A stretch of DNA of 64,000 nt from Demequina sp. NBRC 110054 (lineage in GTDB: Bacteria > Actinomycetota > Actinomycetes > Actinomycetales > Demequinaceae): the NCBI RefSeq assembly GCF_002090115.1, contig NZ_BBRK01000005.1, positions 372,001 to 436,000 on the forward strand. Reading direction: 5' to 3'. Position 1 is the stretch's first letter. Every line of letters begins with the position of its first letter. The position numbers and the translations under genes are program-made. The notes below the pieces were generated by a model. That model saw only the letters and a list, made by a program, of their open reading frames with translations. It was not told the origin of the DNA and made no database searches. Below are positions 1 to 64,000 of this stretch, in pieces.

Positions 1-729
1 CGCGTGCTCTCGAGGCTGGGTGGCCTTGATGGCAGCCGCGAGCGGCGGCGTCTCGAGGTCGCGCTTGATGCCCGTGCGCCCGCGCACGTAGAGGTACCTG
101 AGATGGGTGACGAAGCGCGCGACCGCGGTCGAGTCCTCGTCGATGTTCGCGCTGTACTCCTCGCGGATGATGTCGAGCAGGTGGGCCAGCTCGGTCGTCA
201 TGTTCATCGTCGTGGAGATGTCGCGCGAGCCGAACTGCGCGTTCACGAAGTGCAGCGCGAGCGGCACCGCCTCCACATCCGGAAGCCTGACACCGGAGAA
301 TTGTTCGATCATTCCGAGCGCCGTGCGGGCGAAGTCGAGCTCCTCAGGATAGAGGGACTCGACCTCGTACCTCAGCGGGTACTCGATCACGGGCACGTTC
401 TCGCGGGCCCGTCGCAACGCGAAGCTGATGTGGTCGGCGAGGGGTACCAGCACGTGATCAGTGACGTGCTTGCCGAGCGCCTCCCGGCCGGCGACCACGA
501 TGCGCTCGGTGAGATCGAGATCGTCTGCGGGAATCTCCTCGACGAGGGCTGCGATCCGCTCCGCGGACGCATTGGCTCCTGGGACGAAGCGTCGCTCCAC
601 GATGGACTCGTCGACGGTGTCGCCCCGCTTGGCCTGGAAGCCGACACCGCGCCCGAACAGCACGACCTCGCCGCCCTGCTCGTCGACGCCGAGCACCACC
701 GAGTTGTTGAACACCTTTGCGATTCTCAT
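1..729 (-). CDS. licT: BglG/LicT-family transcription antiterminator (3' end outside window)
   Basis: RNA-binding antiterminator of the BglG/SacY/LicT family. It stabilises a RAT hairpin in nascent mRNA so that an overlapping terminator cannot form, and PTS phosphorylation of its PRD histidines sets its activity. The visible 243 residues show an N-terminal CAT RNA-binding domain (starts MRIAKVFNNSVVLG), then PRD1 with candidate histidines in LADHISFAL and ALHFVNAQ, and the start of PRD2 (FVTHLRYLYVRG). The C-terminal roughly 40 residues lie beyond the window. ATG 729 is preceded by GGGAG. It lies downstream of the EIIBCA gene on the same strand, 124 bp away, and two RAT-like elements lie at 2839-2864 and 3059-3088, its probable targets. 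Confidence 0.93.
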   Translation of the reverse strand, partial: MRIAKVFNNSVVLGVDEQGGEVVLFGRGVGFQAKRGDTVDESIVERRFVPGANASAERIAALVEEIPADDLDLTERIVVAGREALGKHVTDHVLVPLADHISFALRRARENVPVIEYPLRYEVESLYPEELDFARTALGMIEQFSGVRLPDVEAVPLALHFVNAQFGSRDISTTMNMTTELAHLLDIIREEYSANIDEDSTAVARFVTHLRYLYVRGRTGIKRDLETPPLAAAIKATQPREHA

Positions 730-807
730 CGCACACGCTCCCTGCACCTGGGCCACGCTGCCCTTGGCTTCGAACATACCGATCCTCCTGCTGAACTACG
801 GACATGT

Positions 808-847
808 GTCGGGGTTCGCGCCGGCGGGCGCCGACGCGAACCCCGAC
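808..847 (-). terminator. Perfect 13-bp hairpin between EIIBCA and licT
   Basis: Bases 808-820 and 835-847 are exact inverted repeats around a 14-nt loop, just after the EIIBCA stop. There is no T-run, so this may be a processing or attenuation hairpin that lowers licT expression relative to EII rather than a full terminator. Confidence 0.6.
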
Positions 848-853
848 GTCAGG

Positions 854-2728
854 TCAGCGAACGACCGTGAGGAGGTAGTCCGCGCCCGCCACCTTGGCGT
901 CCGTGGACATCGTCACGTGGTCGCCTTCCTTGGTGTTGGTCACGATCACCAGGGTCGTCGTGTCGAAGCCCGCTGCCGCGAGGGCCGCGATGTCCGCCTC
1001 GGCGAGGACGGCGCCACGCTCGATGACGTCACCCTGCTTGACCTTGGGCGTGAAGTGCTTGCCCTCGAGCTTCACGGTGTCGATGCCGATGTGAACCAGC
1101 ACCTCCAGGCCACCCGTGGTGCGGATGCCGTAGGCGTGAGGCATCGCAGTGATGACCTCGCCCGCCACAGGAGCGACGACCGTGCCGTTGGCCGGCATGA
1201 TGCCCGCGCCGTGGCCAAGCGCACCCGAGGCGAACGCGGGGTCCGCGACCTCGGCGAGCGGGATGACGGTTCCCTCGACGGGCGCGCCGACCTCGAGGTC
1301 ACCGGCGTCAAGCACCGCGTCGCCCACGGCATCCTCGGCCTCGGGAATGTCCTTGAAACCGAGCACCATCGTGAGGGTGAAGGCAATCACCATGGCGAGG
1401 CCGGTACCGATGAGCTGCATCGTGAACGAGCCGATGTTGATGGTCGAGGTGAGGGTGATGAGGCCGGGGAGCACGAAGCCCTCCGCGGCGGAGCCACCAG
1501 CAGCGGCGATCGCACCACCGACGGCACCACCGATGACACCGTAGATGAACGGCTTCTTCAGGCGCAGGGTCACACCGTAGATCGCAGGCTCGGTGATGCC
1601 GGCGAGCAGACCCGAGATCGCGGCCGGACCGGCCACGCCCTTGAGGTCCTTGTTCCGGGTCTTGAAGAAGACCGCGGCGGCGGCTGCACCCTGAGCGAGA
1701 ACGGCGGCGAACAGGGGGCCGGTGAGCAGCGAGTAGCCCTGGGTCGAGAGGTCCTGAACGATGAACGGCACGAATCCCCAGTGGAGACCGAAGATCACGA
1801 AGACCTGCCAGCCGGCGCCCATGAGAGCGCCACCGACGGCCGGGCTGAGGCCCCAGACCCAGTTGACGCCCTCGGAGAGCACGGTACCGAGCCAGTCGGA
1901 GACGGGTCCGATGACGAGGAAGGTCGTGGGCACGATCACGGCGATTGTCACCAACGGGCTCACGAAGTTGCGGATCGACGAGTGCAGGACCTTGTCCATG
2001 AGCAGTTCGAACTTCGCCTGCGCGTAGACCGCGATGATCACCGGGATGACTGCGGACAGGTAGGACGGCATGATTACCGGGATGCCGATGAAGTCGAGCG
2101 CGCCGCCCGCAGCCGCGAAGGCGTTGAGCGTGAGGCTGTTCCCCTCGGCGTCCGCGATGACCGCAATCGTCTCCGAGTAGATCAGCGCGCCGGCGATGGC
2201 AATGGACACCCACTGGTTGGCCTTGAACTTCTTCGCTGCGGTGACAGCAAGGAAGACCGGCAAGAACTGGAAGGCCGCGTCACCCGCTGCGTACCAGATG
2301 GCGTATGTCGAGGTACCCGAGAAGGTCGGCCAGATCCACACGGCCGTGGCAAGAAGCGCCTTGAGCAGACCGGTTCCGGCGAGCACCCAGAGGAACGGGG
2401 TGAAGATCGATGTGACCAGGTCGATCAGTCGAGCCATGATGCCGCCGGACATCGCGGCGCCCTCCGCGGAGACTCCCTCGGTCTCGACCAGGCTCTGGTA
2501 GACCTTCGAGACGTCGTTGCCGATGACGATCTGGAACTGCCCGCCGGACTCGACGACGGTGATGACGCCCTTGGTCGACTCGACCGTCGCCTTGTCGGCC
2601 TTGTCGCGATCGTTGAGCGTCAGACGAAGACGGGTCGCACAGTGCGTCGCCGACTTGATGTTGTCCTTCCCTCCGATCGCCTCGACGACCGCGTGAGCGA
2701 TCGTGTCGTACTTGGTCGGAGCTGCCAT
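854..2728 (-). CDS. bglF: PTS EIIBCA, beta-glucoside/glucose family
   Basis: Sugar permease of the phosphotransferase system, 624 aa in B-C-A order. The EIIB domain (about 1-85) has the phospho-cysteine in ATHCATRLRL. The EIIC domain (about 100-460) has repeated membrane segments. The EIIA domain (about 490-620) has the phospho-histidine in VLVHIGIDTVKL. It takes up and phosphorylates a sugar using phosphate relayed from Enzyme I and HPr, which are encoded divergently next door. ATG 2728 follows AAGGAGGAATC. A longer open frame runs upstream through the RAT leader but is non-coding. BCA order with a LicT partner suggests a beta-glucoside, but glucose is also possible and the exact sugar cannot be read. 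Confidence 0.93.
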   Translation of the reverse strand: MAAPTKYDTIAHAVVEAIGGKDNIKSATHCATRLRLTLNDRDKADKATVESTKGVITVVESGGQFQIVIGNDVSKVYQSLVETEGVSAEGAAMSGGIMARLIDLVTSIFTPFLWVLAGTGLLKALLATAVWIWPTFSGTSTYAIWYAAGDAAFQFLPVFLAVTAAKKFKANQWVSIAIAGALIYSETIAVIADAEGNSLTLNAFAAAGGALDFIGIPVIMPSYLSAVIPVIIAVYAQAKFELLMDKVLHSSIRNFVSPLVTIAVIVPTTFLVIGPVSDWLGTVLSEGVNWVWGLSPAVGGALMGAGWQVFVIFGLHWGFVPFIVQDLSTQGYSLLTGPLFAAVLAQGAAAAAVFFKTRNKDLKGVAGPAAISGLLAGITEPAIYGVTLRLKKPFIYGVIGGAVGGAIAAAGGSAAEGFVLPGLITLTSTINIGSFTMQLIGTGLAMVIAFTLTMVLGFKDIPEAEDAVGDAVLDAGDLEVGAPVEGTVIPLAEVADPAFASGALGHGAGIMPANGTVVAPVAGEVITAMPHAYGIRTTGGLEVLVHIGIDTVKLEGKHFTPKVKQGDVIERGAVLAEADIAALAAAGFDTTTLVIVTNTKEGDHVTMSTDAKVAGADYLLTVVR

Positions 2729-2770
2729 GATTCCTCCTTGAATCATCGAGCGGAACGTGCCCCCTAGACG

Positions 2771-2844
2771 AAAAAAGACCCGGACCTCGAGAAGGGACGC
2801 TTCGCCGCAGCCGAGGGCTGCACGTCCTTCGAGACCCGGGTCTT
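2771..2844 (-). terminator. RAT-controlled terminator in the EIIBCA leader
   Basis: On the minus strand the arms are 2844-2826 and 2795-2775. An outer AAGACCCGG/CCGGGTCTT pairing and an inner CTCGA-AAGG pairing are capped by a small GCAGCC/GGCTGC hairpin, and a run of six T follows (2776-2771). The 5' arm overlaps the 3' end of the RAT, so the two structures exclude each other. Confidence 0.85.
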
Positions 2845-2864
2845 GCCTTGAAAAGTCACAATCC
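2839..2864 (-). promoter_or_regulatory. RAT (ribonucleic antiterminator) upstream of EIIBCA
   Basis: Reads GGATTGTGAC, then a short loop, then AAGGCAAGACC. This matches the GGATTGTTAC...GGCAAGACC core of RAT elements bound by LicT/SacT/BglG proteins. The loop is shorter than usual (26 nt total), so affinity may differ from the partner RAT at 3059. Confidence 0.85.
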
Positions 2865-2902
2865 CGTGTGTTTCGATCGCGGGCCATTCCGCGATTGGAG
2901 CG

Positions 2903-2931
2903 AATGTAACACCCGTCGAACACCAACGCAA
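2903..2931 (-). promoter_or_regulatory. Promoter for EIIBCA-licT
   Basis: Minus-strand TTGCGT (2931-2926), a 17-bp spacer, and TACATT (2908-2903): a good vegetative-type promoter placed just upstream of the RAT leader. Confidence 0.65.
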
Positions 2932-3016
2932 CCACGGCACGCCGCCCTTGCGGGGTCCCGCGCGAACCGGTTCGTGTCCGATTGCGAGCGAGAGAGGAGA
3001 GTTCAGCCACACCCGG

Positions 3017-3045
3017 TTGCGCGACATCTGTCCGCGAGGTACCGT
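3017..3045 (+). promoter_or_regulatory. Promoter for ptsH-ptsI
   Basis: TTGCGC (3017-3022), a 17-bp spacer, and TACCGT (3040-3045). Transcription would begin just before the RAT at 3059. It has the same architecture as the divergent EIIBCA promoter. Confidence 0.65.
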
Positions 3046-3058
3046 CTCTGCCACTGAC

Positions 3059-3088
3059 GGATTGTTACCGGTTCTCACGGGCAAGACC
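3059..3088 (+). promoter_or_regulatory. RAT upstream of ptsH-ptsI
   Basis: GGATTGTTAC, a 10-nt segment, then GGGCAAGACC: a near-consensus LicT/SacT-type RAT. Its last bases are also the 5' arm of the following terminator. Confidence 0.88.
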
Positions 3089-3123
3089 TGGATGTGGCTC
3101 ACCAGCCGCTCCGGGTCTTTTTT
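3083..3123 (+). terminator. RAT-controlled terminator in the ptsH leader
   Basis: Arms 3083-3092 and 3110-3119 form a 10-bp stem with one T-G wobble, with a GGCT/AGCC pairing inside the loop, followed by six T (3118-3123). The first arm overlaps the RAT, giving a classical antitermination switch. Confidence 0.87.
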
Positions 3124-3176
3124 GCTTCCCGGGCAAATCCGCCTCCAGCAACGGAGCTCGAGAAAGGGCACACGAC

Positions 3177-3449
3177 ATGCCTCAGCGCACCACCACCGTA
3201 TTCAACAAGACCGGCCTGCACGCGCGTCCGGCCGCGACGTTCGCCAAGATGGCGGGCGCGTCGGGCCACGCGATCACGATCGCGAAGGAAGGCCAGCATC
3301 CGATCGACGCCGCGTCGATCCTGGGGATCATGAGCCTCGGCCTGGCATGCGGGGACACGGTCACTCTCGTGGGCGACGAAGGCTCGGATTCCATCCTGGA
3401 AGAGCTCGTGACGATGCTCGAGTCCGACCTGGACTCGGTGCCGGCATGA
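3177..3449 (+). CDS. ptsH: Phosphocarrier protein HPr
   Basis: General PTS phosphocarrier, 90 aa. His15 in TGLHARPAA accepts phosphate from Enzyme I and passes it to EIIA. Ser47 (DAASILGIM) sits at the usual regulatory serine position. ATG 3177 follows GAAAGGG with 8-nt spacing. The stop overlaps the ptsI start as ATGA, so the two are translationally coupled. The gene lies behind its own RAT and terminator, so the general PTS components appear to be sugar-induced, not constitutive. Confidence 0.96.
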   Translation: MPQRTTTVFNKTGLHARPAATFAKMAGASGHAITIAKEGQHPIDAASILGIMSLGLACGDTVTLVGDEGSDSILEELVTMLESDLDSVPA

Positions 3450-5128
3450 GCGTCACCACCGAGGCGGAGACCCTCGTCGGGATCGGCGTCGGCCGCTCGT
3501 GCGCTGTTGCGCCGATCGCCTTCGTCCACGCTGCGCCGAAGGCGCCCGCGAACGAGCCCGCTCCCGCCGATGTCGAAGCCGCCCTCACGACGGTGCAGGA
3601 CGCGTTCGACGCGGTGTCCGCGAGCCTCCAGGCGCGCGCCGACGCCGCGTCAGGCGGCCTTGCCGAGGTCCTGCAGGCTACAGCGCTGATGGCCGGCGAC
3701 GTCTCGCTGCATGGCGACGTCAAGAACCGCGTCACCGCCGGCACTGGTCCCGCGACGGCCGTGACCGAGGCGGTCGCGGGCTTCGCGGCGATGTTCGAGG
3801 CCGCCGGCGGCTACCTCGCCGAGCGCGTCACCGACCTCAACTCGGTGCGCGACCGCGTGGTGGCGCGCCTGCTCGGCGCGGAAGAGCCCGGGCTGACGCT
3901 CACCGAGCGCTCCGTCGTCGCGGCGGAGGACCTCTCCCCCGCCGACACCGCGACGCTCGACCTTGACCTCGTCGCCGGCATCGTGACCGAGCTCGGCGGC
4001 CCCACCGGGCATACCGCCATCATCGCCGGCCAGCTCGGCATTCCCTGCCTCGTGCGAGTCGCCGGGATCCTGGAAGTCGCCGAGGGGACCACGGTCGCCG
4101 TCGACGCATCCTCGGGCGAGGTCACCGTCGAGCCCGACGCCGCCCTGCAGGCCACCTACCTCGCACGCGTCGAGGCCGAGGCCGCACTGGCTGCCGACAC
4201 CGCGCCGGGTGCCACGAGCGATGGCCACGCGATCCAACTGCTCGCCAATATCGGCACCCCCGTCGACGCGGTCCGTGCTGTCGCCGCTCACGCCGAGGGC
4301 GTCGGCCTGTTCCGCACCGAGGTGCTGTTCCTGGACGCCACTGACGCACCCACCGCAGAAGACCAGGCGGCGACCTACCGCGAGGCGATCGACGCGCTCG
4401 CGGGCCGCAAGCTCGTGGTCCGCACCATCGACGCAGGCGCCGACAAGCCCCTCGCATTCGCGACGCAGCTCGACGAGGAGAACCCCGCGCTCGGTGTGCG
4501 CGGCTTCCGTCTGGCCCGCACCCTGCCCGATCTCATCGACACGCAGGTCACCGCACTCGGGACCGTCGCAGACGACACCGTGTGGGCCATGGCCCCCATG
4601 ATCGCGACCCCCGCCGAGGCCAAGGACTTCGCCTCACGCGCCCGCATCGCCGGCATCGGCAAGGTTGGCGTCATGGTCGAGGTTCCCGCCGCGGCGCTGC
4701 GGGCCGAGGCGATCCTCACCGAGGTCGACTTCGTCTCCCTGGGAACGAACGACCTCGCGCAGTACACGATGGCGACCGACCGCCTCCGCGGCGAGCTCGC
4801 GGATCTGCTCTCCCCGTGGCAGCCCGCCGTCCTCGAGCTGGTGCGCGCGACCGCGCAGGCAGGCGTGAAGCTCTCCAAGCCCGTCGGCGTGTGCGGCGAG
4901 TCCGCCTCGGACCCCCTCATGGCCCTCGTCCTCACGGGACTCGGCATCACCTCGCTGTCGATGTCGCCCGGGGCGCTGCCCGCGGTGCGCTACGCGATCC
5001 GCCACCACACGCAGGCCCAGTGCGAGGCGATCGCCGCGGCCGCGCTGTCCCAGGACGAGGCGGCGCCTGCGCGTGACGCCGCCCTCGCCCTGGTCGAGCC
5101 GCAGGTGCGCGAGACGCTCGGGCTCTGA
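3446..5128 (+). CDS. ptsI: PTS Enzyme I (PEP-protein phosphotransferase)
   Basis: Transfers phosphate from phosphoenolpyruvate to HPr. The protein is 560 aa, the normal length. The N-terminal HPr-binding and phospho-His domain has the active His189 in GGPTGHTAIIAG. The C-terminal PEP-binding TIM barrel contains GLFRTEVLFL, FVSLGTNDLAQYTMATDR and the catalytic cysteine in GVCGESASDP. It starts at the ATGA overlap with ptsH. A strong hairpin follows at 5132-5175, closing the ptsHI operon. Confidence 0.96.
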   Translation: MSVTTEAETLVGIGVGRSCAVAPIAFVHAAPKAPANEPAPADVEAALTTVQDAFDAVSASLQARADAASGGLAEVLQATALMAGDVSLHGDVKNRVTAGTGPATAVTEAVAGFAAMFEAAGGYLAERVTDLNSVRDRVVARLLGAEEPGLTLTERSVVAAEDLSPADTATLDLDLVAGIVTELGGPTGHTAIIAGQLGIPCLVRVAGILEVAEGTTVAVDASSGEVTVEPDAALQATYLARVEAEAALAADTAPGATSDGHAIQLLANIGTPVDAVRAVAAHAEGVGLFRTEVLFLDATDAPTAEDQAATYREAIDALAGRKLVVRTIDAGADKPLAFATQLDEENPALGVRGFRLARTLPDLIDTQVTALGTVADDTVWAMAPMIATPAEAKDFASRARIAGIGKVGVMVEVPAAALRAEAILTEVDFVSLGTNDLAQYTMATDRLRGELADLLSPWQPAVLELVRATAQAGVKLSKPVGVCGESASDPLMALVLTGLGITSLSMSPGALPAVRYAIRHHTQAQCEAIAAAALSQDEAAPARDAALALVEPQVRETLGL

Positions 5129-5131
5129 GCT

Positions 5132-5175
5132 CGTGCCCGCGCCGGGTACCTCTCCAACCTCCCGGCGCGGGCACG
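5132..5175 (+). terminator. ptsHI terminator hairpin
   Basis: A 15-bp perfect inverted repeat, 5132-5146 with 5161-5175, directly after the ptsI stop. There is no T-run. It may serve the convergent DUF1684 gene as well. Confidence 0.7.
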
Positions 5176-5188
5176 TCCCTCGCGCGCG

Positions 5189-5776
5189 TCAGTGCGCTAG
5201 CAGCTCGCCGACGCTCACCGGCGCCTCGAGCGTGTTGCCGGGCCCGGGAAGCGGGCACACCCAGTCACTCGAGTAGGCGCACGAGGGCTGGTAAGCGAAG
5301 TTGAGGTCGACGACGAGGTCGTGCGGGCCGCCTCCGAGATCCGCGCCCTTCACGGTGTCAAGCACGTAGCGCCCACCGCCGTAGGTCTCCCCTGAGCCGT
5401 CGCGCAGCGGGACGAAGATCCCACCGCCGTAGCTGTCCAACCACCACACGTCGAGCGAACCCAGCTCCGGCACGTCGACGCGCCCCGCGCGCACGAACGG
5501 CACCACTCCGTCGGAGGCCGTCTGCACCTCCCACCGCTCGGGAGTCGCCGGAATGACCGGCAGGACGAAGCGAAACGCGGGGTCATAGGGCTCGACCCGT
5601 GCGCGGAAGCCCGCGCGGTCCGCGCCTGCGACGGGAGACGCGGGGTGCTCGGCGAGCAGCGCGTCCCGTCCTTCGACCCACCTCCGGTGTCCCTCGAGCG
5701 GGTCCGCGGCCGCGCGCACCGCGGAGTAGAGAGCGAACGTACGGCGCCGCCAGTCCCTGACATCCCAAGCGTCCAT
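5189..5776 (-). CDS. DUF1684 family protein
   Basis: 195-aa soluble protein of unknown function. The family signature is clear near the C-terminus: TYGGGRYVLDTVKGAD, then VVDLNFAYQPSCAY and WVCPLPGPGN. No signal peptide or membrane segment. I chose ATG 5776 (MDAWDVRDWRRR) because family members begin near this point. A GTG at 5815 would add 13 residues that overlap the upstream hairpin region. Neither start has a strong ribosome binding site. Confidence 0.85.
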   Translation of the reverse strand: MDAWDVRDWRRRTFALYSAVRAAADPLEGHRRWVEGRDALLAEHPASPVAGADRAGFRARVEPYDPAFRFVLPVIPATPERWEVQTASDGVVPFVRAGRVDVPELGSLDVWWLDSYGGGIFVPLRDGSGETYGGGRYVLDTVKGADLGGGPHDLVVDLNFAYQPSCAYSSDWVCPLPGPGNTLEAPVSVGELLAH

Positions 5777-5822
5777 GAGAGAGACAACGGCGCCCCTCGC
5801 CGGCGTGTTCCCCACGACGCAC

Positions 5823-5852
5823 GACGGCCGGGCCCCTCTGGGCCCGGCCGTC
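5823..5852 (-). terminator. Hairpin between fucO-type gene and DUF1684
   Basis: A 13-bp perfect stem (5823-5835 with 5840-5852) and a CTCT loop, 20 bp after the dehydrogenase stop. There is no T-run. Confidence 0.65.
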
Positions 5853-5872
5853 TTCGCGTGGATGCAGGCTGC

Positions 5873-7027
5873 TCAGCCGAGCAGCGCGCCGTAGAGCTCG
5901 GCGATCTCCTCGACGGAGGCCGCGCGCGGGTTGCCTCCCGCGCACACGTCGGCGAATGCCGCCTCCGCGAGGGGCTGGACGTCCTCGGGTGAGGCGCCCA
6001 CCGCGGTGATCGTCGTCGGGTTGCCCAGGTCGGTCGTGAGCGTCGCGACCGCGTCCACGGCCGCCTTGCGGGCGTCCTCGAGCGGCATGGTCTGCGCGCC
6101 CTCGACGCCGAATGCCTCGGCGATGTCGCGGTACTTCTCTCCCGAAGCCTCGGCGTTGAACGCCATCACCGGGGCGAGCAGGATGCCGTTCGCGACACCG
6201 TGCGGCGCCTCGAAGAACGCGCCGAGCGGGTGCGCCATCGCGTGCACGAGGCCCAGGCCGACGTTCGAGTAGCCCATGCCCGCGATGTACTGGGCGAGAG
6301 CCATGCGCTCCATGGCCTTCTCGTCGCCGTCGGCCGCGTCCTTGAGGGCGCTCGCGATGACCTGGATGGCCTTGAGGTGGAACAGGTCGGACAGCTCCCA
6401 CGCTCCCGCGGTGATGTAGCCCTCGATCGCGTGGGTCAGAGCGTCAAGGCCGGTGGCGACCTTGAGGCTGCGCGGCGCGGTCGCCATCATCTCGGAGTCG
6501 ACGACCGCGAGCACGGGGATGTCGTGAGGGTCGACGCACACGAACTTGCGGCGGTTCTCGACATCGGTGATCACGTAGTTGATCGTCGTCTCCGAGGCAG
6601 TGCCGGCGGTCGTAGGCACCGCGATGATCGGCACGGCCGGGTTCTTGGTCGGAGCGACGCCCTCGAGCGAGCGCACGTCGGCGAACTCGGGGTTCGCGAC
6701 GATGATGCCGATCGCCTTGCAGGTGTCCTGCGGCGAGCCGCCGCCGATGCCGATGAGCACGTCCGCGCCCGAGGCCTTGAACGCCTCGACGCCCGCCTGC
6801 ACGTTCTCGATCGGGGGGTTCGGGACCACGTTGCTGTAGACCTCGTGGGCGATGCCGGCCTGCTCGAGCAGGTCCGTCACCTTGCCGGTCACGCCGGTAT
6901 CGATGAGCACCTTGTCCGAGACGACGAACGCCTTGGTGAAGCCGCGTCCCTTGATCTCGCCGGGGATCACAGAGATCGAACCCGCTCCGAAGTAGGCCGT
7001 CTGATTCCAGATCATGCGCTGTGCCAC
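5873..7027 (-). CDS. fucO: Iron-containing alcohol dehydrogenase, lactaldehyde reductase (FucO) type
   Basis: Group III NAD-dependent dehydrogenase, 384 aa, the length of E. coli FucO, which interconverts lactaldehyde and 1,2-propanediol. Resemblance to FucO extends through long blocks: GGGSPQDTCKAIGI, EFADVRSLEG, VPTTAGTASETTINYV, KFVCVDPHDIP, and the metal-binding segments ATGLDALTHAIEGY and GLVHAMAHPLGAF. GTG 7027 follows GGAGGTGCAAC. No fucose or rhamnose catabolic genes are nearby, so the physiological substrate is open. A LacI-like palindrome lies 62-73 bp upstream. Confidence 0.9.
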   Translation of the reverse strand: MAQRMIWNQTAYFGAGSISVIPGEIKGRGFTKAFVVSDKVLIDTGVTGKVTDLLEQAGIAHEVYSNVVPNPPIENVQAGVEAFKASGADVLIGIGGGSPQDTCKAIGIIVANPEFADVRSLEGVAPTKNPAVPIIAVPTTAGTASETTINYVITDVENRRKFVCVDPHDIPVLAVVDSEMMATAPRSLKVATGLDALTHAIEGYITAGAWELSDLFHLKAIQVIASALKDAADGDEKAMERMALAQYIAGMGYSNVGLGLVHAMAHPLGAFFEAPHGVANGILLAPVMAFNAEASGEKYRDIAEAFGVEGAQTMPLEDARKAAVDAVATLTTDLGNPTTITAVGASPEDVQPLAEAAFADVCAGGNPRAASVEEIAELYGALLG

Positions 7028-7088
7028 GTTGCACCTCCAGTCGTGGGCCGGGTGGCCCGAGGGATGTTGACGGGTCGAGCCCGTTGAG

Positions 7089-7100
7089 TGAATCGTTTCA
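7089..7100. promoter_or_regulatory. Candidate LacI-family operator upstream of fucO
   Basis: TGAATCGTTTCA is a 12-bp palindrome with one mismatched pair and a central CG, close to the TGAAACGTTTCA-type operators of LacI/GalR regulators. It sits in the only plausible promoter region of the dehydrogenase gene. Confidence 0.45.
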
Positions 7101-7251
7101 AACTCTCCACTCTCCTCGCCGGGACCGAGGTCCCGCGCGGCCCCCTAGGAGAGTCCGAACGCACCTCCGAGCATCGACCCGTGCACAGCGGCGAACCTGG
7201 GGCTCAGGTCCCAGGCCCGGGCCCGCGCCCGGGGCCCAGACGCGAGACGCC

Positions 7252-7282
7252 CCACGCGCGCACCGAGGCCAGAGGTGCGTGG
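7252..7282 (-). terminator. Possible tetR terminator hairpin
   Basis: The minus strand forms CCACGCACC against GGTGCG-CG-CGTGG, a 9-bp stem with a bulge, 28 bp past the regulator stop. There is no T-run. The rest of 7103-7309 is GC-rich and shows nothing else. Confidence 0.35.
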
Positions 7283-7309
7283 CGCCTCCTCACGGCCGAG
7301 AGCGTCGGA

Positions 7310-7906
7310 TCAGATCGATCGACCCACAATGGCCCCGACCGAGCGCTGGAGCGCCGCGGTCACACCCTCGACGTCACCGGTCAGGTAGCCAGCGACCATC
7401 GCGCCGTCGCGGAGCATCATGATCTCCGCGGCGCGATCCTCCGCATCGTCGACGCCGAGCGCCTCGAGCCTCGCGGCGATCTCGCCCGTGAGCCACTCGC
7501 GGAACCGCGTCACCACCGCGCGCACCGGATGATCGGGGTCGGCATACTCGGCGGCCGCGTTGATGAAGGGGCAGCCGCGGAATCCTGGCGCGCACATCTC
7601 ATCGCCGACCGCGCGCGCGAGAGCCTCCATGCGTGCGGACTCCGGAAGCAGGGCTGCCGCCTCGACCACGCGCCTCGCGTCGTCCAGCTCCGCCTCGAGG
7701 TAGGCGACCACCAGGTCGTCCTTCGTCGGGAAGTGGCGATAGAAGGTGACCTTCGCGCAGCCCGCGTCGGCGAGGATCCGGTCCGCGCTCACGGCACGGA
7801 TGCCCTGCTCGCGGAACATTCGCGAGGCCGAGGCGAGGATGCGCTGCCGCACCGGGCTCTCCGATGGCGCCGCAGCCTCGGAGCGCGCATGCACCGTCTG
7901 ACCCAT
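7310..7906 (-). CDS. TetR-family transcriptional regulator
   Basis: 198-aa repressor-type protein. The N-terminal helix-turn-helix (about 20-65) reads RILASASRMFREQGI...ILADAGCAKVTFYRHFPTKDDLV. The ligand domain contains the FRGCPFINAAAEY block common in one TetR subgroup. It is transcribed away from the Ohr gene, with a long palindrome between them (7970-7991), so it probably represses that gene and itself. Cysteines at the recognition helix (DAGCAKV) and in RGCPF could sense oxidants, but this is inference. The ATG is at 7906. Confidence 0.92.
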   Translation of the reverse strand: MGQTVHARSEAAAPSESPVRQRILASASRMFREQGIRAVSADRILADAGCAKVTFYRHFPTKDDLVVAYLEAELDDARRVVEAAALLPESARMEALARAVGDEMCAPGFRGCPFINAAAEYADPDHPVRAVVTRFREWLTGEIAARLEALGVDDAEDRAAEIMMLRDGAMVAGYLTGDVEGVTAALQRSVGAIVGRSI

Positions 7907-7969
7907 GACTCCTCCTCACCTGCCGACGGGCCGTCTTGCGACCCGGGGAACATTCTGCACCGCGTGGAC

Positions 7970-7991
7970 GTAGACATACTAGTTCGTCTAC
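7970..7991. promoter_or_regulatory. TetR-type operator between tetR and ohr
   Basis: GTAGAC-N10-GTCTAC with ACTAGT at the centre; 18 of 22 positions are palindromic. It lies 64 bp upstream of the regulator start and 72 bp upstream of the ohr start, as expected for a shared divergent operator. Confidence 0.7.
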
Positions 7992-8062
7992 ATTGAACGA
8001 CGAAAGGCCCGCGGCCCTCGGGACGCATCGTGTCCACCGCGCGCCGACCCGGAAGGAGCACC

Positions 8063-8509
8063 ATGACCGCGAAGCCGAAGGTCTTCTACACCGCCACCGC
8101 CAAGGCCACGGGAGACGGCCGCAAGGGGCACGTCGAGTCCCCCGATGGCCTCATCGACCTGGACCTCGTGATCCCCAACCCGATCACCACCCCGAAGAAG
8201 GCCAACCCCGAGCTGCTCTTCGCCTCGGGCTACTCCGCGTGCTACAACTCCGCGTTCCAGAGCGCCGCGAAGAGCATGAAGATCAAGCTCGACGCGTCGC
8301 ACGTCACCGCCAAGGTCGGCATCGGGCCCGTGTCGATGCACGAGTTCGCGCTCGCCGTCACGCTCGAGGTCGAGGCCTTCGGGATCGACCAGGCCACCGC
8401 CGAGCTGATCGCCGCCAAGGCGGACACGATGTGCCCCTACTCGAACGCGGTGCGCGGCAACATCGAGGTCGAGGTGCGGGTCACTGCCGTCGAGACCGTC
8501 GGCGCGTGA
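8063..8509 (+). CDS. ohr: Organic hydroperoxide resistance protein, Ohr/OsmC family
   Basis: Thiol peroxidase that reduces organic (fatty-acid) hydroperoxides, 148 aa. The two redox cysteines fall at Cys60 (ASGYSACYNSAF) and Cys124 (DTMCPYSNAVRGN), matching the spacing in Ohr proteins. ATG 8063 has GGAAGGAG at the right distance. An upstream in-frame ATG at 8030 lacks one. It is divergent from the TetR gene rather than from the MarR-type OhrR usually associated with Ohr. Confidence 0.93.
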   Translation: MTAKPKVFYTATAKATGDGRKGHVESPDGLIDLDLVIPNPITTPKKANPELLFASGYSACYNSAFQSAAKSMKIKLDASHVTAKVGIGPVSMHEFALAVTLEVEAFGIDQATAELIAAKADTMCPYSNAVRGNIEVEVRVTAVETVGA

Positions 8510-8512
8510 GCC

Positions 8513-8548
8513 GGGCGGGGCCGCCCGCTCCGCGAGGCGGCCCCGGCA
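8513..8548 (+). terminator. Hairpin after ohr
   Basis: GGGGCCGCC (8517-8525) pairs with GGCGGCCCC (8536-8544) and the stem is extended outward by CGG-type pairs. It is GC-rich and lacks a T-run. Confidence 0.55.
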
Positions 8549-8655
8549 CCGATGCGCATGATTTTCGCTTTACCTGGCTTTGCCAGGGAATTAATACTCC
8601 CGTGACCGGTGTCTGACATGATTGAACCCGGACACCGACGATGGGAGTCACCTTC

Positions 8656-11172
8656 ATGGCAGACGGACCGCACGAACGTACGAAGCGACTCGGACACCGC
8701 GCGGATGCGCCCGTTCCGACGTCCACGTACCGTCTTCAGCTGACGCCGGACTTCACGTTCGCGGACGCAGCGGATCGGCTCGACTACTTCGAGCGGCTGG
8801 GCGTGTCCCACCTCTACCTGTCCCCCATCCTGACGGCCGCGCCGGGCTCGACGCACTTCTACGACGTCGTCGACCACTCGCGGATCTCCGACGCCCTGGG
8901 AGGCGAGGAGGCGCTGCGCGACCTCGCCTGGCGCGCGGGAGAGCGGGGCATCGGCCTTATCGCAGACCTCGTCCCCAACCACATGGCCGTTCCCACCCCG
9001 GCGTACCACAACCGCGCCCTGTGGTCGGTGCTCGCCGAGGGGGCCGACTCGCCCTACGCGCACTGGTTCGACGTCGACTGGTCGAGCGGCGACCCGGTCC
9101 TCATGCCGGTGCTCGGGCAGCGCCTCGGGTCCCTGCTCGCGGGCGACGAGCTGCAGCTCGATCGGATGATCGTCCCCGGCTTCGAGGACGCGGGAGAGGT
9201 GCCGGTGCTGCGGTACTACGAGCACGTGTTCCCCGTGAAGGAGGGCACCGAGAACCTCCCGATGGCGACGCTCGTCGACGAGCAGAACTACCGCCTCGCG
9301 TACTGGCGCGTCGGCAACGAGGAGCTCAACTACCGGCGCTTCTTCGACGTCGGCTCGCTCGTGGCGGTGCGGGTCGAGGACCCCGACGTGTTCGACCAGA
9401 CCCACCGCGTGATCGTGGACCTGGTGAAGGACGGCACGCTCGAGGGGCTGCGCATCGACCACCCGGACGGCCTCGCGGATCCCGCGGGCTACATCGAGCG
9501 GCTCTCGGAGGCGACGGACGGCGCGTGGATCGTCGTCGAGAAGATCCTCGAGGGAGACGAGCAGCTGCCGACCTCGTGGAAGACCGCCGGCACCACCGGC
9601 TACGAGGCCGGGTGGCGCGTCGGCGCGCTGCTGCGCGATCCGGCGGGCGCTGCGCCGCTCGCGGGGACGCTCTACAGGCTCACGGGGGACGCGCTCGGTG
9701 CGCTCCCGGAGCTGATCCAGGACGCGAAGCGAGAGATCGTCAAGGAGTCGCTGTCGAGCGAGGTGCATCGCCTGGCGAACCTCGCGCACCAGATCTGCGT
9801 CGCCGACGTGCGCCTGCGCGACCACACGTGGCGCGCGCTCTACGACTCGATCCGCCGCCTGCTCGTGGCATTCAACCGCTACCGCGCGTACGTCGTGCCG
9901 GGAACGCCCCCGAAGCCGATGTCGCTGGAGGCGATCGACGAGGCCGCGCACAAGGCGCGCGAGCTGCTCGATCCCGAGCGCTACGAGACCCTCGATGTAG
10001 TCGTCGAGCTCCTCAAGGGCAACGAGGTGGGCTCCGCGGGCCAAACCCAGGGCGCGACGAGGGCCGAGCTCATCACCCGCTTCCAGCAGGCGTGCGGCGC
10101 AGTCATGGCGAAGGGCGTCGAGGACACCGCCTACTACCGCTGGACCCACCTGCTCCCGCTGTGCGAGGTCGGCTCACCCGCCGCCCGATTCGCCGTGCCG
10201 CCCGCGGGCTTCCACGCGTGGGCAGGCGAGCAGCAGCACACGTTCCCCCACGCCATGACCTCGCTCACCACCCACGACACCAAGCGCTCCGAGGACGTGC
10301 GGGCACGACTCGGCGTGCTGAGCGAGGTGCCCGAGGACTGGGACGAGCTCATCAACCGTCTCCACACCCTCACGGCCGAGCAGATCCCGTCCCAGTTGGA
10401 CGGTCGCATGGAGAACCTGTGGTGGCAGACGCTCGTCGGCACCTCCGACGAGGACGGCATGATGGAGTGGGAGCGGCTCTCGGGCTACCTCACCAAGGCG
10501 ATGCGCGAGGCGAAGACCTACACCACATGGACGTCGGTCGACGAGGAGTACGAGTTCGCGGTCCAGAGCTTCGCGAGGGCTACCCACGCGGATCCTGACG
10601 TGCGTGAGCTCGTGCTCCAGTGGCATCACGACACCGCCGAGGGCGTCCGCGCGGCGATTCTCGGCGGCAAGTTGATCCAGCTGACGATGCCGGGCGTGCC
10701 CGACTGCTATCAGGGCAACGAGTGCGTGTCACCCTCGCTCGTCGATCCCGACAACCGCAGGCCGGTCGACTTCGACTCGCGTGACACGTCCCTCCAGCAC
10801 CTGCTCAAGGGCGGCAAGGCGCGCACCCTGTGGGAGGAGAAGCTCCTCGTCACGATGAGGGCGCTCCACGCGCGCCGCGATCACCGCGAGGCCTTCGTGG
10901 GCGACGCCGCCGGCTACCAGGCGCTCGCCTCCTCCTCGGGCCACGCCGTCGTCTTCGCCCGCACGATCGGCGAGCGCGCCGAGATCGTCACCGTGGCGAC
11001 GCGCGTCGCCCTCGAGCTCGAGAGGCTCGGCGGGTGGGCCGACACGACGGTGCAGCTGCCGGAAGGTCGATGGCGCGATGTGATCGGCAAGGCGGAGTTC
11101 GACGGTGGCATGGTGCCGCTCGCGTCGGTCCTGCGTCACCACCCGGTCGCACTGCTGGAGCGTGTCGCATGA
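8656..11172 (+). CDS. treY: Malto-oligosyltrehalose synthase TreY
   Basis: Converts the reducing-end glucose linkage of maltodextrin to an alpha,alpha-1,1 bond, the first step of TreYZ trehalose synthesis. GH13 protein of 838 aa. Landmarks are STYRLQLTPDFTF at the N-terminus, LSPILTA, LIADLVPNHMA, the nucleophile region LRIDHPDGLADP, the acid/base region WIVVEKILEGDE, and VEDTAYYRW. ATG 8656 is preceded by GGGAG 8 nt upstream; the ATG at 8641 has no such site. The stop overlaps treZ as ATGA. Confidence 0.96.
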   Translation: MADGPHERTKRLGHRADAPVPTSTYRLQLTPDFTFADAADRLDYFERLGVSHLYLSPILTAAPGSTHFYDVVDHSRISDALGGEEALRDLAWRAGERGIGLIADLVPNHMAVPTPAYHNRALWSVLAEGADSPYAHWFDVDWSSGDPVLMPVLGQRLGSLLAGDELQLDRMIVPGFEDAGEVPVLRYYEHVFPVKEGTENLPMATLVDEQNYRLAYWRVGNEELNYRRFFDVGSLVAVRVEDPDVFDQTHRVIVDLVKDGTLEGLRIDHPDGLADPAGYIERLSEATDGAWIVVEKILEGDEQLPTSWKTAGTTGYEAGWRVGALLRDPAGAAPLAGTLYRLTGDALGALPELIQDAKREIVKESLSSEVHRLANLAHQICVADVRLRDHTWRALYDSIRRLLVAFNRYRAYVVPGTPPKPMSLEAIDEAAHKARELLDPERYETLDVVVELLKGNEVGSAGQTQGATRAELITRFQQACGAVMAKGVEDTAYYRWTHLLPLCEVGSPAARFAVPPAGFHAWAGEQQHTFPHAMTSLTTHDTKRSEDVRARLGVLSEVPEDWDELINRLHTLTAEQIPSQLDGRMENLWWQTLVGTSDEDGMMEWERLSGYLTKAMREAKTYTTWTSVDEEYEFAVQSFARATHADPDVRELVLQWHHDTAEGVRAAILGGKLIQLTMPGVPDCYQGNECVSPSLVDPDNRRPVDFDSRDTSLQHLLKGGKARTLWEEKLLVTMRALHARRDHREAFVGDAAGYQALASSSGHAVVFARTIGERAEIVTVATRVALELERLGGWADTTVQLPEGRWRDVIGKAEFDGGMVPLASVLRHHPVALLERVA

Positions 11173-12908
11173 GGGCCCGGGTCTGGGCACCGGACGCGGG
11201 CGACGTCCTTGTCCACGTGCGTCCCGACTCGACCGATCCGTTCGTCGAGCCGATGGACCGCGCGGAGGACGGCTGGTGGGTGGGCCCCACCCTGACGCCG
11301 GGCACGGACTACGCGTTCGAGATCGACGGCAACGGACCCTTCCCTGATCCGCGCAGCGCGTGGCAGCCGCACGGGGTGCACGGCTTCTCGCGGGCATTTG
11401 ACTCCTCGGCGCACCGGTGGCACGACGCGGCATGGGCCGGCCTGGACGCACGCGGAGCAGTCACGTACGAGCTCCACATCGGCACGTTCACGGAGGGCGG
11501 GACGCTCGACGCGATCGACGCGGCCCGGCTCGAGGACCTCGCCTCGCGAGGCGTCCAGATGATCGAGCTGATGCCTGTCGCCGCCTTCCCTGGCGAACGA
11601 GGCTGGGGCTATGACGGCGTGTCGCTCTACGCCGTGCATGACGCGTACGGCGGCCCCGAGGCGCTGCAGAGGTTCGTCGACCGCGCGCACGTCGCTGGGC
11701 TCGCGGTGTGCCTCGACGTCGTCTACAACCACCTCGGCCCCGACGGCAACTACCTTGCGCAGTTCGGCCCCTACTTCACCGACGCGCATGACACTCCCTG
11801 GGGCTGGGCCGTGAACCTCGACCAGCCGCAGTCCCACGGCATGCGCGCGTTCATCCTCGACAACGCCGTGCGCTGGCTGCGCGACTTCCACATCGACTGC
11901 CTTCGCCTCGACGCAGTGCATGCGCTCCAGGACGACTCCGAATGCCATCTGCTCGCGGAGATGTCGGACACCGTGGCGGGCCTCGCGGCGAACCTCGGGC
12001 GTCCCCTGTCGCTCGTCGCGGAGTCCGACCTCAACCAGCCGTCGATGGTCACCCCGACCGCCGAGGGCGGGCTCGGGATGACGGCCCAATGGGCGGACGA
12101 TGTGCACCACGCGCTGCACGCCTATCTCACCCAGGAGACGCACGGGTACTACGGGGACTTCGGCTCGATCGAGGCGCTCGACAAGGCGTACCGCGGCGTG
12201 TTCGTCCACGACGGCTCGTTCTCGACGTTCCGCGGCAAGGACTGGGGTGCGCCCGTGCCCATCGACATGGACCGCCGCCGCTTCGTCGTCTTCGCGTCCA
12301 ACCACGACCAGGTCGGCAACAGGGCGCTCGGCGACCGCCCCTCCGCGCGCCTGAGCGAGGGCGCGCAGGCCGCCTCGCTCGCGCTGATCCTCCTCAGCCC
12401 CTTCACCCCGATGCTGTTCATGGGCGAGGAGTACGGCGAGACGACGCCCTTCATGTTCTTCACCGACCACGACGAGCCGCTCGGCTCGGCCGTCTCACAG
12501 GGCAGGATGAGCGAGTTCGCGGGCCACGGCTGGGAGGACCTCTACGGCGGATCTCCCGATGTCCCGGACCCGCAGAGCAGGGACACGTTCGTCGGCTCCA
12601 AGCTCGGCACGGAGCCGCCGGCACCCGAGACCAGGCAGAAGATCGAACGCTGGACCGCGGCGGTCATCGCCGCGCGTGCACGGACCCTCGAGCCCGGCGC
12701 CTGGGACGCCTCCCCGGTCTCCGTGACGGAGTCGGCGCCTCGCGTCGTCACCATGACCGGCCCCGTGACGGTCCACGCGAACCTGTCGGGCTCCCCCAGC
12801 ATCGTCCCGGCCGGCGAGGTGATCGCCGCCTTCGGCGAGGTCGAGACCGGGGACGACGGCATCGTCCTGGGACCCGGCTCCGTGGCGCTCGTCGTCGCCG
12901 GACCCTGA
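11169..12908 (+). CDS. treZ: Malto-oligosyltrehalose trehalohydrolase TreZ
   Basis: Hydrolyses maltooligosyltrehalose to release trehalose, the second TreYZ step. 579 aa. An N-terminal beta domain (MRARVWAPDAGDV) is followed by the GH13 barrel with YDGVSLYAVHDAYGG, LDVVYNHLGPDGNY, the nucleophile in CLRLDAVHAL, the acid/base in LVAESDLN and the third acid in ASNHDQVGNR. It is coupled to treY by a 4-bp overlap. No treX/glgX debranching enzyme is in the window. Confidence 0.96.
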   Translation: MRARVWAPDAGDVLVHVRPDSTDPFVEPMDRAEDGWWVGPTLTPGTDYAFEIDGNGPFPDPRSAWQPHGVHGFSRAFDSSAHRWHDAAWAGLDARGAVTYELHIGTFTEGGTLDAIDAARLEDLASRGVQMIELMPVAAFPGERGWGYDGVSLYAVHDAYGGPEALQRFVDRAHVAGLAVCLDVVYNHLGPDGNYLAQFGPYFTDAHDTPWGWAVNLDQPQSHGMRAFILDNAVRWLRDFHIDCLRLDAVHALQDDSECHLLAEMSDTVAGLAANLGRPLSLVAESDLNQPSMVTPTAEGGLGMTAQWADDVHHALHAYLTQETHGYYGDFGSIEALDKAYRGVFVHDGSFSTFRGKDWGAPVPIDMDRRRFVVFASNHDQVGNRALGDRPSARLSEGAQAASLALILLSPFTPMLFMGEEYGETTPFMFFTDHDEPLGSAVSQGRMSEFAGHGWEDLYGGSPDVPDPQSRDTFVGSKLGTEPPAPETRQKIERWTAAVIAARARTLEPGAWDASPVSVTESAPRVVTMTGPVTVHANLSGSPSIVPAGEVIAAFGEVETGDDGIVLGPGSVALVVAGP

Positions 12909-12945
12909 CCGGCTCCGGCGACAGACACGGCAGAGGTGCGCGGGT

Positions 12946-13929
12946 TCAGTCGCGCGTGGCCATCGCCGTGAGTCGCGAGACCGCCCGGAAGTACTTCTTG
13001 CGATAGCCGCCGCGCAGCATGTCCGCCGGGAAGACCTGATCGAGCGGGGCTCCCGAGGCGACGATCCGCACGTCCCGGTCGTACAGGCGATCGACGAGCG
13101 CGACGAGACGGAGTGCCTGCGCCTGGTCGCGCAGCGGCGCGACCTCTCGCAGGCCGAGGACCTCGATGCCCGCGACGTAGGCGCCGTAGCGGCTCGGATG
13201 CACGTGCCACAGATCGGCCACGAGCTCCCACCAGTCCTCGATCACGCCCGCCGGCTCTGCCCGCACCTCCTCGACGTCCTCCGCGCGTGCGGGCGCCGGG
13301 GAGGCAAGGTCGCCGCGGTGGCGGTAGTCAGGGCCGTCCACGGTCGCGACGGTGAACAGCCGCGCCACGGACTGGATCTCGCGCTTGAAGTCCTCAGCGG
13401 CGAAGCGGCCCTCGCCCAGGCTGTCGGGAAGGGTGTTCGAGGTCGCAGCGATCGCCACGCCCGCGTCGGTGAGCTCGCGCATGAGCCTCGCCATGAGGAG
13501 CGTGTCGCCGGGGTCGTCGAGCTCGAACTCGTCGATGCAGACGAGCGCGAAGCGGGAGAGCTCGGCGCGTGCGGCCGCGAACCCGAGCGCGCCGACGAGG
13601 TGCGTGTACTCGACGAACGTGCCGAAGGCGGCCCTGTCCCCGATCGCGTGCGCGGCAGCCGCGAGCAGATGGGTCTTGCCGACGCCGAATCCGCCGTCGA
13701 GGTACAGGCCCGTGCCCCCGCTGCTCGGACGCAGCCCGGGAATCCCGCGACGCACGGATCGGGTCGCGAAATCGCGCATCCGCTCGCGCGCAGCGGCCTG
13801 GCTCGGGTAGTCCGGGTCGGGCAGATACGTGTCGAAGGCTGCGTCCGCGAAGTGGGGCGGCGGGACGAGGTCGTCGACGAGGGCCGAGGGCGTGAGCGTC
13901 GGGCGCCGTCCGACCAGTTGCGGGGTCAT
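12946..13929 (-). CDS. zapE: ZapE/AFG1-like P-loop ATPase
   Basis: AFG1/ZapE-type ATPase, 327 aa. Walker A is GGFGVGKTHLL (about residue 78), Walker B is LVCIDEFELDD, and a sensor-like block reads AATSNTLPDSL. In E. coli ZapE modulates FtsZ ring assembly. The N-terminal segment FADAAFDTYLPDPDYPSQ is typical of actinobacterial members. It is convergent with treZ (37 bp apart) and upstream of nothing on its strand, so likely a single gene. Confidence 0.9.
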   Translation of the reverse strand: MTPQLVGRRPTLTPSALVDDLVPPPHFADAAFDTYLPDPDYPSQAAARERMRDFATRSVRRGIPGLRPSSGGTGLYLDGGFGVGKTHLLAAAAHAIGDRAAFGTFVEYTHLVGALGFAAARAELSRFALVCIDEFELDDPGDTLLMARLMRELTDAGVAIAATSNTLPDSLGEGRFAAEDFKREIQSVARLFTVATVDGPDYRHRGDLASPAPARAEDVEEVRAEPAGVIEDWWELVADLWHVHPSRYGAYVAGIEVLGLREVAPLRDQAQALRLVALVDRLYDRDVRIVASGAPLDQVFPADMLRGGYRKKYFRAVSRLTAMATRD

Positions 13930-13962
13930 GTCACGCGAGCCTATCCATTTGAGAAGCGCTGG

Positions 13963-15186
13963 TCAGTGGCCCGACTCGGTGGGTCGCGGGTAGTACTGGA
14001 GGTACTTGCGCCAGTAGTTCCACGTGAGCGCCGTGATGACGCCCCAGCGCTTGAGCGAGCGATCCTCCGGGTTGTGCAGCGGGCGCGCGATGCCTCGCTT
14101 CGCGACCTGACGGACGCGCTGCCGCAGGGCACGTTCCGGCAGGTAGCGCCGCAGCAGCGACAGGTGGACCACCGAGTACAGCACCGACTCGTCGCCGTGC
14201 ACCGTCGCGATCGGCGAGCCATCCAGGTCGGCCATGACGTGGTGCGCGGGGTTCACTCCCGACGCGGTCGTGTACCAGTTGTTGCGCCCGATGCGCGGGT
14301 TGACCTCGAAGAAGACGTGCCGCCCGGTCCTCGCGTCCCGCTTGTAGTCGGCGTTCGCGAATCCGCGATAGTCCACACGATCCAGATAGCGCGTCATCGC
14401 GTCCATCGCGTCCGCGTACGGCTCGGTGAGGATCGCCGCCGGCACGCCGAGAGTCCCTGGGGTGTGCTCCTCGAGCAGCACGCGTCCGGTCACGAGCATC
14501 GTCACCCTGCCGCGCGCGTCGCGGTAGGCGGTGAGGGACCGCATCTGGGTCTCATCGCCCGGGATGAACTCCTGAAGCAGGTACGTGCCGGTGAATCCCG
14601 CCGCTCGCAGCCGCTCGAGCAGGTCGTCCACGTCCGAGCGGTCCTCGAGATCGTGGATCTTGAGCTTGCCCGGATAGTCGACGTAGTAGAACTCCGCGGA
14701 CGAGGCGGGCTTGCCGATGACGGGGTACGTCAGCAGCTCCAGGTCCTTGTCGGGGCTCGGGACCCCGTCGGTGAACGACACCTCGATCGTGCGCGGCACC
14801 GGGATGCCGAGCGCCTCGCAGTCCGCCTGGAACAGCGCCTTGTCCGACACCCGCGCGAACTGCTCGGCGGTGCACATCGGCATCTCGTAGCGCGGCTCGA
14901 GCCGGTCCCGCGCGGCCGCGAGGGTCTCGACGTACCAGTCGGCGTTGGTGAGCAGCACGAGCCGCTCGTCCGGTCGCTCGGCGGCGATCTGCTCGAGCGC
15001 CGCGAGCAGCGCCTCCGCGTCGTCCACGTTCGCGATCACCTGATCCGCGAGGCGCGTGTGGGCGAAGGCCCTGGTGCGGACCCGCGACACGATCACGCCC
15101 CGCACCCCGTACGCCTCATTGAAGGCGCGCATGAGCGCGTAGGCGCCGATGTCTCCTCCGACGAGGACGGGGGTCGGGGCGCGCAC
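13963..15186 (-). CDS. ATP-grasp carboxylate-amine ligase, possibly peptidoglycan bridge ligase
   Basis: 407-aa ATP-grasp enzyme joining a carboxylate to an amine via an acyl phosphate. Visible ATP-grasp features are YPVIGKPASSAEFYY (ATP-binding lysine), LLQEFIPGDETQM, and the metal-binding VFFEVNPRIGRNNW near the C-terminus. Overall it resembles D-aspartate-ligase-like proteins that attach a D-amino acid to the stem-peptide diamino acid in A4-type peptidoglycan, but substrate assignment is inference. The GTG start lies 6 bp after the gnd stop, so the two probably share a transcript. Confidence 0.75.
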   Translation of the reverse strand: MRAPTPVLVGGDIGAYALMRAFNEAYGVRGVIVSRVRTRAFAHTRLADQVIANVDDAEALLAALEQIAAERPDERLVLLTNADWYVETLAAARDRLEPRYEMPMCTAEQFARVSDKALFQADCEALGIPVPRTIEVSFTDGVPSPDKDLELLTYPVIGKPASSAEFYYVDYPGKLKIHDLEDRSDVDDLLERLRAAGFTGTYLLQEFIPGDETQMRSLTAYRDARGRVTMLVTGRVLLEEHTPGTLGVPAAILTEPYADAMDAMTRYLDRVDYRGFANADYKRDARTGRHVFFEVNPRIGRNNWYTTASGVNPAHHVMADLDGSPIATVHGDESVLYSVVHLSLLRRYLPERALRQRVRQVAKRGIARPLHNPEDRSLKRWGVITALTWNYWRKYLQYYPRPTESGH

Positions 15187-15192
15187 CGCGGG

Positions 15193-16626
15193 TTAGGCCT
15201 CGACCTCGCTGCGGTCACCGGACCACAGCGTGTGGAAGGTGCCCTCGACGTCGACGCGCTTGTAGGTGTGCGCCCCGAAGAAGTCGCGCTGACCCTGGAT
15301 CAGCGCGGCCGGCAGACGCTCCGCGCGCAGCGCGTCGTAGTACGCGAGCGACGAGGAGAACGCGGGCGTGGGAACGCCGCTGAGCGCGGCCTGCGACACG
15401 ATGCGGCGCCACGCGCCGACGCCGCCGCACAGGACGTCCGAGAAGTACGGGTCCACGAGCAGCGAGGCGAGATCGCCGTCGCGCTCGTAGGCCTCGGTGA
15501 TGCGGTTGAGGAACTGCGCGCGGATGATGCAGCCGCCGCGCCAGATGCGGGCCATCGCGCCACGGTCGATGTCCCAGCCGAACTCCTCGGAGGCCGCCTG
15601 GATCTGGTCGAAGCCCTGCGCGTACGCGACGACCTTCGACGCGTAGAGCGCGAGCCGCACGTCCTCGATGAAGCCCTCGCGGTTGACGATGTGCCAGTCG
15701 CCGGTCGAGGCGGACAACACGTCGCGCGCGGCCTCGCGCTGGGCGATCTGGCTCGAGATCGCACGGGCGAAGGTCGCCTCGGCGATGCCCGTCACGGGAA
15801 CGCCGAGGTCGAGCGCGCTCTGCACGGTCCAGCGGCCAGTGCCCTTCTGACCGGCCTGGTCCGCGATGACGTCCACAAGCGGCTTGCCCGTCTTCGCGTC
15901 GACCTGCTTCAGGACCTCCGCGGTGATCTCGATGAGGAACGACTCGAGGTCGCCGTCGTTCCACTCGGCGAAGATCTCACCGATCTCAGCGGGAGTCAGG
16001 TGGAGCGCCTCACGAAGCACCTGGTATGCCTCGCCGATCAGCTGCATGTCGGCGTACTCGATGCCGTTGTGGACCATCTTCACGAAGTGGCCCGCGCCGT
16101 CGGGGCCGACGTGGGTGCAGCACGGCACGCCATCGACCTTGGCGGAGATCTTCTCGAGGATCGGGCCGAGCGTCTCGTAGGACGCCGCGGGTCCGCCGGG
16201 CATGATCGACGGGCCGAGCAGCGCGCCCTCCTCGCCTCCCGACACGCCGCAGCCGACGAAGTGGAGGCCCTTCTCGCGCAGCGCGGCCTCGCGCCGACGC
16301 GTGTCGGGGAAGTGGGCGTTGCCCGCGTCCACGATGACGTCCCCCTCCTCAAGGAGCGGGATCAGCGAGTCGATCACCGCGTCGGTGGCCGCGCCCGCCT
16401 GCACCATGATCACGATCTTGCGCGGGCGCTCGAGCGCGGCGACGAAGTCCTCGAGCGACTCGCAGCCGACGAAGTCGCCCTCCTCTCCGTGCTCCTCCAG
16501 AAGTGACGTCATCTTCTGCGGCGAACGGTTGTGGACAGCGACGGTGAAGCCGTTGCGCGCGAAGTTGCGGGCCAGGTTGCGACCCATGACCGCGAGCCCG
16601 GTCACACCGATCTGAGCGAGGGACAT
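15193..16626 (-). CDS. gndA: 6-phosphogluconate dehydrogenase, decarboxylating
   Basis: Oxidative pentose phosphate enzyme: 6-phosphogluconate + NADP to ribulose-5-phosphate + CO2 + NADPH. 477 aa, the full length of the long (Gnd) type. The Rossmann motif is GLAVMGRNLARNFA, the substrate signature is GVSGGEEGALLGPSIMPGG, and the catalytic lysine is in GHFVKMVHNGIEYADM. ATG 16626 follows AAGGAAGTGCT. It is first in an apparent two-gene unit with the ATP-grasp ligase. Confidence 0.96.
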   Translation of the reverse strand: MSLAQIGVTGLAVMGRNLARNFARNGFTVAVHNRSPQKMTSLLEEHGEEGDFVGCESLEDFVAALERPRKIVIMVQAGAATDAVIDSLIPLLEEGDVIVDAGNAHFPDTRRREAALREKGLHFVGCGVSGGEEGALLGPSIMPGGPAASYETLGPILEKISAKVDGVPCCTHVGPDGAGHFVKMVHNGIEYADMQLIGEAYQVLREALHLTPAEIGEIFAEWNDGDLESFLIEITAEVLKQVDAKTGKPLVDVIADQAGQKGTGRWTVQSALDLGVPVTGIAEATFARAISSQIAQREAARDVLSASTGDWHIVNREGFIEDVRLALYASKVVAYAQGFDQIQAASEEFGWDIDRGAMARIWRGGCIIRAQFLNRITEAYERDGDLASLLVDPYFSDVLCGGVGAWRRIVSQAALSGVPTPAFSSSLAYYDALRAERLPAALIQGQRDFFGAHTYKRVDVEGTFHTLWSGDRSEVEA

Positions 16627-16715
16627 AGCACTTCCTTACGTCGGGGAGAACTCCGCGTACCAGCCTAGAGGGTGCGCGACAGCGTGGCGTACGATGCGGG
16701 GAGCACAGGCGGTCC

Positions 16716-16721
16716 TAGTCT
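16716..16721 (+). promoter_or_regulatory. -10 box for leaderless DUF3000 mRNA
   Basis: TAGTCT ends 7 nt before ATG 16729 and there is no Shine-Dalgarno. No convincing -35 is visible. Confidence 0.5.
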
Positions 16722-16728
16722 GAAGATC

Positions 16729-17289
16729 ATGGCACCCGACCTCGCCTCGGCACCGCCCGCCTTCCAGGAGGCGCTGCGGTCCATCGCGGACGCGCGGATC
16801 AGAGCGGACGTGCGGGTCTCCGAGAGCCCCGCTCCCACGCGGATAGCGCCGTACGCCGCAGCGATCGACGGTGAGGTGCTCGGCGAGGGCGTCGAGGGCA
16901 CCGGCAGGTTCGTCCTGCTGCACGACCCCGAGGGCCAGGAGACCTGGGACGGGACGCTGCGTGTCGTGGCGCTCGTGAAGGCGCTCGCGGACGCGGAGGT
17001 CGGTGCGGACGACATCTGGGCCGATGTCGCGTGGTCGCGTCTCGAGGAGGCGCTCGAGGATGTGCCGCACCGGCACAGAGGAGGAACTGTGACGAAGGTC
17101 GTCTCGAGGTCGTACGGGGATCTCGACGAGCGCCCGGACGAGGTCCGGGTGGAGCTGCGCGCGTCGTGGACCCCCGAGGACTCGCGGATCGGCCCGCACG
17201 TGCAGGCGTGGACGGAGCTCCTCGCCTCGTGCTCGGGGCTGCCCCCCGTGCCCGAGGGCGTCACCCTTCTTCCTGGTGGTCGCGCATGA
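16729..17289 (+). CDS. DUF3000 family protein
   Basis: 186-aa actinobacterial protein of unknown function. It is recognised by its conserved body (FQEALRSIADARIRADVRVSE, ATRIAPYAAAI-like segment, TGRFVLLHDPEGQETWDGTLRVV) and by position directly before an RNase D-like gene, a conserved arrangement. The chosen ATG lies 7 nt after a TAGTCT box, implying a leaderless transcript. The stop overlaps the next start as ATGA. Confidence 0.88.
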   Translation: MAPDLASAPPAFQEALRSIADARIRADVRVSESPAPTRIAPYAAAIDGEVLGEGVEGTGRFVLLHDPEGQETWDGTLRVVALVKALADAEVGADDIWADVAWSRLEEALEDVPHRHRGGTVTKVVSRSYGDLDERPDEVRVELRASWTPEDSRIGPHVQAWTELLASCSGLPPVPEGVTLLPGGRA

Positions 17290-18587
17290 GCACCGACGCC
17301 CAGGCCGAGGACGCCGCTCAGCGCGCGGCCGAGAACGGCGAGCAGGGACAGGACGTCGAGGCGCCCGCCGCCGTCCCGCTCACCGAGCCTGAGGGCGGCG
17401 TCCCGCCGATCATCGACACTCCCGAGGCGCTCGCGGAGGCCGTCGCTGCCTTCGCCGCCGGCACTGGCCCGGTCGCGGCCGACGCCGAGCGCGCGTCAGG
17501 CTTCCGCTACGGGCAGGCGACGTATCTGGCGCAGTTCAAGCGGGAGGGCGCGGGCATCGCGCTGATCGACACCGCAGCGCTGCCCGACCTGTCGAGCCTT
17601 CAGGAGGCCGTCCGCGACGCCGAGTTCGTCTTCCACGCCGCGAGCCAGGACCTGCCGGGCATGCGCGAGCTGGGCATGGCCCCCGCGGCGGTGTTCGACA
17701 CCGAGCTCGCCGCGCGCCTGCTCGGGTGGCCCAAGGTCGGCCTCGCGGCCGTCGTCGAGCGCGTGCTCGGCCTCGCCCTCGCCAAGGAGCACTCGGCGCA
17801 GGACTGGTCCACGCGTCCGCTCCCCCACGACTGGCTCGTGTACGCCGCGCTCGACGTGGAGGTGCTCGTCGAGGTGCGCGACCACCTGTACGCCCAGCTC
17901 GAGGAGGCAGGCAAGCTCGACTGGGCCCTCCAGGAGTTCGAGGCCGTGCGCCTTGCGGGCCCGCCCGAGCCGCGCCCTGAGCCGTGGCGTCGCACCTCCG
18001 GCACGCATCAGGTCCGCGACCAGCGCGGCCTTGCGATCGTCCGTGAGCTGTGGCTCAGCCGCGACAGGGAGGCGCAGCGCCGCGACATCTCCCCCGGCCG
18101 TGTGCTCAGGGACGCGGCGATCGTCGCTGCCGCCCACGCACGACCCGAGTCCTACGAGGCTCTCATCGAGCTTCCCGAGTGGCGCTCGCGGGGCACCAAG
18201 CGCGCCGCGCCGCGATGGTGGCCCGCGATCGAGACCGCGCTCGCGATGCCGACCGACAAGCTTCCGAGCCGGCGTGGCCCCAAGGGCGACGGCCCGCCGC
18301 CGCCTCGGGCGTGGAGCGACAAGCGCCCCGAGGCGGCCGCGCGGCTGCAGCTCGTCAAGCCCCGGATCGCGGAGCTGTCCGAGCAGCACGCGATCCCCGC
18401 CGAGAACCTGATGCAGCCCGACGCGGTGCGCCGCGCCTGCTGGGAGCATCGTGGGGGCGGAGAGCCCGGGATCCGCGCCCTGCTCGCCTCTCGCGGCGCG
18501 CGTCAGTGGCAGATGGACCTCATCGCTCCCGTGCTCGCGGAGGCGTTCGCCGAGGCCGCCGCGCAGCAGGACTCCAACCAGGGCTGA
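17286..18587 (+). CDS. rnd: Ribonuclease D-like 3'-5' exonuclease with HRDC domain
   Basis: 433-aa DEDD-family exonuclease predicted to trim stable RNA 3' ends. After an acidic, poorly conserved 45-residue N-terminus come the metal-binding motifs: D-A-E in VAADAERASGFRYGQ, HAASQDLPGM, and YAALDVEVLVEV. A C-terminal HRDC domain (about 225-300) is followed by a second helical region (LVKPRIAELSEQHAIPAENLMQPD). Translationally coupled to DUF3000. Confidence 0.92.
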   Translation: MSTDAQAEDAAQRAAENGEQGQDVEAPAAVPLTEPEGGVPPIIDTPEALAEAVAAFAAGTGPVAADAERASGFRYGQATYLAQFKREGAGIALIDTAALPDLSSLQEAVRDAEFVFHAASQDLPGMRELGMAPAAVFDTELAARLLGWPKVGLAAVVERVLGLALAKEHSAQDWSTRPLPHDWLVYAALDVEVLVEVRDHLYAQLEEAGKLDWALQEFEAVRLAGPPEPRPEPWRRTSGTHQVRDQRGLAIVRELWLSRDREAQRRDISPGRVLRDAAIVAAAHARPESYEALIELPEWRSRGTKRAAPRWWPAIETALAMPTDKLPSRRGPKGDGPPPPRAWSDKRPEAAARLQLVKPRIAELSEQHAIPAENLMQPDAVRRACWEHRGGGEPGIRALLASRGARQWQMDLIAPVLAEAFAEAAAQQDSNQG

Positions 18588-18602
18588 CCGGGGCCGGACG
18601 GC

Positions 18603-20468
18603 CTACGACAGCAGCGCGCCGACCTTCTCGGCGATCGCCGACGGGTCGAGCCCGATGCTCTCCACGATCTGCGCCCGGCTCGCGTGGTCCAGGAACTCGC
18701 GCGGCACGCCGTGGTGCGTCCAGCGCGCGGTGCGACCCGCGAGGCGCGCGAACTCCGCCCACTCCTGGCCGACACCGGCATCGGTGAGGCCGTCCTCGAC
18801 CGTGACGACCAGCTCGGCATCGCCGAGCACCTCGAGCAGTCCCTCGGGCACCGGTCGCACCCACGTCGCGGTCGCGGCGACCACCGCACGGCCCTCTGCA
18901 GCGAGCTTGCCCGCCACCTCGACCGCAGTGGACGCCATCGCGCCCACTCCGAGCACGACCACCTGCGCGGCCCCCTCGCCGAGCTCGGCGAGGATCTCGA
19001 CGTCCTCCACGCGGCGCAGGGCCGGGAGGCTGTCCCCCACGGCGCCCTTCGGGTAGCGCACGACGGTCGGCGCATCGTCCACGTCGAGGGCCTCGCGGAA
19101 CGCGGACCGCAAGGTCGCCTCGTCCCTCGGCGCAGCGAGCCGCAGCCCCGGGACATGCCTCAACAGCGCCATGTCCCACATGCCGTTGTGGCTCGCGCCG
19201 TCGTCGCCGGTGATGCCGGCGCGGTCGAGCATGAACGTGACCCCGGCCTTGTGCAGGGCGACGTCCATGAGCACCTGGTCGAACGCGCGGTTCAGGAAGG
19301 TTGCGTAGACGGCGACGACGGGATGCATGCCCGCGAAGGCGAGTCCGGCGGCGCTCGTGACCGCGTGCTGCTCCGCGATGCCGACGTCGATGACCCTATC
19401 GGGGAACTCGTCCGCGAACGGCTGCAGCCCCACGGGTGCGAGCATCGCGGCGGTGAGCGCCACCACGTCGTCCCGCTCCCTGCCGACCTTCACCATCTCG
19501 TCGGCGAACACCTTGGTCCACCCGAAGCGCGACGGGACCACGGGCAGTCCGGTCTCGGGGTGGATCTGCCCGACGGCGTGGAACCGGTCGGCGACGTCCT
19601 GCTCGGCGGGCGAGTAGCCACGGCCCTTCTGCGTGAGCACGTGCACGAGCACCGGGGCGCCGTAGTCCCGCGCCTGCCGCAGGGCGAGCTCGACGTGGCG
19701 CTGGTCGTGCCCGTCGATGGGTCCGATGTACTTGAGACCGAGGTCCTCGAACATGCCCTGGTCCGTGAGCAGACCCTTGAGCGCCCGCTTGCCGTGCATG
19801 ACGGTGTGATACGCGAACGTGCGCAGCCGCCCGCGGCCCGCGAACGTGCGCTTGCCCCAGCCCAGGAACTGCTCGTACCGCGGGTCGACGCGGACGCCGT
19901 CGAGCTTGCGTGCAAGACCGCCGATCGTGGGCGCGTACGAACGGCCGTTGTCGTTGACCACGATCACGACGCGGTCGTCGCTGTCCGCGAGCGAGTTGAG
20001 CGCCTCCCAGGCCATGCCGCCCGTGAGCGCCCCGTCACCGATCACCGCGACCGCGGCCCGGTCGTCGGCACCCTTGAGCGAGTTCGCGCGACCGATCCCC
20101 GCGGCCCACGACACCGCGGTCGACGCGTGGGAGTTCTCGACGACGTCGTGCTCGCTCTCGGTCCGCGACGGGTAGCCGGAGAGCCCGCCGCGCTGGCGCA
20201 GCCCCGAGAAGTCCCGCCGGCCCGTGACGAGCTTGTGCACGTACGACTGGTGACCCGTGTCGAACACCAGGGAGTCGCGAGGGGACTCGAAGACGCGGTG
20301 CAGCGCGAGAGTGAGCTCGACCACGCCGAGGTTGGGGCCCAGATGGCCGCCCGTGCGCGACACCGAGTCGACCAGGGTGTCCCTGATCTCCTCCGCGAGC
20401 TCGCCCAGCTCCTCGTACGTGAGTCCCCGCAGATCCTGCGGCGACTCGATGCGCTCCAGCACGCTCAC
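18603..20468 (-). CDS. dxs: 1-deoxy-D-xylulose-5-phosphate synthase
   Basis: First enzyme of the MEP isoprenoid pathway; condenses pyruvate and glyceraldehyde-3-phosphate using thiamine diphosphate. 621 aa, full length. Motifs include GHLGPNLGVVELTLALHRVF, DTGHQSYVHKLVTGR, the ThDP motif GDGALTGGMAWEALN, and the transketolase domain with DVGIAEQHAVTSAAGLA. Start is GTG 20468. A second in-frame GTG at 20462 is better spaced from AAGGA and could be used. It ends against the convergent RNase D gene with 15 bp between. Confidence 0.96.
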   Translation of the reverse strand: MSVLERIESPQDLRGLTYEELGELAEEIRDTLVDSVSRTGGHLGPNLGVVELTLALHRVFESPRDSLVFDTGHQSYVHKLVTGRRDFSGLRQRGGLSGYPSRTESEHDVVENSHASTAVSWAAGIGRANSLKGADDRAAVAVIGDGALTGGMAWEALNSLADSDDRVVIVVNDNGRSYAPTIGGLARKLDGVRVDPRYEQFLGWGKRTFAGRGRLRTFAYHTVMHGKRALKGLLTDQGMFEDLGLKYIGPIDGHDQRHVELALRQARDYGAPVLVHVLTQKGRGYSPAEQDVADRFHAVGQIHPETGLPVVPSRFGWTKVFADEMVKVGRERDDVVALTAAMLAPVGLQPFADEFPDRVIDVGIAEQHAVTSAAGLAFAGMHPVVAVYATFLNRAFDQVLMDVALHKAGVTFMLDRAGITGDDGASHNGMWDMALLRHVPGLRLAAPRDEATLRSAFREALDVDDAPTVVRYPKGAVGDSLPALRRVEDVEILAELGEGAAQVVVLGVGAMASTAVEVAGKLAAEGRAVVAATATWVRPVPEGLLEVLGDAELVVTVEDGLTDAGVGQEWAEFARLAGRTARWTHHGVPREFLDHASRAQIVESIGLDPSAIAEKVGALLS

Positions 20469-20532
20469 TCCTTACTTCTCGCTTCGGGGTCACACCACCT
20501 TACGCGGTCGCGCCCCCACCGCGAACGCCGGA

Positions 20533-23229
<2,697 letters not shown>

Positions 23230-23312
23230 GCGGCTCCTCCAGTGCTCTCGATCGGATTCATCCTAGCCGCGTGTGACGTGTCATCGCCCTGAGCGCGCGG
23301 CCGCGCGTCACG

Positions 23313-24500
23313 TCACCTCGCTGCGAAGGAGGCGACGGTCTCGATGTGATGCGTCATCGGGAACAGGTCATGCGCCTGCGCCTCGATGAGGTCGTAGCCC
23401 GCGTCGCGCAACAGCGCGGTGTCGCGCGCGAGCGCGACGGGATCGCACGCGACGTAGACGATGCGGGGCGCGCCGAGCGCCGCGAGGGCGGCGATGTTGC
23501 GCGCCTTCGCGCCGGCGCGGGGCGGATCGAGGACGATGCTGGCCTCAGACCAGTCCCGCGAGGTCGCCTCGCGCATGAGGAACTGGCGGACGTCGGCGCC
23601 GACCGCCTCCGCGCCGGGGCGTCCCTTGAGGTTCGCGGCGAGCGCGGGAGGCACCTTGCCATGCTCGGGGGCCTCGACGGCCACGACGGGGCGGCCCGCC
23701 ACGGCGACGGGCAGCGCGAGCAGCCCGGCGCCCGAGTACAGATCCAGCACGGGACCCTGCGGGAGGAGCCTGGACATCACGGCGTCCACGAGGACCCCGG
23801 GGGCCTCGCGGTGCACCTGCCAGAAGTCGGCGGCGCGCACCTTGTAGGCGAGCTCGCCCTCGCCATGGACGACGGCCTCGTTCAGCCACAGTCTCCGGGC
23901 CTCGCCTCCCGAGGTGGTCACCACGATCTCGCCCGTCGACGTCGCGGTCACGTCGATGCGGGTGCCCGGCGTGGCGCGTGCCTTGAGGAGCGCCGTCTCC
24001 GCCTCGGACACCGCGAGCGGCATCTCGATGAGGGCTCGCCTCTCTCCCGTGGAGGGGACGACCATCGAGGGACGCCCGTCATCGCCTGCCGTCGCGCTCA
24101 CGCGAGTGCGGTACGCGAGCCCGCCACGCGCGTCGTCCCCGGGGGCGGGGTGCACCTCGCCCTCGAAGGGGACACCGGCGAAGCGCTCGAACGACTCCAC
24201 GAGCACGGAGTGCTTCCACCGCCGCTGCGCCTCGAGGGACGCATGTCCGAGCTCGGCGCCGCCCACTCCCCCGGCGCCCGCCTCGGGCCAGGGATGCGCG
24301 ACACGGTCGGGCGATGCCTCGAGCACCTCGACCGTCTCGGCCCTCCAGAAGCGCGCGTCGGGCGCGTCGTCGGCGACCTCCGCGACGACCGTCTCTCCCG
24401 GCAGGGCGTCGCGCACGAACACCGCGCGTCCCTCGTGCCGCGCGACGCAGTGGCCGCCGTGCGCGGGTGACCCGACCTCGACCGTGATCCGTGCGGTCAT
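23313..24500 (-). CDS. TrmA/RumA-family class I SAM-dependent RNA methyltransferase
   Basis: 395-aa predicted RNA uracil-C5 methyltransferase. An N-terminal TRAM RNA-binding domain (GSPAHGGHCVARHEGRAVFV...LPGETVVAEV) precedes the methyltransferase fold with SAM-binding VLDLYSGAGLLALPVA, the DPPRAG motif, and the catalytic cysteine in IVYVACDPVALARD. The usual 4Fe-4S cysteines of RumA are not evident. ATG 24500 (GGGGAGAGGGCGTC upstream) overlaps the permease stop, giving the coupled pair usual in actinobacteria. The open frame extends upstream to 25904 only as a shadow. Confidence 0.9.
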   Translation of the reverse strand: MTARITVEVGSPAHGGHCVARHEGRAVFVRDALPGETVVAEVADDAPDARFWRAETVEVLEASPDRVAHPWPEAGAGGVGGAELGHASLEAQRRWKHSVLVESFERFAGVPFEGEVHPAPGDDARGGLAYRTRVSATAGDDGRPSMVVPSTGERRALIEMPLAVSEAETALLKARATPGTRIDVTATSTGEIVVTTSGGEARRLWLNEAVVHGEGELAYKVRAADFWQVHREAPGVLVDAVMSRLLPQGPVLDLYSGAGLLALPVAVAGRPVVAVEAPEHGKVPPALAANLKGRPGAEAVGADVRQFLMREATSRDWSEASIVLDPPRAGAKARNIAALAALGAPRIVYVACDPVALARDTALLRDAGYDLIEAQAHDLFPMTHHIETVASFAAR

Positions 24501-26425
24501 GACGCCCTCTCCCCGTTCGGCCCCTGCGGGCGCGGCTCCTGGTTGCCCGACTCCTGCACGGCCGCGATCTCCGTCGCCCTGGCACGTGCCGACTCGAGCT
24601 GCCACGGCACCGCCGACACGACGACGTTGGGCACGTGCAGGAGCTGCTCGCGCAGGCGCTCGGTCGCCTTGTTGTGCAGGAACCGCTCCCACCAGCGTCC
24701 CACGACGTACTCGGGCACGTAGACCACGACCACGTCGCGCGGGCTCTCGCGATGCAGATGGCGCACGTGCTTGAGCACCGGCCCTGCCAGATCGCGGTAC
24801 GGGGAGTCGAGCACGATGAGCGGCATCCCCATGGTGCGGCGTCCCCATTGGCGCTGGAGCTCCTTGGCGGCGTGCTTGTCGGTCGCGACTGCGACCGCCT
24901 CGAGCCGCGAGTGGCGCGCGGCCTTGGCGACGGCGAGCGCGCGCATCGCGGGACGGTGCAGCTGGGCGATGAGCACGACGCCATGGGTCGCGCTCGGCAG
25001 GGCGTCCGAGCGGTCCTCGGGAGTCAGCTGGACGTCCTCCTTCATGCGGGCGTAATGCACATGGATGGCCCGCATGAGCACCACGAGGAGGACCATCGCG
25101 GCGATCGCAACCCAGGCTCCGGCAAGGAAGTTGAAGATGACGACGATGATCCACACCATGAGCGCCACGAGCGCGGCGACCGCGTGGAGCGCCCGCCGCA
25201 CGTGCTGCTCCCGCCGCCTGCTCGCCGAGCCCTCGCGCTCGAGCACCGCGCTGAAGTGGCGCACCATCGCGACCTGGCTCAGCACGATCGACGCGAAGAC
25301 GCCGATGACGTACATGTGCACGAGCACCAGCAGGTCCGCATCGGCCGCGATCACGACGAAGGCGGACGCGAAGGCGACAGTGAGGACACCGCCGCGGAAC
25401 ACGAAGCGGTCGTTGGCCATCGACAGCTGGCGAGGAAGGTACGCGTCGCGCGACAGCAGCGAGGCGAGGTTCGAGAACCGTCGGAACACGGCCGACGCGG
25501 CGGCGTAGAGGATTCCGGCTGCGGCCAGTCCCACGATCCAGACCGCGGAGGGCTGATCGGTGACGCGGTCGGTCACCTGCAGCAGCACCGGTCCCTGCAC
25601 CCAGCCGGTCACGCGGAAGCGCCACGCGAGCCAGATCACGGCGAGGAAGGCCGCGCTCGCCGCCACTGCGGCGATCAGCACGGTCCGGCCCGCGCGCAGC
25701 CCGCGGGGCGGCGCGTGATACGGCCCCGATGACGCGAGGTGCTCGATTCCCGTGACCATCACCGCGCCGGACGAGATCGCTCCCGCGAAGGCCAGGAAGA
25801 CGGAGCGCGTGACCTCGGGAGGCTCGGGGGCGGTGATCTCGAGCGCGGGGAACGCGACCCCGACCACGACGAGCACGCCGATGACCACGAGGAACCCGAA
25901 CCACACGGCGAGCAGCACGCGCGTCCGGTCACGGATGCCTCGCAGGCTGAGAAGAGTCATGATCGCGATGACGCTCACGCCGACCACGCGCTGCCAGCCG
26001 TCCGCCTGAGGGACGATGTAGACGACGATGCCCGTGATCGCGGACACCGAGACGGCCACCGTGAACAGGTAGTCCACGAGCAGCGCCGCGCCCGTCACGA
26101 GGCCGGGGCCCGATCCGAGCACCTCGCGCACGAGTCCGTAGTCGGCACGCTCGTCGGGTCGGCTGCGCACATTGGAGCCGTACGCGACCGCGAGCAGCAG
26201 CAGGATCGCGACCACACCGAGCCCCACGGCCATGGACGCCGTCTGCTGGCCGCCGCTGCGCAGCGAGGAGATGATCGCGTCGGGCGCGTACGCGACCGCC
26301 GACAGCAGCCCCGCGCCGAACACCGGAAGCGCCAATCGCGTACGCAGCAGCACCGGCGTCGCGCGGTCGGTAGCCACCGGGCTGCCGAACACGAGGCCCT
26401 TCATCTTCCTCAGAAACCCTCGCAC
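24497..26425 (-). CDS. APC-superfamily permease, KimA-like potassium transporter candidate
   Basis: 642-aa membrane protein with about 12 predicted transmembrane segments (residues 30-440) and a 170-residue cytoplasmic C-terminal domain (GVVLIAQLHRPAMRALAVAKA...). N-terminal signature LALPVFGAGLLSAVAYAPDAI. The APC fold plus a soluble tail, and divergent TrkA-type RCK genes, suggest potassium uptake as in B. subtilis KimA. Amino-acid transport remains possible. GTG 26425 lies 8 nt after TAGGAT on the minus strand, suggesting a leaderless message. It is coupled to the downstream methyltransferase. Confidence 0.85.
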   Translation of the reverse strand: MRGFLRKMKGLVFGSPVATDRATPVLLRTRLALPVFGAGLLSAVAYAPDAIISSLRSGGQQTASMAVGLGVVAILLLLAVAYGSNVRSRPDERADYGLVREVLGSGPGLVTGAALLVDYLFTVAVSVSAITGIVVYIVPQADGWQRVVGVSVIAIMTLLSLRGIRDRTRVLLAVWFGFLVVIGVLVVVGVAFPALEITAPEPPEVTRSVFLAFAGAISSGAVMVTGIEHLASSGPYHAPPRGLRAGRTVLIAAVAASAAFLAVIWLAWRFRVTGWVQGPVLLQVTDRVTDQPSAVWIVGLAAAGILYAAASAVFRRFSNLASLLSRDAYLPRQLSMANDRFVFRGGVLTVAFASAFVVIAADADLLVLVHMYVIGVFASIVLSQVAMVRHFSAVLEREGSASRRREQHVRRALHAVAALVALMVWIIVVIFNFLAGAWVAIAAMVLLVVLMRAIHVHYARMKEDVQLTPEDRSDALPSATHGVVLIAQLHRPAMRALAVAKAARHSRLEAVAVATDKHAAKELQRQWGRRTMGMPLIVLDSPYRDLAGPVLKHVRHLHRESPRDVVVVYVPEYVVGRWWERFLHNKATERLREQLLHVPNVVVSAVPWQLESARARATEIAAVQESGNQEPRPQGPNGERAS

Positions 26426-26433
26426 GTCGCACC

Positions 26434-26439
26434 ATCCTA
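26434..26439 (-). promoter_or_regulatory. -10 box for leaderless permease mRNA
   Basis: Minus-strand TAGGAT, 8 nt before GTG 26425. It lies only 13 bp from the oppositely directed box at 26453. Confidence 0.5.
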
Positions 26440-26452
26440 GGGCTGGCGGGTA

Positions 26453-26458
26453 TAGCGT
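26453..26458 (+). promoter_or_regulatory. -10 box for leaderless trkA-type mRNA
   Basis: TAGCGT, 8 nt before GTG 26467, with no Shine-Dalgarno. Back-to-back with the permease promoter. Confidence 0.5.
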
Positions 26459-26466
26459 GTGGGCTT

Positions 26467-27132
26467 GTGCATATCGTGATCCTCGGCTGCGGTCGCACCG
26501 GCGCGTCGCTGGCGGCGGAGTTCGAGGCGCGCGGACACTCCGTGGCGATCATCGATCAGGCCGCCGACGCGTTCCGTCGCCTCCCCGCCGATTTCCAGGG
26601 ACAGAAGATCACCGGGATCGGCTTCGACCGCGAGACGCTGTCGTCCGCGGGCGTCGAGGACGCCTACGCCTTCGCCGCCGTCTCGAGCGGCGACAACTCC
26701 AACATCCTCGCCGCGCGCGTCGTCCGCGAGACCTACGGCGTCGACAACGTGGTCGCGCGCATCGCAGACCCTGGTCGCGCCGAGGTGTACCGGCGCCTCG
26801 GCATCCCGACCGTCGCCCCCGTGCCGTGGACCGCGGCGCAGATGGTCGATCGCATGCTTCCCGGCGGCGTGGACGAGGTGTTCCACGACCCCGCGGTCGG
26901 CGTCGCGGTGCGGCGCATCGCCGTCAACGCCGAGTGGATCGGCACGCGCTACGCGGAGATCGAGAAGGCGATGGGCACGCGGCTCGCGTACGTCGTCCGC
27001 TTCGGCGAGTGCGTGCTGCCCGAGGACTCGACCCTGATCCAGTCGGGAGATGAGGCCTACTTCGCCGTGCCCGACTCGGTGGCGTCCGCCGCGCAGCGGG
27101 TCGCCGCCCGACGCCCGGGAGGCGAACGATGA
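26467..27132 (+). CDS. TrkA-family potassium channel/transport regulatory protein (CeoB-like)
   Basis: 221-aa RCK protein: an N-terminal Rossmann nucleotide-binding domain (HIVILGCGRTGASLAAEF, AIIDQAADAF) and a C-terminal TrkA-C domain (from about residue 140). Such proteins bind NAD(H), ATP or cyclic dinucleotides and gate potassium transport. It is the first of a tandem pair overlapping by ATGA, divergent from the KimA-like permease. The GTG start is inferred to be leaderless. Confidence 0.92.
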   Translation: MHIVILGCGRTGASLAAEFEARGHSVAIIDQAADAFRRLPADFQGQKITGIGFDRETLSSAGVEDAYAFAAVSSGDNSNILAARVVRETYGVDNVVARIADPGRAEVYRRLGIPTVAPVPWTAAQMVDRMLPGGVDEVFHDPAVGVAVRRIAVNAEWIGTRYAEIEKAMGTRLAYVVRFGECVLPEDSTLIQSGDEAYFAVPDSVASAAQRVAARRPGGER

Positions 27133-27803
27133 AGGTGCTGATCTGCGGAGCGGGCTCCGTGGGGCGCTCGATCGCGTCCGACCTGATCGCGCACGGCCAC
27201 GAGGTCCTGCTCATGGACAACCAGCCCACCGCGATGCGTGTGGCCCAGGTGCCGCAGGCCGAGTGGATGCTCGCCGATGCGTGCGAGCTGGCCGCGCTGC
27301 GCGAGGCGGCTGTCGAGGAGATGGACGTCGTCGTGGCCGCGACGGGCGACGACAAGGCCAACCTCGTCGTGTCGTTCCTGGCCAAGACCGAGTTCGCGGT
27401 GCCGCGCACGGTCGCGCGCGTGAACAACCCGCGCAACGAGTGGATGTACGACACGCAGTGGGGCGTCGACGTCGCCGTGTCGACGCCGCGCATCATGACG
27501 GCCATGGTCGAGGAGGCCGTGTCGGTGGGCGACCTGGTGAAGGTCTTCACCTTCCATCAGTCGGGCGCGTCGATCATCGAGGTGACGCTTCCGAAGACCT
27601 CGCCGGTCGTCGGCGCGCTCATGCGGGAGATCCCTTGGCCCGCCGAGACGGTGCTGTCCTGCATCATCCGCGGCGACCGCACGATCGCCCCCACCCCCGA
27701 GGACACCCTCGAGGCCGGGGACGAGCTGCTGTTCATCGTGTCGGCGGAAGCGGAGCCTCAGGCTCTTCAGGATGTGCTGGGGTCCGCACCAGGAACCAGA
27801 TAG
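27129..27803 (+). CDS. TrkA-family potassium transport regulatory protein (CeoC-like)
   Basis: 224-aa RCK protein with the same two-domain layout: KVLICGAGSVGRSIASDLI Rossmann motif, MDNQPTAM, conserved RVNNPRNEWMY, and a C-terminal TrkA-C domain. It is coupled to the first TrkA protein and likely forms a heteromeric gating ring with it. Its last 71 bp overlap the convergent DUF3159 gene, so both proteins use the same DNA at their C-termini. Confidence 0.92.
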   Translation: MKVLICGAGSVGRSIASDLIAHGHEVLLMDNQPTAMRVAQVPQAEWMLADACELAALREAAVEEMDVVVAATGDDKANLVVSFLAKTEFAVPRTVARVNNPRNEWMYDTQWGVDVAVSTPRIMTAMVEEAVSVGDLVKVFTFHQSGASIIEVTLPKTSPVVGALMREIPWPAETVLSCIIRGDRTIAPTPEDTLEAGDELLFIVSAEAEPQALQDVLGSAPGTR

Positions 27804-28404
27804 CCCACAGCGTCAGCGCGAAGAGCGGCAATCCCATCGCGAGTTTCGCCGTGCCGAGCAGGGCGACCTTGTCCGCGAGGTACAGCGGCACCTGGACGAG
27901 GAGCTTGAGCGCGAACATCCCCGCGAGCAGCGCGGTCGCCCACTGGTAGCGGGCGAGCGTCGCGGGCTCCTTCCTCCAGGACGAGCCTCGGCCCTGGAGC
28001 AGCGCCATGATCACGCCGACGATGGGCCAGCGGACGAGCATCGACACGAGCACCGCGACCAGGTAGCCGGCGTTGATCCACAGCCCGGGCACGAAGTACT
28101 CGCCCGCGTCTCCCGCCCTCCACGCCCAGACCGCGCCGAGCGCGACGCCGACGACGCCGGAGAGCGCCTGGGTGATCGGGGTGCGGCCGATGAGGCGCGC
28201 GACCACCATGATCGCGACCGTGGCCACCGACGCGACCACGGGCACCCGGAATCCGCCCCAGATGAGGAACGTGACCACGAAGACCACGCCGGGAAGCGAC
28301 GACTCGACGAACCCCCGCCACCCGCCGATCGCCTCGTGGAGGGAGAACTCGTCCGAGTCGAGCAGCGACGCCATGCCCTGCTTGCGCTCGTCGTCGGCGG
28401 TCAT
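27733..28404 (-). CDS. DUF3159 family membrane protein
   Basis: 223-aa membrane protein of unknown function. After a soluble N-terminus (SLHEAIGGWRGFVESSLPG, the family signature) there are about six hydrophobic segments. ATG 28404 overlaps the OB-fold gene stop (ATGA); an upstream frame extension is not needed. It lies in the conserved actinobacterial string dut/OB-fold/DUF3159/trkA, which suggests a link to ion homeostasis, but no activity is known to me. Confidence 0.88.
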   Translation of the reverse strand: MTADDERKQGMASLLDSDEFSLHEAIGGWRGFVESSLPGVVFVVTFLIWGGFRVPVVASVATVAIMVVARLIGRTPITQALSGVVGVALGAVWAWRAGDAGEYFVPGLWINAGYLVAVLVSMLVRWPIVGVIMALLQGRGSSWRKEPATLARYQWATALLAGMFALKLLVQVPLYLADKVALLGTAKLAMGLPLFALTLWAIWFLVRTPAHPEEPEAPLPPTR

Positions 28405-28688
28405 CGGATCTCGTAGCGCGGGTTGTAGATCTTGGGCTCGGCGGCGGTCTCGCACACGCGTCCCTCGAGGTCGAGCTGGCGGCCCGGCTCGATGCCGGGC
28501 ATCTCGCGGCGGCCCATGAAGACGGCGTGGACGAAGCCAGTGCCGTCGTCGACTCGCACGATCACCTTGGGCGCCGCGTCCGCTGGCTCGACCTGGACGG
28601 CGACGATCCTGCCCGAGACGCGGGCGAGGCTCCGCGGCTCGAGATCGCGCGCGGGCGTGACCGTGTCGAGCAGCATCGCGCCGCTCAC
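28401..28688 (-). CDS. OB-fold nucleic-acid-binding domain protein
   Basis: 95-aa small protein, a single OB fold: ARVSGRIVAVQVEP, then VIVRVDDGTGFVHAVFMGRREMPGI, then GRQLDLEGRV and a conserved tail IYNPRYEI. Similar folds bind single-stranded nucleic acid (tRNA anticodon or RecG/RecJ-type OB). It overlaps dut upstream and DUF3159 downstream by 4 bp each, so the three are tightly coupled. Confidence 0.88.
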   Translation of the reverse strand: MSGAMLLDTVTPARDLEPRSLARVSGRIVAVQVEPADAAPKVIVRVDDGTGFVHAVFMGRREMPGIEPGRQLDLEGRVCETAAEPKIYNPRYEIR

Positions 28689-29146
28689 GCGGAGGCCTGC
28701 CCGGTCTCGACGCCGGTGGACCCGAAGCCGCCCTCGCCCCGGTGCGAGCCGGGAAGGTGCTCGACCTCGATGAAGCGGGCCCGCTCGACGCGCTGGATGA
28801 CCAGCTGCGCGATGCGGTCGCCCACCTCGAAGGTGACAGGCGTGGTCGCGTCGGTGTTGAGGAGCGTCACGGCGACCTCGCCGCGGTAGCCCGCGTCGAC
28901 GGTGCCGGGCGCGTTCACCACCGTGATGCCCTTCTTGGACGCGAGTCCCGAGCGAGGGTGCACAAGGGCGACATAGCCGTCGGGCAGCGCGATCTTGACC
29001 CCGGTCGGCACGGTAGCGCGCTCGCCCGGCCCAAGGGTCAGGGCGATGCGCGTGGTGAGGTCGGCCCCCGCGTCTCCCGGGTGGGAGTACGCGGGGATCG
29101 GGACGTCCGGGGAGGTCGTGCTCAGCAGCACGTCGACGTCAGTCAT
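28685..29146 (-). CDS. dut: dUTP diphosphatase
   Basis: Trimeric dUTPase, 153 aa. It removes dUTP to keep uracil out of DNA and supplies dUMP for thymidylate. All five motifs are present: AGADLTT, HPRSGLASKKG, NAPGTVDAGYRGEV, GDRIAQLVI, and the C-terminal RGEGGFGSTG lid. It is preceded by DUF4193 (21 bp gap, same strand). The DUF3093 and DUF3710 genes that often flank dut in actinobacteria are absent here. Confidence 0.96.
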   Translation of the reverse strand: MTDVDVLLSTTSPDVPIPAYSHPGDAGADLTTRIALTLGPGERATVPTGVKIALPDGYVALVHPRSGLASKKGITVVNAPGTVDAGYRGEVAVTLLNTDATTPVTFEVGDRIAQLVIQRVERARFIEVEHLPGSHRGEGGFGSTGVETGQASA

Positions 29147-29167
29147 GCGGTCGGTGCTCCCGGGCCG

Positions 29168-29467
29168 TCAGCCCGCGCACTCCGAGCAGATCGGGTCGTC
29201 GCCCTTGAACTCGGCGAGCTGGCTGCGGTGGTGGACGAGGAAGCAGCTCATGCAGGTGAACTCGTCCTGCTGGGCCGGGAGGACTCGAACCGAGAGCTCC
29301 TCGCCCGACAGGTCGGCGCCGGGGAGCTCGAAGCCCTCTGCGGCCTCGGTCTCGTCCTCGTCGACGACGCCCGACGACTTGTCGGCACGGCGGGCCTTGA
29401 GCTCCTCGATGGAGTCAGCGGAGATCTCGTCGTCGGTCTTGCGAGGTGCGTCGTAATCGGTAGCCAT
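29168..29467 (-). CDS. DUF4193 family zinc-ribbon-like protein
   Basis: 99-aa acidic protein conserved in actinobacteria, starting MATDYDAPRKTDDE. Two CxxC pairs (FTCMSCF and PICSECAG) at residues about 71-97 suggest one zinc site, reminiscent of RNA-polymerase-associated small proteins. The function is not established. ATG 29467 is followed by the normal family start. Next on the same strand is dut. Confidence 0.9.
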   Translation of the reverse strand: MATDYDAPRKTDDEISADSIEELKARRADKSSGVVDEDETEAAEGFELPGADLSGEELSVRVLPAQQDEFTCMSCFLVHHRSQLAEFKGDDPICSECAG

Positions 29468-29604
29468 GCTGGCATCGGTCCCTTCGCGGCAGTGTGAGTG
29501 CCTCAAGAATGCTCCGCGGTGGAGTTTTGTTCCCGCAGGCGCGTGCATTCTGCACCAAAAGCGGGCACGGCGCCACCTGTGGGCGGCACGGCGTGCCTGG
29601 CGCC

Positions 29605-30414
29605 TCAGCCCACCTCGGCCGCGCCCGCCGCCAGGAGCGCCTGCTGGAGATCGGACCACACGTCGGGATGGGCGGCGATCACGAGCCGCTCATCCGCGGG
29701 ACCGCCGTCGAGCCCAGCCACCTTCAGCCCCGCCTCGGCCGCGACCAGGCCGCCCGCGGCCATGTCCCATGCGTTGATCCGATGCTCGTAGTAGGCGTCG
29801 ACGATCCCCGCCGCGGCATGGCACAGGTCGAGCGCCGCCGCGCCCATGCGGCGGATGTCCCGCACCTCGGGCAGCAGCCCCGCGACGACCCGGCCCTGCT
29901 GGGCGCGCAGCTCGGGCACGTACTGGAATCCGGTGGCGACGAGCGTGGTCGCGAGCGGCGGTGCGCTGACCCGGCGCAACGGCTCGCCATCGCGCCACGC
30001 GCCCTCCCCCTTCGCGGCGGTCCACAGCTCCCCGCTGCCCGTGCTGATCGCCCCCGCGAGCTGCGTCCACTCGTGCGTGCGCGGCGGCCCGGACACCGCG
30101 GCGACCGACACGCCGTAGTACGGGATGCCGTACGCATAGTTGACCGTGCCGTCGATCGGGTCGAGCACCCAGGTGATGCCGGAGCGCGAGGCGACGTCGT
30201 CGCCCTCCTCGCCGAGGATGCCATCGTCCGGCCTGAGCTCCGCGAGGCGATCCCTGAGGAGGCGCTCGGCGGCGAGATCCATCTCGGTCACGATGTCGGC
30301 CGCTGATGACTTGGTCCCCGCGATCCGCGCGCCCTCGCGTCCGCGGACCACGAGATCGCCCGCCTCCTGGGCGAGACGGGCGGCGACTTCCAGGAGGGCG
30401 AGGGGCTCGGTCAT
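29605..30414 (-). CDS. Inositol monophosphatase family protein
   Basis: 269-aa metal-dependent sugar/inositol phosphatase. The Mg-binding motifs are ILGEEGDD (first acidic site), WVLDPIDGTVNYAYG and NAWDMAAGGLVAAEAG. Candidate substrates are inositol-1-phosphate, histidinol phosphate or PAP, and the sequence alone does not decide between them. ATG 30414 (MTEPLALLE) is preferred over 30432. It is divergent from sepH, with starts 66 bp apart, an arrangement common in this order. Confidence 0.9.
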   Translation of the reverse strand: MTEPLALLEVAARLAQEAGDLVVRGREGARIAGTKSSAADIVTEMDLAAERLLRDRLAELRPDDGILGEEGDDVASRSGITWVLDPIDGTVNYAYGIPYYGVSVAAVSGPPRTHEWTQLAGAISTGSGELWTAAKGEGAWRDGEPLRRVSAPPLATTLVATGFQYVPELRAQQGRVVAGLLPEVRDIRRMGAAALDLCHAAAGIVDAYYEHRINAWDMAAGGLVAAEAGLKVAGLDGGPADERLVIAAHPDVWSDLQQALLAAGAAEVG

Positions 30415-30480
30415 GCATCCATCCTGCCGCACCGCGTGGCGTGCGCGCGGGTCGCGGCACGCCGTGGCACCCTGAGGGCA

Positions 30481-31487
30481 TGACCGAGCTCCATGTGGTG
30501 GGACCGGCCGACGACGCTCAGCACCTCATCCTCGCTGACGACGACGGCCACGAGTTCCGCCTTGCTGTGACAGACGAGCTGCGCCAGGCGGTGCGGCACG
30601 CCGCTGCGCGCACCCGCGAGACGGCGCCCAGGACCGAGGCGAGGTCCAGCAGCATGACTCCCCGTGAGATCCAGCAGCGCATCCGCGCAGGGCTCACCGC
30701 GGCCGAGCTGGCAGAGCTGTCCGGCGAGCCCGTCGAGGCGCTCGTGAAGTTCGAGGCCCCGGTGATCGCAGAGCGCGGCTACATCGTGGCGCTCGCCCGC
30801 GACACCCGCATCGGCACCGACACGGGTGCCCCGATCCTCGGCGACCTCGTGGCGGACCGCCTCGCCCAGCGCGGCGTCGACGCGGACGCGCTCGAGTGGG
30901 ACGCGTGGCGCGAGATCGACGAGCCATGGAAGGTCTGCGTGGATTTCCACGCCGACGGCAGGTCGGTGCGCGCCCTGTGGACCTTCGACCACCAGGGCCG
31001 CTCGCTGTCCGCGCAGGACGACGAGGCACGGTGGCTCACCGAGACCGAGCTGCTCGACGTCCCCATCCCCAAGCGTCACCTGTCCGCCGTGCGCGGTGAG
31101 GCCGAGGCCGACGAGGTCATCGCGCATCCCGCGCGTCCGGCCCAGCCCACCGCTCCCGTGCCCGAGGTCGAGGCTCCGAGCGCGACCGAGCTGCTGCTCG
31201 AGGACCTCGCCGAGCGCCGAGGCACGCGTGAGGAGCCGGTGCTCGACGACGAGGACGAGGGGTTCGAGGGCTTCGGTCCGGCCGCGAAGGCGCGTCAGGC
31301 AGAGACCGGCTTCGGGGCACCCAAGCGCGAGGAGGCCCCGCGGGACACCGTGGAGACGCCGACGACGCGCACCGCTCCCTCGGCGGCGTCACCCCGGACC
31401 CCCGCGAACGGCGAGCGCCGCCCGCGCCGTGGCCGCGCCTCGGTGCCCAGCTGGGACGAGATCGTCTTCGGCGCCAAGCACGACTGA
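30481..31487 (+). CDS. sepH: Septation protein SepH
   Basis: 335-aa actinobacterial cell division protein that binds FtsZ and promotes its assembly. The N-terminal DUF3071 domain (about 1-200) includes MTPREIQQRIRAGLTAAELAELSG, a helix-turn-helix-like segment, and YIVALARDTRIGTD. The middle is acidic and disordered. The conserved end reads RASVPSWDEIVFGAKHD. The start has no good Shine-Dalgarno; a weak CACCCT box 6 nt upstream hints at leaderless translation. Confidence 0.92.
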
Positions 31488-31553
31488 CGCTCCGCTCGCA
31501 CTCTCACGACGGCGGCCCCGCGCACCTTCTCGCGGCGGAGCCGAGCGCGGTGC

Positions 31554-32723
31554 TCAGTCCGGGACGATCGTGAGGAGCGGCACCTGAAGCTCCTCCGGGG
31601 TCAGGGACCCATGGACGCCGATCAGCTGCAGCGACTGCGGGCTCTGCGTCCGCGAGTCGACGACCGTGGCCCTGCCCGCCATCGCAACGATCACGTCGCC
31701 GAACCTGTCCGACACCGCATCGTCCAGGGGCCCGATGAGCCCGGCGGCGGCGACATCCTCCCGGGTGCCGACCGCCGCGTGCGTGCCGAGCACGTCCTGC
31801 CAGCGCGCGACGACGGCGTCCGGGTCAGTGCCCTGGTCGAGGTACAGATGGACGGCGCGCTGCTCCCCCGCGACGAGCGCGATGTCCTGACTGAGCGCGG
31901 GCTCGTCGGCGACGTCCCAGCGAGGCGCGCCCGTGACGTCGAGCATGCCGTGGTCAGCGGTGATGACGAGCACCGCGTCCTTGGGGAGCGAGCGAGCGAG
32001 CCGCTTGAACTCCGCGTCGGCGTCCTCGAGCGCGGCGACCCATTCGCCTGAGCCCCATCCATGGTGGTGGCCGACCTTGTCGATCTCGCCCCAGTACAGG
32101 TACGAGACGCCGGGCCTGCCCGCCACGCCGGCGGCCACGTCCACACGATCGGCGAGTCGCTCCGCGCCGATGAAGCTTCCCCCGCGCAGCGCGGCCTGGG
32201 TCAGGCCCGAGCCGGCGAAACGGGCCTGACCGAGCGTCGTGACGGTGAGGCCCTCGCGGGCCGCCTCCTCGAGCAGCGACGGGCGCGGCTGCCACTCCTC
32301 GGCGCGGTAGGCGCCCTCCCACGAGACAAGGTTCGCGAGCTGGCCGGTGCGCGGGTTGCGGACGCTGTAGCCGGCCATGCCGGTGCGGCCCGAGGGCTCG
32401 CCCGTGCCGAACATCGCGAGCGAGGTCGCCGTCGTCGTCGGGAAGCCTGCGGTGATGCTGCCCGAGACCATCGAGCGCAGGAAGGGGGCGTGGCCTCGGC
32501 GCGCATCGAGCTGCTGGTGGCCAAGGCCGTCGACCACCGCGACGATCACGTGCTTCGCACGCGGGATCTCGAGACGCGACCGGTCGGCGTCGGCATTGCG
32601 CGACCGGACCGCGTGTCCCGCGCCGACCGCGGCGAGCGCCGCCGGCAGGACGGCGCCGAGCTCGCGGCCGCCGTAGTCCGGCTTGTCGAGACCGACTGCC
32701 GCCAGTCTCGCCTCGAAGGTCAC
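31554..32723 (-). CDS. Alkaline phosphatase/nucleotide pyrophosphatase superfamily protein
   Basis: 389-aa soluble member of the AP superfamily (type I phosphodiesterase/NPP-like). Metal and nucleophile motifs are [14 protein letters not shown], the threonine nucleophile in [43 protein letters not shown] and [10 protein letters not shown]. No signal peptide. Specific substrate unknown. GTG 32723 overlaps the DUF5998 stop as GTGA, so the two genes are translated together. Confidence 0.87.
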
Positions 32724-33286
32724 GCGTGCTCGCCGAGCCTGCGCTGCAGGGTCGCGGCGAAGTCCTGGAGCGCGCGGACGGCGTCCTCGCCGTCCGCGAT
32801 GGCGGAGACTCGCACGAGCGTGTCGTCGCCGGTGATGCCGCCCGTGTAGCCGTGGTCGGCCTCGCAGTTCTGGTCCCCGCACGTGGCAGGCTCGAGCTCG
32901 ATGCGGGTGTGGATGCCGTTACCGACCGCGAGGACGAGCTCGCTGGGCAGGTCGCCCTCCTTGAACCGCTCGGGCTGATGCACCACATGCGTGAGCGCCA
33001 TCGTCCGCAGGTTGCTCACGAGCGACGTCTCGACAGTCGCCTGCGCCTCGTGGGTCGACTCGCCCGACGGACCGACGCCGTCGTCCATGTGCACGCGCAT
33101 GAGGCGGCTGTCGGTGAGGACGAGCACGGTCATGTGGCGGCGCACCTCGGCGGTGTCGAACGTCGTCTCCGTCTGCACGAAGTGCGCGTGGACGTTCTCC
33201 CCGGCGATGGCCGAGCGGAGCACGGTCGTGGCGAGCGCCGGGTAGTATCCCGCGACGGCGACGGATTCCTCGAGGGTCTGGGGCAT
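32720..33286 (-). CDS. DUF5998 family protein
   Basis: 188-aa actinobacterial protein of unknown function. The family blocks are [44 protein letters not shown] and [15 protein letters not shown], with a cysteine pair that could bind metal. ATG 33286. It forms a two-gene unit with the phosphatase-like protein, a pairing seen in related genomes, and is divergent from the topoisomerase A subunit gene. Confidence 0.85.
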
Positions 33287-33409
33287 GCGCGCTATTGTTC
33301 CACTTCTGCGCACGCCATGGCGAACTCCCCAGCGTGGCCTGACACGACGCGACCACGACGCGAGGGACAATGCTCTACGGCCCTCGCCCACTCAGCGAAC
33401 AGGAGAGAG

Positions 33410-35857
33410 ATGGCTACCGAGGCGGACGCACAGATCGTCGACATCGACGTCAGCGCCGAGATGGAGAGCTCGTTCCTCGAGTACGCCTACTCGGTGATCT
33501 ACTCGCGCGCCCTGCCCGACGCCCGCGACGGGATGAAGCCCGTGCAGCGCCGCATCGTCTACACGATGGGCGACATGGGGCTGCGGCCCGACCGCGCGCA
33601 CGTGAAGTCCTCGCGCGTCGTCGGCGAGGTCATGGGCAAGTACCACCCGCATGGCGACAGCGCGATCTACGACGCGCTCGTGCGCATGGCGCAGTCGTTC
33701 TCCCTGCGGCTTCCGCTCGTCGACGGCCACGGCAACTTCGGCTCCCTGGACGACGGCCCGGCGGCCTCGCGCTACACCGAGGCCCGCCTCGCGACCGGCG
33801 CGATGGCCATGATCGCGGACCTGGGCGAGGACGTCGTCGACTTCGTGCCCAACTACGACAACAAGCTCGAGCAGCCGTCGGTGCTGCCCGCGGCGATCCC
33901 GAACCTGCTGGTCAACGGCGCTCAGGGCATCGCGGTCGGCATGGCGACCAACATGGCTCCGCACAACCTGGTCGAGGTCATCTCGGCCGCCCGCCACCTG
34001 CTCGCCAACCCCGGGGCGTCGCTCGAGGAGCTCATGCGCTTCGTGCCTGGACCCGACCTGCCCGGCGGCGGCCGCATCGTCGGCCTCGACGGCATCAAGC
34101 AGGCCTACGAGACCGGCAAGGGTGCTTTCAAAACGCGCGCGACCACGAAGATCGAGAAGGTCACGGCTCGCCGACAGGGCATCGTCGTGACCGAGCTGCC
34201 CTACCAGGTGGGCCCCGAGAAGGTCATCGAGAAGATCAAGGACGGCGTCTCGTCCCGCAAGCTCGAGGGCATCTCCGCGGTCACCGACCTCACCGACCGC
34301 CACCACGGCACGCGCCTGGTGATCGAGATCAAGAACGGCTTCAACCCCGACGCGGTGCTCGAGCGGCTGTACAAGGTGACCCCGCTCGAGGAGTCCTTCT
34401 CGATCAACAACGTCGCGCTCGTCGAGGGACAGCCCCGGACGCTCGGCCTCAGGGAGCTGCTGCGCGTGTGGGTCGACCACCGCCTCGAGGTCGTGCGCCG
34501 CCGCTCCGCGTTCCGCCTCGCAGCCCGCAAGGACCGCCTGCACCTGGTCGACGGCCTGCTCATCGCGATCCTGGACATCGACGACGTCATCCAGATCATC
34601 CGCTCCTCGGACGATGCTGCGACGGCCAAGCAGGCGCTCATGACAGCCTTCGACCTGTCGGAGATCCAGTCCGAGTACATCCTCGAGCTGCGTCTGCGAC
34701 GCCTCACCCGCTTCTCGCGACTCGAGCTCGAGAACGAGAAGGCGCAGCTGCTCGCCGAGATCGCCGAGCTCGAGGAGATCCTCGGCTCCGACAAGGTGCT
34801 GCGCTCCGTGGTGGGCCAGGAGATGGACGCCGCCGCTGCGGAGTACGGCACTCCTCGCCGCACGATCCTGCTCGCCGACGCCGGGGCTCCGGCCACGACG
34901 GGCGTGGCCGGGGCAGCCGTCCCCTCCGCGAACGGCAAGGCCGCTCCCCTGTCGATGCAGATCGAGGACACCCCGTGCTTCGCGCTGCTGTCCGCGACGG
35001 GGCTCGTCGCGCGCACCGCGGACGACTCTCCCGTCGCGCGTGAGGGACGCCGATCCGCGCATGACGTGCTGCGCGCGATCGTCCCGGCCTCGGCGCGCGC
35101 GGACGTCGGCGTCGTCACGAGCACGGGTCGCCTGCACCGGCTTTCCCTGTTGGACGTGCCCGCCCTCGCACCGTCCGCGGAGCCGCCGTCGCTCGGCGGC
35201 GGGGTGCCGCTCGCGGAGCTGCTGCAGCTCGACAAGGGCGAGGAGGTGGTGACGATCGTGCCGCTCGGTGCCGAGGCGCCGCTGACCCTCGGCACGATGG
35301 GCGGCGTGGTGAAGCGCGTCGCCGTCGGCGACGAGCCTTCCAAGGACGTCTGGGAGGTCATCGGCCTCAAGGACGGGGACCGCGTGATCGGCGCCGGCAA
35401 CGCGGCGGACGACGCCGAGGTCGTCTTCGTCTCGACCACGGCACAGCTGCTCCACTTCCCGGCCTCGGGCATCCGCCCGCAGGGGCGTGCGGGAGGCGGC
35501 ATCGCGGGCATCAACCTGGGCGACGCGCAGGCGCTGTTCTTCGGCGTCGTCACGCCCGGGGCCGAGGAGCCCGTGGTCGTCACGATCTCGGGACCGTCGA
35601 CCGCGCTGCCCGGCACCACGCCCGGTTCGGCCAAGGTCACCCCGTTCTCGGAGTACCCCGGCAAGGGCCGCGCCACGGGCGGCGTCCGCGCCCACCGGTT
35701 CCTCAAGGGCGAGGATGCGCTGCTCGTCGCCTACGTGGGCGCCTCGCCGGCCCGCGCCACGTCCGGCGCAGGTCAGGCCGTCGAGCTCCCGGAGGAGCAC
35801 GGACGACGCGACGGCTCGGGCACCGCGCTCGCCGCACCCGTCCTCGGGATCGGCTGA
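33410..35857 (+). CDS. parC: Type IIA topoisomerase subunit A (ParC-like)
   Basis: 815-aa DNA-cleaving subunit. It carries the winged-helix breakage domain with the quinolone-region motif [24 protein letters not shown], catalytic tyrosine in [10 protein letters not shown], coiled-coil tower (about 360-480) and a C-terminal beta-pinwheel DNA-wrapping domain. The GyrA-box (QRRGGKG type) is not seen, favouring topoisomerase IV over gyrase. ATG 33410 follows CAGGAGAG. The partner ParE gene lies at 39213-41309 on the other strand. Confidence 0.93.
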
Positions 35858-35875
35858 CGCCGGACCGCACGCGAC

Positions 35876-35907
35876 GGTGAGGCCCCCGCATCTGCGGGGG
35901 CCTCACC
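35876..35907. terminator. Bidirectional terminator between parC and LAYTG protein
   Basis: A 14-bp perfect stem (35876-35889 with 35894-35907) and an ATCT loop, lying 18 bp after parC and 31 bp from the end of the convergent gene. Confidence 0.8.
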
Positions 35908-35938
35908 TCTGTGGCGCCTGGCGTGGCGGGGTCCTGCG

Positions 35939-37321
35939 TCACTCCGCGGTGCCACGACGGCGGGCCGCGATGGTCAGCCCCAGGCCCGCGAGGATCGCCG
36001 CGAGGGCGGTGCCGCCGATCACCAGCGCGTCGTCGGCGCCCGTGTAGGCGAGCCGATCGGCGGGCTCGTGTGAGGTCGTCGCGGTCCGAGTGGGCGGGGT
36101 CGTCGAGCGCTCGGTCCTGTGGTTGGTCGCCACCTCCCTGACGGGTGACCCCGTTGTCGAGGTGGTGCCGGTGCGGGTGGTGGTCGTGGGCGTACGACGG
36201 TGCGTGCCCACCGTCGTCACCTCACCGCCGGTAGTCGTCGTCGTGGTCGTTGCCGTGATGGTCGTGCCCGTCGTGGTCGTCCCGGGCTGGGTGGTCTCGA
36301 CGAGTGACGGCACCTCGCCGCCCGTGGCGACCGGCACACGGACCTGGGCGAGACCGGGCACCGCAAGGCTCGGAAGCGACGGGACGAGGGCAGGCACCTG
36401 GTTGCCCGTGGGCGTGGGGTTCTCGCCCGACACGAGCATCGGGGTCAGTTGCGGCGTGGCCTCGGGGGTGAGCTGCTGCTTGGCCGGGGTCAGCGTGGGC
36501 ACCGGGTACGGGGTGGGCTGCTCCGTGGTGGTGGTCGACTTCTGGGGCACCAGCGTCGGAGTGGCCTGCGGGATCGGGTCCGGGGTGGCGACCGCCTTCT
36601 GGGGCGCGAGCTTCGGCACCGGATAGGGCGTGGGCTGTGCGGGCGTCGGCTCGGGAGTCTTGTCCCCCGACGGCGTGGGAGTGGGGTCAGCCGTCGCGGC
36701 GGTGTCGACCTGCGCGGGTGTGGCGACCGGCTGGGGCTCGCGGGGCTCGGGCACCGCCATGGTCGGCTCGGTCGGCTGCTCGACGTCCGGGATCACCACG
36801 CCCGGCACAGGCCGGGCGATCACGGTTCCTGTCGGCGCGACGCCGCCGGGAGTACGCAGTTCGGCCACAAGTTGTCCGTCGACGAGGAAGTCATACTTCA
36901 CGCCGTAGAGGTTGTGGCCCCAGTCGTGGGTGAAGTCGGCGAAGCGCACCGTCTGGCCCTGAGTGTGCGCGGCGATCGCGGGAAGCTGCCGCGTGCCCGC
37001 GTCGTAGGTCGTGCCGCCGTGTCCGTGTTGGCCCTCAAGGTGGACGACGACCTCGATGACCTTGTCGGTCGGGTTGGTGACCCGCAGCGTCGAGGGCCCT
37101 GTCACCGTCATCTGCAGATCGGTCGCAGGCGCGGCCGCCTCGACGCTCGAACCGGCGCTCTCTGCAGCGGCCGCCGGCCCGGCGGCGAGGACTCCGAGTC
37201 CGAGCACGAGCCCGACTGCGGCGGCGGTCGCGCCGGCCCTCCGCATCGGGCCCACATCGCGGCGCCACGAGCGCGCGGTGGTGAGGTGGTGGGGGCTGGG
37301 GGCGGAACCGCTGTCCTGCAT
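35939..37321 (-). CDS. Secreted sortase-anchored surface protein with LAYTG motif
   Basis: 460 aa. Signal peptide (about 25-55, RRAGATAAAVGLVLGLGVLA...AAAA), a beta-rich domain (about 65-170) with HGHGGTTYD and FTHDWGHNLYGVKYDF, then about 250 residues of Pro/Thr-rich low complexity including two PTPYPVP units and Thr runs. It ends DRLAYTGADD, a membrane segment and RRR. The LAxTG motif is the kind recognised by class E sortases of high-GC actinobacteria. No sortase is in the window. ATG 37321 follows GAGGAGAG. Probably a wall-spanning stalk displaying the N-terminal domain. Confidence 0.85.
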   Translation of the reverse strand: MQDSGSAPSPHHLTTARSWRRDVGPMRRAGATAAAVGLVLGLGVLAAGPAAAAESAGSSVEAAAPATDLQMTVTGPSTLRVTNPTDKVIEVVVHLEGQHGHGGTTYDAGTRQLPAIAAHTQGQTVRFADFTHDWGHNLYGVKYDFLVDGQLVAELRTPGGVAPTGTVIARPVPGVVIPDVEQPTEPTMAVPEPREPQPVATPAQVDTAATADPTPTPSGDKTPEPTPAQPTPYPVPKLAPQKAVATPDPIPQATPTLVPQKSTTTTEQPTPYPVPTLTPAKQQLTPEATPQLTPMLVSGENPTPTGNQVPALVPSLPSLAVPGLAQVRVPVATGGEVPSLVETTQPGTTTTGTTITATTTTTTTGGEVTTVGTHRRTPTTTTRTGTTSTTGSPVREVATNHRTERSTTPPTRTATTSHEPADRLAYTGADDALVIGGTALAAILAGLGLTIAARRRGTAE

Positions 37322-37429
37322 GATCTCTCCTCGAATCGGTGATGATTCAAGGCTCCTCTGAGCAGGCGTGTCGCACATCGTCCCGCAGAAGACACTCGCG
37401 GCTGCTACGTCTGGAGTACTCGGCGCGCC

Positions 37430-38698
37430 TCAGCGCTCGAATGACCACTCCCAGTCGGTCATCAGCTTCGCGATCACGAGCCCCACGAGGATGGCGATCC
37501 CGGCCAGCAGCACCTGGAGGATGCCGGAGACTGCTGCGGTGTAGTCGGCCTCGTTGAGCGCCACGATCGCCTCATGCGCCGGGACGCCCGGGATCTGCAC
37601 GAGGGCCGCTGGGACCTGCAGGGTGATGACGGGCCACCGCCCTCCCGAGGAGAAGATCGCCGCGAGGATGCCGATGAGGATGCATGCGATCGCTGTAGCC
37701 ATCTGGATCGGTACGTCCAACTCCTGCAGGAGGTGGCGGGCCACGTACGCGACCATCCCGATCCACGCCGCGTTGAGCGCCATGCGCGGCGGCGAGTTGA
37801 ACATGAAGGCGAAGCCGGCGACCCCCACGAAGGAACCGACGGCCCACACGATGATCTGGACCCAGAGCGCGAGGGTGACCTCGCGCTGCGACGTGTCGAG
37901 GCTGCTCATCAGCGACAGCGCCCAGACCGCGACACCCGCGCCCATGACGATCATGAGCCCGAACGCCACTCTCGTGAGCCCCGCGGAGAAATCGAGCTTG
38001 GCCATGTCGAGCGTGCCCGTGATGAGTGCGAATCCGGGCAGCAGGAAGAGCACCGAGGAGATGTACCCCGACGCGTGGACCTCGAGGCCGTGGCCGACGA
38101 GGCCGATCAGCCCGAGCACCCCGAGGTACAGCCCGGTTGCGAGGAACGCCGCGATCATCGTCGTCCCCAGGGCGTTGAAGCCCTTGTGCGCGAGGTGCCG
38201 CCGCACGTATTGTCCAGCGCCTGCCGAGAGGAACACCACGAGGATCTCGATGATGTGGGCCTGGTTCAGGGCGGCGAAGCCTCCGCACGCTGCTCCGGCC
38301 GCGGCCGCGTTGAGCAGCGGGCTGTAGCGGGCGGGCTTGCGCTCGATCGCGTCGAGCGCGCGGTGGATGTCACCGGGAGTGGTCTTCTCGGGCAGCTCCC
38401 TGCGGAAGCGGTCCAGGGCCGCGATCCTGTCGGCGTTGACACCCGCCCTGCGGATCTCCGCAACCTCGGTGCGGAACCGATGCCCCAGGCGCGAGGTGAG
38501 GGTGATCTCCGTGAGGGTCACCTGCTCGTGCACCTGCTCGACGCCGAGCGACTCCCCCACGGCCGACATGGCCTGCTTCACGCGGTAGCTCGCCGTGCCG
38601 GCCTCGAGCATCATCAGGCCCGTGCGCATGATGGCGCCAGAGCGACGCCCCAACTCCACCGAGTCGATCTGTACTTCCGGAACGGATGCTTCGGTCAC
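37430..38698 (-). CDS. thrE: Threonine/serine exporter family protein (ThrE)
   Basis: 422-aa ThrE-type exporter. The N-terminal soluble part of the ThrE_1 domain (RSGAIMRTGLMMLEAGTASYRVKQAM, residues 18-130) is followed by about ten hydrophobic segments covering ThrE_1 and ThrE_2 regions. C. glutamicum ThrE exports threonine and serine. GTG 38698 has no usable Shine-Dalgarno; AAGAAT lies 6 nt upstream, a weak leaderless signature. Downstream on the same strand is the LAYTG protein, 109 bp away. Confidence 0.9.
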   Translation of the reverse strand: MTEASVPEVQIDSVELGRRSGAIMRTGLMMLEAGTASYRVKQAMSAVGESLGVEQVHEQVTLTEITLTSRLGHRFRTEVAEIRRAGVNADRIAALDRFRRELPEKTTPGDIHRALDAIERKPARYSPLLNAAAAGAACGGFAALNQAHIIEILVVFLSAGAGQYVRRHLAHKGFNALGTTMIAAFLATGLYLGVLGLIGLVGHGLEVHASGYISSVLFLLPGFALITGTLDMAKLDFSAGLTRVAFGLMIVMGAGVAVWALSLMSSLDTSQREVTLALWVQIIVWAVGSFVGVAGFAFMFNSPPRMALNAAWIGMVAYVARHLLQELDVPIQMATAIACILIGILAAIFSSGGRWPVITLQVPAALVQIPGVPAHEAIVALNEADYTAAVSGILQVLLAGIAILVGLVIAKLMTDWEWSFER

Positions 38699-38805
38699 GC
38701 TCCCATTCTTGCGTACCTCGGTCCCGGCGCCCGGTGCACCAAGGTCCCAGGTGGGCGGGTCCTCACCAGGGGTACGTCACCCCGCCACGGACCGAGGCTC
38801 CCGGG

Positions 38806-39216
38806 TCAGCGCCCGACGCGCCTGCGCCAGTCGACAACCCTCCGGATGCGCTCGCGCTGGACCGCGTTGCCGATGCGCTCGATGACGAGCGCCGCAAGCG
38901 CCCCCGCCACCGCAGCCGCGGCGGGGATCCACGTGAACAGCGCCGCGACCCCCACGACGACCATCGCGATGATCGGCCACAGCAGCCCCCACACCGGCGC
39001 ATGCGTGCTCTCGATCACCGACAGCTCCGACTGGAAGTCGAGCTCGCGATCCGTGTCGAGCAGCTCGTCCTCAAGCACGAGGCACCGCTTGGGAAGGCCG
39101 ATGAGCGAGTGGTGCCGGAGCACGTGGCGCGAGCCTTCGGGGTTGACCCGCGGCGACGAGTGGTAGCCGTGGGGGTGCGCCGCGCACAGCGCGGGGTTGG
39201 GGCCGGTGGTGGTCAT
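38806..39216 (-). CDS. Small membrane protein downstream of parE
   Basis: 136 aa, unrecognised. It has a soluble N-terminal 75 residues rich in His (HPHGYHSSP, HVLRHHSLIG), two adjacent hydrophobic segments (about 78-115), and a basic C-terminus (QRERIRRVVDWRRRVGR). Its ATG overlaps the parE stop (ATGA), so it is co-translated with the topoisomerase subunit. The gap 38700-38805 to thrE holds nothing clear. Confidence 0.75.
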   Translation of the reverse strand: MTTTGPNPALCAAHPHGYHSSPRVNPEGSRHVLRHHSLIGLPKRCLVLEDELLDTDRELDFQSELSVIESTHAPVWGLLWPIIAMVVVGVAALFTWIPAAAAVAGALAALVIERIGNAVQRERIRRVVDWRRRVGR

Positions 39217-41309
39217 GCGTCGATCCTCGAGTGGTCCAGGTCGGCGGCGCCGGCGACGATGAAGTCGCGGCGCGGGCCGACGTCGTTGCCCATGAGCAGC
39301 TCGAACACGCGCTCGGCCGCCTGTGCGTCCGCCGCGGTGATGCGGCGCAAGGTGCGGTGCTCGGGGTCCATGGTGGTCTCCGCGAGCTGATCCGCGTCCA
39401 TCTCCCCCAGGCCCTTGTAGCGCTGGATGTCCTCCTTGTACTTGCGGCCCGCGCGCTTGAGATCGCGAAGCGTCTCGGTGAGCTCCTTCTCCGAGTACGT
39501 GTAGATGTACTCGCGCTCACGACGCGCGGAGCCCATCACCTCGACGCGGTGCAGCGGCGGCACCGCGGCGTAGACGCGGCCAGCGTCCACCATGGGGCGC
39601 ATGTAGCGGAAGAACAGCGTCAGCAGGAGCGTGCGGATGTGCGCGCCGTCGACGTCCGCGTCGGTCATGAGGATGATCTTGCCGTAGCGCGCCTGCTCCA
39701 GGTCGAACGTGCGACCGGATCCCGCGCCGATCACCTGGATGATGCTTGCGCACTCGGCGTTGTGGAGCATGTCGGTGATCGACGCCTTCTGGACGTTGAG
39801 GATCTTGCCTCGGATCGGCAGGAGCGCCTGGAAGTCCGAGCGTCGCGCGAGCTTCGCGGTGCCGAGGGCGCTGTCACCCTCGACGATGAAGAGCTCGGAC
39901 GACTCGACGTCGTTGCTGCGGCAGTCGGCGAGCTTCGCGGGCAGCGACGAGGTCTCGAGCGCATTCTTGCGGCGCGAGATCTCCTTCTGCTTGCGGGCGG
40001 CGACGCGCGCGCGCATCTCGGCAATGATCTTCTCCATCACGATGGTGGCCTGAGCCTTGTCATCGCGCTTGGTGGAGCCCATGATCGCGCCGAGCTCGGT
40101 CTCGACGACCTTGGAGACGATGCCGCGCACGGGGGTCGTGCCCAGCACCTCCTTGGTCTGTCCCTCGAACTGGGGCTCGGGGATGCGCACCGTGACGACG
40201 GCGGTGAGGCCCGCCATGATGTCGTCCTTCTCGATGCGCTCCGCGCCGTCCTTGCCGGTGAGCTTGAGGCGACGCGCGTTGGCCTCGATGACCTTGCGCA
40301 TCGCCTTGACCAGCCCCTGCTCGAAGCCGGACTGATGGGTGCCGCCCTTGGGGGTCGAGATGATGTTGACGAAGCTGCGGACCTCGGACTCGTAGCCCTT
40401 GCCCCACCTCAGCGCGACATCGACGACGCAGTTGCGCTCGACCTCCTCGCTCACGAGGTGACCGTTGGCCTTCAGGACGGGCACCGTCTCCTTGTAGGTG
40501 GCTTCGCCTCGGAGCTCCCACGTCGCCGTGACGGCCGCATCGGGCGCCACGTAGTCGACGAAGTCCTTGGCGCCGCCGTCGAACTTGAAGGTCTCCTCGG
40601 TCGGCTCGAGCGGGTTGCGCTCGTCGCGCACCACGAGCTGCAGCCCAGGGACGAGGAAGGCGGTCTGGCGGGCGCGCGTCAGCAGGTCCTCATAGGAGAA
40701 CGACGCCGACTTGTTGAAGATCTGCCGGTCCGCCCAGTAGCGTGTGCGAGTTCCCGTCCGCGCCTTCGCGACCTTGCCGACGACGTTGAGCTCGGAGCCC
40801 GTGACGAACGGCGTGAACTCAGCCTGGGGGGTCGGTCCGGACGCGGGGTCGGCGAAGTAGCCGGGCTCGCCGCGCCTGAAGGCCATGTGGTGGGTCTTGC
40901 CGCCACGGTCCACCCACACGTCGAGGCGCTCCGAGAGCGCATTGACGACCGACGCGCCGACGCCGTGGAGACCGCCGGAGGCGGCGTACGAGCCGCCGCC
41001 GAACTTGCCTCCCGCGTGCAGCTTGGTCATGACGACCTCGACGCCCGTGAGGCCGGTCTTGGGCTCGACGTCCACCGGGATGCCGCGACCGTTGTCACGC
41101 ACCTCCACGGAGTCGTCGGGGTGCAGGATCACGTCGATGCGGTCGCCGAAGCCTCCGAGCGCCTCGTCGACGGAGTTGTCGATGATCTCCCAGAGACAGT
41201 GCATGAGGCCCCGCGAATCGGTCGTGCCGATGTACATGCCGGGGCGCTTGCGCACCGCCTCGAGGCCTTCGAGGACGGAGAGGTGGCGTGCCGAGTAGTC
41301 AGAACTCAC
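39213..41309 (-). CDS. parE: Type IIA topoisomerase subunit B (ParE-like)
   Basis: 698-aa ATPase subunit. The GHKL domain has WEIIDNSVDEALGG, VRDNGRGIPV and GGLHGVGASVVNALS; the transducer domain follows, then the TOPRIM domain with LFIVEGDSALG, LPIRGKILNVQKA and MTDADVDGAHIRTLLLTLF, and the tail GEMDADQLAETTMDPEHR. GTG 41309 lies 6 nt after a TAGAAT box and lacks a Shine-Dalgarno, so the message may be leaderless. Gyrase versus topoisomerase IV assignment rests on pairing with the nearby ParC-like subunit. Confidence 0.92.
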   Translation of the reverse strand: MSSDYSARHLSVLEGLEAVRKRPGMYIGTTDSRGLMHCLWEIIDNSVDEALGGFGDRIDVILHPDDSVEVRDNGRGIPVDVEPKTGLTGVEVVMTKLHAGGKFGGGSYAASGGLHGVGASVVNALSERLDVWVDRGGKTHHMAFRRGEPGYFADPASGPTPQAEFTPFVTGSELNVVGKVAKARTGTRTRYWADRQIFNKSASFSYEDLLTRARQTAFLVPGLQLVVRDERNPLEPTEETFKFDGGAKDFVDYVAPDAAVTATWELRGEATYKETVPVLKANGHLVSEEVERNCVVDVALRWGKGYESEVRSFVNIISTPKGGTHQSGFEQGLVKAMRKVIEANARRLKLTGKDGAERIEKDDIMAGLTAVVTVRIPEPQFEGQTKEVLGTTPVRGIVSKVVETELGAIMGSTKRDDKAQATIVMEKIIAEMRARVAARKQKEISRRKNALETSSLPAKLADCRSNDVESSELFIVEGDSALGTAKLARRSDFQALLPIRGKILNVQKASITDMLHNAECASIIQVIGAGSGRTFDLEQARYGKIILMTDADVDGAHIRTLLLTLFFRYMRPMVDAGRVYAAVPPLHRVEVMGSARREREYIYTYSEKELTETLRDLKRAGRKYKEDIQRYKGLGEMDADQLAETTMDPEHRTLRRITAADAQAAERVFELLMGNDVGPRRDFIVAGAADLDHSRIDA

Positions 41310-41315
41310 GGATAG

Positions 41316-41321
41316 ATTCTA
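41316..41321 (-). promoter_or_regulatory. -10 box for leaderless parE mRNA
   Basis: Minus-strand TAGAAT, 6 nt before GTG 41309. No good -35 is visible. Confidence 0.5.
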
Positions 41322-41382
41322 CGGATCTCGCCGACATCTCCCGCCCGGGCACGCCGCCCACCGGCGCGCTCGGTCCCTCCGA

Positions 41383-41880
41383 CTACTGCGTCGGTCGGCG
41401 CCGCACGTGCGTCATGGCGATGTTGTCGCTCTTCACGAAGAAGCCGAGCTCCTCGTAGATCTCGCGCCCCATCGGCGAGGCGTGGAGCTCGACGACCTCG
41501 ATGCCCCGCGCACTCGTCTCCTCGAGCAGCGCCTTCATCACCGCGTGGGCATACCCCTTGCGCTGGTGCTGCGGCGCGGTCGACACCCATTGGACATAGG
41601 CCACCTCGTGCGACGTCGCGCCAGGACGCGGCAGACGCGGTCCGATGTTCACGAGACCGCAGCACGCGAGTCCGCCCTCAGGAGCATCGATGACGATCCC
41701 GATGAGGTCCTTGCCGAGGCGCGTGCGCACGGTGCGGGTCGACTCTGCGGCCCACTGCGGCGTCGGCTTCGCGCCCACCGCCTTGTACATGAGCGCGCCG
41801 AGATGGACGATCTCCGCCGCGTCGGACGCGACGGCCTGTCTCACGCGCGGCTCAGCGCCACGCGACCGCGACGATGACAT
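41383..41880 (-). CDS. GNAT-family N-acetyltransferase
   Basis: 165-aa acetyl-CoA-dependent acyltransferase. The GNAT core shows EVAYVQWVSTAPQHQRKGYAHAVMKALLEE (motif A, Q/RxxGxG/A type) and VVELHASPMGREIYEELGF. Substrate unknown. ATG 41880 gives a 29-bp overlap with the upstream membrane-protein gene. GTG 41844 (VRQAVASDAAEI) would remove the overlap and is a reasonable alternative. Confidence 0.85.
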   Translation of the reverse strand: MSSSRSRGAEPRVRQAVASDAAEIVHLGALMYKAVGAKPTPQWAAESTRTVRTRLGKDLIGIVIDAPEGGLACCGLVNIGPRLPRPGATSHEVAYVQWVSTAPQHQRKGYAHAVMKALLEETSARGIEVVELHASPMGREIYEELGFFVKSDNIAMTHVRRRPTQ

Positions 41881-42202
41881 TCAGGATCGTGAGCCCTCCG
41901 ATGGTGGCCCAGACGGGAACCGCGACGGACTCCTTCTTGCGGTTGACGATGACGAGCACCGCGACGGCGAGCGCCACGAGCAGCTTGACGGTGATCTTGC
42001 CGTTGTCGACGTGATCGCCGTTGCCGCTGCCGTAGGCCACGCCCACGAGCGCGACGCCGGTGACGAGCATCGTCAACGCGCCGTGGAACATCCCCGACGG
42101 AAGAGTCTTGACCTTGTCCTTCATCGTGTAGAGGAAGCCGCCCAGCAGGGAGGCAAGCCCCAGGAAGTGCAGGATGAGCAGCACAATCCTCAGAATCGTC
42201 AC
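41852..42202 (-). CDS. Small integral membrane protein
   Basis: 116 aa with four hydrophobic segments (starting VTILRIVLLILHFLGLASLL; later GALTMLVTGVALVGVAYG, KLLVALAVAVLVIV, AVPVWATIGGLTILNVIV). Resembles widespread small actinobacterial membrane proteins of unknown role. GTG 42202 follows AGGAG with 8-nt spacing. Probably co-transcribed with the GNAT gene. Confidence 0.8.
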   Translation of the reverse strand: MTILRIVLLILHFLGLASLLGGFLYTMKDKVKTLPSGMFHGALTMLVTGVALVGVAYGSGNGDHVDNGKITVKLLVALAVAVLVIVNRKKESVAVPVWATIGGLTILNVIVAVAWR

Positions 42203-42333
42203 GGGGGTCGCTCCTTCACTCGGATCGCGGGCGCCGGGGACCCGGTCGCTCCTTCTCGCATCGATGCTAGTGCCAGGAGCGTCGCTCAGCGCGCAGGTGC
42301 CGCCGTCATCCCACAGGCTCGGCCGGCGCCCCA

Positions 42334-42339
42334 TAGTCT
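42334..42339 (+). promoter_or_regulatory. -10 box for leaderless eamA mRNA
   Basis: TAGTCT, 6 nt before GTG 42346; the same hexamer is used for DUF3000. Confidence 0.5.
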
Positions 42340-42345
42340 GGGCCG

Positions 42346-43335
42346 GTGAACGACTCCGCGGCGATGCGCCGCTCCCCCGCGCTCGGCGCCGCCTTCGTCC
42401 TCACGGGGGCGTTCCTGTTCGGCTTCAACGGCTCGATGACCAAGGTCGTCATGCAGGCCGGCATCTCACCCGAGCAGCTGACACTCATGCGCGTGCTCGG
42501 CACCGCGCTCATCGCTGGCACGGTGCTGCTGCTCACCGACCGTTCGCAGTTCCGGGTGTCGCGCACGGACCTGGGCAGGTTCGCCGCGCTGGGAATCGGC
42601 GGGCTCGCGCTCGTCCAGTGGCTCTACGCGGTCGCGATCAAGCATCTGCCCGTCGGAGTCGCGCTGCTGTTCGAGTACATGGCGGTCATCATCGTGGCCG
42701 TCGTCGCGCGGGTGGTGTTCAAGGAGAGCGTGCATCCGCGGCTGTGGTGGGCGATCGGCGCGGTGCTCGTCGGGCTCGCGGTCGTCGCCGAGGTGTGGGA
42801 CTCCTCGCTGTCGCTGCTCGGCGTCGCCGCCGGTCTCGGAGCGGCATGCGCCTACGCGTTCTACTTCCTTGCGGGCGAACGGTCCGTTGCAGGCAGACCA
42901 CCGATGGCGGTCGCCTTCTGGGCCTCGACCTTCGCGACGGCCTTCTGGCTCGTGTTCTCTGGCTGGTGGACGATGCCCGGCGGGACCTTCACCGCGGACG
43001 TGTCCTTCGGGGGCGCGCTGGACAGCATCGTGACGCCCATGTGGGTACCGCTGGTCGCCATGGTCTCGCTCGGCGCATTCGCGCCGTTCACGCTGATCTT
43101 CATGTCGCTGCGCCACATCAGCGCGACGGCCTCGGGGATCCTCGCGTCGTCCGAGGTGCTCTTCGCGTTCACCGTCGCCTGGCTGTGGCTCGGAGAGACG
43201 CTCGAGCCGCTCCAGGTCGCAGGCGCCGCGGTCGTGTTCGTCGGTATCGTCGTCGCGCAGACGGCGCGAGAGAGGCCCTCCCAAGCCGATCCGGACGACG
43301 CGTTCGCGCTCGCCGTCCCGCCGGAGGCCCCCTAG
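42346..43335 (+). CDS. EamA/DMT-family transporter
   Basis: 329-aa drug/metabolite transporter with ten predicted membrane segments in two EamA repeats (about 15-150 and 165-295): GAFLFGFNGSMTKVVMQAG, VQWLYAVAIKHLPVGVALLFEY, and MSLRHISATASGILASSEVLFAFTVAWLWLGE. Members export amino acids and related metabolites; the substrate here is unknown. GTG 42346 is inferred to be leaderless. It is convergent with the hydrolase-like gene, 4 bp apart. Confidence 0.9.
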   Translation: MNDSAAMRRSPALGAAFVLTGAFLFGFNGSMTKVVMQAGISPEQLTLMRVLGTALIAGTVLLLTDRSQFRVSRTDLGRFAALGIGGLALVQWLYAVAIKHLPVGVALLFEYMAVIIVAVVARVVFKESVHPRLWWAIGAVLVGLAVVAEVWDSSLSLLGVAAGLGAACAYAFYFLAGERSVAGRPPMAVAFWASTFATAFWLVFSGWWTMPGGTFTADVSFGGALDSIVTPMWVPLVAMVSLGAFAPFTLIFMSLRHISATASGILASSEVLFAFTVAWLWLGETLEPLQVAGAAVVFVGIVVAQTARERPSQADPDDAFALAVPPEAP

Positions 43336-43339
43336 CCGA

Positions 43340-44245
43340 TCACAGGGGGTTGAGCGCCGCGGCGACGTCGCGCAGGCGCCTTCCGACTCCGATCCTCGCG
43401 TGGGTCTCGAGCATCGTGCCAGAACCTGGTGACACACGCGTGCGCGCGCGTCCGGGATGCGAGGACTCGACCGACTCCAGCAGCTCGCGCAGCGATGGCT
43501 GTGCACCAAGCGCGTGATACTCGTCGATCAACTGCTCGCGTGAGCTGCCGTCGAGCGCGGTCGCGAGGTCGTTGTTCCGCTCCCCCGCGCGCAGAAGCTT
43601 GTCGACCTGCTTGGCGGCCTGCGCGCGATCGCTCATGTCCGCGCTGAACGGAAACATCGTGCTGTGCTGACGGATCGGCAACGGCTGAAGCTCGACTCGA
43701 GGCCCCAGGACACGGCGCGCCTGGGCGGACTCGTCTGGAGCCTTGGCGGGGTACACGAGGCGCGCGAAGAGATTGTCGAGGTCGGGGACGCGGATCCTGC
43801 CATGCCGCGCCAGGTCCGCGGCGAGATCGGGCTCTGTCTCGGCCCGCCGCATGAGCGCGTGGTATCCAGCGAACGGGACTGACTCGTCGTAGGGCAGCAA
43901 CGCGGTTCGGGGGCTGAACGCGAGAGCGGTCACGAGGACCTCGGGCGCGCTGCGCGCAACGAGCGACGCCCACAGCAGCGCGCCGGTGCCGCCCTTGCTG
44001 CCACCGATGAAGGAGAGCTCGGACACGTTCCGCGCACGGATCCAATGGACGAGCTGGCTCGCGGCCTCGTCAGCCGAACGCATGAAGTAGGTCGTCGGGC
44101 CCGGCTCGTAGACGCTGAGGAACGGCGAGTCGAAGGACCGTCGCTGGAAGACGGGGCGCGCGGTCTGCGAGAGCGCCACGACGAGGCGGCTCCGACGCGT
44201 TCCCTCGTGGCGATAGACGTAGTCGACGTGCGGGAGGTCGATCAT
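43340..44245 (-). CDS. Alpha/beta-hydrolase-like protein of unknown function
   Basis: 301 aa, no assigned family. A nucleophile-elbow-like motif occurs in LSFIGGSKGGTGALLWASLV (G-x-S-x-G, serine near residue 83), preceded by a beta strand and followed by an alanine-rich helix as in alpha/beta hydrolases. A later LQPLPIRQHSTMFPF contains a candidate histidine. No signal peptide. This gene begins the least conserved stretch of the window. Catalytic activity is inference. Confidence 0.7.
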   Translation of the reverse strand: MIDLPHVDYVYRHEGTRRSRLVVALSQTARPVFQRRSFDSPFLSVYEPGPTTYFMRSADEAASQLVHWIRARNVSELSFIGGSKGGTGALLWASLVARSAPEVLVTALAFSPRTALLPYDESVPFAGYHALMRRAETEPDLAADLARHGRIRVPDLDNLFARLVYPAKAPDESAQARRVLGPRVELQPLPIRQHSTMFPFSADMSDRAQAAKQVDKLLRAGERNNDLATALDGSSREQLIDEYHALGAQPSLRELLESVESSHPGRARTRVSPGSGTMLETHARIGVGRRLRDVAAALNPL

Positions 44246-44450
44246 CGGCAGATCCGGCCGTCGTCACGGGACACGGCGAAGACGCTAGTCGACGCTCGCC
44301 CGAATGTGAAGCATCTCACACGCCGGAAGGCCGCCCTGAGCGCTCTTCTTCCACACCCGAGCGCGCCGCCCCAGGGTCCCTGGCGCCACCAGGTGCCGCC
44401 TCTAGGGTGGGCGATACACCAGGGGCGCGAGGGCAAGGGGGAACACGGCC

Positions 44451-45142
44451 ATGAGTCGCGAGGAACAGCGCGCAGCGAAGCAGCGTGAGAGGGACGCCGC
44501 GTAGGAGGAGCGGATGCGCACGCGTGCCGCAGAGCGTGCCGCCCGCCAGGACGCGCGGGGCAGGGGCGTCCCCTACATGGCGGGGCATGCGGTACCCGCC
44601 GCGCGAAACCTGAGCCCCGACGCGGCGCTCTTCCGCGCGGGGGCGCACACCATCAAGGTCGAGATCGCGACGGGCGCCCAGGTGCTGTACGTCGGGAAGC
44701 GCGGCCTCGAGCTGACTCGCAGGAGCAGCGTCGAGGGCGAGCGGCTCCCCTGGTCGGACATCACCGACCTGGTGGTCGAGGGTCCTGAGAACGTAGAGAG
44801 GACTGTCTCCGGCGCACGCGTGCTCGCCCTTGGCATGCTCGCGCTCGCCGCGCCCAAGAACACCTCGTCGAGGCGATCATCGTGAAGCTCGACGGTGGCG
44901 TGCGACGGACGCTCACCGCGCGGGGGCTCACCGCCCCACAGGTGCGGGCCACCGTCGCTCTGCATCGTCCGTCCGTGGCCCCGGTCAAGGAGGGCGCCCG
45001 CCCCGCGACGGAGCTCAACGAAGCCGAGGACGTTCCGAGGGCGCTCGAGCAGCTCGCGCGGATCCACAGCGACGGGATGCTCTCACTCGAGGAGTTCGCA
45101 CGGGCGAATGCGCTCGTTCCCGGGCCTCAGGCACCGGCGTAG
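44451..45142 (+). pseudogene. Degraded PH-like/SHOCT-domain gene (in-frame TAG and frameshift)
   Basis: Two reading frames read as one protein. From ATG 44451 a charged helix (MSREEQRAAKQRERDAA) hits TAG at 44502-44504 and continues in frame as EERMRTRAAERAARQD. The frame then encodes a PH-like beta domain (AQVLYVGKRGLELTRRS...LPWSDITDLVVEGPENVE). Near 44857-44862 the frame is lost; the protein continues one frame over as HLVEAIIVKLDGGVRRTLTARGL and ends with a SHOCT-like motif (LEQLARIHSDGMLSLEEFARAN). One missing base explains the shift. Separate intact ORFs are 44514-44885 and 44882-45142. GGAGGAG before ATG 44514 means translation could restart there. Confidence 0.65.
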
Positions 45143-45152
45143 GCGGCGGATA

Positions 45153-45164
45153 GGGAGATCTCCC
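45153..45164. repeat. 12-bp perfect palindrome
   Basis: GGGAGATCTCCC, lying between the broken gene and the small ORF at 45246. It could be an operator half or simply chance. Confidence 0.3.
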
Positions 45165-45245
45165 GATGCGCCGGCGCGACCTCAGGGCGCATGCTCGCCT
45201 CACGCGGCGCACCACCTGACGCGGCGCGAAAGAGGGGAGCTCATC

Positions 45246-45458
45246 ATGGACCAGCTGGTCAGCATGTCATGGACGCAGGCGCGACCGACGTCGGCCGAGT
45301 TGTCAGAAGCCGCATCGGTCGCATTCGAACGCAAGCAACGCTCGGCCGGCTCCGCGCCGACGACCGCACGCCGCGGACGACGCCCTCGCCTGGTCGAGCG
45401 GTGGCACGCCTTCACCCACACCGGATTCCACCGGCACGGGACGGCTGGCGTGCACTGA
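45246..45458 (+). CDS. Small hypothetical protein
   Basis: 70-aa basic protein, unrecognised, with no membrane segment. It ends in a His-rich stretch (RWHAFTHTGFHRHGTAGVH). ATG 45246 has GAGGGGAG 7 nt upstream, the main support for it being real. It lies before the LuxR-type regulator on the same strand; the 217 bp between (45459-45675) show no gene or clear promoter. Confidence 0.45.
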   Translation: MDQLVSMSWTQARPTSAELSEAASVAFERKQRSAGSAPTTARRGRRPRLVERWHAFTHTGFHRHGTAGVH

Positions 45459-45675
45459 CGCCGCACCTCGCCGGACCCGCCACACGCCAGAACCACCACC
45501 CAGTCGGCCCCGCCGTCCCGCTCCGGACCTACCTTTCGGCCGAACAGTGTCGCAGGCGACGACAAGGGCGGCCGTTGCTTGCGCGGGCTCGCCGACTACC
45601 CACAGCTGACCCGGCTTGGGGATACGTCACCTCTCGCACTGTTCCGCGCCGCATGACCCGTGCGACCATGGAGCG

Positions 45676-48645
45676 GTGACGCAGGTCGCCCGCGCGACGC
45701 AGATGATCGGGCGCGATGAGGAGTTGGGGGTGCTGCTCCACGCGCTCGACGATGGCGCGCGCGGCAAGCCCCGCGCTCTGGTCGTCAAGGGCGAGGCCGG
45801 CATCGGGAAGACCCTCCTCGTGCGCGAGTTCATGCGAATCGCGGAGGCCAGGCCCGCTCCCCCTGAGACCGTCGTGACGATGAGCCAGTGCGTCGACCTC
45901 GGCACGATCGGCGCACCCTTCGTGCCCATCCGCAGGCTCTTGCACGACCTGCTCGCGAAGGTCGGCCGGCCGGCCTTCGAGGACGCCGCGGGTGGGCAGG
46001 CCGTCCTCGCCACCCTTGGCGCGCTCGTGCCCGAGCTGGAGATCGAGGGCCCGCGGGGCGCCTCGCATAGCGGCGACTACGTCGCGGAGGCGATCGAGCG
46101 GCTGCTCGAGGGGCTTTCCCAGGACCTTCACCTGGTGATCGTGATCGAGGACATCCACTGGGCGGACGCCGCGACCCTCTCGCTGCTCCGCACCCTGTCC
46201 TCGACCTTGAGGGGAGCGCATCTGACGCTCGTCGCGACGTACCGGACCGAGGAGGTGACCAAGGACGCCCCCGCGCGGGCGCTGCTGACCGAGCTCGAGC
46301 GAAACCGGGCCGTCGACGTCTTCGCCCTCCCCAGGCTAGGCCGCGAGAGCCTCGAGGCCCTCGCCGCCCAGCTCGTCGGTCGCCCCCTCACCTCCCACGA
46401 GATGACAACGCTCGAGGCGCGCAGCGAAGGAGTCCCCTTCTTCGTCGAGGAGCTCCTCGACATCGCGCAGGCGGATCTTCCCGAGACGCTCCGCGACGTC
46501 ATCCTGGCTCGAGTGGATCGATTGCCGGACGAGGCGCGCAGAGTCGTGCAGGCCTCGTCTGTCTGCGGCGTCGCGGTGAGCCACACCGACCTCGCGGCAA
46601 TCTGGGACGGCGAAGACGCGGACCTCACCAGTGGCCTGCGCGATGCCCTCGATGGCCACGTGCTCGTCGCCGAGAACGACCGATACCGATTCCGCCACGC
46701 GCTGATCCGCGAGGCGATGCTCGACGAGATGCTCCCGCCCGAACGGGCCGAGATGCATCGGCGGATCGCGAAGGTGCTCCAGGCTCGCCTCGACTGGGGG
46801 GATCGGTCGAGCGCCTCGGCCGCTGCCGAGCACTGGCTCGCGGCCGGGGACAGGGAGGCGGCGTTCGACGCGACAGTGTCCGCGATGACCTTCGCGCGCG
46901 CGACGCTCTCCATCGAGAGCGCGGCCCGTCTCGGAGAGCGTCTCCTGGATCTGTGGCACGAGGTCGCCGAGCCCGAGGTCGCGGCCGGCATCGGCGAGCA
47001 CGAGCTGTATCTCCAGGTCGCGCGGGACTACGCGAGTGCCCATCAGCTCCGCGACTGCATGCGCGTGGTCGAGCGCGCGATCCCGCGCTTGCCGCCAGAG
47101 CGGGTGCACCTGCGGGTCGAGCTCCTCTTCGAGCAGATCCAGGCGAGTCTCGAGACGGAGCAGCGCCAGCACCTCGTGCAGCGGCTCGATGAGGTCGACG
47201 CGCTGCTTGAGGGACTGGACGATGCCGAATCGGTACGGCTCCATGCGCTCGCACTCTCCTATCGCGCGGCGCACGTGCGCGAGGGCGACCGCATGGCGAT
47301 GCTCGACGAGGCGATCGCGCTGGCGGAGTCCGTCGGCTCCCAGGAGACCGTCGCTCACGCGATGCTGTCGCAGGCGCGCCTGCGGTGGGTCGACGGCAGG
47401 ATCGAGGAAGGCCTCGCGGACCTGCTCCGGCTCGAGCCGCTGCTCGAGGAGGGTTCCGAGCTGTGGTTCATGACGGTCGACAACGCCGTGGTCGCGATGC
47501 TGATGCTCGGCCGCTTCGAGGAGTCCGCGACGAAGGGCCTTGCCTGCGCGCAGCGCGCCCGAGAGCTTGGCCGCGAGCGGGCGGGCGCTCATGTGCTCAG
47601 CAACACCGCGGAGGCGCTCACGTCCGCGGGCCGGGTCGACGAGGGCCTCGCCGCGGCCCGACGCTCGCGCGCACTCATGGGCAGCGATTCGCTCCAGACG
47701 ACCTTCAACGCGCTCCAGATCGAGGGGATGGCGCTCGTGTGGGGAGACCGGATCGCGGAATGCGAGACCCTCCTCGGACACTCTCGCGATGCGTGGGACG
47801 TCGCGAGTCAGGACCTGCAGTGGGTGGGCGTCGCGAACGAGCTGCTGATCGACCTGGCAATCGCCAAGGCCCACGACGCTCGCGCGGCCGAGCGCGCACG
47901 CACGCTCGAGGAGGCGATGCCCCTGCTCGACCCGCTCGCGTGGGAGCACGCCCAGGACTCGCCTGCCGACATCGACGTCCTGCTCGTGTCCGGCGCCGCC
48001 CTGCTCGCCGAAGCCCAAGCGCATACGTCGCTCGATCTGTCCGCTCCCATCGAGCGGATCGAGAAGCTGGCGGCTCGGCTCGCAGGCGGATACTGGCGCG
48101 AGATCCTCGGCCCGTATGTCAATGCCTCACTCCACGACGCGCACGGCGTCCCGCACGGCGAGGAGGGTTGGCGCGAAGCGGTACGGGTCGGAGAGTCGGG
48201 CCGCACACCCCGTCGCCTGAGATATGTCGCTCGCCTCCGCCTCGCCGAGGCGCTGACCTCGCAGGCTGTCAGGCGCGACCGGGAATGGGAAGAGGCGATC
48301 GATCTGCTGAGATCCGTCGTCGCCGAAGCGCCCGGCGACGGCTGCGATCTGGTCGCGCGCTGGGCGCGTGAGCTCCTCGCTCGGCTCGGGGCGCGAGGAA
48401 CGACGGACGCGGCGCCGCTGGGCGAGCTCACCGAGCGAGAGCGCCAGGTGCTCACGCTGGTCGCCGACGGTCTGACGAACGCGGCCATCGCGAAGCGACT
48501 GTTCATCTCGCCGAAGACGGTGAGCGTGCACGTGTCGTCGATCCTCGCGAAGACAGGAGCCTCCAACAGGGCGCAGGCCGCGGTGCTGCTGACCGGAGAG
48601 TCACCCACCCAGCTGGCAGCACCGCGACCCGAAGTCGCCCCCTAG
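45676..48645 (+). CDS. Large ATP-binding LuxR-family regulator (LAL type)
   Basis: 989-aa regulator. The N-terminal AAA/NACHT-like ATPase has Walker A GEAGIGKTLLV (about residue 37) and Walker B LVIVIEDIHWADAATLSLL. A long alpha-helical TPR-like middle (about 370-900) probably senses an effector, and a C-terminal LuxR helix-turn-helix (LTEREREVL-like: GELTERERQVLTLVADGLTNAAIAKRLFISPKTVSVHVSSIL) closes the protein. Such proteins activate sugar or secondary-metabolite genes. The GTG start has no clear ribosome binding site. Target unknown; neighbouring candidates are the hydrolase-like gene and the secreted protein. Confidence 0.92.
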   Translation: MTQVARATQMIGRDEELGVLLHALDDGARGKPRALVVKGEAGIGKTLLVREFMRIAEARPAPPETVVTMSQCVDLGTIGAPFVPIRRLLHDLLAKVGRPAFEDAAGGQAVLATLGALVPELEIEGPRGASHSGDYVAEAIERLLEGLSQDLHLVIVIEDIHWADAATLSLLRTLSSTLRGAHLTLVATYRTEEVTKDAPARALLTELERNRAVDVFALPRLGRESLEALAAQLVGRPLTSHEMTTLEARSEGVPFFVEELLDIAQADLPETLRDVILARVDRLPDEARRVVQASSVCGVAVSHTDLAAIWDGEDADLTSGLRDALDGHVLVAENDRYRFRHALIREAMLDEMLPPERAEMHRRIAKVLQARLDWGDRSSASAAAEHWLAAGDREAAFDATVSAMTFARATLSIESAARLGERLLDLWHEVAEPEVAAGIGEHELYLQVARDYASAHQLRDCMRVVERAIPRLPPERVHLRVELLFEQIQASLETEQRQHLVQRLDEVDALLEGLDDAESVRLHALALSYRAAHVREGDRMAMLDEAIALAESVGSQETVAHAMLSQARLRWVDGRIEEGLADLLRLEPLLEEGSELWFMTVDNAVVAMLMLGRFEESATKGLACAQRARELGRERAGAHVLSNTAEALTSAGRVDEGLAAARRSRALMGSDSLQTTFNALQIEGMALVWGDRIAECETLLGHSRDAWDVASQDLQWVGVANELLIDLAIAKAHDARAAERARTLEEAMPLLDPLAWEHAQDSPADIDVLLVSGAALLAEAQAHTSLDLSAPIERIEKLAARLAGGYWREILGPYVNASLHDAHGVPHGEEGWREAVRVGESGRTPRRLRYVARLRLAEALTSQAVRRDREWEEAIDLLRSVVAEAPGDGCDLVARWARELLARLGARGTTDAAPLGELTERERQVLTLVADGLTNAAIAKRLFISPKTVSVHVSSILAKTGASNRAQAAVLLTGESPTQLAAPRPEVAP

Positions 48646-48697
48646 AGGTCGTCGCCCGGCCGGGAGACGGCTGTCTCGCCGACGCGCGGCTGAGAGA

Positions 48698-49291
48698 TCA
48701 AAGTCCCTCGAAGAGGTCCGAGGTGCCGTCCCAGTCGACCTCCTTGGAGGTGAGCCGGTAGGCGCCCTTGCTCCACTCGAACATCATGATGGCACCGCCC
48801 TCGGAGGACGGGTAGACCGGCCACGCGACGCCCTTCATCTTCCCGAGGACCCGGCCTCCCGTCTCCATGCACAGCGTGCCGCTGGTGCCGGCGATCTTCC
48901 GGACCTGGGCGAGCGTCATCCCCTTCGTGATGCTTCGGTACTCCCGCTTCGTCATGGTGTCCGCCGTCTGCTTCGGCGTGAGCTGCCACAGCGCGATCTT
49001 GTCCGTCACGACCCAGTAGCCCGCCTTGCGCTCGAACACAAGCGTCACGAACCCGTCGTCGGACTCGGTGACGTCCCAGGTCCGCATCTGAGCACCGACG
49101 CCGCCGTCCACGTACTTGAAGTCCTCGGACCCGCGTGCTCCGAACACCTTCGCCACCTCGGCGAGCGTGTCGCCGATGTGCACCGCGGCGTACTCCCCTC
49201 GATCGACCTTGCGCGTGTCATCCGCGCTTGCGGTCGCGGTCCCACCCAGCGCCAACGCCAGTCCGAGCACCGCGGCCGTGATCGCCCTCAT
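48698..49291 (-). CDS. Secreted protein with tandem SmpA/OmlA (BLIP-like) repeats
   Basis: 197 aa. Signal peptide (MRAITAAVLGLALALGGTATASAD) followed by two copies of an SmpA/BLIP-like unit: VHIGDTLAEVAKVFGARGSED near residue 38 and ITKGMTLAQVRKIAGTSGT near residue 125, each leading into beta strands. Beta-lactamase inhibitor proteins and outer-membrane assembly lipoproteins share this fold, but nothing shows an inhibitory role here. No lipobox cysteine. ATG 49291 is chosen because it begins the signal peptide. Confidence 0.75.
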   Translation of the reverse strand: MRAITAAVLGLALALGGTATASADDTRKVDRGEYAAVHIGDTLAEVAKVFGARGSEDFKYVDGGVGAQMRTWDVTESDDGFVTLVFERKAGYWVVTDKIALWQLTPKQTADTMTKREYRSITKGMTLAQVRKIAGTSGTLCMETGGRVLGKMKGVAWPVYPSSEGGAIMMFEWSKGAYRLTSKEVDWDGTSDLFEGL

Positions 49292-49517
49292 CTTCACTTC
49301 TGTTCCCCTTGCCTGAACCGCCGCTGGCACCGGCGGCACCAGTCAACGGCGCCCGCTCAGCGACACCGGTCGTCTCGACCCCCCGAGGCGTGCGTGAGGC
49401 ATACATTAGCGCCCGCGGGTCGTCGTGCTGCACCAGGTGCCTTCAAATCTTGGGTGTGTCGCCGGTCCCGAGCGGCCTCGCGACCGCGGCGTCCTGACCA
49501 CGCAAAGCCAGACATGA

Positions 49518-49559
49518 CGAAGGGGTCGTCTCGCCGCTGTCGGCGAGACGACCCCTTCG
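49518..49559 (-). terminator. Terminator after the principal sigma factor gene
   Basis: A 19-bp perfect stem (49518-49536 with 49541-49559) and a CTGT loop, 14 bp after the sigma gene stop. 49292-49517 holds only the secreted-protein upstream region. Confidence 0.85.
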
Positions 49560-49572
49560 GAGAGAGAGTGCG

Positions 49573-50757
49573 TCAGTCCAGGTAGTCGCGCAGAACCTGC
49601 GAGCGCGACGGGTGACGCAGCTTCGACATGGTCTTCGACTCGATCTGGCGGATTCGCTCGCGGGTCACACCGAACACGCGGCCGATCTCGTCGAGCGTCT
49701 TCGGCTGGCCGTCGGTGAGCCCGAAACGCATGCCGACGACGCCGGCCTCGCGCTCCGAGAGCGTGTCCATGACCTTCGAGAGCTCCTCCTGGAGAAGCGT
49801 GAAGCCCACCGCGTCCGCGGGGACGACCGCCTCGGAGTCCTCGATGAGGTCTCCGAACTCCGAGTCGCCGTCCTCGCCCAGCGGGGTGTGGAGCGAGATG
49901 GGCTCGCGGCCGTACTTCTGGACCTCGACGACCTTCTCGGGCGTCATGTCGAGCTCCTTGGCGAGCTCCTCGGGCGTGGGCTCACGACCCAGGTCCTGAA
50001 GCATCTGGCGCTGCACGCGCGCGAGCTTGTTGATGACCTCGACCATGTGCACAGGGATGCGGATGGTGCGGGCCTGGTCCGCCATCGCGCGGGTGATCGC
50101 CTGACGGATCCACCACGTCGCGTAGGTCGAGAACTTGTAGCCCTTGGTGTAGTCGAACTTCTCGACGGCGCGGATGAGGCCGAGGTTGCCCTCCTGGATC
50201 AGGTCCAGGAACAGCATGCCGCGACCCGTGTAGCGCTTGGCGAGCGAGACCACGAGGCGCAGGTTGGCCTCAAGGAGGTGGTTCTTCGCGTGGCGTCCGT
50301 CGTTCGCGATCCACTCGAGCTCGCGACGGAGCTTCGGAGCGATCTTGTCGCCCGAGGCGAGCTTCTCCTCCGCGAACAGGCCCGCCTCGATGCGCTTCGC
50401 GAGGTCGACCTCCTGCTCGGCGTTGAGGAGCGCGACCTTTCCGATCTGCTTGAGGTAGTCCTTGACCGGGTCCGCGGTGGCGCCCGCGGTCGTCACCTGC
50501 TGCACAGGCGCGTCGTCGTCGGCGCGGTCGAGGACGAAGCCGGACTTCGAGTCCTCTTCCTCCTCCTTGACCTCGTCCGGGCCCTTCTCGTCCGCGAGAT
50601 CGTTCTGCGGCTCGTCGGAGTCGATGTCCTTGGCCTTGGCGGTGGACTTCGGCGCTGCCTTCTTAGCCGTGGAGGCGGCCTTCGAAGCCGTCTTCCTCGC
50701 GGTGGGCTTCTTCGCTGCGGTGGTCGTGGCGTTCTCCTTCGTCGTGTCGCCCGGCAT
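49573..50757 (-). CDS. sigA: RNA polymerase principal sigma factor (RpoD/SigA/HrdB)
   Basis: 394 aa. After a Lys/Ala-rich N-terminus (about 1-45) and an acidic stretch come region 1.2 ([22 protein letters not shown]), region 2 ([56 protein letters not shown], the housekeeping signature), region 3 and region 4 ([30 protein letters not shown]). All core functions depend on it. ATG 50757. The upstream region carries a SigR/SigH-type promoter motif, suggesting it is also boosted by disulfide or heat stress. Confidence 0.97.
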
Positions 50758-50922
50758 CCTGTCCGGGCTCCAGTCCTGCTGCGTGGCACGGTCACGGCTC
50801 GTCGGTCACAGCCACACTCCCAGAGGATCCAGGAACAACCACGACGAGGGCGGCACCGACCGTCTCTCGTGTGACGTGGGAGTGAGCGTTGAGGCCGGTG
50901 ACCGCCTCGCGCAAATCCATTA

Positions 50923-50954
50923 AAGTATAACGCGCACCGCAAGCGGAGTGTTCC
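50923..50954 (-). promoter_or_regulatory. SigR/SigH-type promoter upstream of sigA
   Basis: Minus-strand GGAAC (50954-50950), exactly 18 bp, then GTT (50931-50929): the GGAAY-N18/19-GTT pattern of SigR/SigH promoters. A TATACT (50928-50923) overlaps it, but no matching vegetative -35 lies 16-18 bp upstream. Confidence 0.6.
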
Positions 50955-50955
50955 A

Positions 50956-50980
50956 GATCCCGCAGGAATTCCTGCGGATC
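50956..50980 (-). terminator. Palindrome between DUF4192 gene and sigA promoter
   Basis: CGCAGGAATTCCTGCG (50961-50976) is a perfect 16-bp palindrome, flanked by GATC repeats. It lies 17-36 bp after the DUF4192 stop and may act as its terminator, or as an operator near the sigA promoter. There is no T-run. Confidence 0.5.
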
Positions 50981-50996
50981 CGTGGCCGCACCTGGC

Positions 50997-52016
50997 TCAG
51001 CGCTCCTCCCTCAGCCAACCAGGCAGGATACCGCGTGCCGCAGTCTCGCCCACGAGCGTCGCGAGGCGCGAACGGCCATCAGCTTCGAGCGCCTGGTCAG
51101 CCGCGAGAAGGCATCCTGCCTGGTCTCCCGCCCACCAGTCGAGCAGCGCCGTGACGGCGAGCGCGGCTGAGCGCTCCTCCCCCGCCGTCAGCTCGGAGAT
51201 GCGCCTCAGCACGGCCCGCGCCTGCTCCAGCTCGTCACCGACAGGCGCAAGGTGCCCATGCATCACCGCATCCAGCCTGCGTTCGGCACGCGCGTCCTGT
51301 CGATCCTCGAGCAGCGCCGCCTGCTCCTCTCCGTCGGCACCGAACACTGCGACGATCACCGCGTCCCTGACCGCAGGAACCGCGAGCCCCGCCGCGAGCC
51401 GTCCCAGACGCGGCACTGTGGGGACCTCGCCCCGAAGCGCCTGTGTCCACTCGGCAAGGGCGACGCGCCGCCACGAGGACTCTCCTTGGGCACGCCGCGC
51501 GACGAACCGCGTGCGCGCGCGGCGGACCCTCCGCCTGTCCGCGCGCCTGACCAGCTCGGCCTCGATCCGCTCGCATCCCAGGGCCACCTCCACATCGGCG
51601 AAGGCGCCGGGGAGCACGCGCCCGCCGGGCGGACAGCAGGCCGCATCGGTGCACCCCGGCGACCAGTAGCGATCGCGATGCACGACCCAGGTGTCCCGCA
51701 CCTCGAGCGCTCCTCGCCAGGCGTGGATCAGTGGCTCCGAGGCCTCGGCACCCCAGTCGACGGGCTCCTCCGCGAACTCGATCACGTGAACGCCGACGGC
51801 TCCGGTGCGTCGCGCCTCGCTCACGATCGCGGCGGCCATCGACTCCACGACGTCCTCGAGGAGGCAGTCCTCGCGATCGAGACGAGCGGTCATCGAGACA
51901 CGCTCGGCGCGGTTCATCCCCAGGACCACGATGGAGTCGCGGGGCCGGAAGCCCAGGAGCCTGGGCACGACGGCGATGAGATCGCCCGGGTCGGAGATTC
52001 TGATGATGTCGTCCAT
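50997..52016 (-). CDS. DUF4192 family protein
   Basis: 339-aa actinobacterial protein of unknown function. The family starts IIRISDPGDLIAVVPRLLGFRPRDSIVVLG, and the cysteine-rich block WSPGCTDAACCPPGGRVL is diagnostic. The C-terminal third is Ala-rich and helical (ISELTAGEERSAALAVTALLDWWAGD). ATG 52016. It is divergent from the polyprenyl synthase gene, with starts 110 bp apart. Confidence 0.87.
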   Translation of the reverse strand: MDDIIRISDPGDLIAVVPRLLGFRPRDSIVVLGMNRAERVSMTARLDREDCLLEDVVESMAAAIVSEARRTGAVGVHVIEFAEEPVDWGAEASEPLIHAWRGALEVRDTWVVHRDRYWSPGCTDAACCPPGGRVLPGAFADVEVALGCERIEAELVRRADRRRVRRARTRFVARRAQGESSWRRVALAEWTQALRGEVPTVPRLGRLAAGLAVPAVRDAVIVAVFGADGEEQAALLEDRQDARAERRLDAVMHGHLAPVGDELEQARAVLRRISELTAGEERSAALAVTALLDWWAGDQAGCLLAADQALEADGRSRLATLVGETAARGILPGWLREER

Positions 52017-52114
52017 GCCCCCAGCAGACCTTCGCCGACAGCGCCCACGGAGGCCGCCGCGAGAAACGGTGGAGGGACACGGGATCGATGAGGCCTGGGG
52101 ACGCCGCCGCACCC

Positions 52115-52120
52115 TAGGCT
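52115..52120 (+). promoter_or_regulatory. -10 box for leaderless polyprenyl synthase mRNA
   Basis: TAGGCT, 6 nt before GTG 52127. Confidence 0.5.
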
Positions 52121-52126
52121 GGTCGG

Positions 52127-53209
52127 GTGCCAGCCTCGATCGACCTCTCGCCCACCGCCGTCAAGGACCGCGTCGACGCCCGCATCCGCGAGACGCTCGA
52201 CGCCACCGCCCTCGCGCTCGCGCCCGCGGGCGCGGCAGGTGCGGAGATCATCGATGTGCTCGCCGAGTCGTCCCATGGGGGCAAGCGGCTGCGCGCGCTC
52301 CTCACCGTGGCCTCGCACGCGGCTCACGGCGGCGCAGCGGACGCGGCGGCGGTCTCGGTCGCCGCGGCGCTCGAATGGTTCCAGACCGCGGCGCTGATCC
52401 ACGATGACGTGCTCGACGAATCGGACACTCGGCGCGGCCGACCCGCCGCTCACCGCAGGTTCGAGGAGATGCTCGGCGACGTGGCCGAGGCCGGCACGGC
52501 CCCGCAGCTCGGCAGGTCCGCAGGAGTGCTCGCCGGCGACGTCGCCCTCATGACCTCTCACCGCGCCCTTGACGGGGCGCTCGTCGCGCTGGCGGACCCC
52601 AGGCCAGTCGCGGAGCTGTTCGCCTCGATGGCGGAGCTCGTCACCGCGGGCCAGTACCTCGACATGCGGCTCGCCGCGACGCCGCTGGCCGACCTGGCCG
52701 GCCAGCGGGAGTCGATCATGGCCACGATGCGATGCAAGACCGCCTCCTATTCCGCAGAGGCGCCGCTCGCGCTCGGCGCCGCGGTCGCCGGCGCCGACGC
52801 CACCCGGATCGACGCGATGAAGCAGGTGGGCGTCCCCCTGGGGATCGCCTTCCAGCTCCGCGATGACGTCCTGGGTCTGATCGGCGCTCCCGAGGTCACC
52901 GGCAAGCCCGCAGGCGACGACGTGCGCGAAGGCAAGCGCACGCTCCTGCTGTGGCACGCGTGGACGTCGGGCAGCGACGCGCAGCGTCGCGCGATCCACG
53001 CGGCCCTCGGGCGTAGAGACGCCGATCAGGCAGAGGTGGACGACGCGGTGGCGGCGATCGTCGAGGCCGGCGGCGTCGCCGAGGCCGAGCACGAGATCGA
53101 GTCCCTGACGCAACCCGCGCTCACACGGCTCGACTCGCTCGAGCTGGAAGCCGCGGGGGCTGCTGTTCTCCGTGACCTCGCGGAGCGCCTCACGGCGCGC
53201 GCTTCGTAG
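52127..53209 (+). CDS. Polyprenyl diphosphate synthase (IdsA-like)
   Basis: 360-aa trans-isoprenyl diphosphate synthase, likely making geranylgeranyl or longer diphosphate from the MEP pathway products supplied by dxs. Motifs: GGKRLRALL, first aspartate-rich motif ALIHDDVLDESDTRRGRPA, KTASYSAEAPLALGA, and second motif FQLRDDVLGLIG followed by GDDVREGKRTLL. The position before an Rv2175c-like gene and a PASTA kinase mirrors mycobacterial idsA2. Chain length cannot be read with certainty. Confidence 0.9.
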   Translation: MPASIDLSPTAVKDRVDARIRETLDATALALAPAGAAGAEIIDVLAESSHGGKRLRALLTVASHAAHGGAADAAAVSVAAALEWFQTAALIHDDVLDESDTRRGRPAAHRRFEEMLGDVAEAGTAPQLGRSAGVLAGDVALMTSHRALDGALVALADPRPVAELFASMAELVTAGQYLDMRLAATPLADLAGQRESIMATMRCKTASYSAEAPLALGAAVAGADATRIDAMKQVGVPLGIAFQLRDDVLGLIGAPEVTGKPAGDDVREGKRTLLLWHAWTSGSDAQRRAIHAALGRRDADQAEVDDAVAAIVEAGGVAEAEHEIESLTQPALTRLDSLELEAAGAAVLRDLAERLTARAS

Positions 53210-53218
53210 TCGGGCGCC

Positions 53219-53569
53219 TCAGAGCAGCGTCTGCGCCGCCCGCCGCACCGCCGCGCGCTGACCCTGCCGCAGCGCCTCCATCGGCGTCGAGCCGAGCTCG
53301 TCCGCGGGCGTGAACAGCCAGTCCATCGCCTCGTCGTCGGTCAGCCCCATGTCGAGAAGCAGGGTCAGCGTGCCCTTGAGGGTGGCGATGATGTGAGGCG
53401 CGTGGTCTCCGGGGACGATGAAGTCCGCGGGCAGGGACAGCGCATTGTTGTCGCCACGACGCACCGCGATGAGGGCCCGGTCGCGAAGCAGGTCGCGGAT
53501 ACGGGAGTCGCGCACCGAGATGCGTGCGGCGAACTCGGGGATGGACAGCCATTCGATGTCGTTGCTCAC
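53219..53569 (-). CDS. Rv2175c-like DNA-binding protein
   Basis: 116 aa. The N-terminal winged helix-turn-helix reads IEWLSIPEFAARISVRDSRIRDLLRDRALIAVRRG; the helical C-terminal domain reads LTLLLDMGLTDDEAMDWLFTPADELGSTPMEALR, the Rv2175c family pattern. In M. tuberculosis Rv2175c is a substrate of the kinase PknL encoded beside it; here too a kinase gene is close (55182). GTG 53569 lies 6 nt after TACGCT, a leaderless pattern. Confidence 0.88.
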   Translation of the reverse strand: MSNDIEWLSIPEFAARISVRDSRIRDLLRDRALIAVRRGDNNALSLPADFIVPGDHAPHIIATLKGTLTLLLDMGLTDDEAMDWLFTPADELGSTPMEALRQGQRAAVRRAAQTLL

Positions 53570-53575
53570 CCGCTC

Positions 53576-53581
53576 AGCGTA
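53576..53581 (-). promoter_or_regulatory. -10 box for leaderless Rv2175c-like mRNA
   Basis: Minus-strand TACGCT, 6 nt before GTG 53569. Confidence 0.5.
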
Positions 53582-53635
53582 TAGAACGTCTCGCCACCCC
53601 TTGCCCGTGGGCCTGACCTGACTTACAGTCACTTG

Positions 53636-53651
53636 TGTCACATCTGTCACA
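53636..53651. promoter_or_regulatory. Candidate Crp/GlxR site before LysM transglycosylase
   Basis: TGTCA-N6-TCACA, one mismatch from the TGTGA-N6-TCACA consensus of Crp/GlxR regulators, 30 bp upstream of GTG 53682. Confidence 0.5.
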
Positions 53652-53681
53652 AATGCCCCACGTGCCACACAGGAGGCCCAC

Positions 53682-55046
53682 GTGAACAGCACCATCTCCC
53701 CACGCCTGCACGCCCCCCGCGGCGCTCGCCGAGCGGCCGCCGGCATCGTCGCCGCACTCGCGCTCACGACCGCCGGCACCCTGCCTGCAGCCGCCGACGA
53801 AAGACACCGGGTGTCCTCCGGAGAGACCGTGAGCGGCCTCGCGGTCGCCTACGGCACCACGGTCGCGAGGATCGTCTCCGCCAACGGGCTCGACTCACGG
53901 GCGACGATCTACGTCGGGCAGACGCTCTCGATCCCCACCTCGGTCGCGGCGACCACGCCCTCGTCCTCGGCGAGCGGCAGCTCCACGTACACCGTCGTCG
54001 CCGGCGACACGGTGTGGGACCTGGCGCGCAGCCACGGCACGACCGTGGCGGCGATCATCTCCGCCAACTCGCTGAGCTCCTCGGCGACGATCCGCATCGG
54101 ACAGACCCTGTCGATCCCGGGCGGCTCGTCGTCGTCAGGGACCACCGCATCGTCCTCGTCGTCGACCACGACGGTCACGCACACGGTCAGGTCGGGCGAC
54201 ACCGTGTGGGACCTCGCACGCAAGCACGGGACCTCAGTGGCGAGGATCGTGTCCGCGAACGGGCTGCCGTCGTCGGCGGTCATCACCGTCGGCCAGCGAC
54301 TGAGGATTCCCGGCGCCACCTCCGCGGGCACCTCCACCGCGACGGGCTCGACCTCCTCGTCACTCGCCACCGAGGACAACATCGACTCCTTCGGCACGAG
54401 CACCGCGTCGCACACGGTGACGAGCGGCGAGACACTGTCCAGCATCGCCGCCAAGCACGGCGTCACGGTGTCGGCGATCGTCTCCGCCAACGGGATCAAG
54501 AACCCGTCGCTGATTCGCATCGGGCAGACGCTCACGATCCCGGGGGCTGTTGCGTCGGGCCTGGTAGGCGACACCTTCGCGGGCCGCACCTACGCGCCCG
54601 AGGTGGTCGCCTCTGCCAACCAGAACAAGGCCACCCTGCTCGCGATGTCCGTGCCCTCCAAGGAGGAGATCCAGTCCATGGTCGTCGCCACCGCATCGTC
54701 CATGGGTGTCGACACCGCGCTCGCGCAGGCGGTGGCGTATCAGGAGTCGGGCTTCAACATGACGGCGGTCTCCCCCGCCAACGCGATCGGCGCGATGCAG
54801 GTCATTCCCACCTCGGGAGACTGGGCCTCCGACATGGTCGGCCGCGAGCTCAACCTGCTCGATGCGGACGACAACGTCGTGGCCGGCGTCGCGATCCTGC
54901 GCCAGCTGCTCCGCACCAGCAGCTCGCTCGAGACAGCGATCGCCGGGTATTATCAGGGGGCCGCATCCGTGAGGAAGTACGGGATGTTCGCCGATACCGA
55001 GAGGTACGTCGCAAGCGTCCTGGCACTCATGGAGCGATTCGACTGA
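53682..55046 (+). CDS. Secreted LysM lytic transglycosylase
   Basis: 454-aa cell-wall hydrolase. Signal peptide (about 15-40, ending LPAAADE), then four LysM peptidoglycan-binding repeats (HRVSSGETVSGLAVAYGTTV; YTVVAGDTVWDLARSHGTTV; HTVRSGDTVWDLARKHGTSV; HTVTSGETLSSIAAKHGVTV) separated by Ser/Thr linkers. The C-terminal SLT domain has the catalytic glutamate in AVAYQESGFNMTAVSPANAIGAMQVIP and AIAGYYQGAASV. GTG 53682 follows AGGAGG. Likely remodels wall during growth or resuscitation, near the PASTA kinase that senses wall fragments. Confidence 0.93.
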   Translation: MNSTISPRLHAPRGARRAAAGIVAALALTTAGTLPAAADERHRVSSGETVSGLAVAYGTTVARIVSANGLDSRATIYVGQTLSIPTSVAATTPSSSASGSSTYTVVAGDTVWDLARSHGTTVAAIISANSLSSSATIRIGQTLSIPGGSSSSGTTASSSSSTTTVTHTVRSGDTVWDLARKHGTSVARIVSANGLPSSAVITVGQRLRIPGATSAGTSTATGSTSSSLATEDNIDSFGTSTASHTVTSGETLSSIAAKHGVTVSAIVSANGIKNPSLIRIGQTLTIPGAVASGLVGDTFAGRTYAPEVVASANQNKATLLAMSVPSKEEIQSMVVATASSMGVDTALAQAVAYQESGFNMTAVSPANAIGAMQVIPTSGDWASDMVGRELNLLDADDNVVAGVAILRQLLRTSSSLETAIAGYYQGAASVRKYGMFADTERYVASVLALMERFD

Positions 55047-55169
55047 CGACCGCCGTTGAGGGGCGGTTCCGGGCCCGATGAAGAAGGCCAGGAGCGGTCC
55101 GACGTCCGAGATCGTTGTCACCTCACGCCGCGCGGCGAAGGCCTCCGCGGCCCCCTCATGTCCCCCAAC

Positions 55170-55175
55170 TAGAAT
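55170..55175 (+). promoter_or_regulatory. -10 box for leaderless kinase mRNA
   Basis: TAGAAT, 6 nt before GTG 55182, the same hexamer and spacing as parE. Confidence 0.5.
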
Positions 55176-55181
55176 GTGCCT

Positions 55182-57176
55182 GTGTCAGAGACCCTCACCG
55201 ATCCCCTGCTCGGCCGCCTGATCGACGGCCGCTACGAGGTGCGCTCGCGCGTCGCCGCGGGCGGCATGGCCACGGTCTATGTCGCGTTCGACCGCCGACT
55301 CGAGCGCGAGGTCGCCATCAAGGTCATGAGCCCGCACCTCGGCGACCGCGGCGACACGGCGCGCTTCGCCTCGCGATTCCGCGCCGAGGCCCGCGCGGCC
55401 GCCCGCCTCACGCACCCCGGCATGGTCCGCGTCTACGACCAGGGACTCGACGGCGACATCGCCTACCTGACCATGGAGTACGTCGAGGGCGAGAACCTCC
55501 GTTCCCGCATCGCGCATGAGCGCACCCTCACGCTCGGTGAGTCCCTCGCGATCACCGACCAGGTCCTCGACGCCCTCGCCGCGGCCCACCGCCTCGGCCT
55601 TGTCCACCGCGACATCAAGCCGGAGAACGTGCTGCTCGACAGCGAGGGTCGCGCGAAGCTCGCCGACTTCGGACTCTCGCGCGCCATCGAGGACGCGGCC
55701 TCGACCACCACGACCAACGGGCTGATCATGGGCACCGTCGCCTACCTCAGCCCTGAGCTCGTGTCCCATGGCACGGCAAGCGCCGCGACCGACCTGTACG
55801 CGGTGGGCATCCTGCTGTTCGAGATGATCACCGGGCGGCAGCCGTTCACCGGCGACAACCCGCACGAGGTCGCCTCGATGCACGTGCGCCAGGAGGTGCC
55901 CGTCCCTTCCGCGCACGTCCCATGGCTGCCTGCCGAGATCGACGCCTTCGTGCAGCGCCTCACGGCTCGCGACCCCGAGGGCCGCCCGACCGACGCGGCC
56001 GTGGCCCTGGCCGAGCTGCAGCGTGTGCGCGCGGTCATGGACGACCCGACCCTCGATCGCCGCGCCGACCCGCCGTCGGGTTCGCTGCCGGTCCGCATGG
56101 ACCTCGACCCGGACGCCACCACCGTCTTCGACCCCGCCCCTGCGGGTTCGACCGTTGCACTTCCCGTGGGGCTCGCGACCGTCGACAGCGAGGAGCCTCT
56201 CGAGGCCGAGGTGCTCTCGGGCCCCCTCGTCGTGCCCCCGACCGAGCGCAAGCGCCCGCGCCCCGCCCTCTGGATCGGAGCGATCACCGTCGCCGTGCTC
56301 GTGCTCGGCCTGCTCGGCGGATGGTGGTACGTGGCCATCGGCCCCGGCGCCTACTCCGCCGTGCCGGACGTCACCGGTCTGACCGAGGAGGAGGCCGCAT
56401 CGACGCTCGAGGAGGCGGGCTTCGTCCTGCTCGACCCGGAGCGCGCCTATGACGACCAGGTGGAGGCGGGCATCGTCCTGTCCACCTCGCCCGAGCCGGA
56501 CGATCGCGTGCTCAACGGCTCCGAGATCACGCTCACCGTCTCCGACGGACCGCGCATGGCCACCGTCCCCGAGGTGGAGGGACAGTCCAGGGACGATGCG
56601 GAGGCCGCAATCTACGACGCGGGCTTCGACGACGACACGGTCACGATCAAGCGCACGTACTCGGACACTGTCTCCAAGGGGACCGTCCTGTCGGTCGACC
56701 CCGCCGAGGGCGAGACGCTTCGCCACGACGACGCGCTCACTCTCACCGTCTCGCGCGGACCCGAGCCGATCACGATCCCGAACGTCTTCGGCATGACCGA
56801 GGCGGCGGCTCAGGACGCGCTCGACGACTATGCGCTCGAGGTGACCATCGAGTACGGGCGCACCGACGCGGTCGACACCGGGGAGGTGTACGCGCAGACG
56901 CCCGGCGCCGGCTCCGAGGGCTTCCGCACCGACAGCATGACGATCACGGTGTCCGAGGGCCTGCCACTGGTCGAGGTGCCGAACTTCGTCGACATGAACG
57001 CGGAGGAGGCAGCCGCGGCCGCCGAGGCCGCGAACCTCAACGTCGAGTTCAGCCCGCGGTTCTGGGACTTCATCACGGGCGACCTCGACAAGAAGTCGAC
57101 CATCGTGGACCAGAACGTCGAGGCCGCGACGTGGGTTGAGCAGGGCACGACGGTCTACCTGGTCTACGACAACTGA
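55182..57176 (+). CDS. Membrane serine/threonine kinase with four PASTA domains
   Basis: 664-aa PknB/PknL-type kinase. The kinase domain (about 15-285) has the glycine loop VAAGGMATVYVA, AIKVM lysine, catalytic LVHRDIKPENVLLD, DFGLSRA and an activation loop with TTTTNG. A juxtamembrane linker leads to one transmembrane segment (about 363-385), then four extracellular PASTA repeats starting at AVPDVTGLTEEEA, ATVPEVEGQSRDDA, ITIPNVFGMTEAAA and VEVPNFVDMNAEEA. It senses peptidoglycan or lipid II and phosphorylates growth regulators. GTG 55182 is chosen over GTG 55176 because of the TAGAAT box. Confidence 0.94.
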   Translation: MSETLTDPLLGRLIDGRYEVRSRVAAGGMATVYVAFDRRLEREVAIKVMSPHLGDRGDTARFASRFRAEARAAARLTHPGMVRVYDQGLDGDIAYLTMEYVEGENLRSRIAHERTLTLGESLAITDQVLDALAAAHRLGLVHRDIKPENVLLDSEGRAKLADFGLSRAIEDAASTTTTNGLIMGTVAYLSPELVSHGTASAATDLYAVGILLFEMITGRQPFTGDNPHEVASMHVRQEVPVPSAHVPWLPAEIDAFVQRLTARDPEGRPTDAAVALAELQRVRAVMDDPTLDRRADPPSGSLPVRMDLDPDATTVFDPAPAGSTVALPVGLATVDSEEPLEAEVLSGPLVVPPTERKRPRPALWIGAITVAVLVLGLLGGWWYVAIGPGAYSAVPDVTGLTEEEAASTLEEAGFVLLDPERAYDDQVEAGIVLSTSPEPDDRVLNGSEITLTVSDGPRMATVPEVEGQSRDDAEAAIYDAGFDDDTVTIKRTYSDTVSKGTVLSVDPAEGETLRHDDALTLTVSRGPEPITIPNVFGMTEAAAQDALDDYALEVTIEYGRTDAVDTGEVYAQTPGAGSEGFRTDSMTITVSEGLPLVEVPNFVDMNAEEAAAAAEAANLNVEFSPRFWDFITGDLDKKSTIVDQNVEAATWVEQGTTVYLVYDN

Positions 57177-57193
57177 CGTCCGCCGCATAGAGC

Positions 57194-57237
57194 CGAAAGA
57201 GGCGGGGACCGGCTGATGCCGGGCCCCGCCTCTTTCG
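57194..57237. terminator. Bidirectional terminator between kinase and aroG
   Basis: Stem 57194-57207 with 57224-57237 (14 bp) and a nested CCGG/CCGG pair. Short A/T tracts at the outer ends suit both directions. Confidence 0.8.
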
Positions 57238-57265
57238 TCTGTGCTCGTGCGACGAGCGGTGTGGA

Positions 57266-58615
57266 TCAGGAGCGTGCGCTGAGCAGCTCCGCGACCAGGA
57301 ACGCCATCTCGAGCGACTGCTGGTGGTTGAGACGCGGGTCGACCTTGGTCTCGTAGCGGAACGCGAGCCCCTCGTCGTCGATCTCCTCGGTGCCGCCGAG
57401 GACCTCGGTCACGTCGTCGCCCGTGAGCTCCACGTGGAGACCGCCGGGCACGGTACCGAGCGCACGGTGCACCTCGAAGAAGCCCGTGACCTCGTCGAGG
57501 ATCGTGTCGAAGCTCCGGGTCTTGAAGCCCGAGGCCGAGGTGAACGTGTTGCCGTGCATCGGGTCCGTGAGCCACGTCACGGGCACGCCCGCGTCGCGCA
57601 CGCCTTCGACGATGCCCGGAAGCACGTCGCGCACCTTGTCCGCACCCATGCGGGCCACGAAGGTCAGGCGGCCCTCGATGCCGTTCGGGTTGAGCCTCTC
57701 GGCGAGCGCGATCGCGTCAGCGGCGCTCGATGTCGGGCCGAGCTTCACGGCGATCGGGTTGTGGATCTTCGACATGAACTCCACATGGGCGCCGTCGAGC
57801 TCACGCGTGCGCTCGCCGATCCACAGCAGGTGGCCGGAGCAGTCGTACGGGAGGCCGGAGCGCGAGTCGATGCGCGTGAGCGCACGCTCGTAGTCCAGCA
57901 GCAGCGCCTCGTGGCTCGAGAACATCTCGACAGTGCGAAGCGCGTCGAAGTCGCCGCCGGCCGCCTCCATGAAGCGCACCGCCCGGTCGATCTCGCTCGC
58001 CATCTGGTCGTAGCGCGCGTACGCGGGGTTCGCGGCGAAGCCCTTGTTCCACTGGTGCACGCGGCGCAGGTCGGCGAAGCCTCCCGTGGTGAAGGCCCGG
58101 ATGAGGTTCAGCGTCGACGCGGACACGTGGTACGCCTCGAGCAGACGCTCGGGGTCGGGTGTCCTGGCCTCCTCCGTGAACGCGAAAGCATTCACGATGT
58201 CGCCCCGGTACGCCGGCAACGTCACGCCGTCGCGCGTCTCCGAGTCGGAGGAGCGCGGCTTCGCGTACTGCCCCGCCATCCGGCCGATCTTCACGACCGG
58301 CGTGGAGGCGCCATAGGTGAGGACGACCGCCATCTGGAGGATCGTCTTGATCTTGTTGCGGATGCGATCCGCGGAGGCCTCCGAGAAGATCTCCGCGCAG
58401 TCACCGCCCTGAAGGACGAAGGCCTCGCCGCGACCGGCGGCTGCGAGGTGTCCTCGCAGCACATCGGCCTCACCGGCGAAGACCAGCGGGGGGACTTCCC
58501 TCAGGCGCGCGGTCGCGCGCTCAAGGGCGTCCTTGTCGGGCCAGACGGGCTGCTGCTTCGCCTCGCACGCGAGGTACGAGTCGACGCCGGCCGCCTGGAG
58601 GGCTGCCTCGGTCAT
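57266..58615 (-). CDS. aroG: Class II 3-deoxy-7-phosphoheptulonate synthase
   Basis: First shikimate-pathway step: PEP + erythrose-4-phosphate to DAHP. 449 aa, plant/actinobacterial class II type. Motifs: FVLQGGDCAEIF, VVKIGRMAGQYAKPRSS, NPERLL-like DPERLLEAY, MFSSHEALLLDYE, VEFMSKIHNPIAVKLGP, WLTDPMHGNTF and HVELTGDDVTEVLGG. ATG 58615 is 6 bp after the PPi-PFK stop, so the two genes are likely one transcript. In mycobacteria the same enzyme lies close to pknL. Confidence 0.95.
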   Translation of the reverse strand: MTEAALQAAGVDSYLACEAKQQPVWPDKDALERATARLREVPPLVFAGEADVLRGHLAAAGRGEAFVLQGGDCAEIFSEASADRIRNKIKTILQMAVVLTYGASTPVVKIGRMAGQYAKPRSSDSETRDGVTLPAYRGDIVNAFAFTEEARTPDPERLLEAYHVSASTLNLIRAFTTGGFADLRRVHQWNKGFAANPAYARYDQMASEIDRAVRFMEAAGGDFDALRTVEMFSSHEALLLDYERALTRIDSRSGLPYDCSGHLLWIGERTRELDGAHVEFMSKIHNPIAVKLGPTSSAADAIALAERLNPNGIEGRLTFVARMGADKVRDVLPGIVEGVRDAGVPVTWLTDPMHGNTFTSASGFKTRSFDTILDEVTGFFEVHRALGTVPGGLHVELTGDDVTEVLGGTEEIDDEGLAFRYETKVDPRLNHQQSLEMAFLVAELLSARS

Positions 58616-58621
58616 GCGCTA

Positions 58622-59821
58622 TCAGGCCTGACCGATCTCCGCGATCATCTCGGTGTACCAGGGAGTGGTCACGTCGAAGGGCTTGTGGCCGGCGATGCGC
58701 GGGAACGGGATGGCCTTGAGCCGGTCGCCGTCCTCCTCGTCGTGGCCGATGACGCCGGGCTCGCCGCGCAGGGCGCAGTCGACCGCGTAGTCGGTCATCG
58801 ACTTGATGAGGCGGAGGTCGGTCGCGTTGGCAGCGGCCGCACGCGAGAAGTAGCCCGACTTCTGGACCATGACCTTCTCGGCGCCGAGCCGCTCCGCGAA
58901 CTGCTTCGCGAACCACTGGCCGGGGTTGATGGTGTCGAGCTTCACGTGGCCGAACGGGTCGCGCTCGACGGTGCCGCCGGCCTCCTCGATCTCCGCGATG
59001 ATCTCGGGCACGCCCGCACCCTCGGAGAGGAAGATGTTGACGTTGCCGATCTCGTCCATCACAGCCTTGAGGCGGTCGGCCTCGGCGTCGAGGTCGATCT
59101 TCGACTCCGGCACGTACACGGCGTGGATGTCCCAGCGCTCCTTGGTCAGGCCGATGCCCGGAAGGAAGGTGCGCGTCTCGAGGTCCTCGCGGTAGGACTT
59201 CGCGGCGGCGGCGGTCAGCCAGCCGCAGGCACGGCCCATGACCTCGTGGATGATCAGCATGCGCGGGCCGGAGCGGTGCTCGCCGATGATGTTGCGGCCG
59301 AACTTCGCGGCCTCCTCGGCGGCGGTCCACGCGCCGAGCGACTGACGGATCGGCACCACGTCGTTGTCGATCGTCTTCGGAAGTCCGACCACGGTCAGGC
59401 CGTAGTCGTGCTCGGCGAGGTACGCGGCGAGGTCAGCGGCGGTGGTGTTGGTGTCGTCGCCACCGATGGTGTGAAGGACGTCGACACCATCGGCCTTGAG
59501 CTGCTCGGCCGCGACCTCGAGGGGGTTCTGGCCCTCCTCGACGAGCCCGCGCTTGACGCAGTCGGCCGCGTTCGTGAGCTTGACGCGCGAGTTGCCGATG
59601 GGCGAACCACCGAACTCGTGGAGCAGGCCCGCGTGGGCGCGCACCTCGTCGTCGATCACGGTCTTCTTGCCCTGCAGCAGGCCCCAGTATCCGTGCTCAT
59701 ACGCGATGATCTCGACCTCGGGGGCGAGCTCGGTGTAGCGCTCGATCAGCCCGCCGACGGCGGACGAGAGGCAGGGGGCGAAGCCTCCGGCGGTGAGAAG
59801 TGCGACGCGGCGAACCGACAT
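58622..59821 (-). CDS. pfp: Phosphofructokinase, pyrophosphate-dependent type
   Basis: 399 aa. Phosphorylates fructose-6-phosphate, reversibly if PPi-linked. LLTAGGFAPCLSSAVGG at the start, then TIGGDDTNTTA and GLPKTIDNDV. The second aspartate of GGDD blocks ATP and is the usual mark of PPi-dependent enzymes (ATP enzymes have GGDG). EVMGRACGWLTAAAA and NPGQWFAKQ follow. ATG 59821 has AAAGGAATCGCC. It is co-directional with aroG and would supply sugar phosphates to glycolysis or return them to the pentose phosphate pool feeding DAHP. Confidence 0.9.
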   Translation of the reverse strand: MSVRRVALLTAGGFAPCLSSAVGGLIERYTELAPEVEIIAYEHGYWGLLQGKKTVIDDEVRAHAGLLHEFGGSPIGNSRVKLTNAADCVKRGLVEEGQNPLEVAAEQLKADGVDVLHTIGGDDTNTTAADLAAYLAEHDYGLTVVGLPKTIDNDVVPIRQSLGAWTAAEEAAKFGRNIIGEHRSGPRMLIIHEVMGRACGWLTAAAAKSYREDLETRTFLPGIGLTKERWDIHAVYVPESKIDLDAEADRLKAVMDEIGNVNIFLSEGAGVPEIIAEIEEAGGTVERDPFGHVKLDTINPGQWFAKQFAERLGAEKVMVQKSGYFSRAAAANATDLRLIKSMTDYAVDCALRGEPGVIGHDEEDGDRLKAIPFPRIAGHKPFDVTTPWYTEMIAEIGQA

Positions 59822-59902
59822 GGCGATTCCTTTCGATTTCGTCTCAAGAATTCCTCGCCCATCATAGGGGTGGGCGCTCCCCCGTGCCGACGGCCCGAGG
59901 GC

Positions 59903-60628
59903 CTAGGAGGCGGCACCATCCCCGGCCCGACCGGACGGGTTCTCGCCGCCCTTGTCGAGCTCACGCTTGAACTGCGCGGCGTCCCGATCCGCGTACTCCT
60001 GACCGGAGAGCTCGCCGATGGCGAGGATCACCTTGTCGGTGAGCTCGCGCAGCGCGTCGCGGTCGTCCTGCTGGGCGCTGTACCCCGACGGATCGATCGG
60101 CTTCCCGATGCGCACTCCGATGTCGGCGCGCGAGGGCACCTTCTGCCCGATCGGCTGCGCGACGTCCGTGCCGATCATGGCCACGGGGATGATCGGGACC
60201 CCTGCCTCGATGGCGAGGCGCGCGACGCCTGTCTTGCCGCGGTAGATGCGGCCGTCGGGGCTGCGGGTGCCCTCGGGGTAGATGCCGAGCAGCTCGCCGC
60301 CCTGGACCACCTGAAGACCTGTGCGCAGCGCCGCCTCGGAGGCCCTGCCGCCACCCCGGTGCACGGGGATCGTCCCCACGCCCTCCATGAACGCGCGGGT
60401 CGCCCACCCCTTGACGCCCTTGCCCGTGAAGTACTCGGACTTGCCCAGGAAGACGACCTTCCGCTTGAGGACAAGAGGCAGGAAGATCGAGTCCGAGAAG
60501 GACAGATGGTTCGACGCGAGGATCGCGCCACCCGTCTCGGGAACGTTCTCCGCCCCCTCGACCCATGGCTGGTAGTAGGCCTTCATCGGCGGACCGATGA
60601 TGACGTGCTTGAACAGGCCGTAGTACAT
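59903..60628 (-). CDS. 1-acylglycerol-3-phosphate acyltransferase (PlsC) family
   Basis: 241-aa membrane-associated acyltransferase of phospholipid synthesis. The catalytic HX4D is in LASNHLSFSDSIFLP; GVGTIPVHRGGG and GIYPEGTRSPDG are the glycerol-phosphate binding motifs; VPIIPVAMIGT follows. ATG 60628 follows AGGAGAGGAATCG, 11 bp after the glucokinase stop, so they form an operon. A similar acyltransferase lies near aroG in mycobacteria (Rv2182c). Confidence 0.92.
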   Translation of the reverse strand: MYYGLFKHVIIGPPMKAYYQPWVEGAENVPETGGAILASNHLSFSDSIFLPLVLKRKVVFLGKSEYFTGKGVKGWATRAFMEGVGTIPVHRGGGRASEAALRTGLQVVQGGELLGIYPEGTRSPDGRIYRGKTGVARLAIEAGVPIIPVAMIGTDVAQPIGQKVPSRADIGVRIGKPIDPSGYSAQQDDRDALRELTDKVILAIGELSGQEYADRDAAQFKRELDKGGENPSGRAGDGAAS

Positions 60629-60639
60629 CGATTCCTCTC

Positions 60640-61599
60640 CTAGACGCCCACGGCCTCGCGCGCGAGGGCAGCCGCGCCCACGATGCCGGCGTCGTTGCCC
60701 ATCTCCGCCGCGACGATCGGGGTCACGGGGCGCACCGCCTGCGCGGGCACATGGTCGTTATAGGCGGCCCTGGCGGGCTCGAGCAGCAGATCTCCCGCCG
60801 CGATGGCACCGCCGCCGATCACGAAGACCTCGGGGTCGAGGACTGCGGACAGCGACGCGCATCCGATGCCGATCCAGGTGCCGAGGTCGTGAAGCAGCTC
60901 GATCGCGAGCTCGTCGCCCTCCATCGCGGCGTCGGTGACGTCCGGCCCCGTGATCTTGGCGGCGTCGCCGCCTGCGCGCTCGAGCAGCGCGGCGGCGCGC
61001 ACCTCGCGCTCGATGCCGGCGCGGCGAGCTTCCCGGGTCAGCGCCGAGCCGGAGCCGTACTGCTCGAAGCAGCCACGCAGGCCGCATCCACAGGGGTGGC
61101 CGTCGGGGACGACTCGCATGTGACCGACCTCGGCGGCGAAGCCGTAGGCGCCGCGCACGAGCTCGCTGTTGACGATGAGCGCGGCGCCGATGCCGGTGCC
61201 GATGGTCAGCATCGTCATGTTCCTGGTGTGGTTGCCCGCGCCGTGGACGTACTCGGCCCAGCCGGCAGCGTTGCCGTCGTTCTCCACGACGATCGCCAGG
61301 TCGTCGCGGCCGATGAGCTCGCGCACCTTGTCCCCGAGGGCGTACTCGCGCCACGCGATGTTCGGGGCGAAGGTCATGTGGTTGCGGTCCGAGCTGGCGA
61401 AGCCGGCTGCCGCGAGTCCCACGGAGTCGAACTCGAAGTCCTTGGCGAGCTCCTTGACCGCGTCGGCGATCGCGAGGTCGATCGAGGCCGGGTCTTGAGG
61501 CTTCGTCTCCCTGCGGAGCTTCGTGACGATCGTGCCGTCGGGGGCCACGACCCCCACCGCGATCTTGGTGCCGCCGATGTCGACTCCGATGGCGTGCAT
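60640..61599 (-). CDS. glk: ROK-family glucokinase
   Basis: 319 aa. Phosphorylates free intracellular glucose, for example that released by trehalose or maltodextrin breakdown and not taken up by PTS. The ATP motif is GVDIGGTKIAVGVV, catalytic VENDGNAAGWAEYV, GTGIGAALIVN, and the ROK zinc signature GHPCGCGLRGCFEQYGSG. ATG 61599 follows AAAGGAGAG. It is divergent from the acyl-CoA synthetase gene. Confidence 0.94.
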   Translation of the reverse strand: MHAIGVDIGGTKIAVGVVAPDGTIVTKLRRETKPQDPASIDLAIADAVKELAKDFEFDSVGLAAAGFASSDRNHMTFAPNIAWREYALGDKVRELIGRDDLAIVVENDGNAAGWAEYVHGAGNHTRNMTMLTIGTGIGAALIVNSELVRGAYGFAAEVGHMRVVPDGHPCGCGLRGCFEQYGSGSALTREARRAGIEREVRAAALLERAGGDAAKITGPDVTDAAMEGDELAIELLHDLGTWIGIGCASLSAVLDPEVFVIGGGAIAAGDLLLEPARAAYNDHVPAQAVRPVTPIVAAEMGNDAGIVGAAALAREAVGV

Positions 61600-61679
61600 G
61601 ACCCTCGCTCTCCTTTGATCTTCTCCCCGCGCCTCAAGGGTATCGTGTGAAAAACGGCTGTACCGACGAGGGAGCGACG

Positions 61680-63464
61680 ATGCCGACAGACGACCGCGAG
61701 TACGCGGCCAACATCCCTGTGATGATCCGCCGGACGTGGGAGGAGCGCGCGGATCGCACCGTGCTCCGCTACACCGACGAGGATGACGTCTGGCACGATC
61801 TCAGCGGCGCGGAGGCCCAGGCCCTCGTGAACGCCGTCGCGAAGGGCTTCATCGCTCGGGGCGTCAAGCCCGGGGACGCCGTGTCCATCATGGCCCGTAC
61901 CCGCTACGAGTGGTCGATCGTCGACCTCGCGCTGTGGTCCGTCGCGGCGCTGCCGGTGCCCATCTACGACACGTCCTCCGCGTCCCAGATCGACTGGATC
62001 ACCTCGGACGCCGAGGTCTCGACCATCGTCGTCGAGACCGCCCACCACGCGGAGCTCGCCCGCTCCGTGTCCGCCGACTCCGAGAGCCCGCTCACGCATG
62101 TGCTCGTCATGGACGAGGGCGCGATCGACGACCTCATCGCCGCGGGTCGCGAGGTACCGGACGCGGAGCTCAACCGCCGTGTGGAGCTCGCCGGGCACGA
62201 CGACATCGCGACGATCATCTACACGTCCGGCACGACCGGACGTCCGAAGGGCGTGCAGCTCACCCACTTCAACTACGTCCGTCACACCGTCGGGATCCAG
62301 CAGGAGCTCGCCCCGGTGCTGCTGAGCGAGGGCGCCTCCACAGTGCTGTTCATGACGCTCGCGCACTCGCTCGCGAGGCTCGTCGAGGTCGTGTTGCTCG
62401 CGTCGGGCACGGTGATCGGCTACTGCCCCGATTCCAAGAAGCTCGTGCCGCTGCTCGGCACGTTCAAGCCGACGCTCCTGCTCGCGGTGCCGCGGGTGTT
62501 CGAGAAGGTCTACAACTCGGCTGAGCAGAAGGCCGCCGCGGGCGGCAAGGTGAAGATCTTCCGGTGGGCCGCGAAGCAGTCCATCGACTACTCCAAGGCG
62601 CTTGGGACCAAGAAGGGTCCGTCGCCGATGCTGCGCGCCCAGCACGCGGTGGCCTACCGACTGGTGCTGTCCAAGATCGTCGACGTGCTCGGCGGCAACG
62701 CGCGCTGGGCGATCTCCGGCTCCGCGCCGCTCGGCGACCGCCTGGGGCACTTCTACGGCGGTCTCGGCCTGCACGTGATGGAGGGCTACGGCCTCACCGA
62801 GGTCAACGCGGCCTCGCACGTGAACCGACCCGATGTCTCCAAGATCGGCACCGTCGGAAAGGTGCTGCCCGGCATGGAGGCGAAGGTCGCCGACGACGGA
62901 GAGATCATGATGCGCGGCGAGATGCTCTTCAAGGGCTACCACCGCAACCCCGAGGCCACGGCCGCCGCGATGGTCGACGGCTGGTTCGCCACGGGCGACA
63001 TCGGCACGATCGACGACGACGGCTTCCTGACGATCACCGGTCGCAAGAAGGAGATCATCGTCACGGCGGGCGGCAAGAACGTCGCGCCGGCGGTGCTCGA
63101 GGACCGGCTCCGCGCCTATCCGCTCGTCGACCAGTGCGTCGTCGTGGGAGACGGCAAGCCGTTCATCGCCGCGCTCGTCACGCTCGATGCCGAGGCTCTC
63201 CCCGGATGGCTCAAGGGCAAGGAGCTGCCCGAGATGACGCCCGCCGAGGCCGCGAAGCACCCCGTCGTGCGCGAGCACATGGACAGGGCTGTCGCGCGCG
63301 CCAACAAGGCGGTGTCGAGGGCGGAGTCGATCCGCAAGTACGAGATCCTGCTCGACGACTTCACGGTGGACAACGGCTATTTGACGCCGTCGCTCAAGGT
63401 GAAGCGGGCACAGGTGCTGAAGGACTTCGCCGGGCAGATCGAGGACCTGTACCTGACGCGCTGA
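61680..63464 (+). CDS. Long-chain acyl-CoA synthetase (FadD15-like)
   Basis: 594-aa AMP-forming ligase activating fatty acids to acyl-CoA. AMP-binding motif TIIYTSGTTGRPKGVQLTH, then GYGLTEVNAASHVNRP, WFATGDIGTIDDDGFLTITGRKKEIIVTAGGKNVAP and the C-terminal lysine region LTPSLKVKRAQVLKDF. ATG 61680 has GAGGGAG. M. tuberculosis fadD15 (Rv2187) occupies a similar neighbourhood downstream of aroG and the acyltransferase. Confidence 0.94.
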   Translation: MPTDDREYAANIPVMIRRTWEERADRTVLRYTDEDDVWHDLSGAEAQALVNAVAKGFIARGVKPGDAVSIMARTRYEWSIVDLALWSVAALPVPIYDTSSASQIDWITSDAEVSTIVVETAHHAELARSVSADSESPLTHVLVMDEGAIDDLIAAGREVPDAELNRRVELAGHDDIATIIYTSGTTGRPKGVQLTHFNYVRHTVGIQQELAPVLLSEGASTVLFMTLAHSLARLVEVVLLASGTVIGYCPDSKKLVPLLGTFKPTLLLAVPRVFEKVYNSAEQKAAAGGKVKIFRWAAKQSIDYSKALGTKKGPSPMLRAQHAVAYRLVLSKIVDVLGGNARWAISGSAPLGDRLGHFYGGLGLHVMEGYGLTEVNAASHVNRPDVSKIGTVGKVLPGMEAKVADDGEIMMRGEMLFKGYHRNPEATAAAMVDGWFATGDIGTIDDDGFLTITGRKKEIIVTAGGKNVAPAVLEDRLRAYPLVDQCVVVGDGKPFIAALVTLDAEALPGWLKGKELPEMTPAEAAKHPVVREHMDRAVARANKAVSRAESIRKYEILLDDFTVDNGYLTPSLKVKRAQVLKDFAGQIEDLYLTR

Positions 63465-63542
63465 CAGCGCGCTGAAGCCATACTCACGGCGCCAGCCTGT
63501 TCTCGCCTACAACTGGCCCGCGCCGTCACCCAGCTCGGGTCG

Positions 63543-63782
63543 TCAGCCTGCTCTGCGCCGTTCCACGAGTCTCAGCGGAGCGATGAGCCCGCCCGCAGCG
63601 AGGTTCGCGACCGCCTTCATCTGGTCATGGTCCATCTCGACGGGTTCCTGGGCGCTCGACGTCTCGTCGGCACCGACGGGCGCGGAGGTGGCTCCGGGCC
63701 TCACGGGGATGGTCAGGAAGCTGACCACACAGTCGCCGCACGCACGGCCGCGCACCTCGCACGTATCGCAATCGATCAACAT
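63543..63782 (-). CDS. Small cysteine-rich conserved protein
   Basis: 79 aa. It begins MLIDCDTCEVRGRACGDCVVSFL; four cysteines in CxxC-x6-CxxC spacing within the first 20 residues suggest a zinc or Fe-S site. The rest is a short helical tail (DHDQMKAVANLAAGGLIAPLRLVE). Similar small proteins occur in many actinobacteria; function unknown. ATG 63782 lies 7 nt after TAGCGT, so the message may be leaderless; an upstream extension to 63812 is not needed. Confidence 0.8.
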   Translation of the reverse strand: MLIDCDTCEVRGRACGDCVVSFLTIPVRPGATSAPVGADETSSAQEPVEMDHDQMKAVANLAAGGLIAPLRLVERRRAG

Positions 63783-63789
63783 GGCTTTC

Positions 63790-63795
63790 ACGCTA
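63790..63795 (-). promoter_or_regulatory. -10 box for leaderless Cys-rich protein mRNA
   Basis: Minus-strand TAGCGT, 7 nt before ATG 63782. Confidence 0.5.
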
Positions 63796-63970
63796 GGCAA
63801 GGGGTCTGACATCGACTGCCGCGCGGTGTGACGCGGTGGGGTTCCCGCGTAAGCCGGGCGACCGGGAGACGCGCTCCAGCGGCGCCGCGGCGACGCCCCT
63901 GGAGAGGCGCGTCACGCCTTGAGAAGCGCGTCGCGTCCTCGGCCCTCGCGTACGTGTCGGACCCGTGACG

Positions 63971-63976
63971 TACCGT
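63971..63976 (+). promoter_or_regulatory. -10 box before a gene at the window edge
   Basis: TACCGT, 6 nt before ATG 63983. Confidence 0.4.
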
Positions 63977-63982
63977 CCTTCC

Positions 63983-64000
63983 ATGACCACGCCCGACCTC
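63983..64000 (+). CDS. Probable start of a new gene, cut by window edge
   Basis: Only six codons (MTTPDL) are visible. Support comes from the TACCGT-N6-ATG leaderless pattern shared with many genes here and from the 200-bp gene-free divergent space before it. Product unknown. Confidence 0.35.

Follow-up and report, generated by a model that had tools for sequence, protein, structure and literature searches.

A probable, recently inactivated gene for a helix, PH-like and SHOCT protein in Demequina sp. NBRC 110054

Bacterial proteins with PH-like domains have been described as forming rings, and that report includes one structure with a C-terminal helical hairpin (Xu et al., 2010; PMC2817789). 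The SHOCT domain accompanies the bacterial PH domain (PF03703) in nine proteins according to the SHOCT paper, in which a test of oligomerisation did not support such a role for SHOCT (PMC3581485). A PSP paper predicts that SHOCT-like domains serve as protein anchors on the membrane's inner face (PMC11237479). These three papers allow only a general guess at the role of an intact protein of the kind considered here: going by domain type only, it is probably a sub-membrane or protein-binding scaffold. A narrow literature search on Demequina pseudogenes and on SHOCT with pleckstrin homology returned nothing on this gene.

We analysed a window of 64,000 nucleotides from Demequina sp. NBRC 110054 (contig NZ_BBRK01000005.1, positions 372,001 to 436,000, forward strand). 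Between 44451 and 45142 of its plus strand, one protein is spread over two frames (Table 1). Frame 0 opens at ATG 44451, meets a TAG at 44502-44504, holds an in-frame ATG at 44514, which is preceded by TAGGAGGAGCGG, and closes at TGA 44883-44885. The second frame is open from 44789, the two overlap over 94 nt (44789-44882), and the stop of the first shares a GTGA with the start of the second at 44882-44885. A sequence-only reading had mapped the first ATG, the TAG, ATG 44514, the TGA and the second ORF (44882-45142), and we recovered every one of them at the same position. Judged from sequence comparison, the locus is very probably a real but ordinary pseudogene, recently inactivated, of a protein composed of a helix, a PH-like domain and a SHOCT end.

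Table 1. Positions in the window of the probable pseudogene, its parts and the surrounding genes
Feature	Position	Strand	Remark
GyrB/ParE-type gene	39213-41309	-	named by eye
GNAT acetyltransferase	41383-41880	-	
Small membrane protein	within 41852-42334	-	
EamA transporter	42346-43335	+	
Segment absent from the sister genome G038 (16-17 nt there)	43336-45149	.	301-aa ORF and broken gene
Intact 301-aa ORF, possible alpha/beta hydrolase	43340-44245	-	GGSKGG by eye; Pfam ABHD18 only at E 0.11
Disrupted PH-like/SHOCT gene (probable pseudogene)	44451-45142	+	original start to last stop
First 17 codons, charged helix, ahead of the in-frame stop	44451-44501	+	aligns to the relatives' N-terminus
In-frame TAG	44502-44504	+	sense codon in both relatives at that column
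GAGGAGCGG; with the AG just before, AGGAGG, Shine-Dalgarno-like, ahead of ATG 44514	44505-44513	+	
123-aa open frame	44514-44885	+	remaining helix, PH-like strands 1-5, next loop, then 8 off-frame residues
Frame-change stretch, net one base fewer than both relatives	44859-44881	+	
Second open frame, 86 aa	44882-45142	+	end of PH-like domain and SHOCT-like C-terminus
70-aa ORF	45246-45458	+	
Large AAA/LuxR-type regulator	ends 48645	+	

Unbroken versions of the gene, each 229 aa in a single frame, are present in Demequina gelatinilytica NBRC 109390 (L065) and D. mangrovi NBRC 105856 (L066), that is, in 2 of 43 congeners, and are 71% identical to each other. Of 98 other genomes, two, both Demequina, match the 123-aa piece (44514-44885) at E <= 0.001, with E values of 1.0e-9 and 3.0e-9 against the two intact relatives; a contig scan with this piece alone found no relative. 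Both pieces align, in order, to one relative, the D. gelatinilytica protein being 32% identical over 111 residues of the first piece and 39% over 69 of the second, and the second piece matches one relative at E 4e-8 in a two-sequence comparison. The short peptide before the TAG also resembles the relatives' N-terminus: 17 of 5000 shuffles scored as high for one relative and 93 of 5000 for the other. A profile built from the two relatives and the first piece, with neither the second piece nor the pre-TAG stretch included, covers the window copy at positions 3-154, reading through one TAG, and at positions 144-228 in the other frame. Its score at positions 3-154 is partly a matter of construction because the first piece is in the profile; the profile, built without the second piece, nonetheless finds 44843-45124 (positions 144-228) at E 2.1e-4. 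By these sequence comparisons, the homology in two frames is greater than chance would give.

The same profile matches 28 of 44 genomes, most of its length being covered only in the window's genome (G000), G019 and G037; G042 covers positions 135-228, and the remaining matched genomes only those from position 167 on. When the search was widened, with the best 9 candidates scored per genome, matches came from at least 59 of 296 genomes and were almost all confined to the SHOCT region. The exceptions were G000, G235 (93-228), G173 (119-210), G255 (109-208) and G365 (7-91, with four stops). In a sample of the phylum, 2 of 395 other genomes matched. Other genomes from the same class and phylum, and IMG/VR contigs, hold more distant relatives that share an RVTATRL..G.FAFA.KK-like core. 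Those on the IMG/VR virus or prophage contigs (L091-L106) are relatives of the PH-like domain, several of them with a SHOCT-like end by eye.

The proteins of D. gelatinilytica and D. mangrovi have the same domain order and N-terminal charged helix as the window copy. With a 14-row alignment (13 other rows), the intact D. gelatinilytica protein was modelled at a pLDDT of 77.5, an earlier three-sequence model having been poor (56.3). The model begins with a helix (8-48), which is followed by seven strands that lie between 77 and 168 (77-83, 86-93, 96-100, 108-111, 115-122, 152-158 and 164-168), by a helix that closes the fold (173-183) and by a hairpin (196-226), and is weakest at 132-144, where pLDDT is under 50, and at 190-193. 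For this intact relative only, the model shows the fold of the PH-like superfamily, a seven-strand barrel capped by a C-terminal helix, a barrel it shares with the bacterial PH-like domains of PMC2817789. Residues 70-191 scored best against the PH-like lobe of the merlin FERM domain (Z 10.5, 91 residues, 3.0 Å), followed by the PH domains of p62 (Z 9.2) and TAPP1 (Z 8.9); a Foldseek search of the PDB with the model gave no match at E <= 0.001. When Pfam, NCBIfam, PADLOC and the PDB were searched by sequence, in libraries that varied by protein, no family rose above cut-off for the PH part, and the bacterial PH families of Pfam matched none of the proteins P0001, P0002, P0003, P0004, P0005, L089 and L090. 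In a viral library, the two matches at E <= 0.001 were to a phage tape measure protein and to an entry named 'Bacterial PH domain protein'. It is the relative's predicted fold, and not a Pfam sequence match, that supports the PH assignment. Both relatives exceed the Pfam cut-off for SHOCT (PF09851; 29.1 and 34.8 bits against 27), and the SHOCT hairpin is modelled in the intact relative at 196-210/216-226. In contrast, the C-terminal piece of the window copy stays below that cut-off (12.8 bits), so we count it as SHOCT by homology only. The order of charged helix, PH-like domain and SHOCT-like end proposed from the letters alone is thus borne out in the relatives, by the model and, for SHOCT, by Pfam.

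The first break may be harmless, because ATG 44514 has a strong Shine-Dalgarno sequence and corresponds to a Met kept in both relatives. The Shine-Dalgarno energy there is -10.2 kcal/mol, against -10.3 for ATG 44451, and only 1 of 67 internal ATG or GTG codons in two neighbouring genes has one as strong. The AG of the TAG itself forms part of the AGGAGG that lies 5 nt ahead of ATG 44514. Taken alone, the first break could be tolerated; the rescue by ATG 44514 that had been proposed for it is plausible, and does not cover the second break.

That second break lies about 350 nt beyond the early stop. Frame 0 tracks the relatives up to a shared Lys codon (44856-44858). Between the end of that codon and a shared stretch that starts at 44927 lie 68 nt in the window, against 69 in each relative, which makes the net change one base. 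This alignment with intact homologues was the check named beforehand for the claim of one missing base, which stands as a net count; the change lies somewhere within about 44859-44881, and the site first put forward (44857-44862) overlaps the start of that interval. In the model the frame change falls between strands 5 and 6 of the PH-like fold. It cuts the PH domain, since GTG 44882 maps to about residue 156, inside the strand 152-158. With a cut within the domain and no slippery heptamer, the second break is harder to tolerate.

Ribosomes starting at ATG 44451 would make a peptide of 17 residues, those starting at ATG 44514 a product of 123 residues that would end before the last two PH strands, and a restart at GTG 44882 would yield a piece of 86 residues whose first ones already belong to strand 6. 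Function has most likely been lost, as no predicted product holds a complete PH domain. The frame is disrupted relative to intact relatives, one mark of a pseudogene. The earlier view that two lesions mark a decaying gene stands because the relatives, of the same genus, read in one unbroken frame and lack both the stop and the frame change, the domain order is right, and the net difference at the second site is one base. GC content by codon position is of the coding type in frame 0 ahead of the shift (0.76/0.55/0.89); past the shift it is so in the second frame (0.80/0.50/0.84) and not in frame 0 (0.54/0.84/0.80). Third-position GC is 0.85-0.93 in five neighbours and 0.77 over the 17 codons that precede the TAG. 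The breaks look recent because this coding-type bias persists in the expected frames. High coding bias would equally fit a gene still in use.

Persistent codon bias would also be expected if the gene were intact and one or both sites were errors of sequencing or assembly, and the breaks are known from one assembly of high-GC DNA (3.35 Mb in 6 contigs). We regard such an error as unlikely, because 38 of 42 matched ORFs of the sister genome (G038) are without a break and the other four are read as artefacts. For this comparison, we used the 53 of 172 ORFs that had a coding-type GC profile; 42 of them matched the window and 11 did not, and 38 of the 42 showed neither stop nor frame change. Two of the four flagged ORFs (s5 and s100) have stops that lie upstream of the starts, at 50757 (-) and 27129 (+), of intact ORFs, and the other two (s126 and s136) run antisense to genes that are intact, at 15193-16626 (-) and 39213-41309 (-) respectively; in our reading of the sequences, all four would be antisense or upstream-extension artefacts. 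A first, unfiltered comparison had flagged 9 of 43 regions; among the seven flags inspected (s8 and s132 were outside the inspection), the ORFs around three read as antisense to real genes or as upstream extensions. Two errors within 692 nt, one of them a substitution, would be unusual, and the stretch around the shift (44751-44921) has no homopolymer of 4 or more. Among congeners, stops or frame changes interrupt the GyrB/ParE-type gene of G008 and of G041, which suggests poor sequence in those genomes rather than biology.

It is still less probable that the locus works as a split gene, with ATG 44514 giving a 123-aa protein and GTG 44882 an 86-aa partner coupled to it through the GTGA overlap. 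The strong Shine-Dalgarno sequence of ATG 44514, the overlap itself and the codon bias kept in both frames would suit such a pair. The site at GTG 44882 is middling (-6.3), stronger than the ORF-annotated starts of three neighbouring genes (EamA -2.4, ParE -2.7, 301-aa ORF -3.3) and weaker than that of a fourth (GNAT -10.0), so some re-initiation there is possible. Yet 14 of 67 internal start-like codons are as strong, and the GTGA overlap is expected by chance: one-base deletions simulated in five neighbouring genes produced such a stop/start overlap in 4378 of 6440 cases. The split, moreover, falls inside PH strand 6 and not at a domain border, and the two full-length relatives are single-frame. 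A bolder variant, to which we give slightly less credence again, has the first break repair itself, a single change having shut off the original start while creating another; the locus would then be a newborn two-gene unit encoding a two-chain assembly of PH strands and SHOCT. Least credible is the programmed -1 frameshifting that had been offered as an alternative, yielding one fused and one short product: the 94-nt overlap and the net shift of -1 would allow it, but we found no in-frame X XXY YYZ heptamer in 44784-44885, the protein is read from a single frame in the two intact relatives, and the upstream TAG would remain unexplained.

We favour the pseudogene, and its surroundings bear on how it came to be there. 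Both relatives' genes are divergent to a membrane-protein gene that is also present in the neighbourhood of the window copy, and the D. mangrovi gene is followed by a LuxR-type gene, as in the window. Unlike in these two relatives, the EamA gene and the 301-aa ORF separate the window copy from the membrane-protein gene. In the sister genome G038, whose ParE-type protein is 97% identical to the window's, a segment of about 1.8 kb is missing: the EamA stop is followed by 16-17 nt and then by the sequence of the window from 45149 on. The broken gene is dispensable in this sister since the whole segment is absent there. A tree of the ParE-type protein, covering 21 genomes, pairs G000 with G038 as sisters (support 95/91) and puts the two genomes with the intact gene in another clade. 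No long repeats were found flanking 43336-45149.

The loci of 20 of the 43 congeners were compared. A gain of the segment is favoured by the 301-aa neighbour, which was found in 0 of 43 other Demequina congeners and in 0 of 395 other genomes sampled in the order, with the best 5 candidates scored per genome. This neighbour fell into no family above cut-off when searched against Pfam, NCBIfam, PADLOC and the PDB, in libraries that varied by protein. An old presence with repeated loss is favoured because two distant congeners carry the PH-SHOCT gene by the same membrane-protein gene. Gain here followed by decay and old presence with many losses both fit.

Just beyond the segment, at 45150-45167, lies the palindrome-like ATAGGGAGATCTCCCGAT, upstream of the 70-aa ORF and the LuxR-type regulator. 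Closely similar versions of it stand near the LuxR-type genes of the sister G038 and of G027, and its spaced pattern occurs once in the whole genome; it is possibly an operator of the LuxR-type regulator. The 70-aa ORF has a Shine-Dalgarno sequence, matches no Pfam family and shares 47 of 70 residues with G038. Over its first 30 codons, the differences from G038 number 6, 4 and 8 by codon position, with little third-position bias.

In a high-GC genome, a neat overlap of stop and start codons should not be read as evidence that a gene pair was designed, given how often simulated one-base deletions create one (4378/6440). Although of slight importance by itself, the locus offers a clean example of an accessory gene early in decay.
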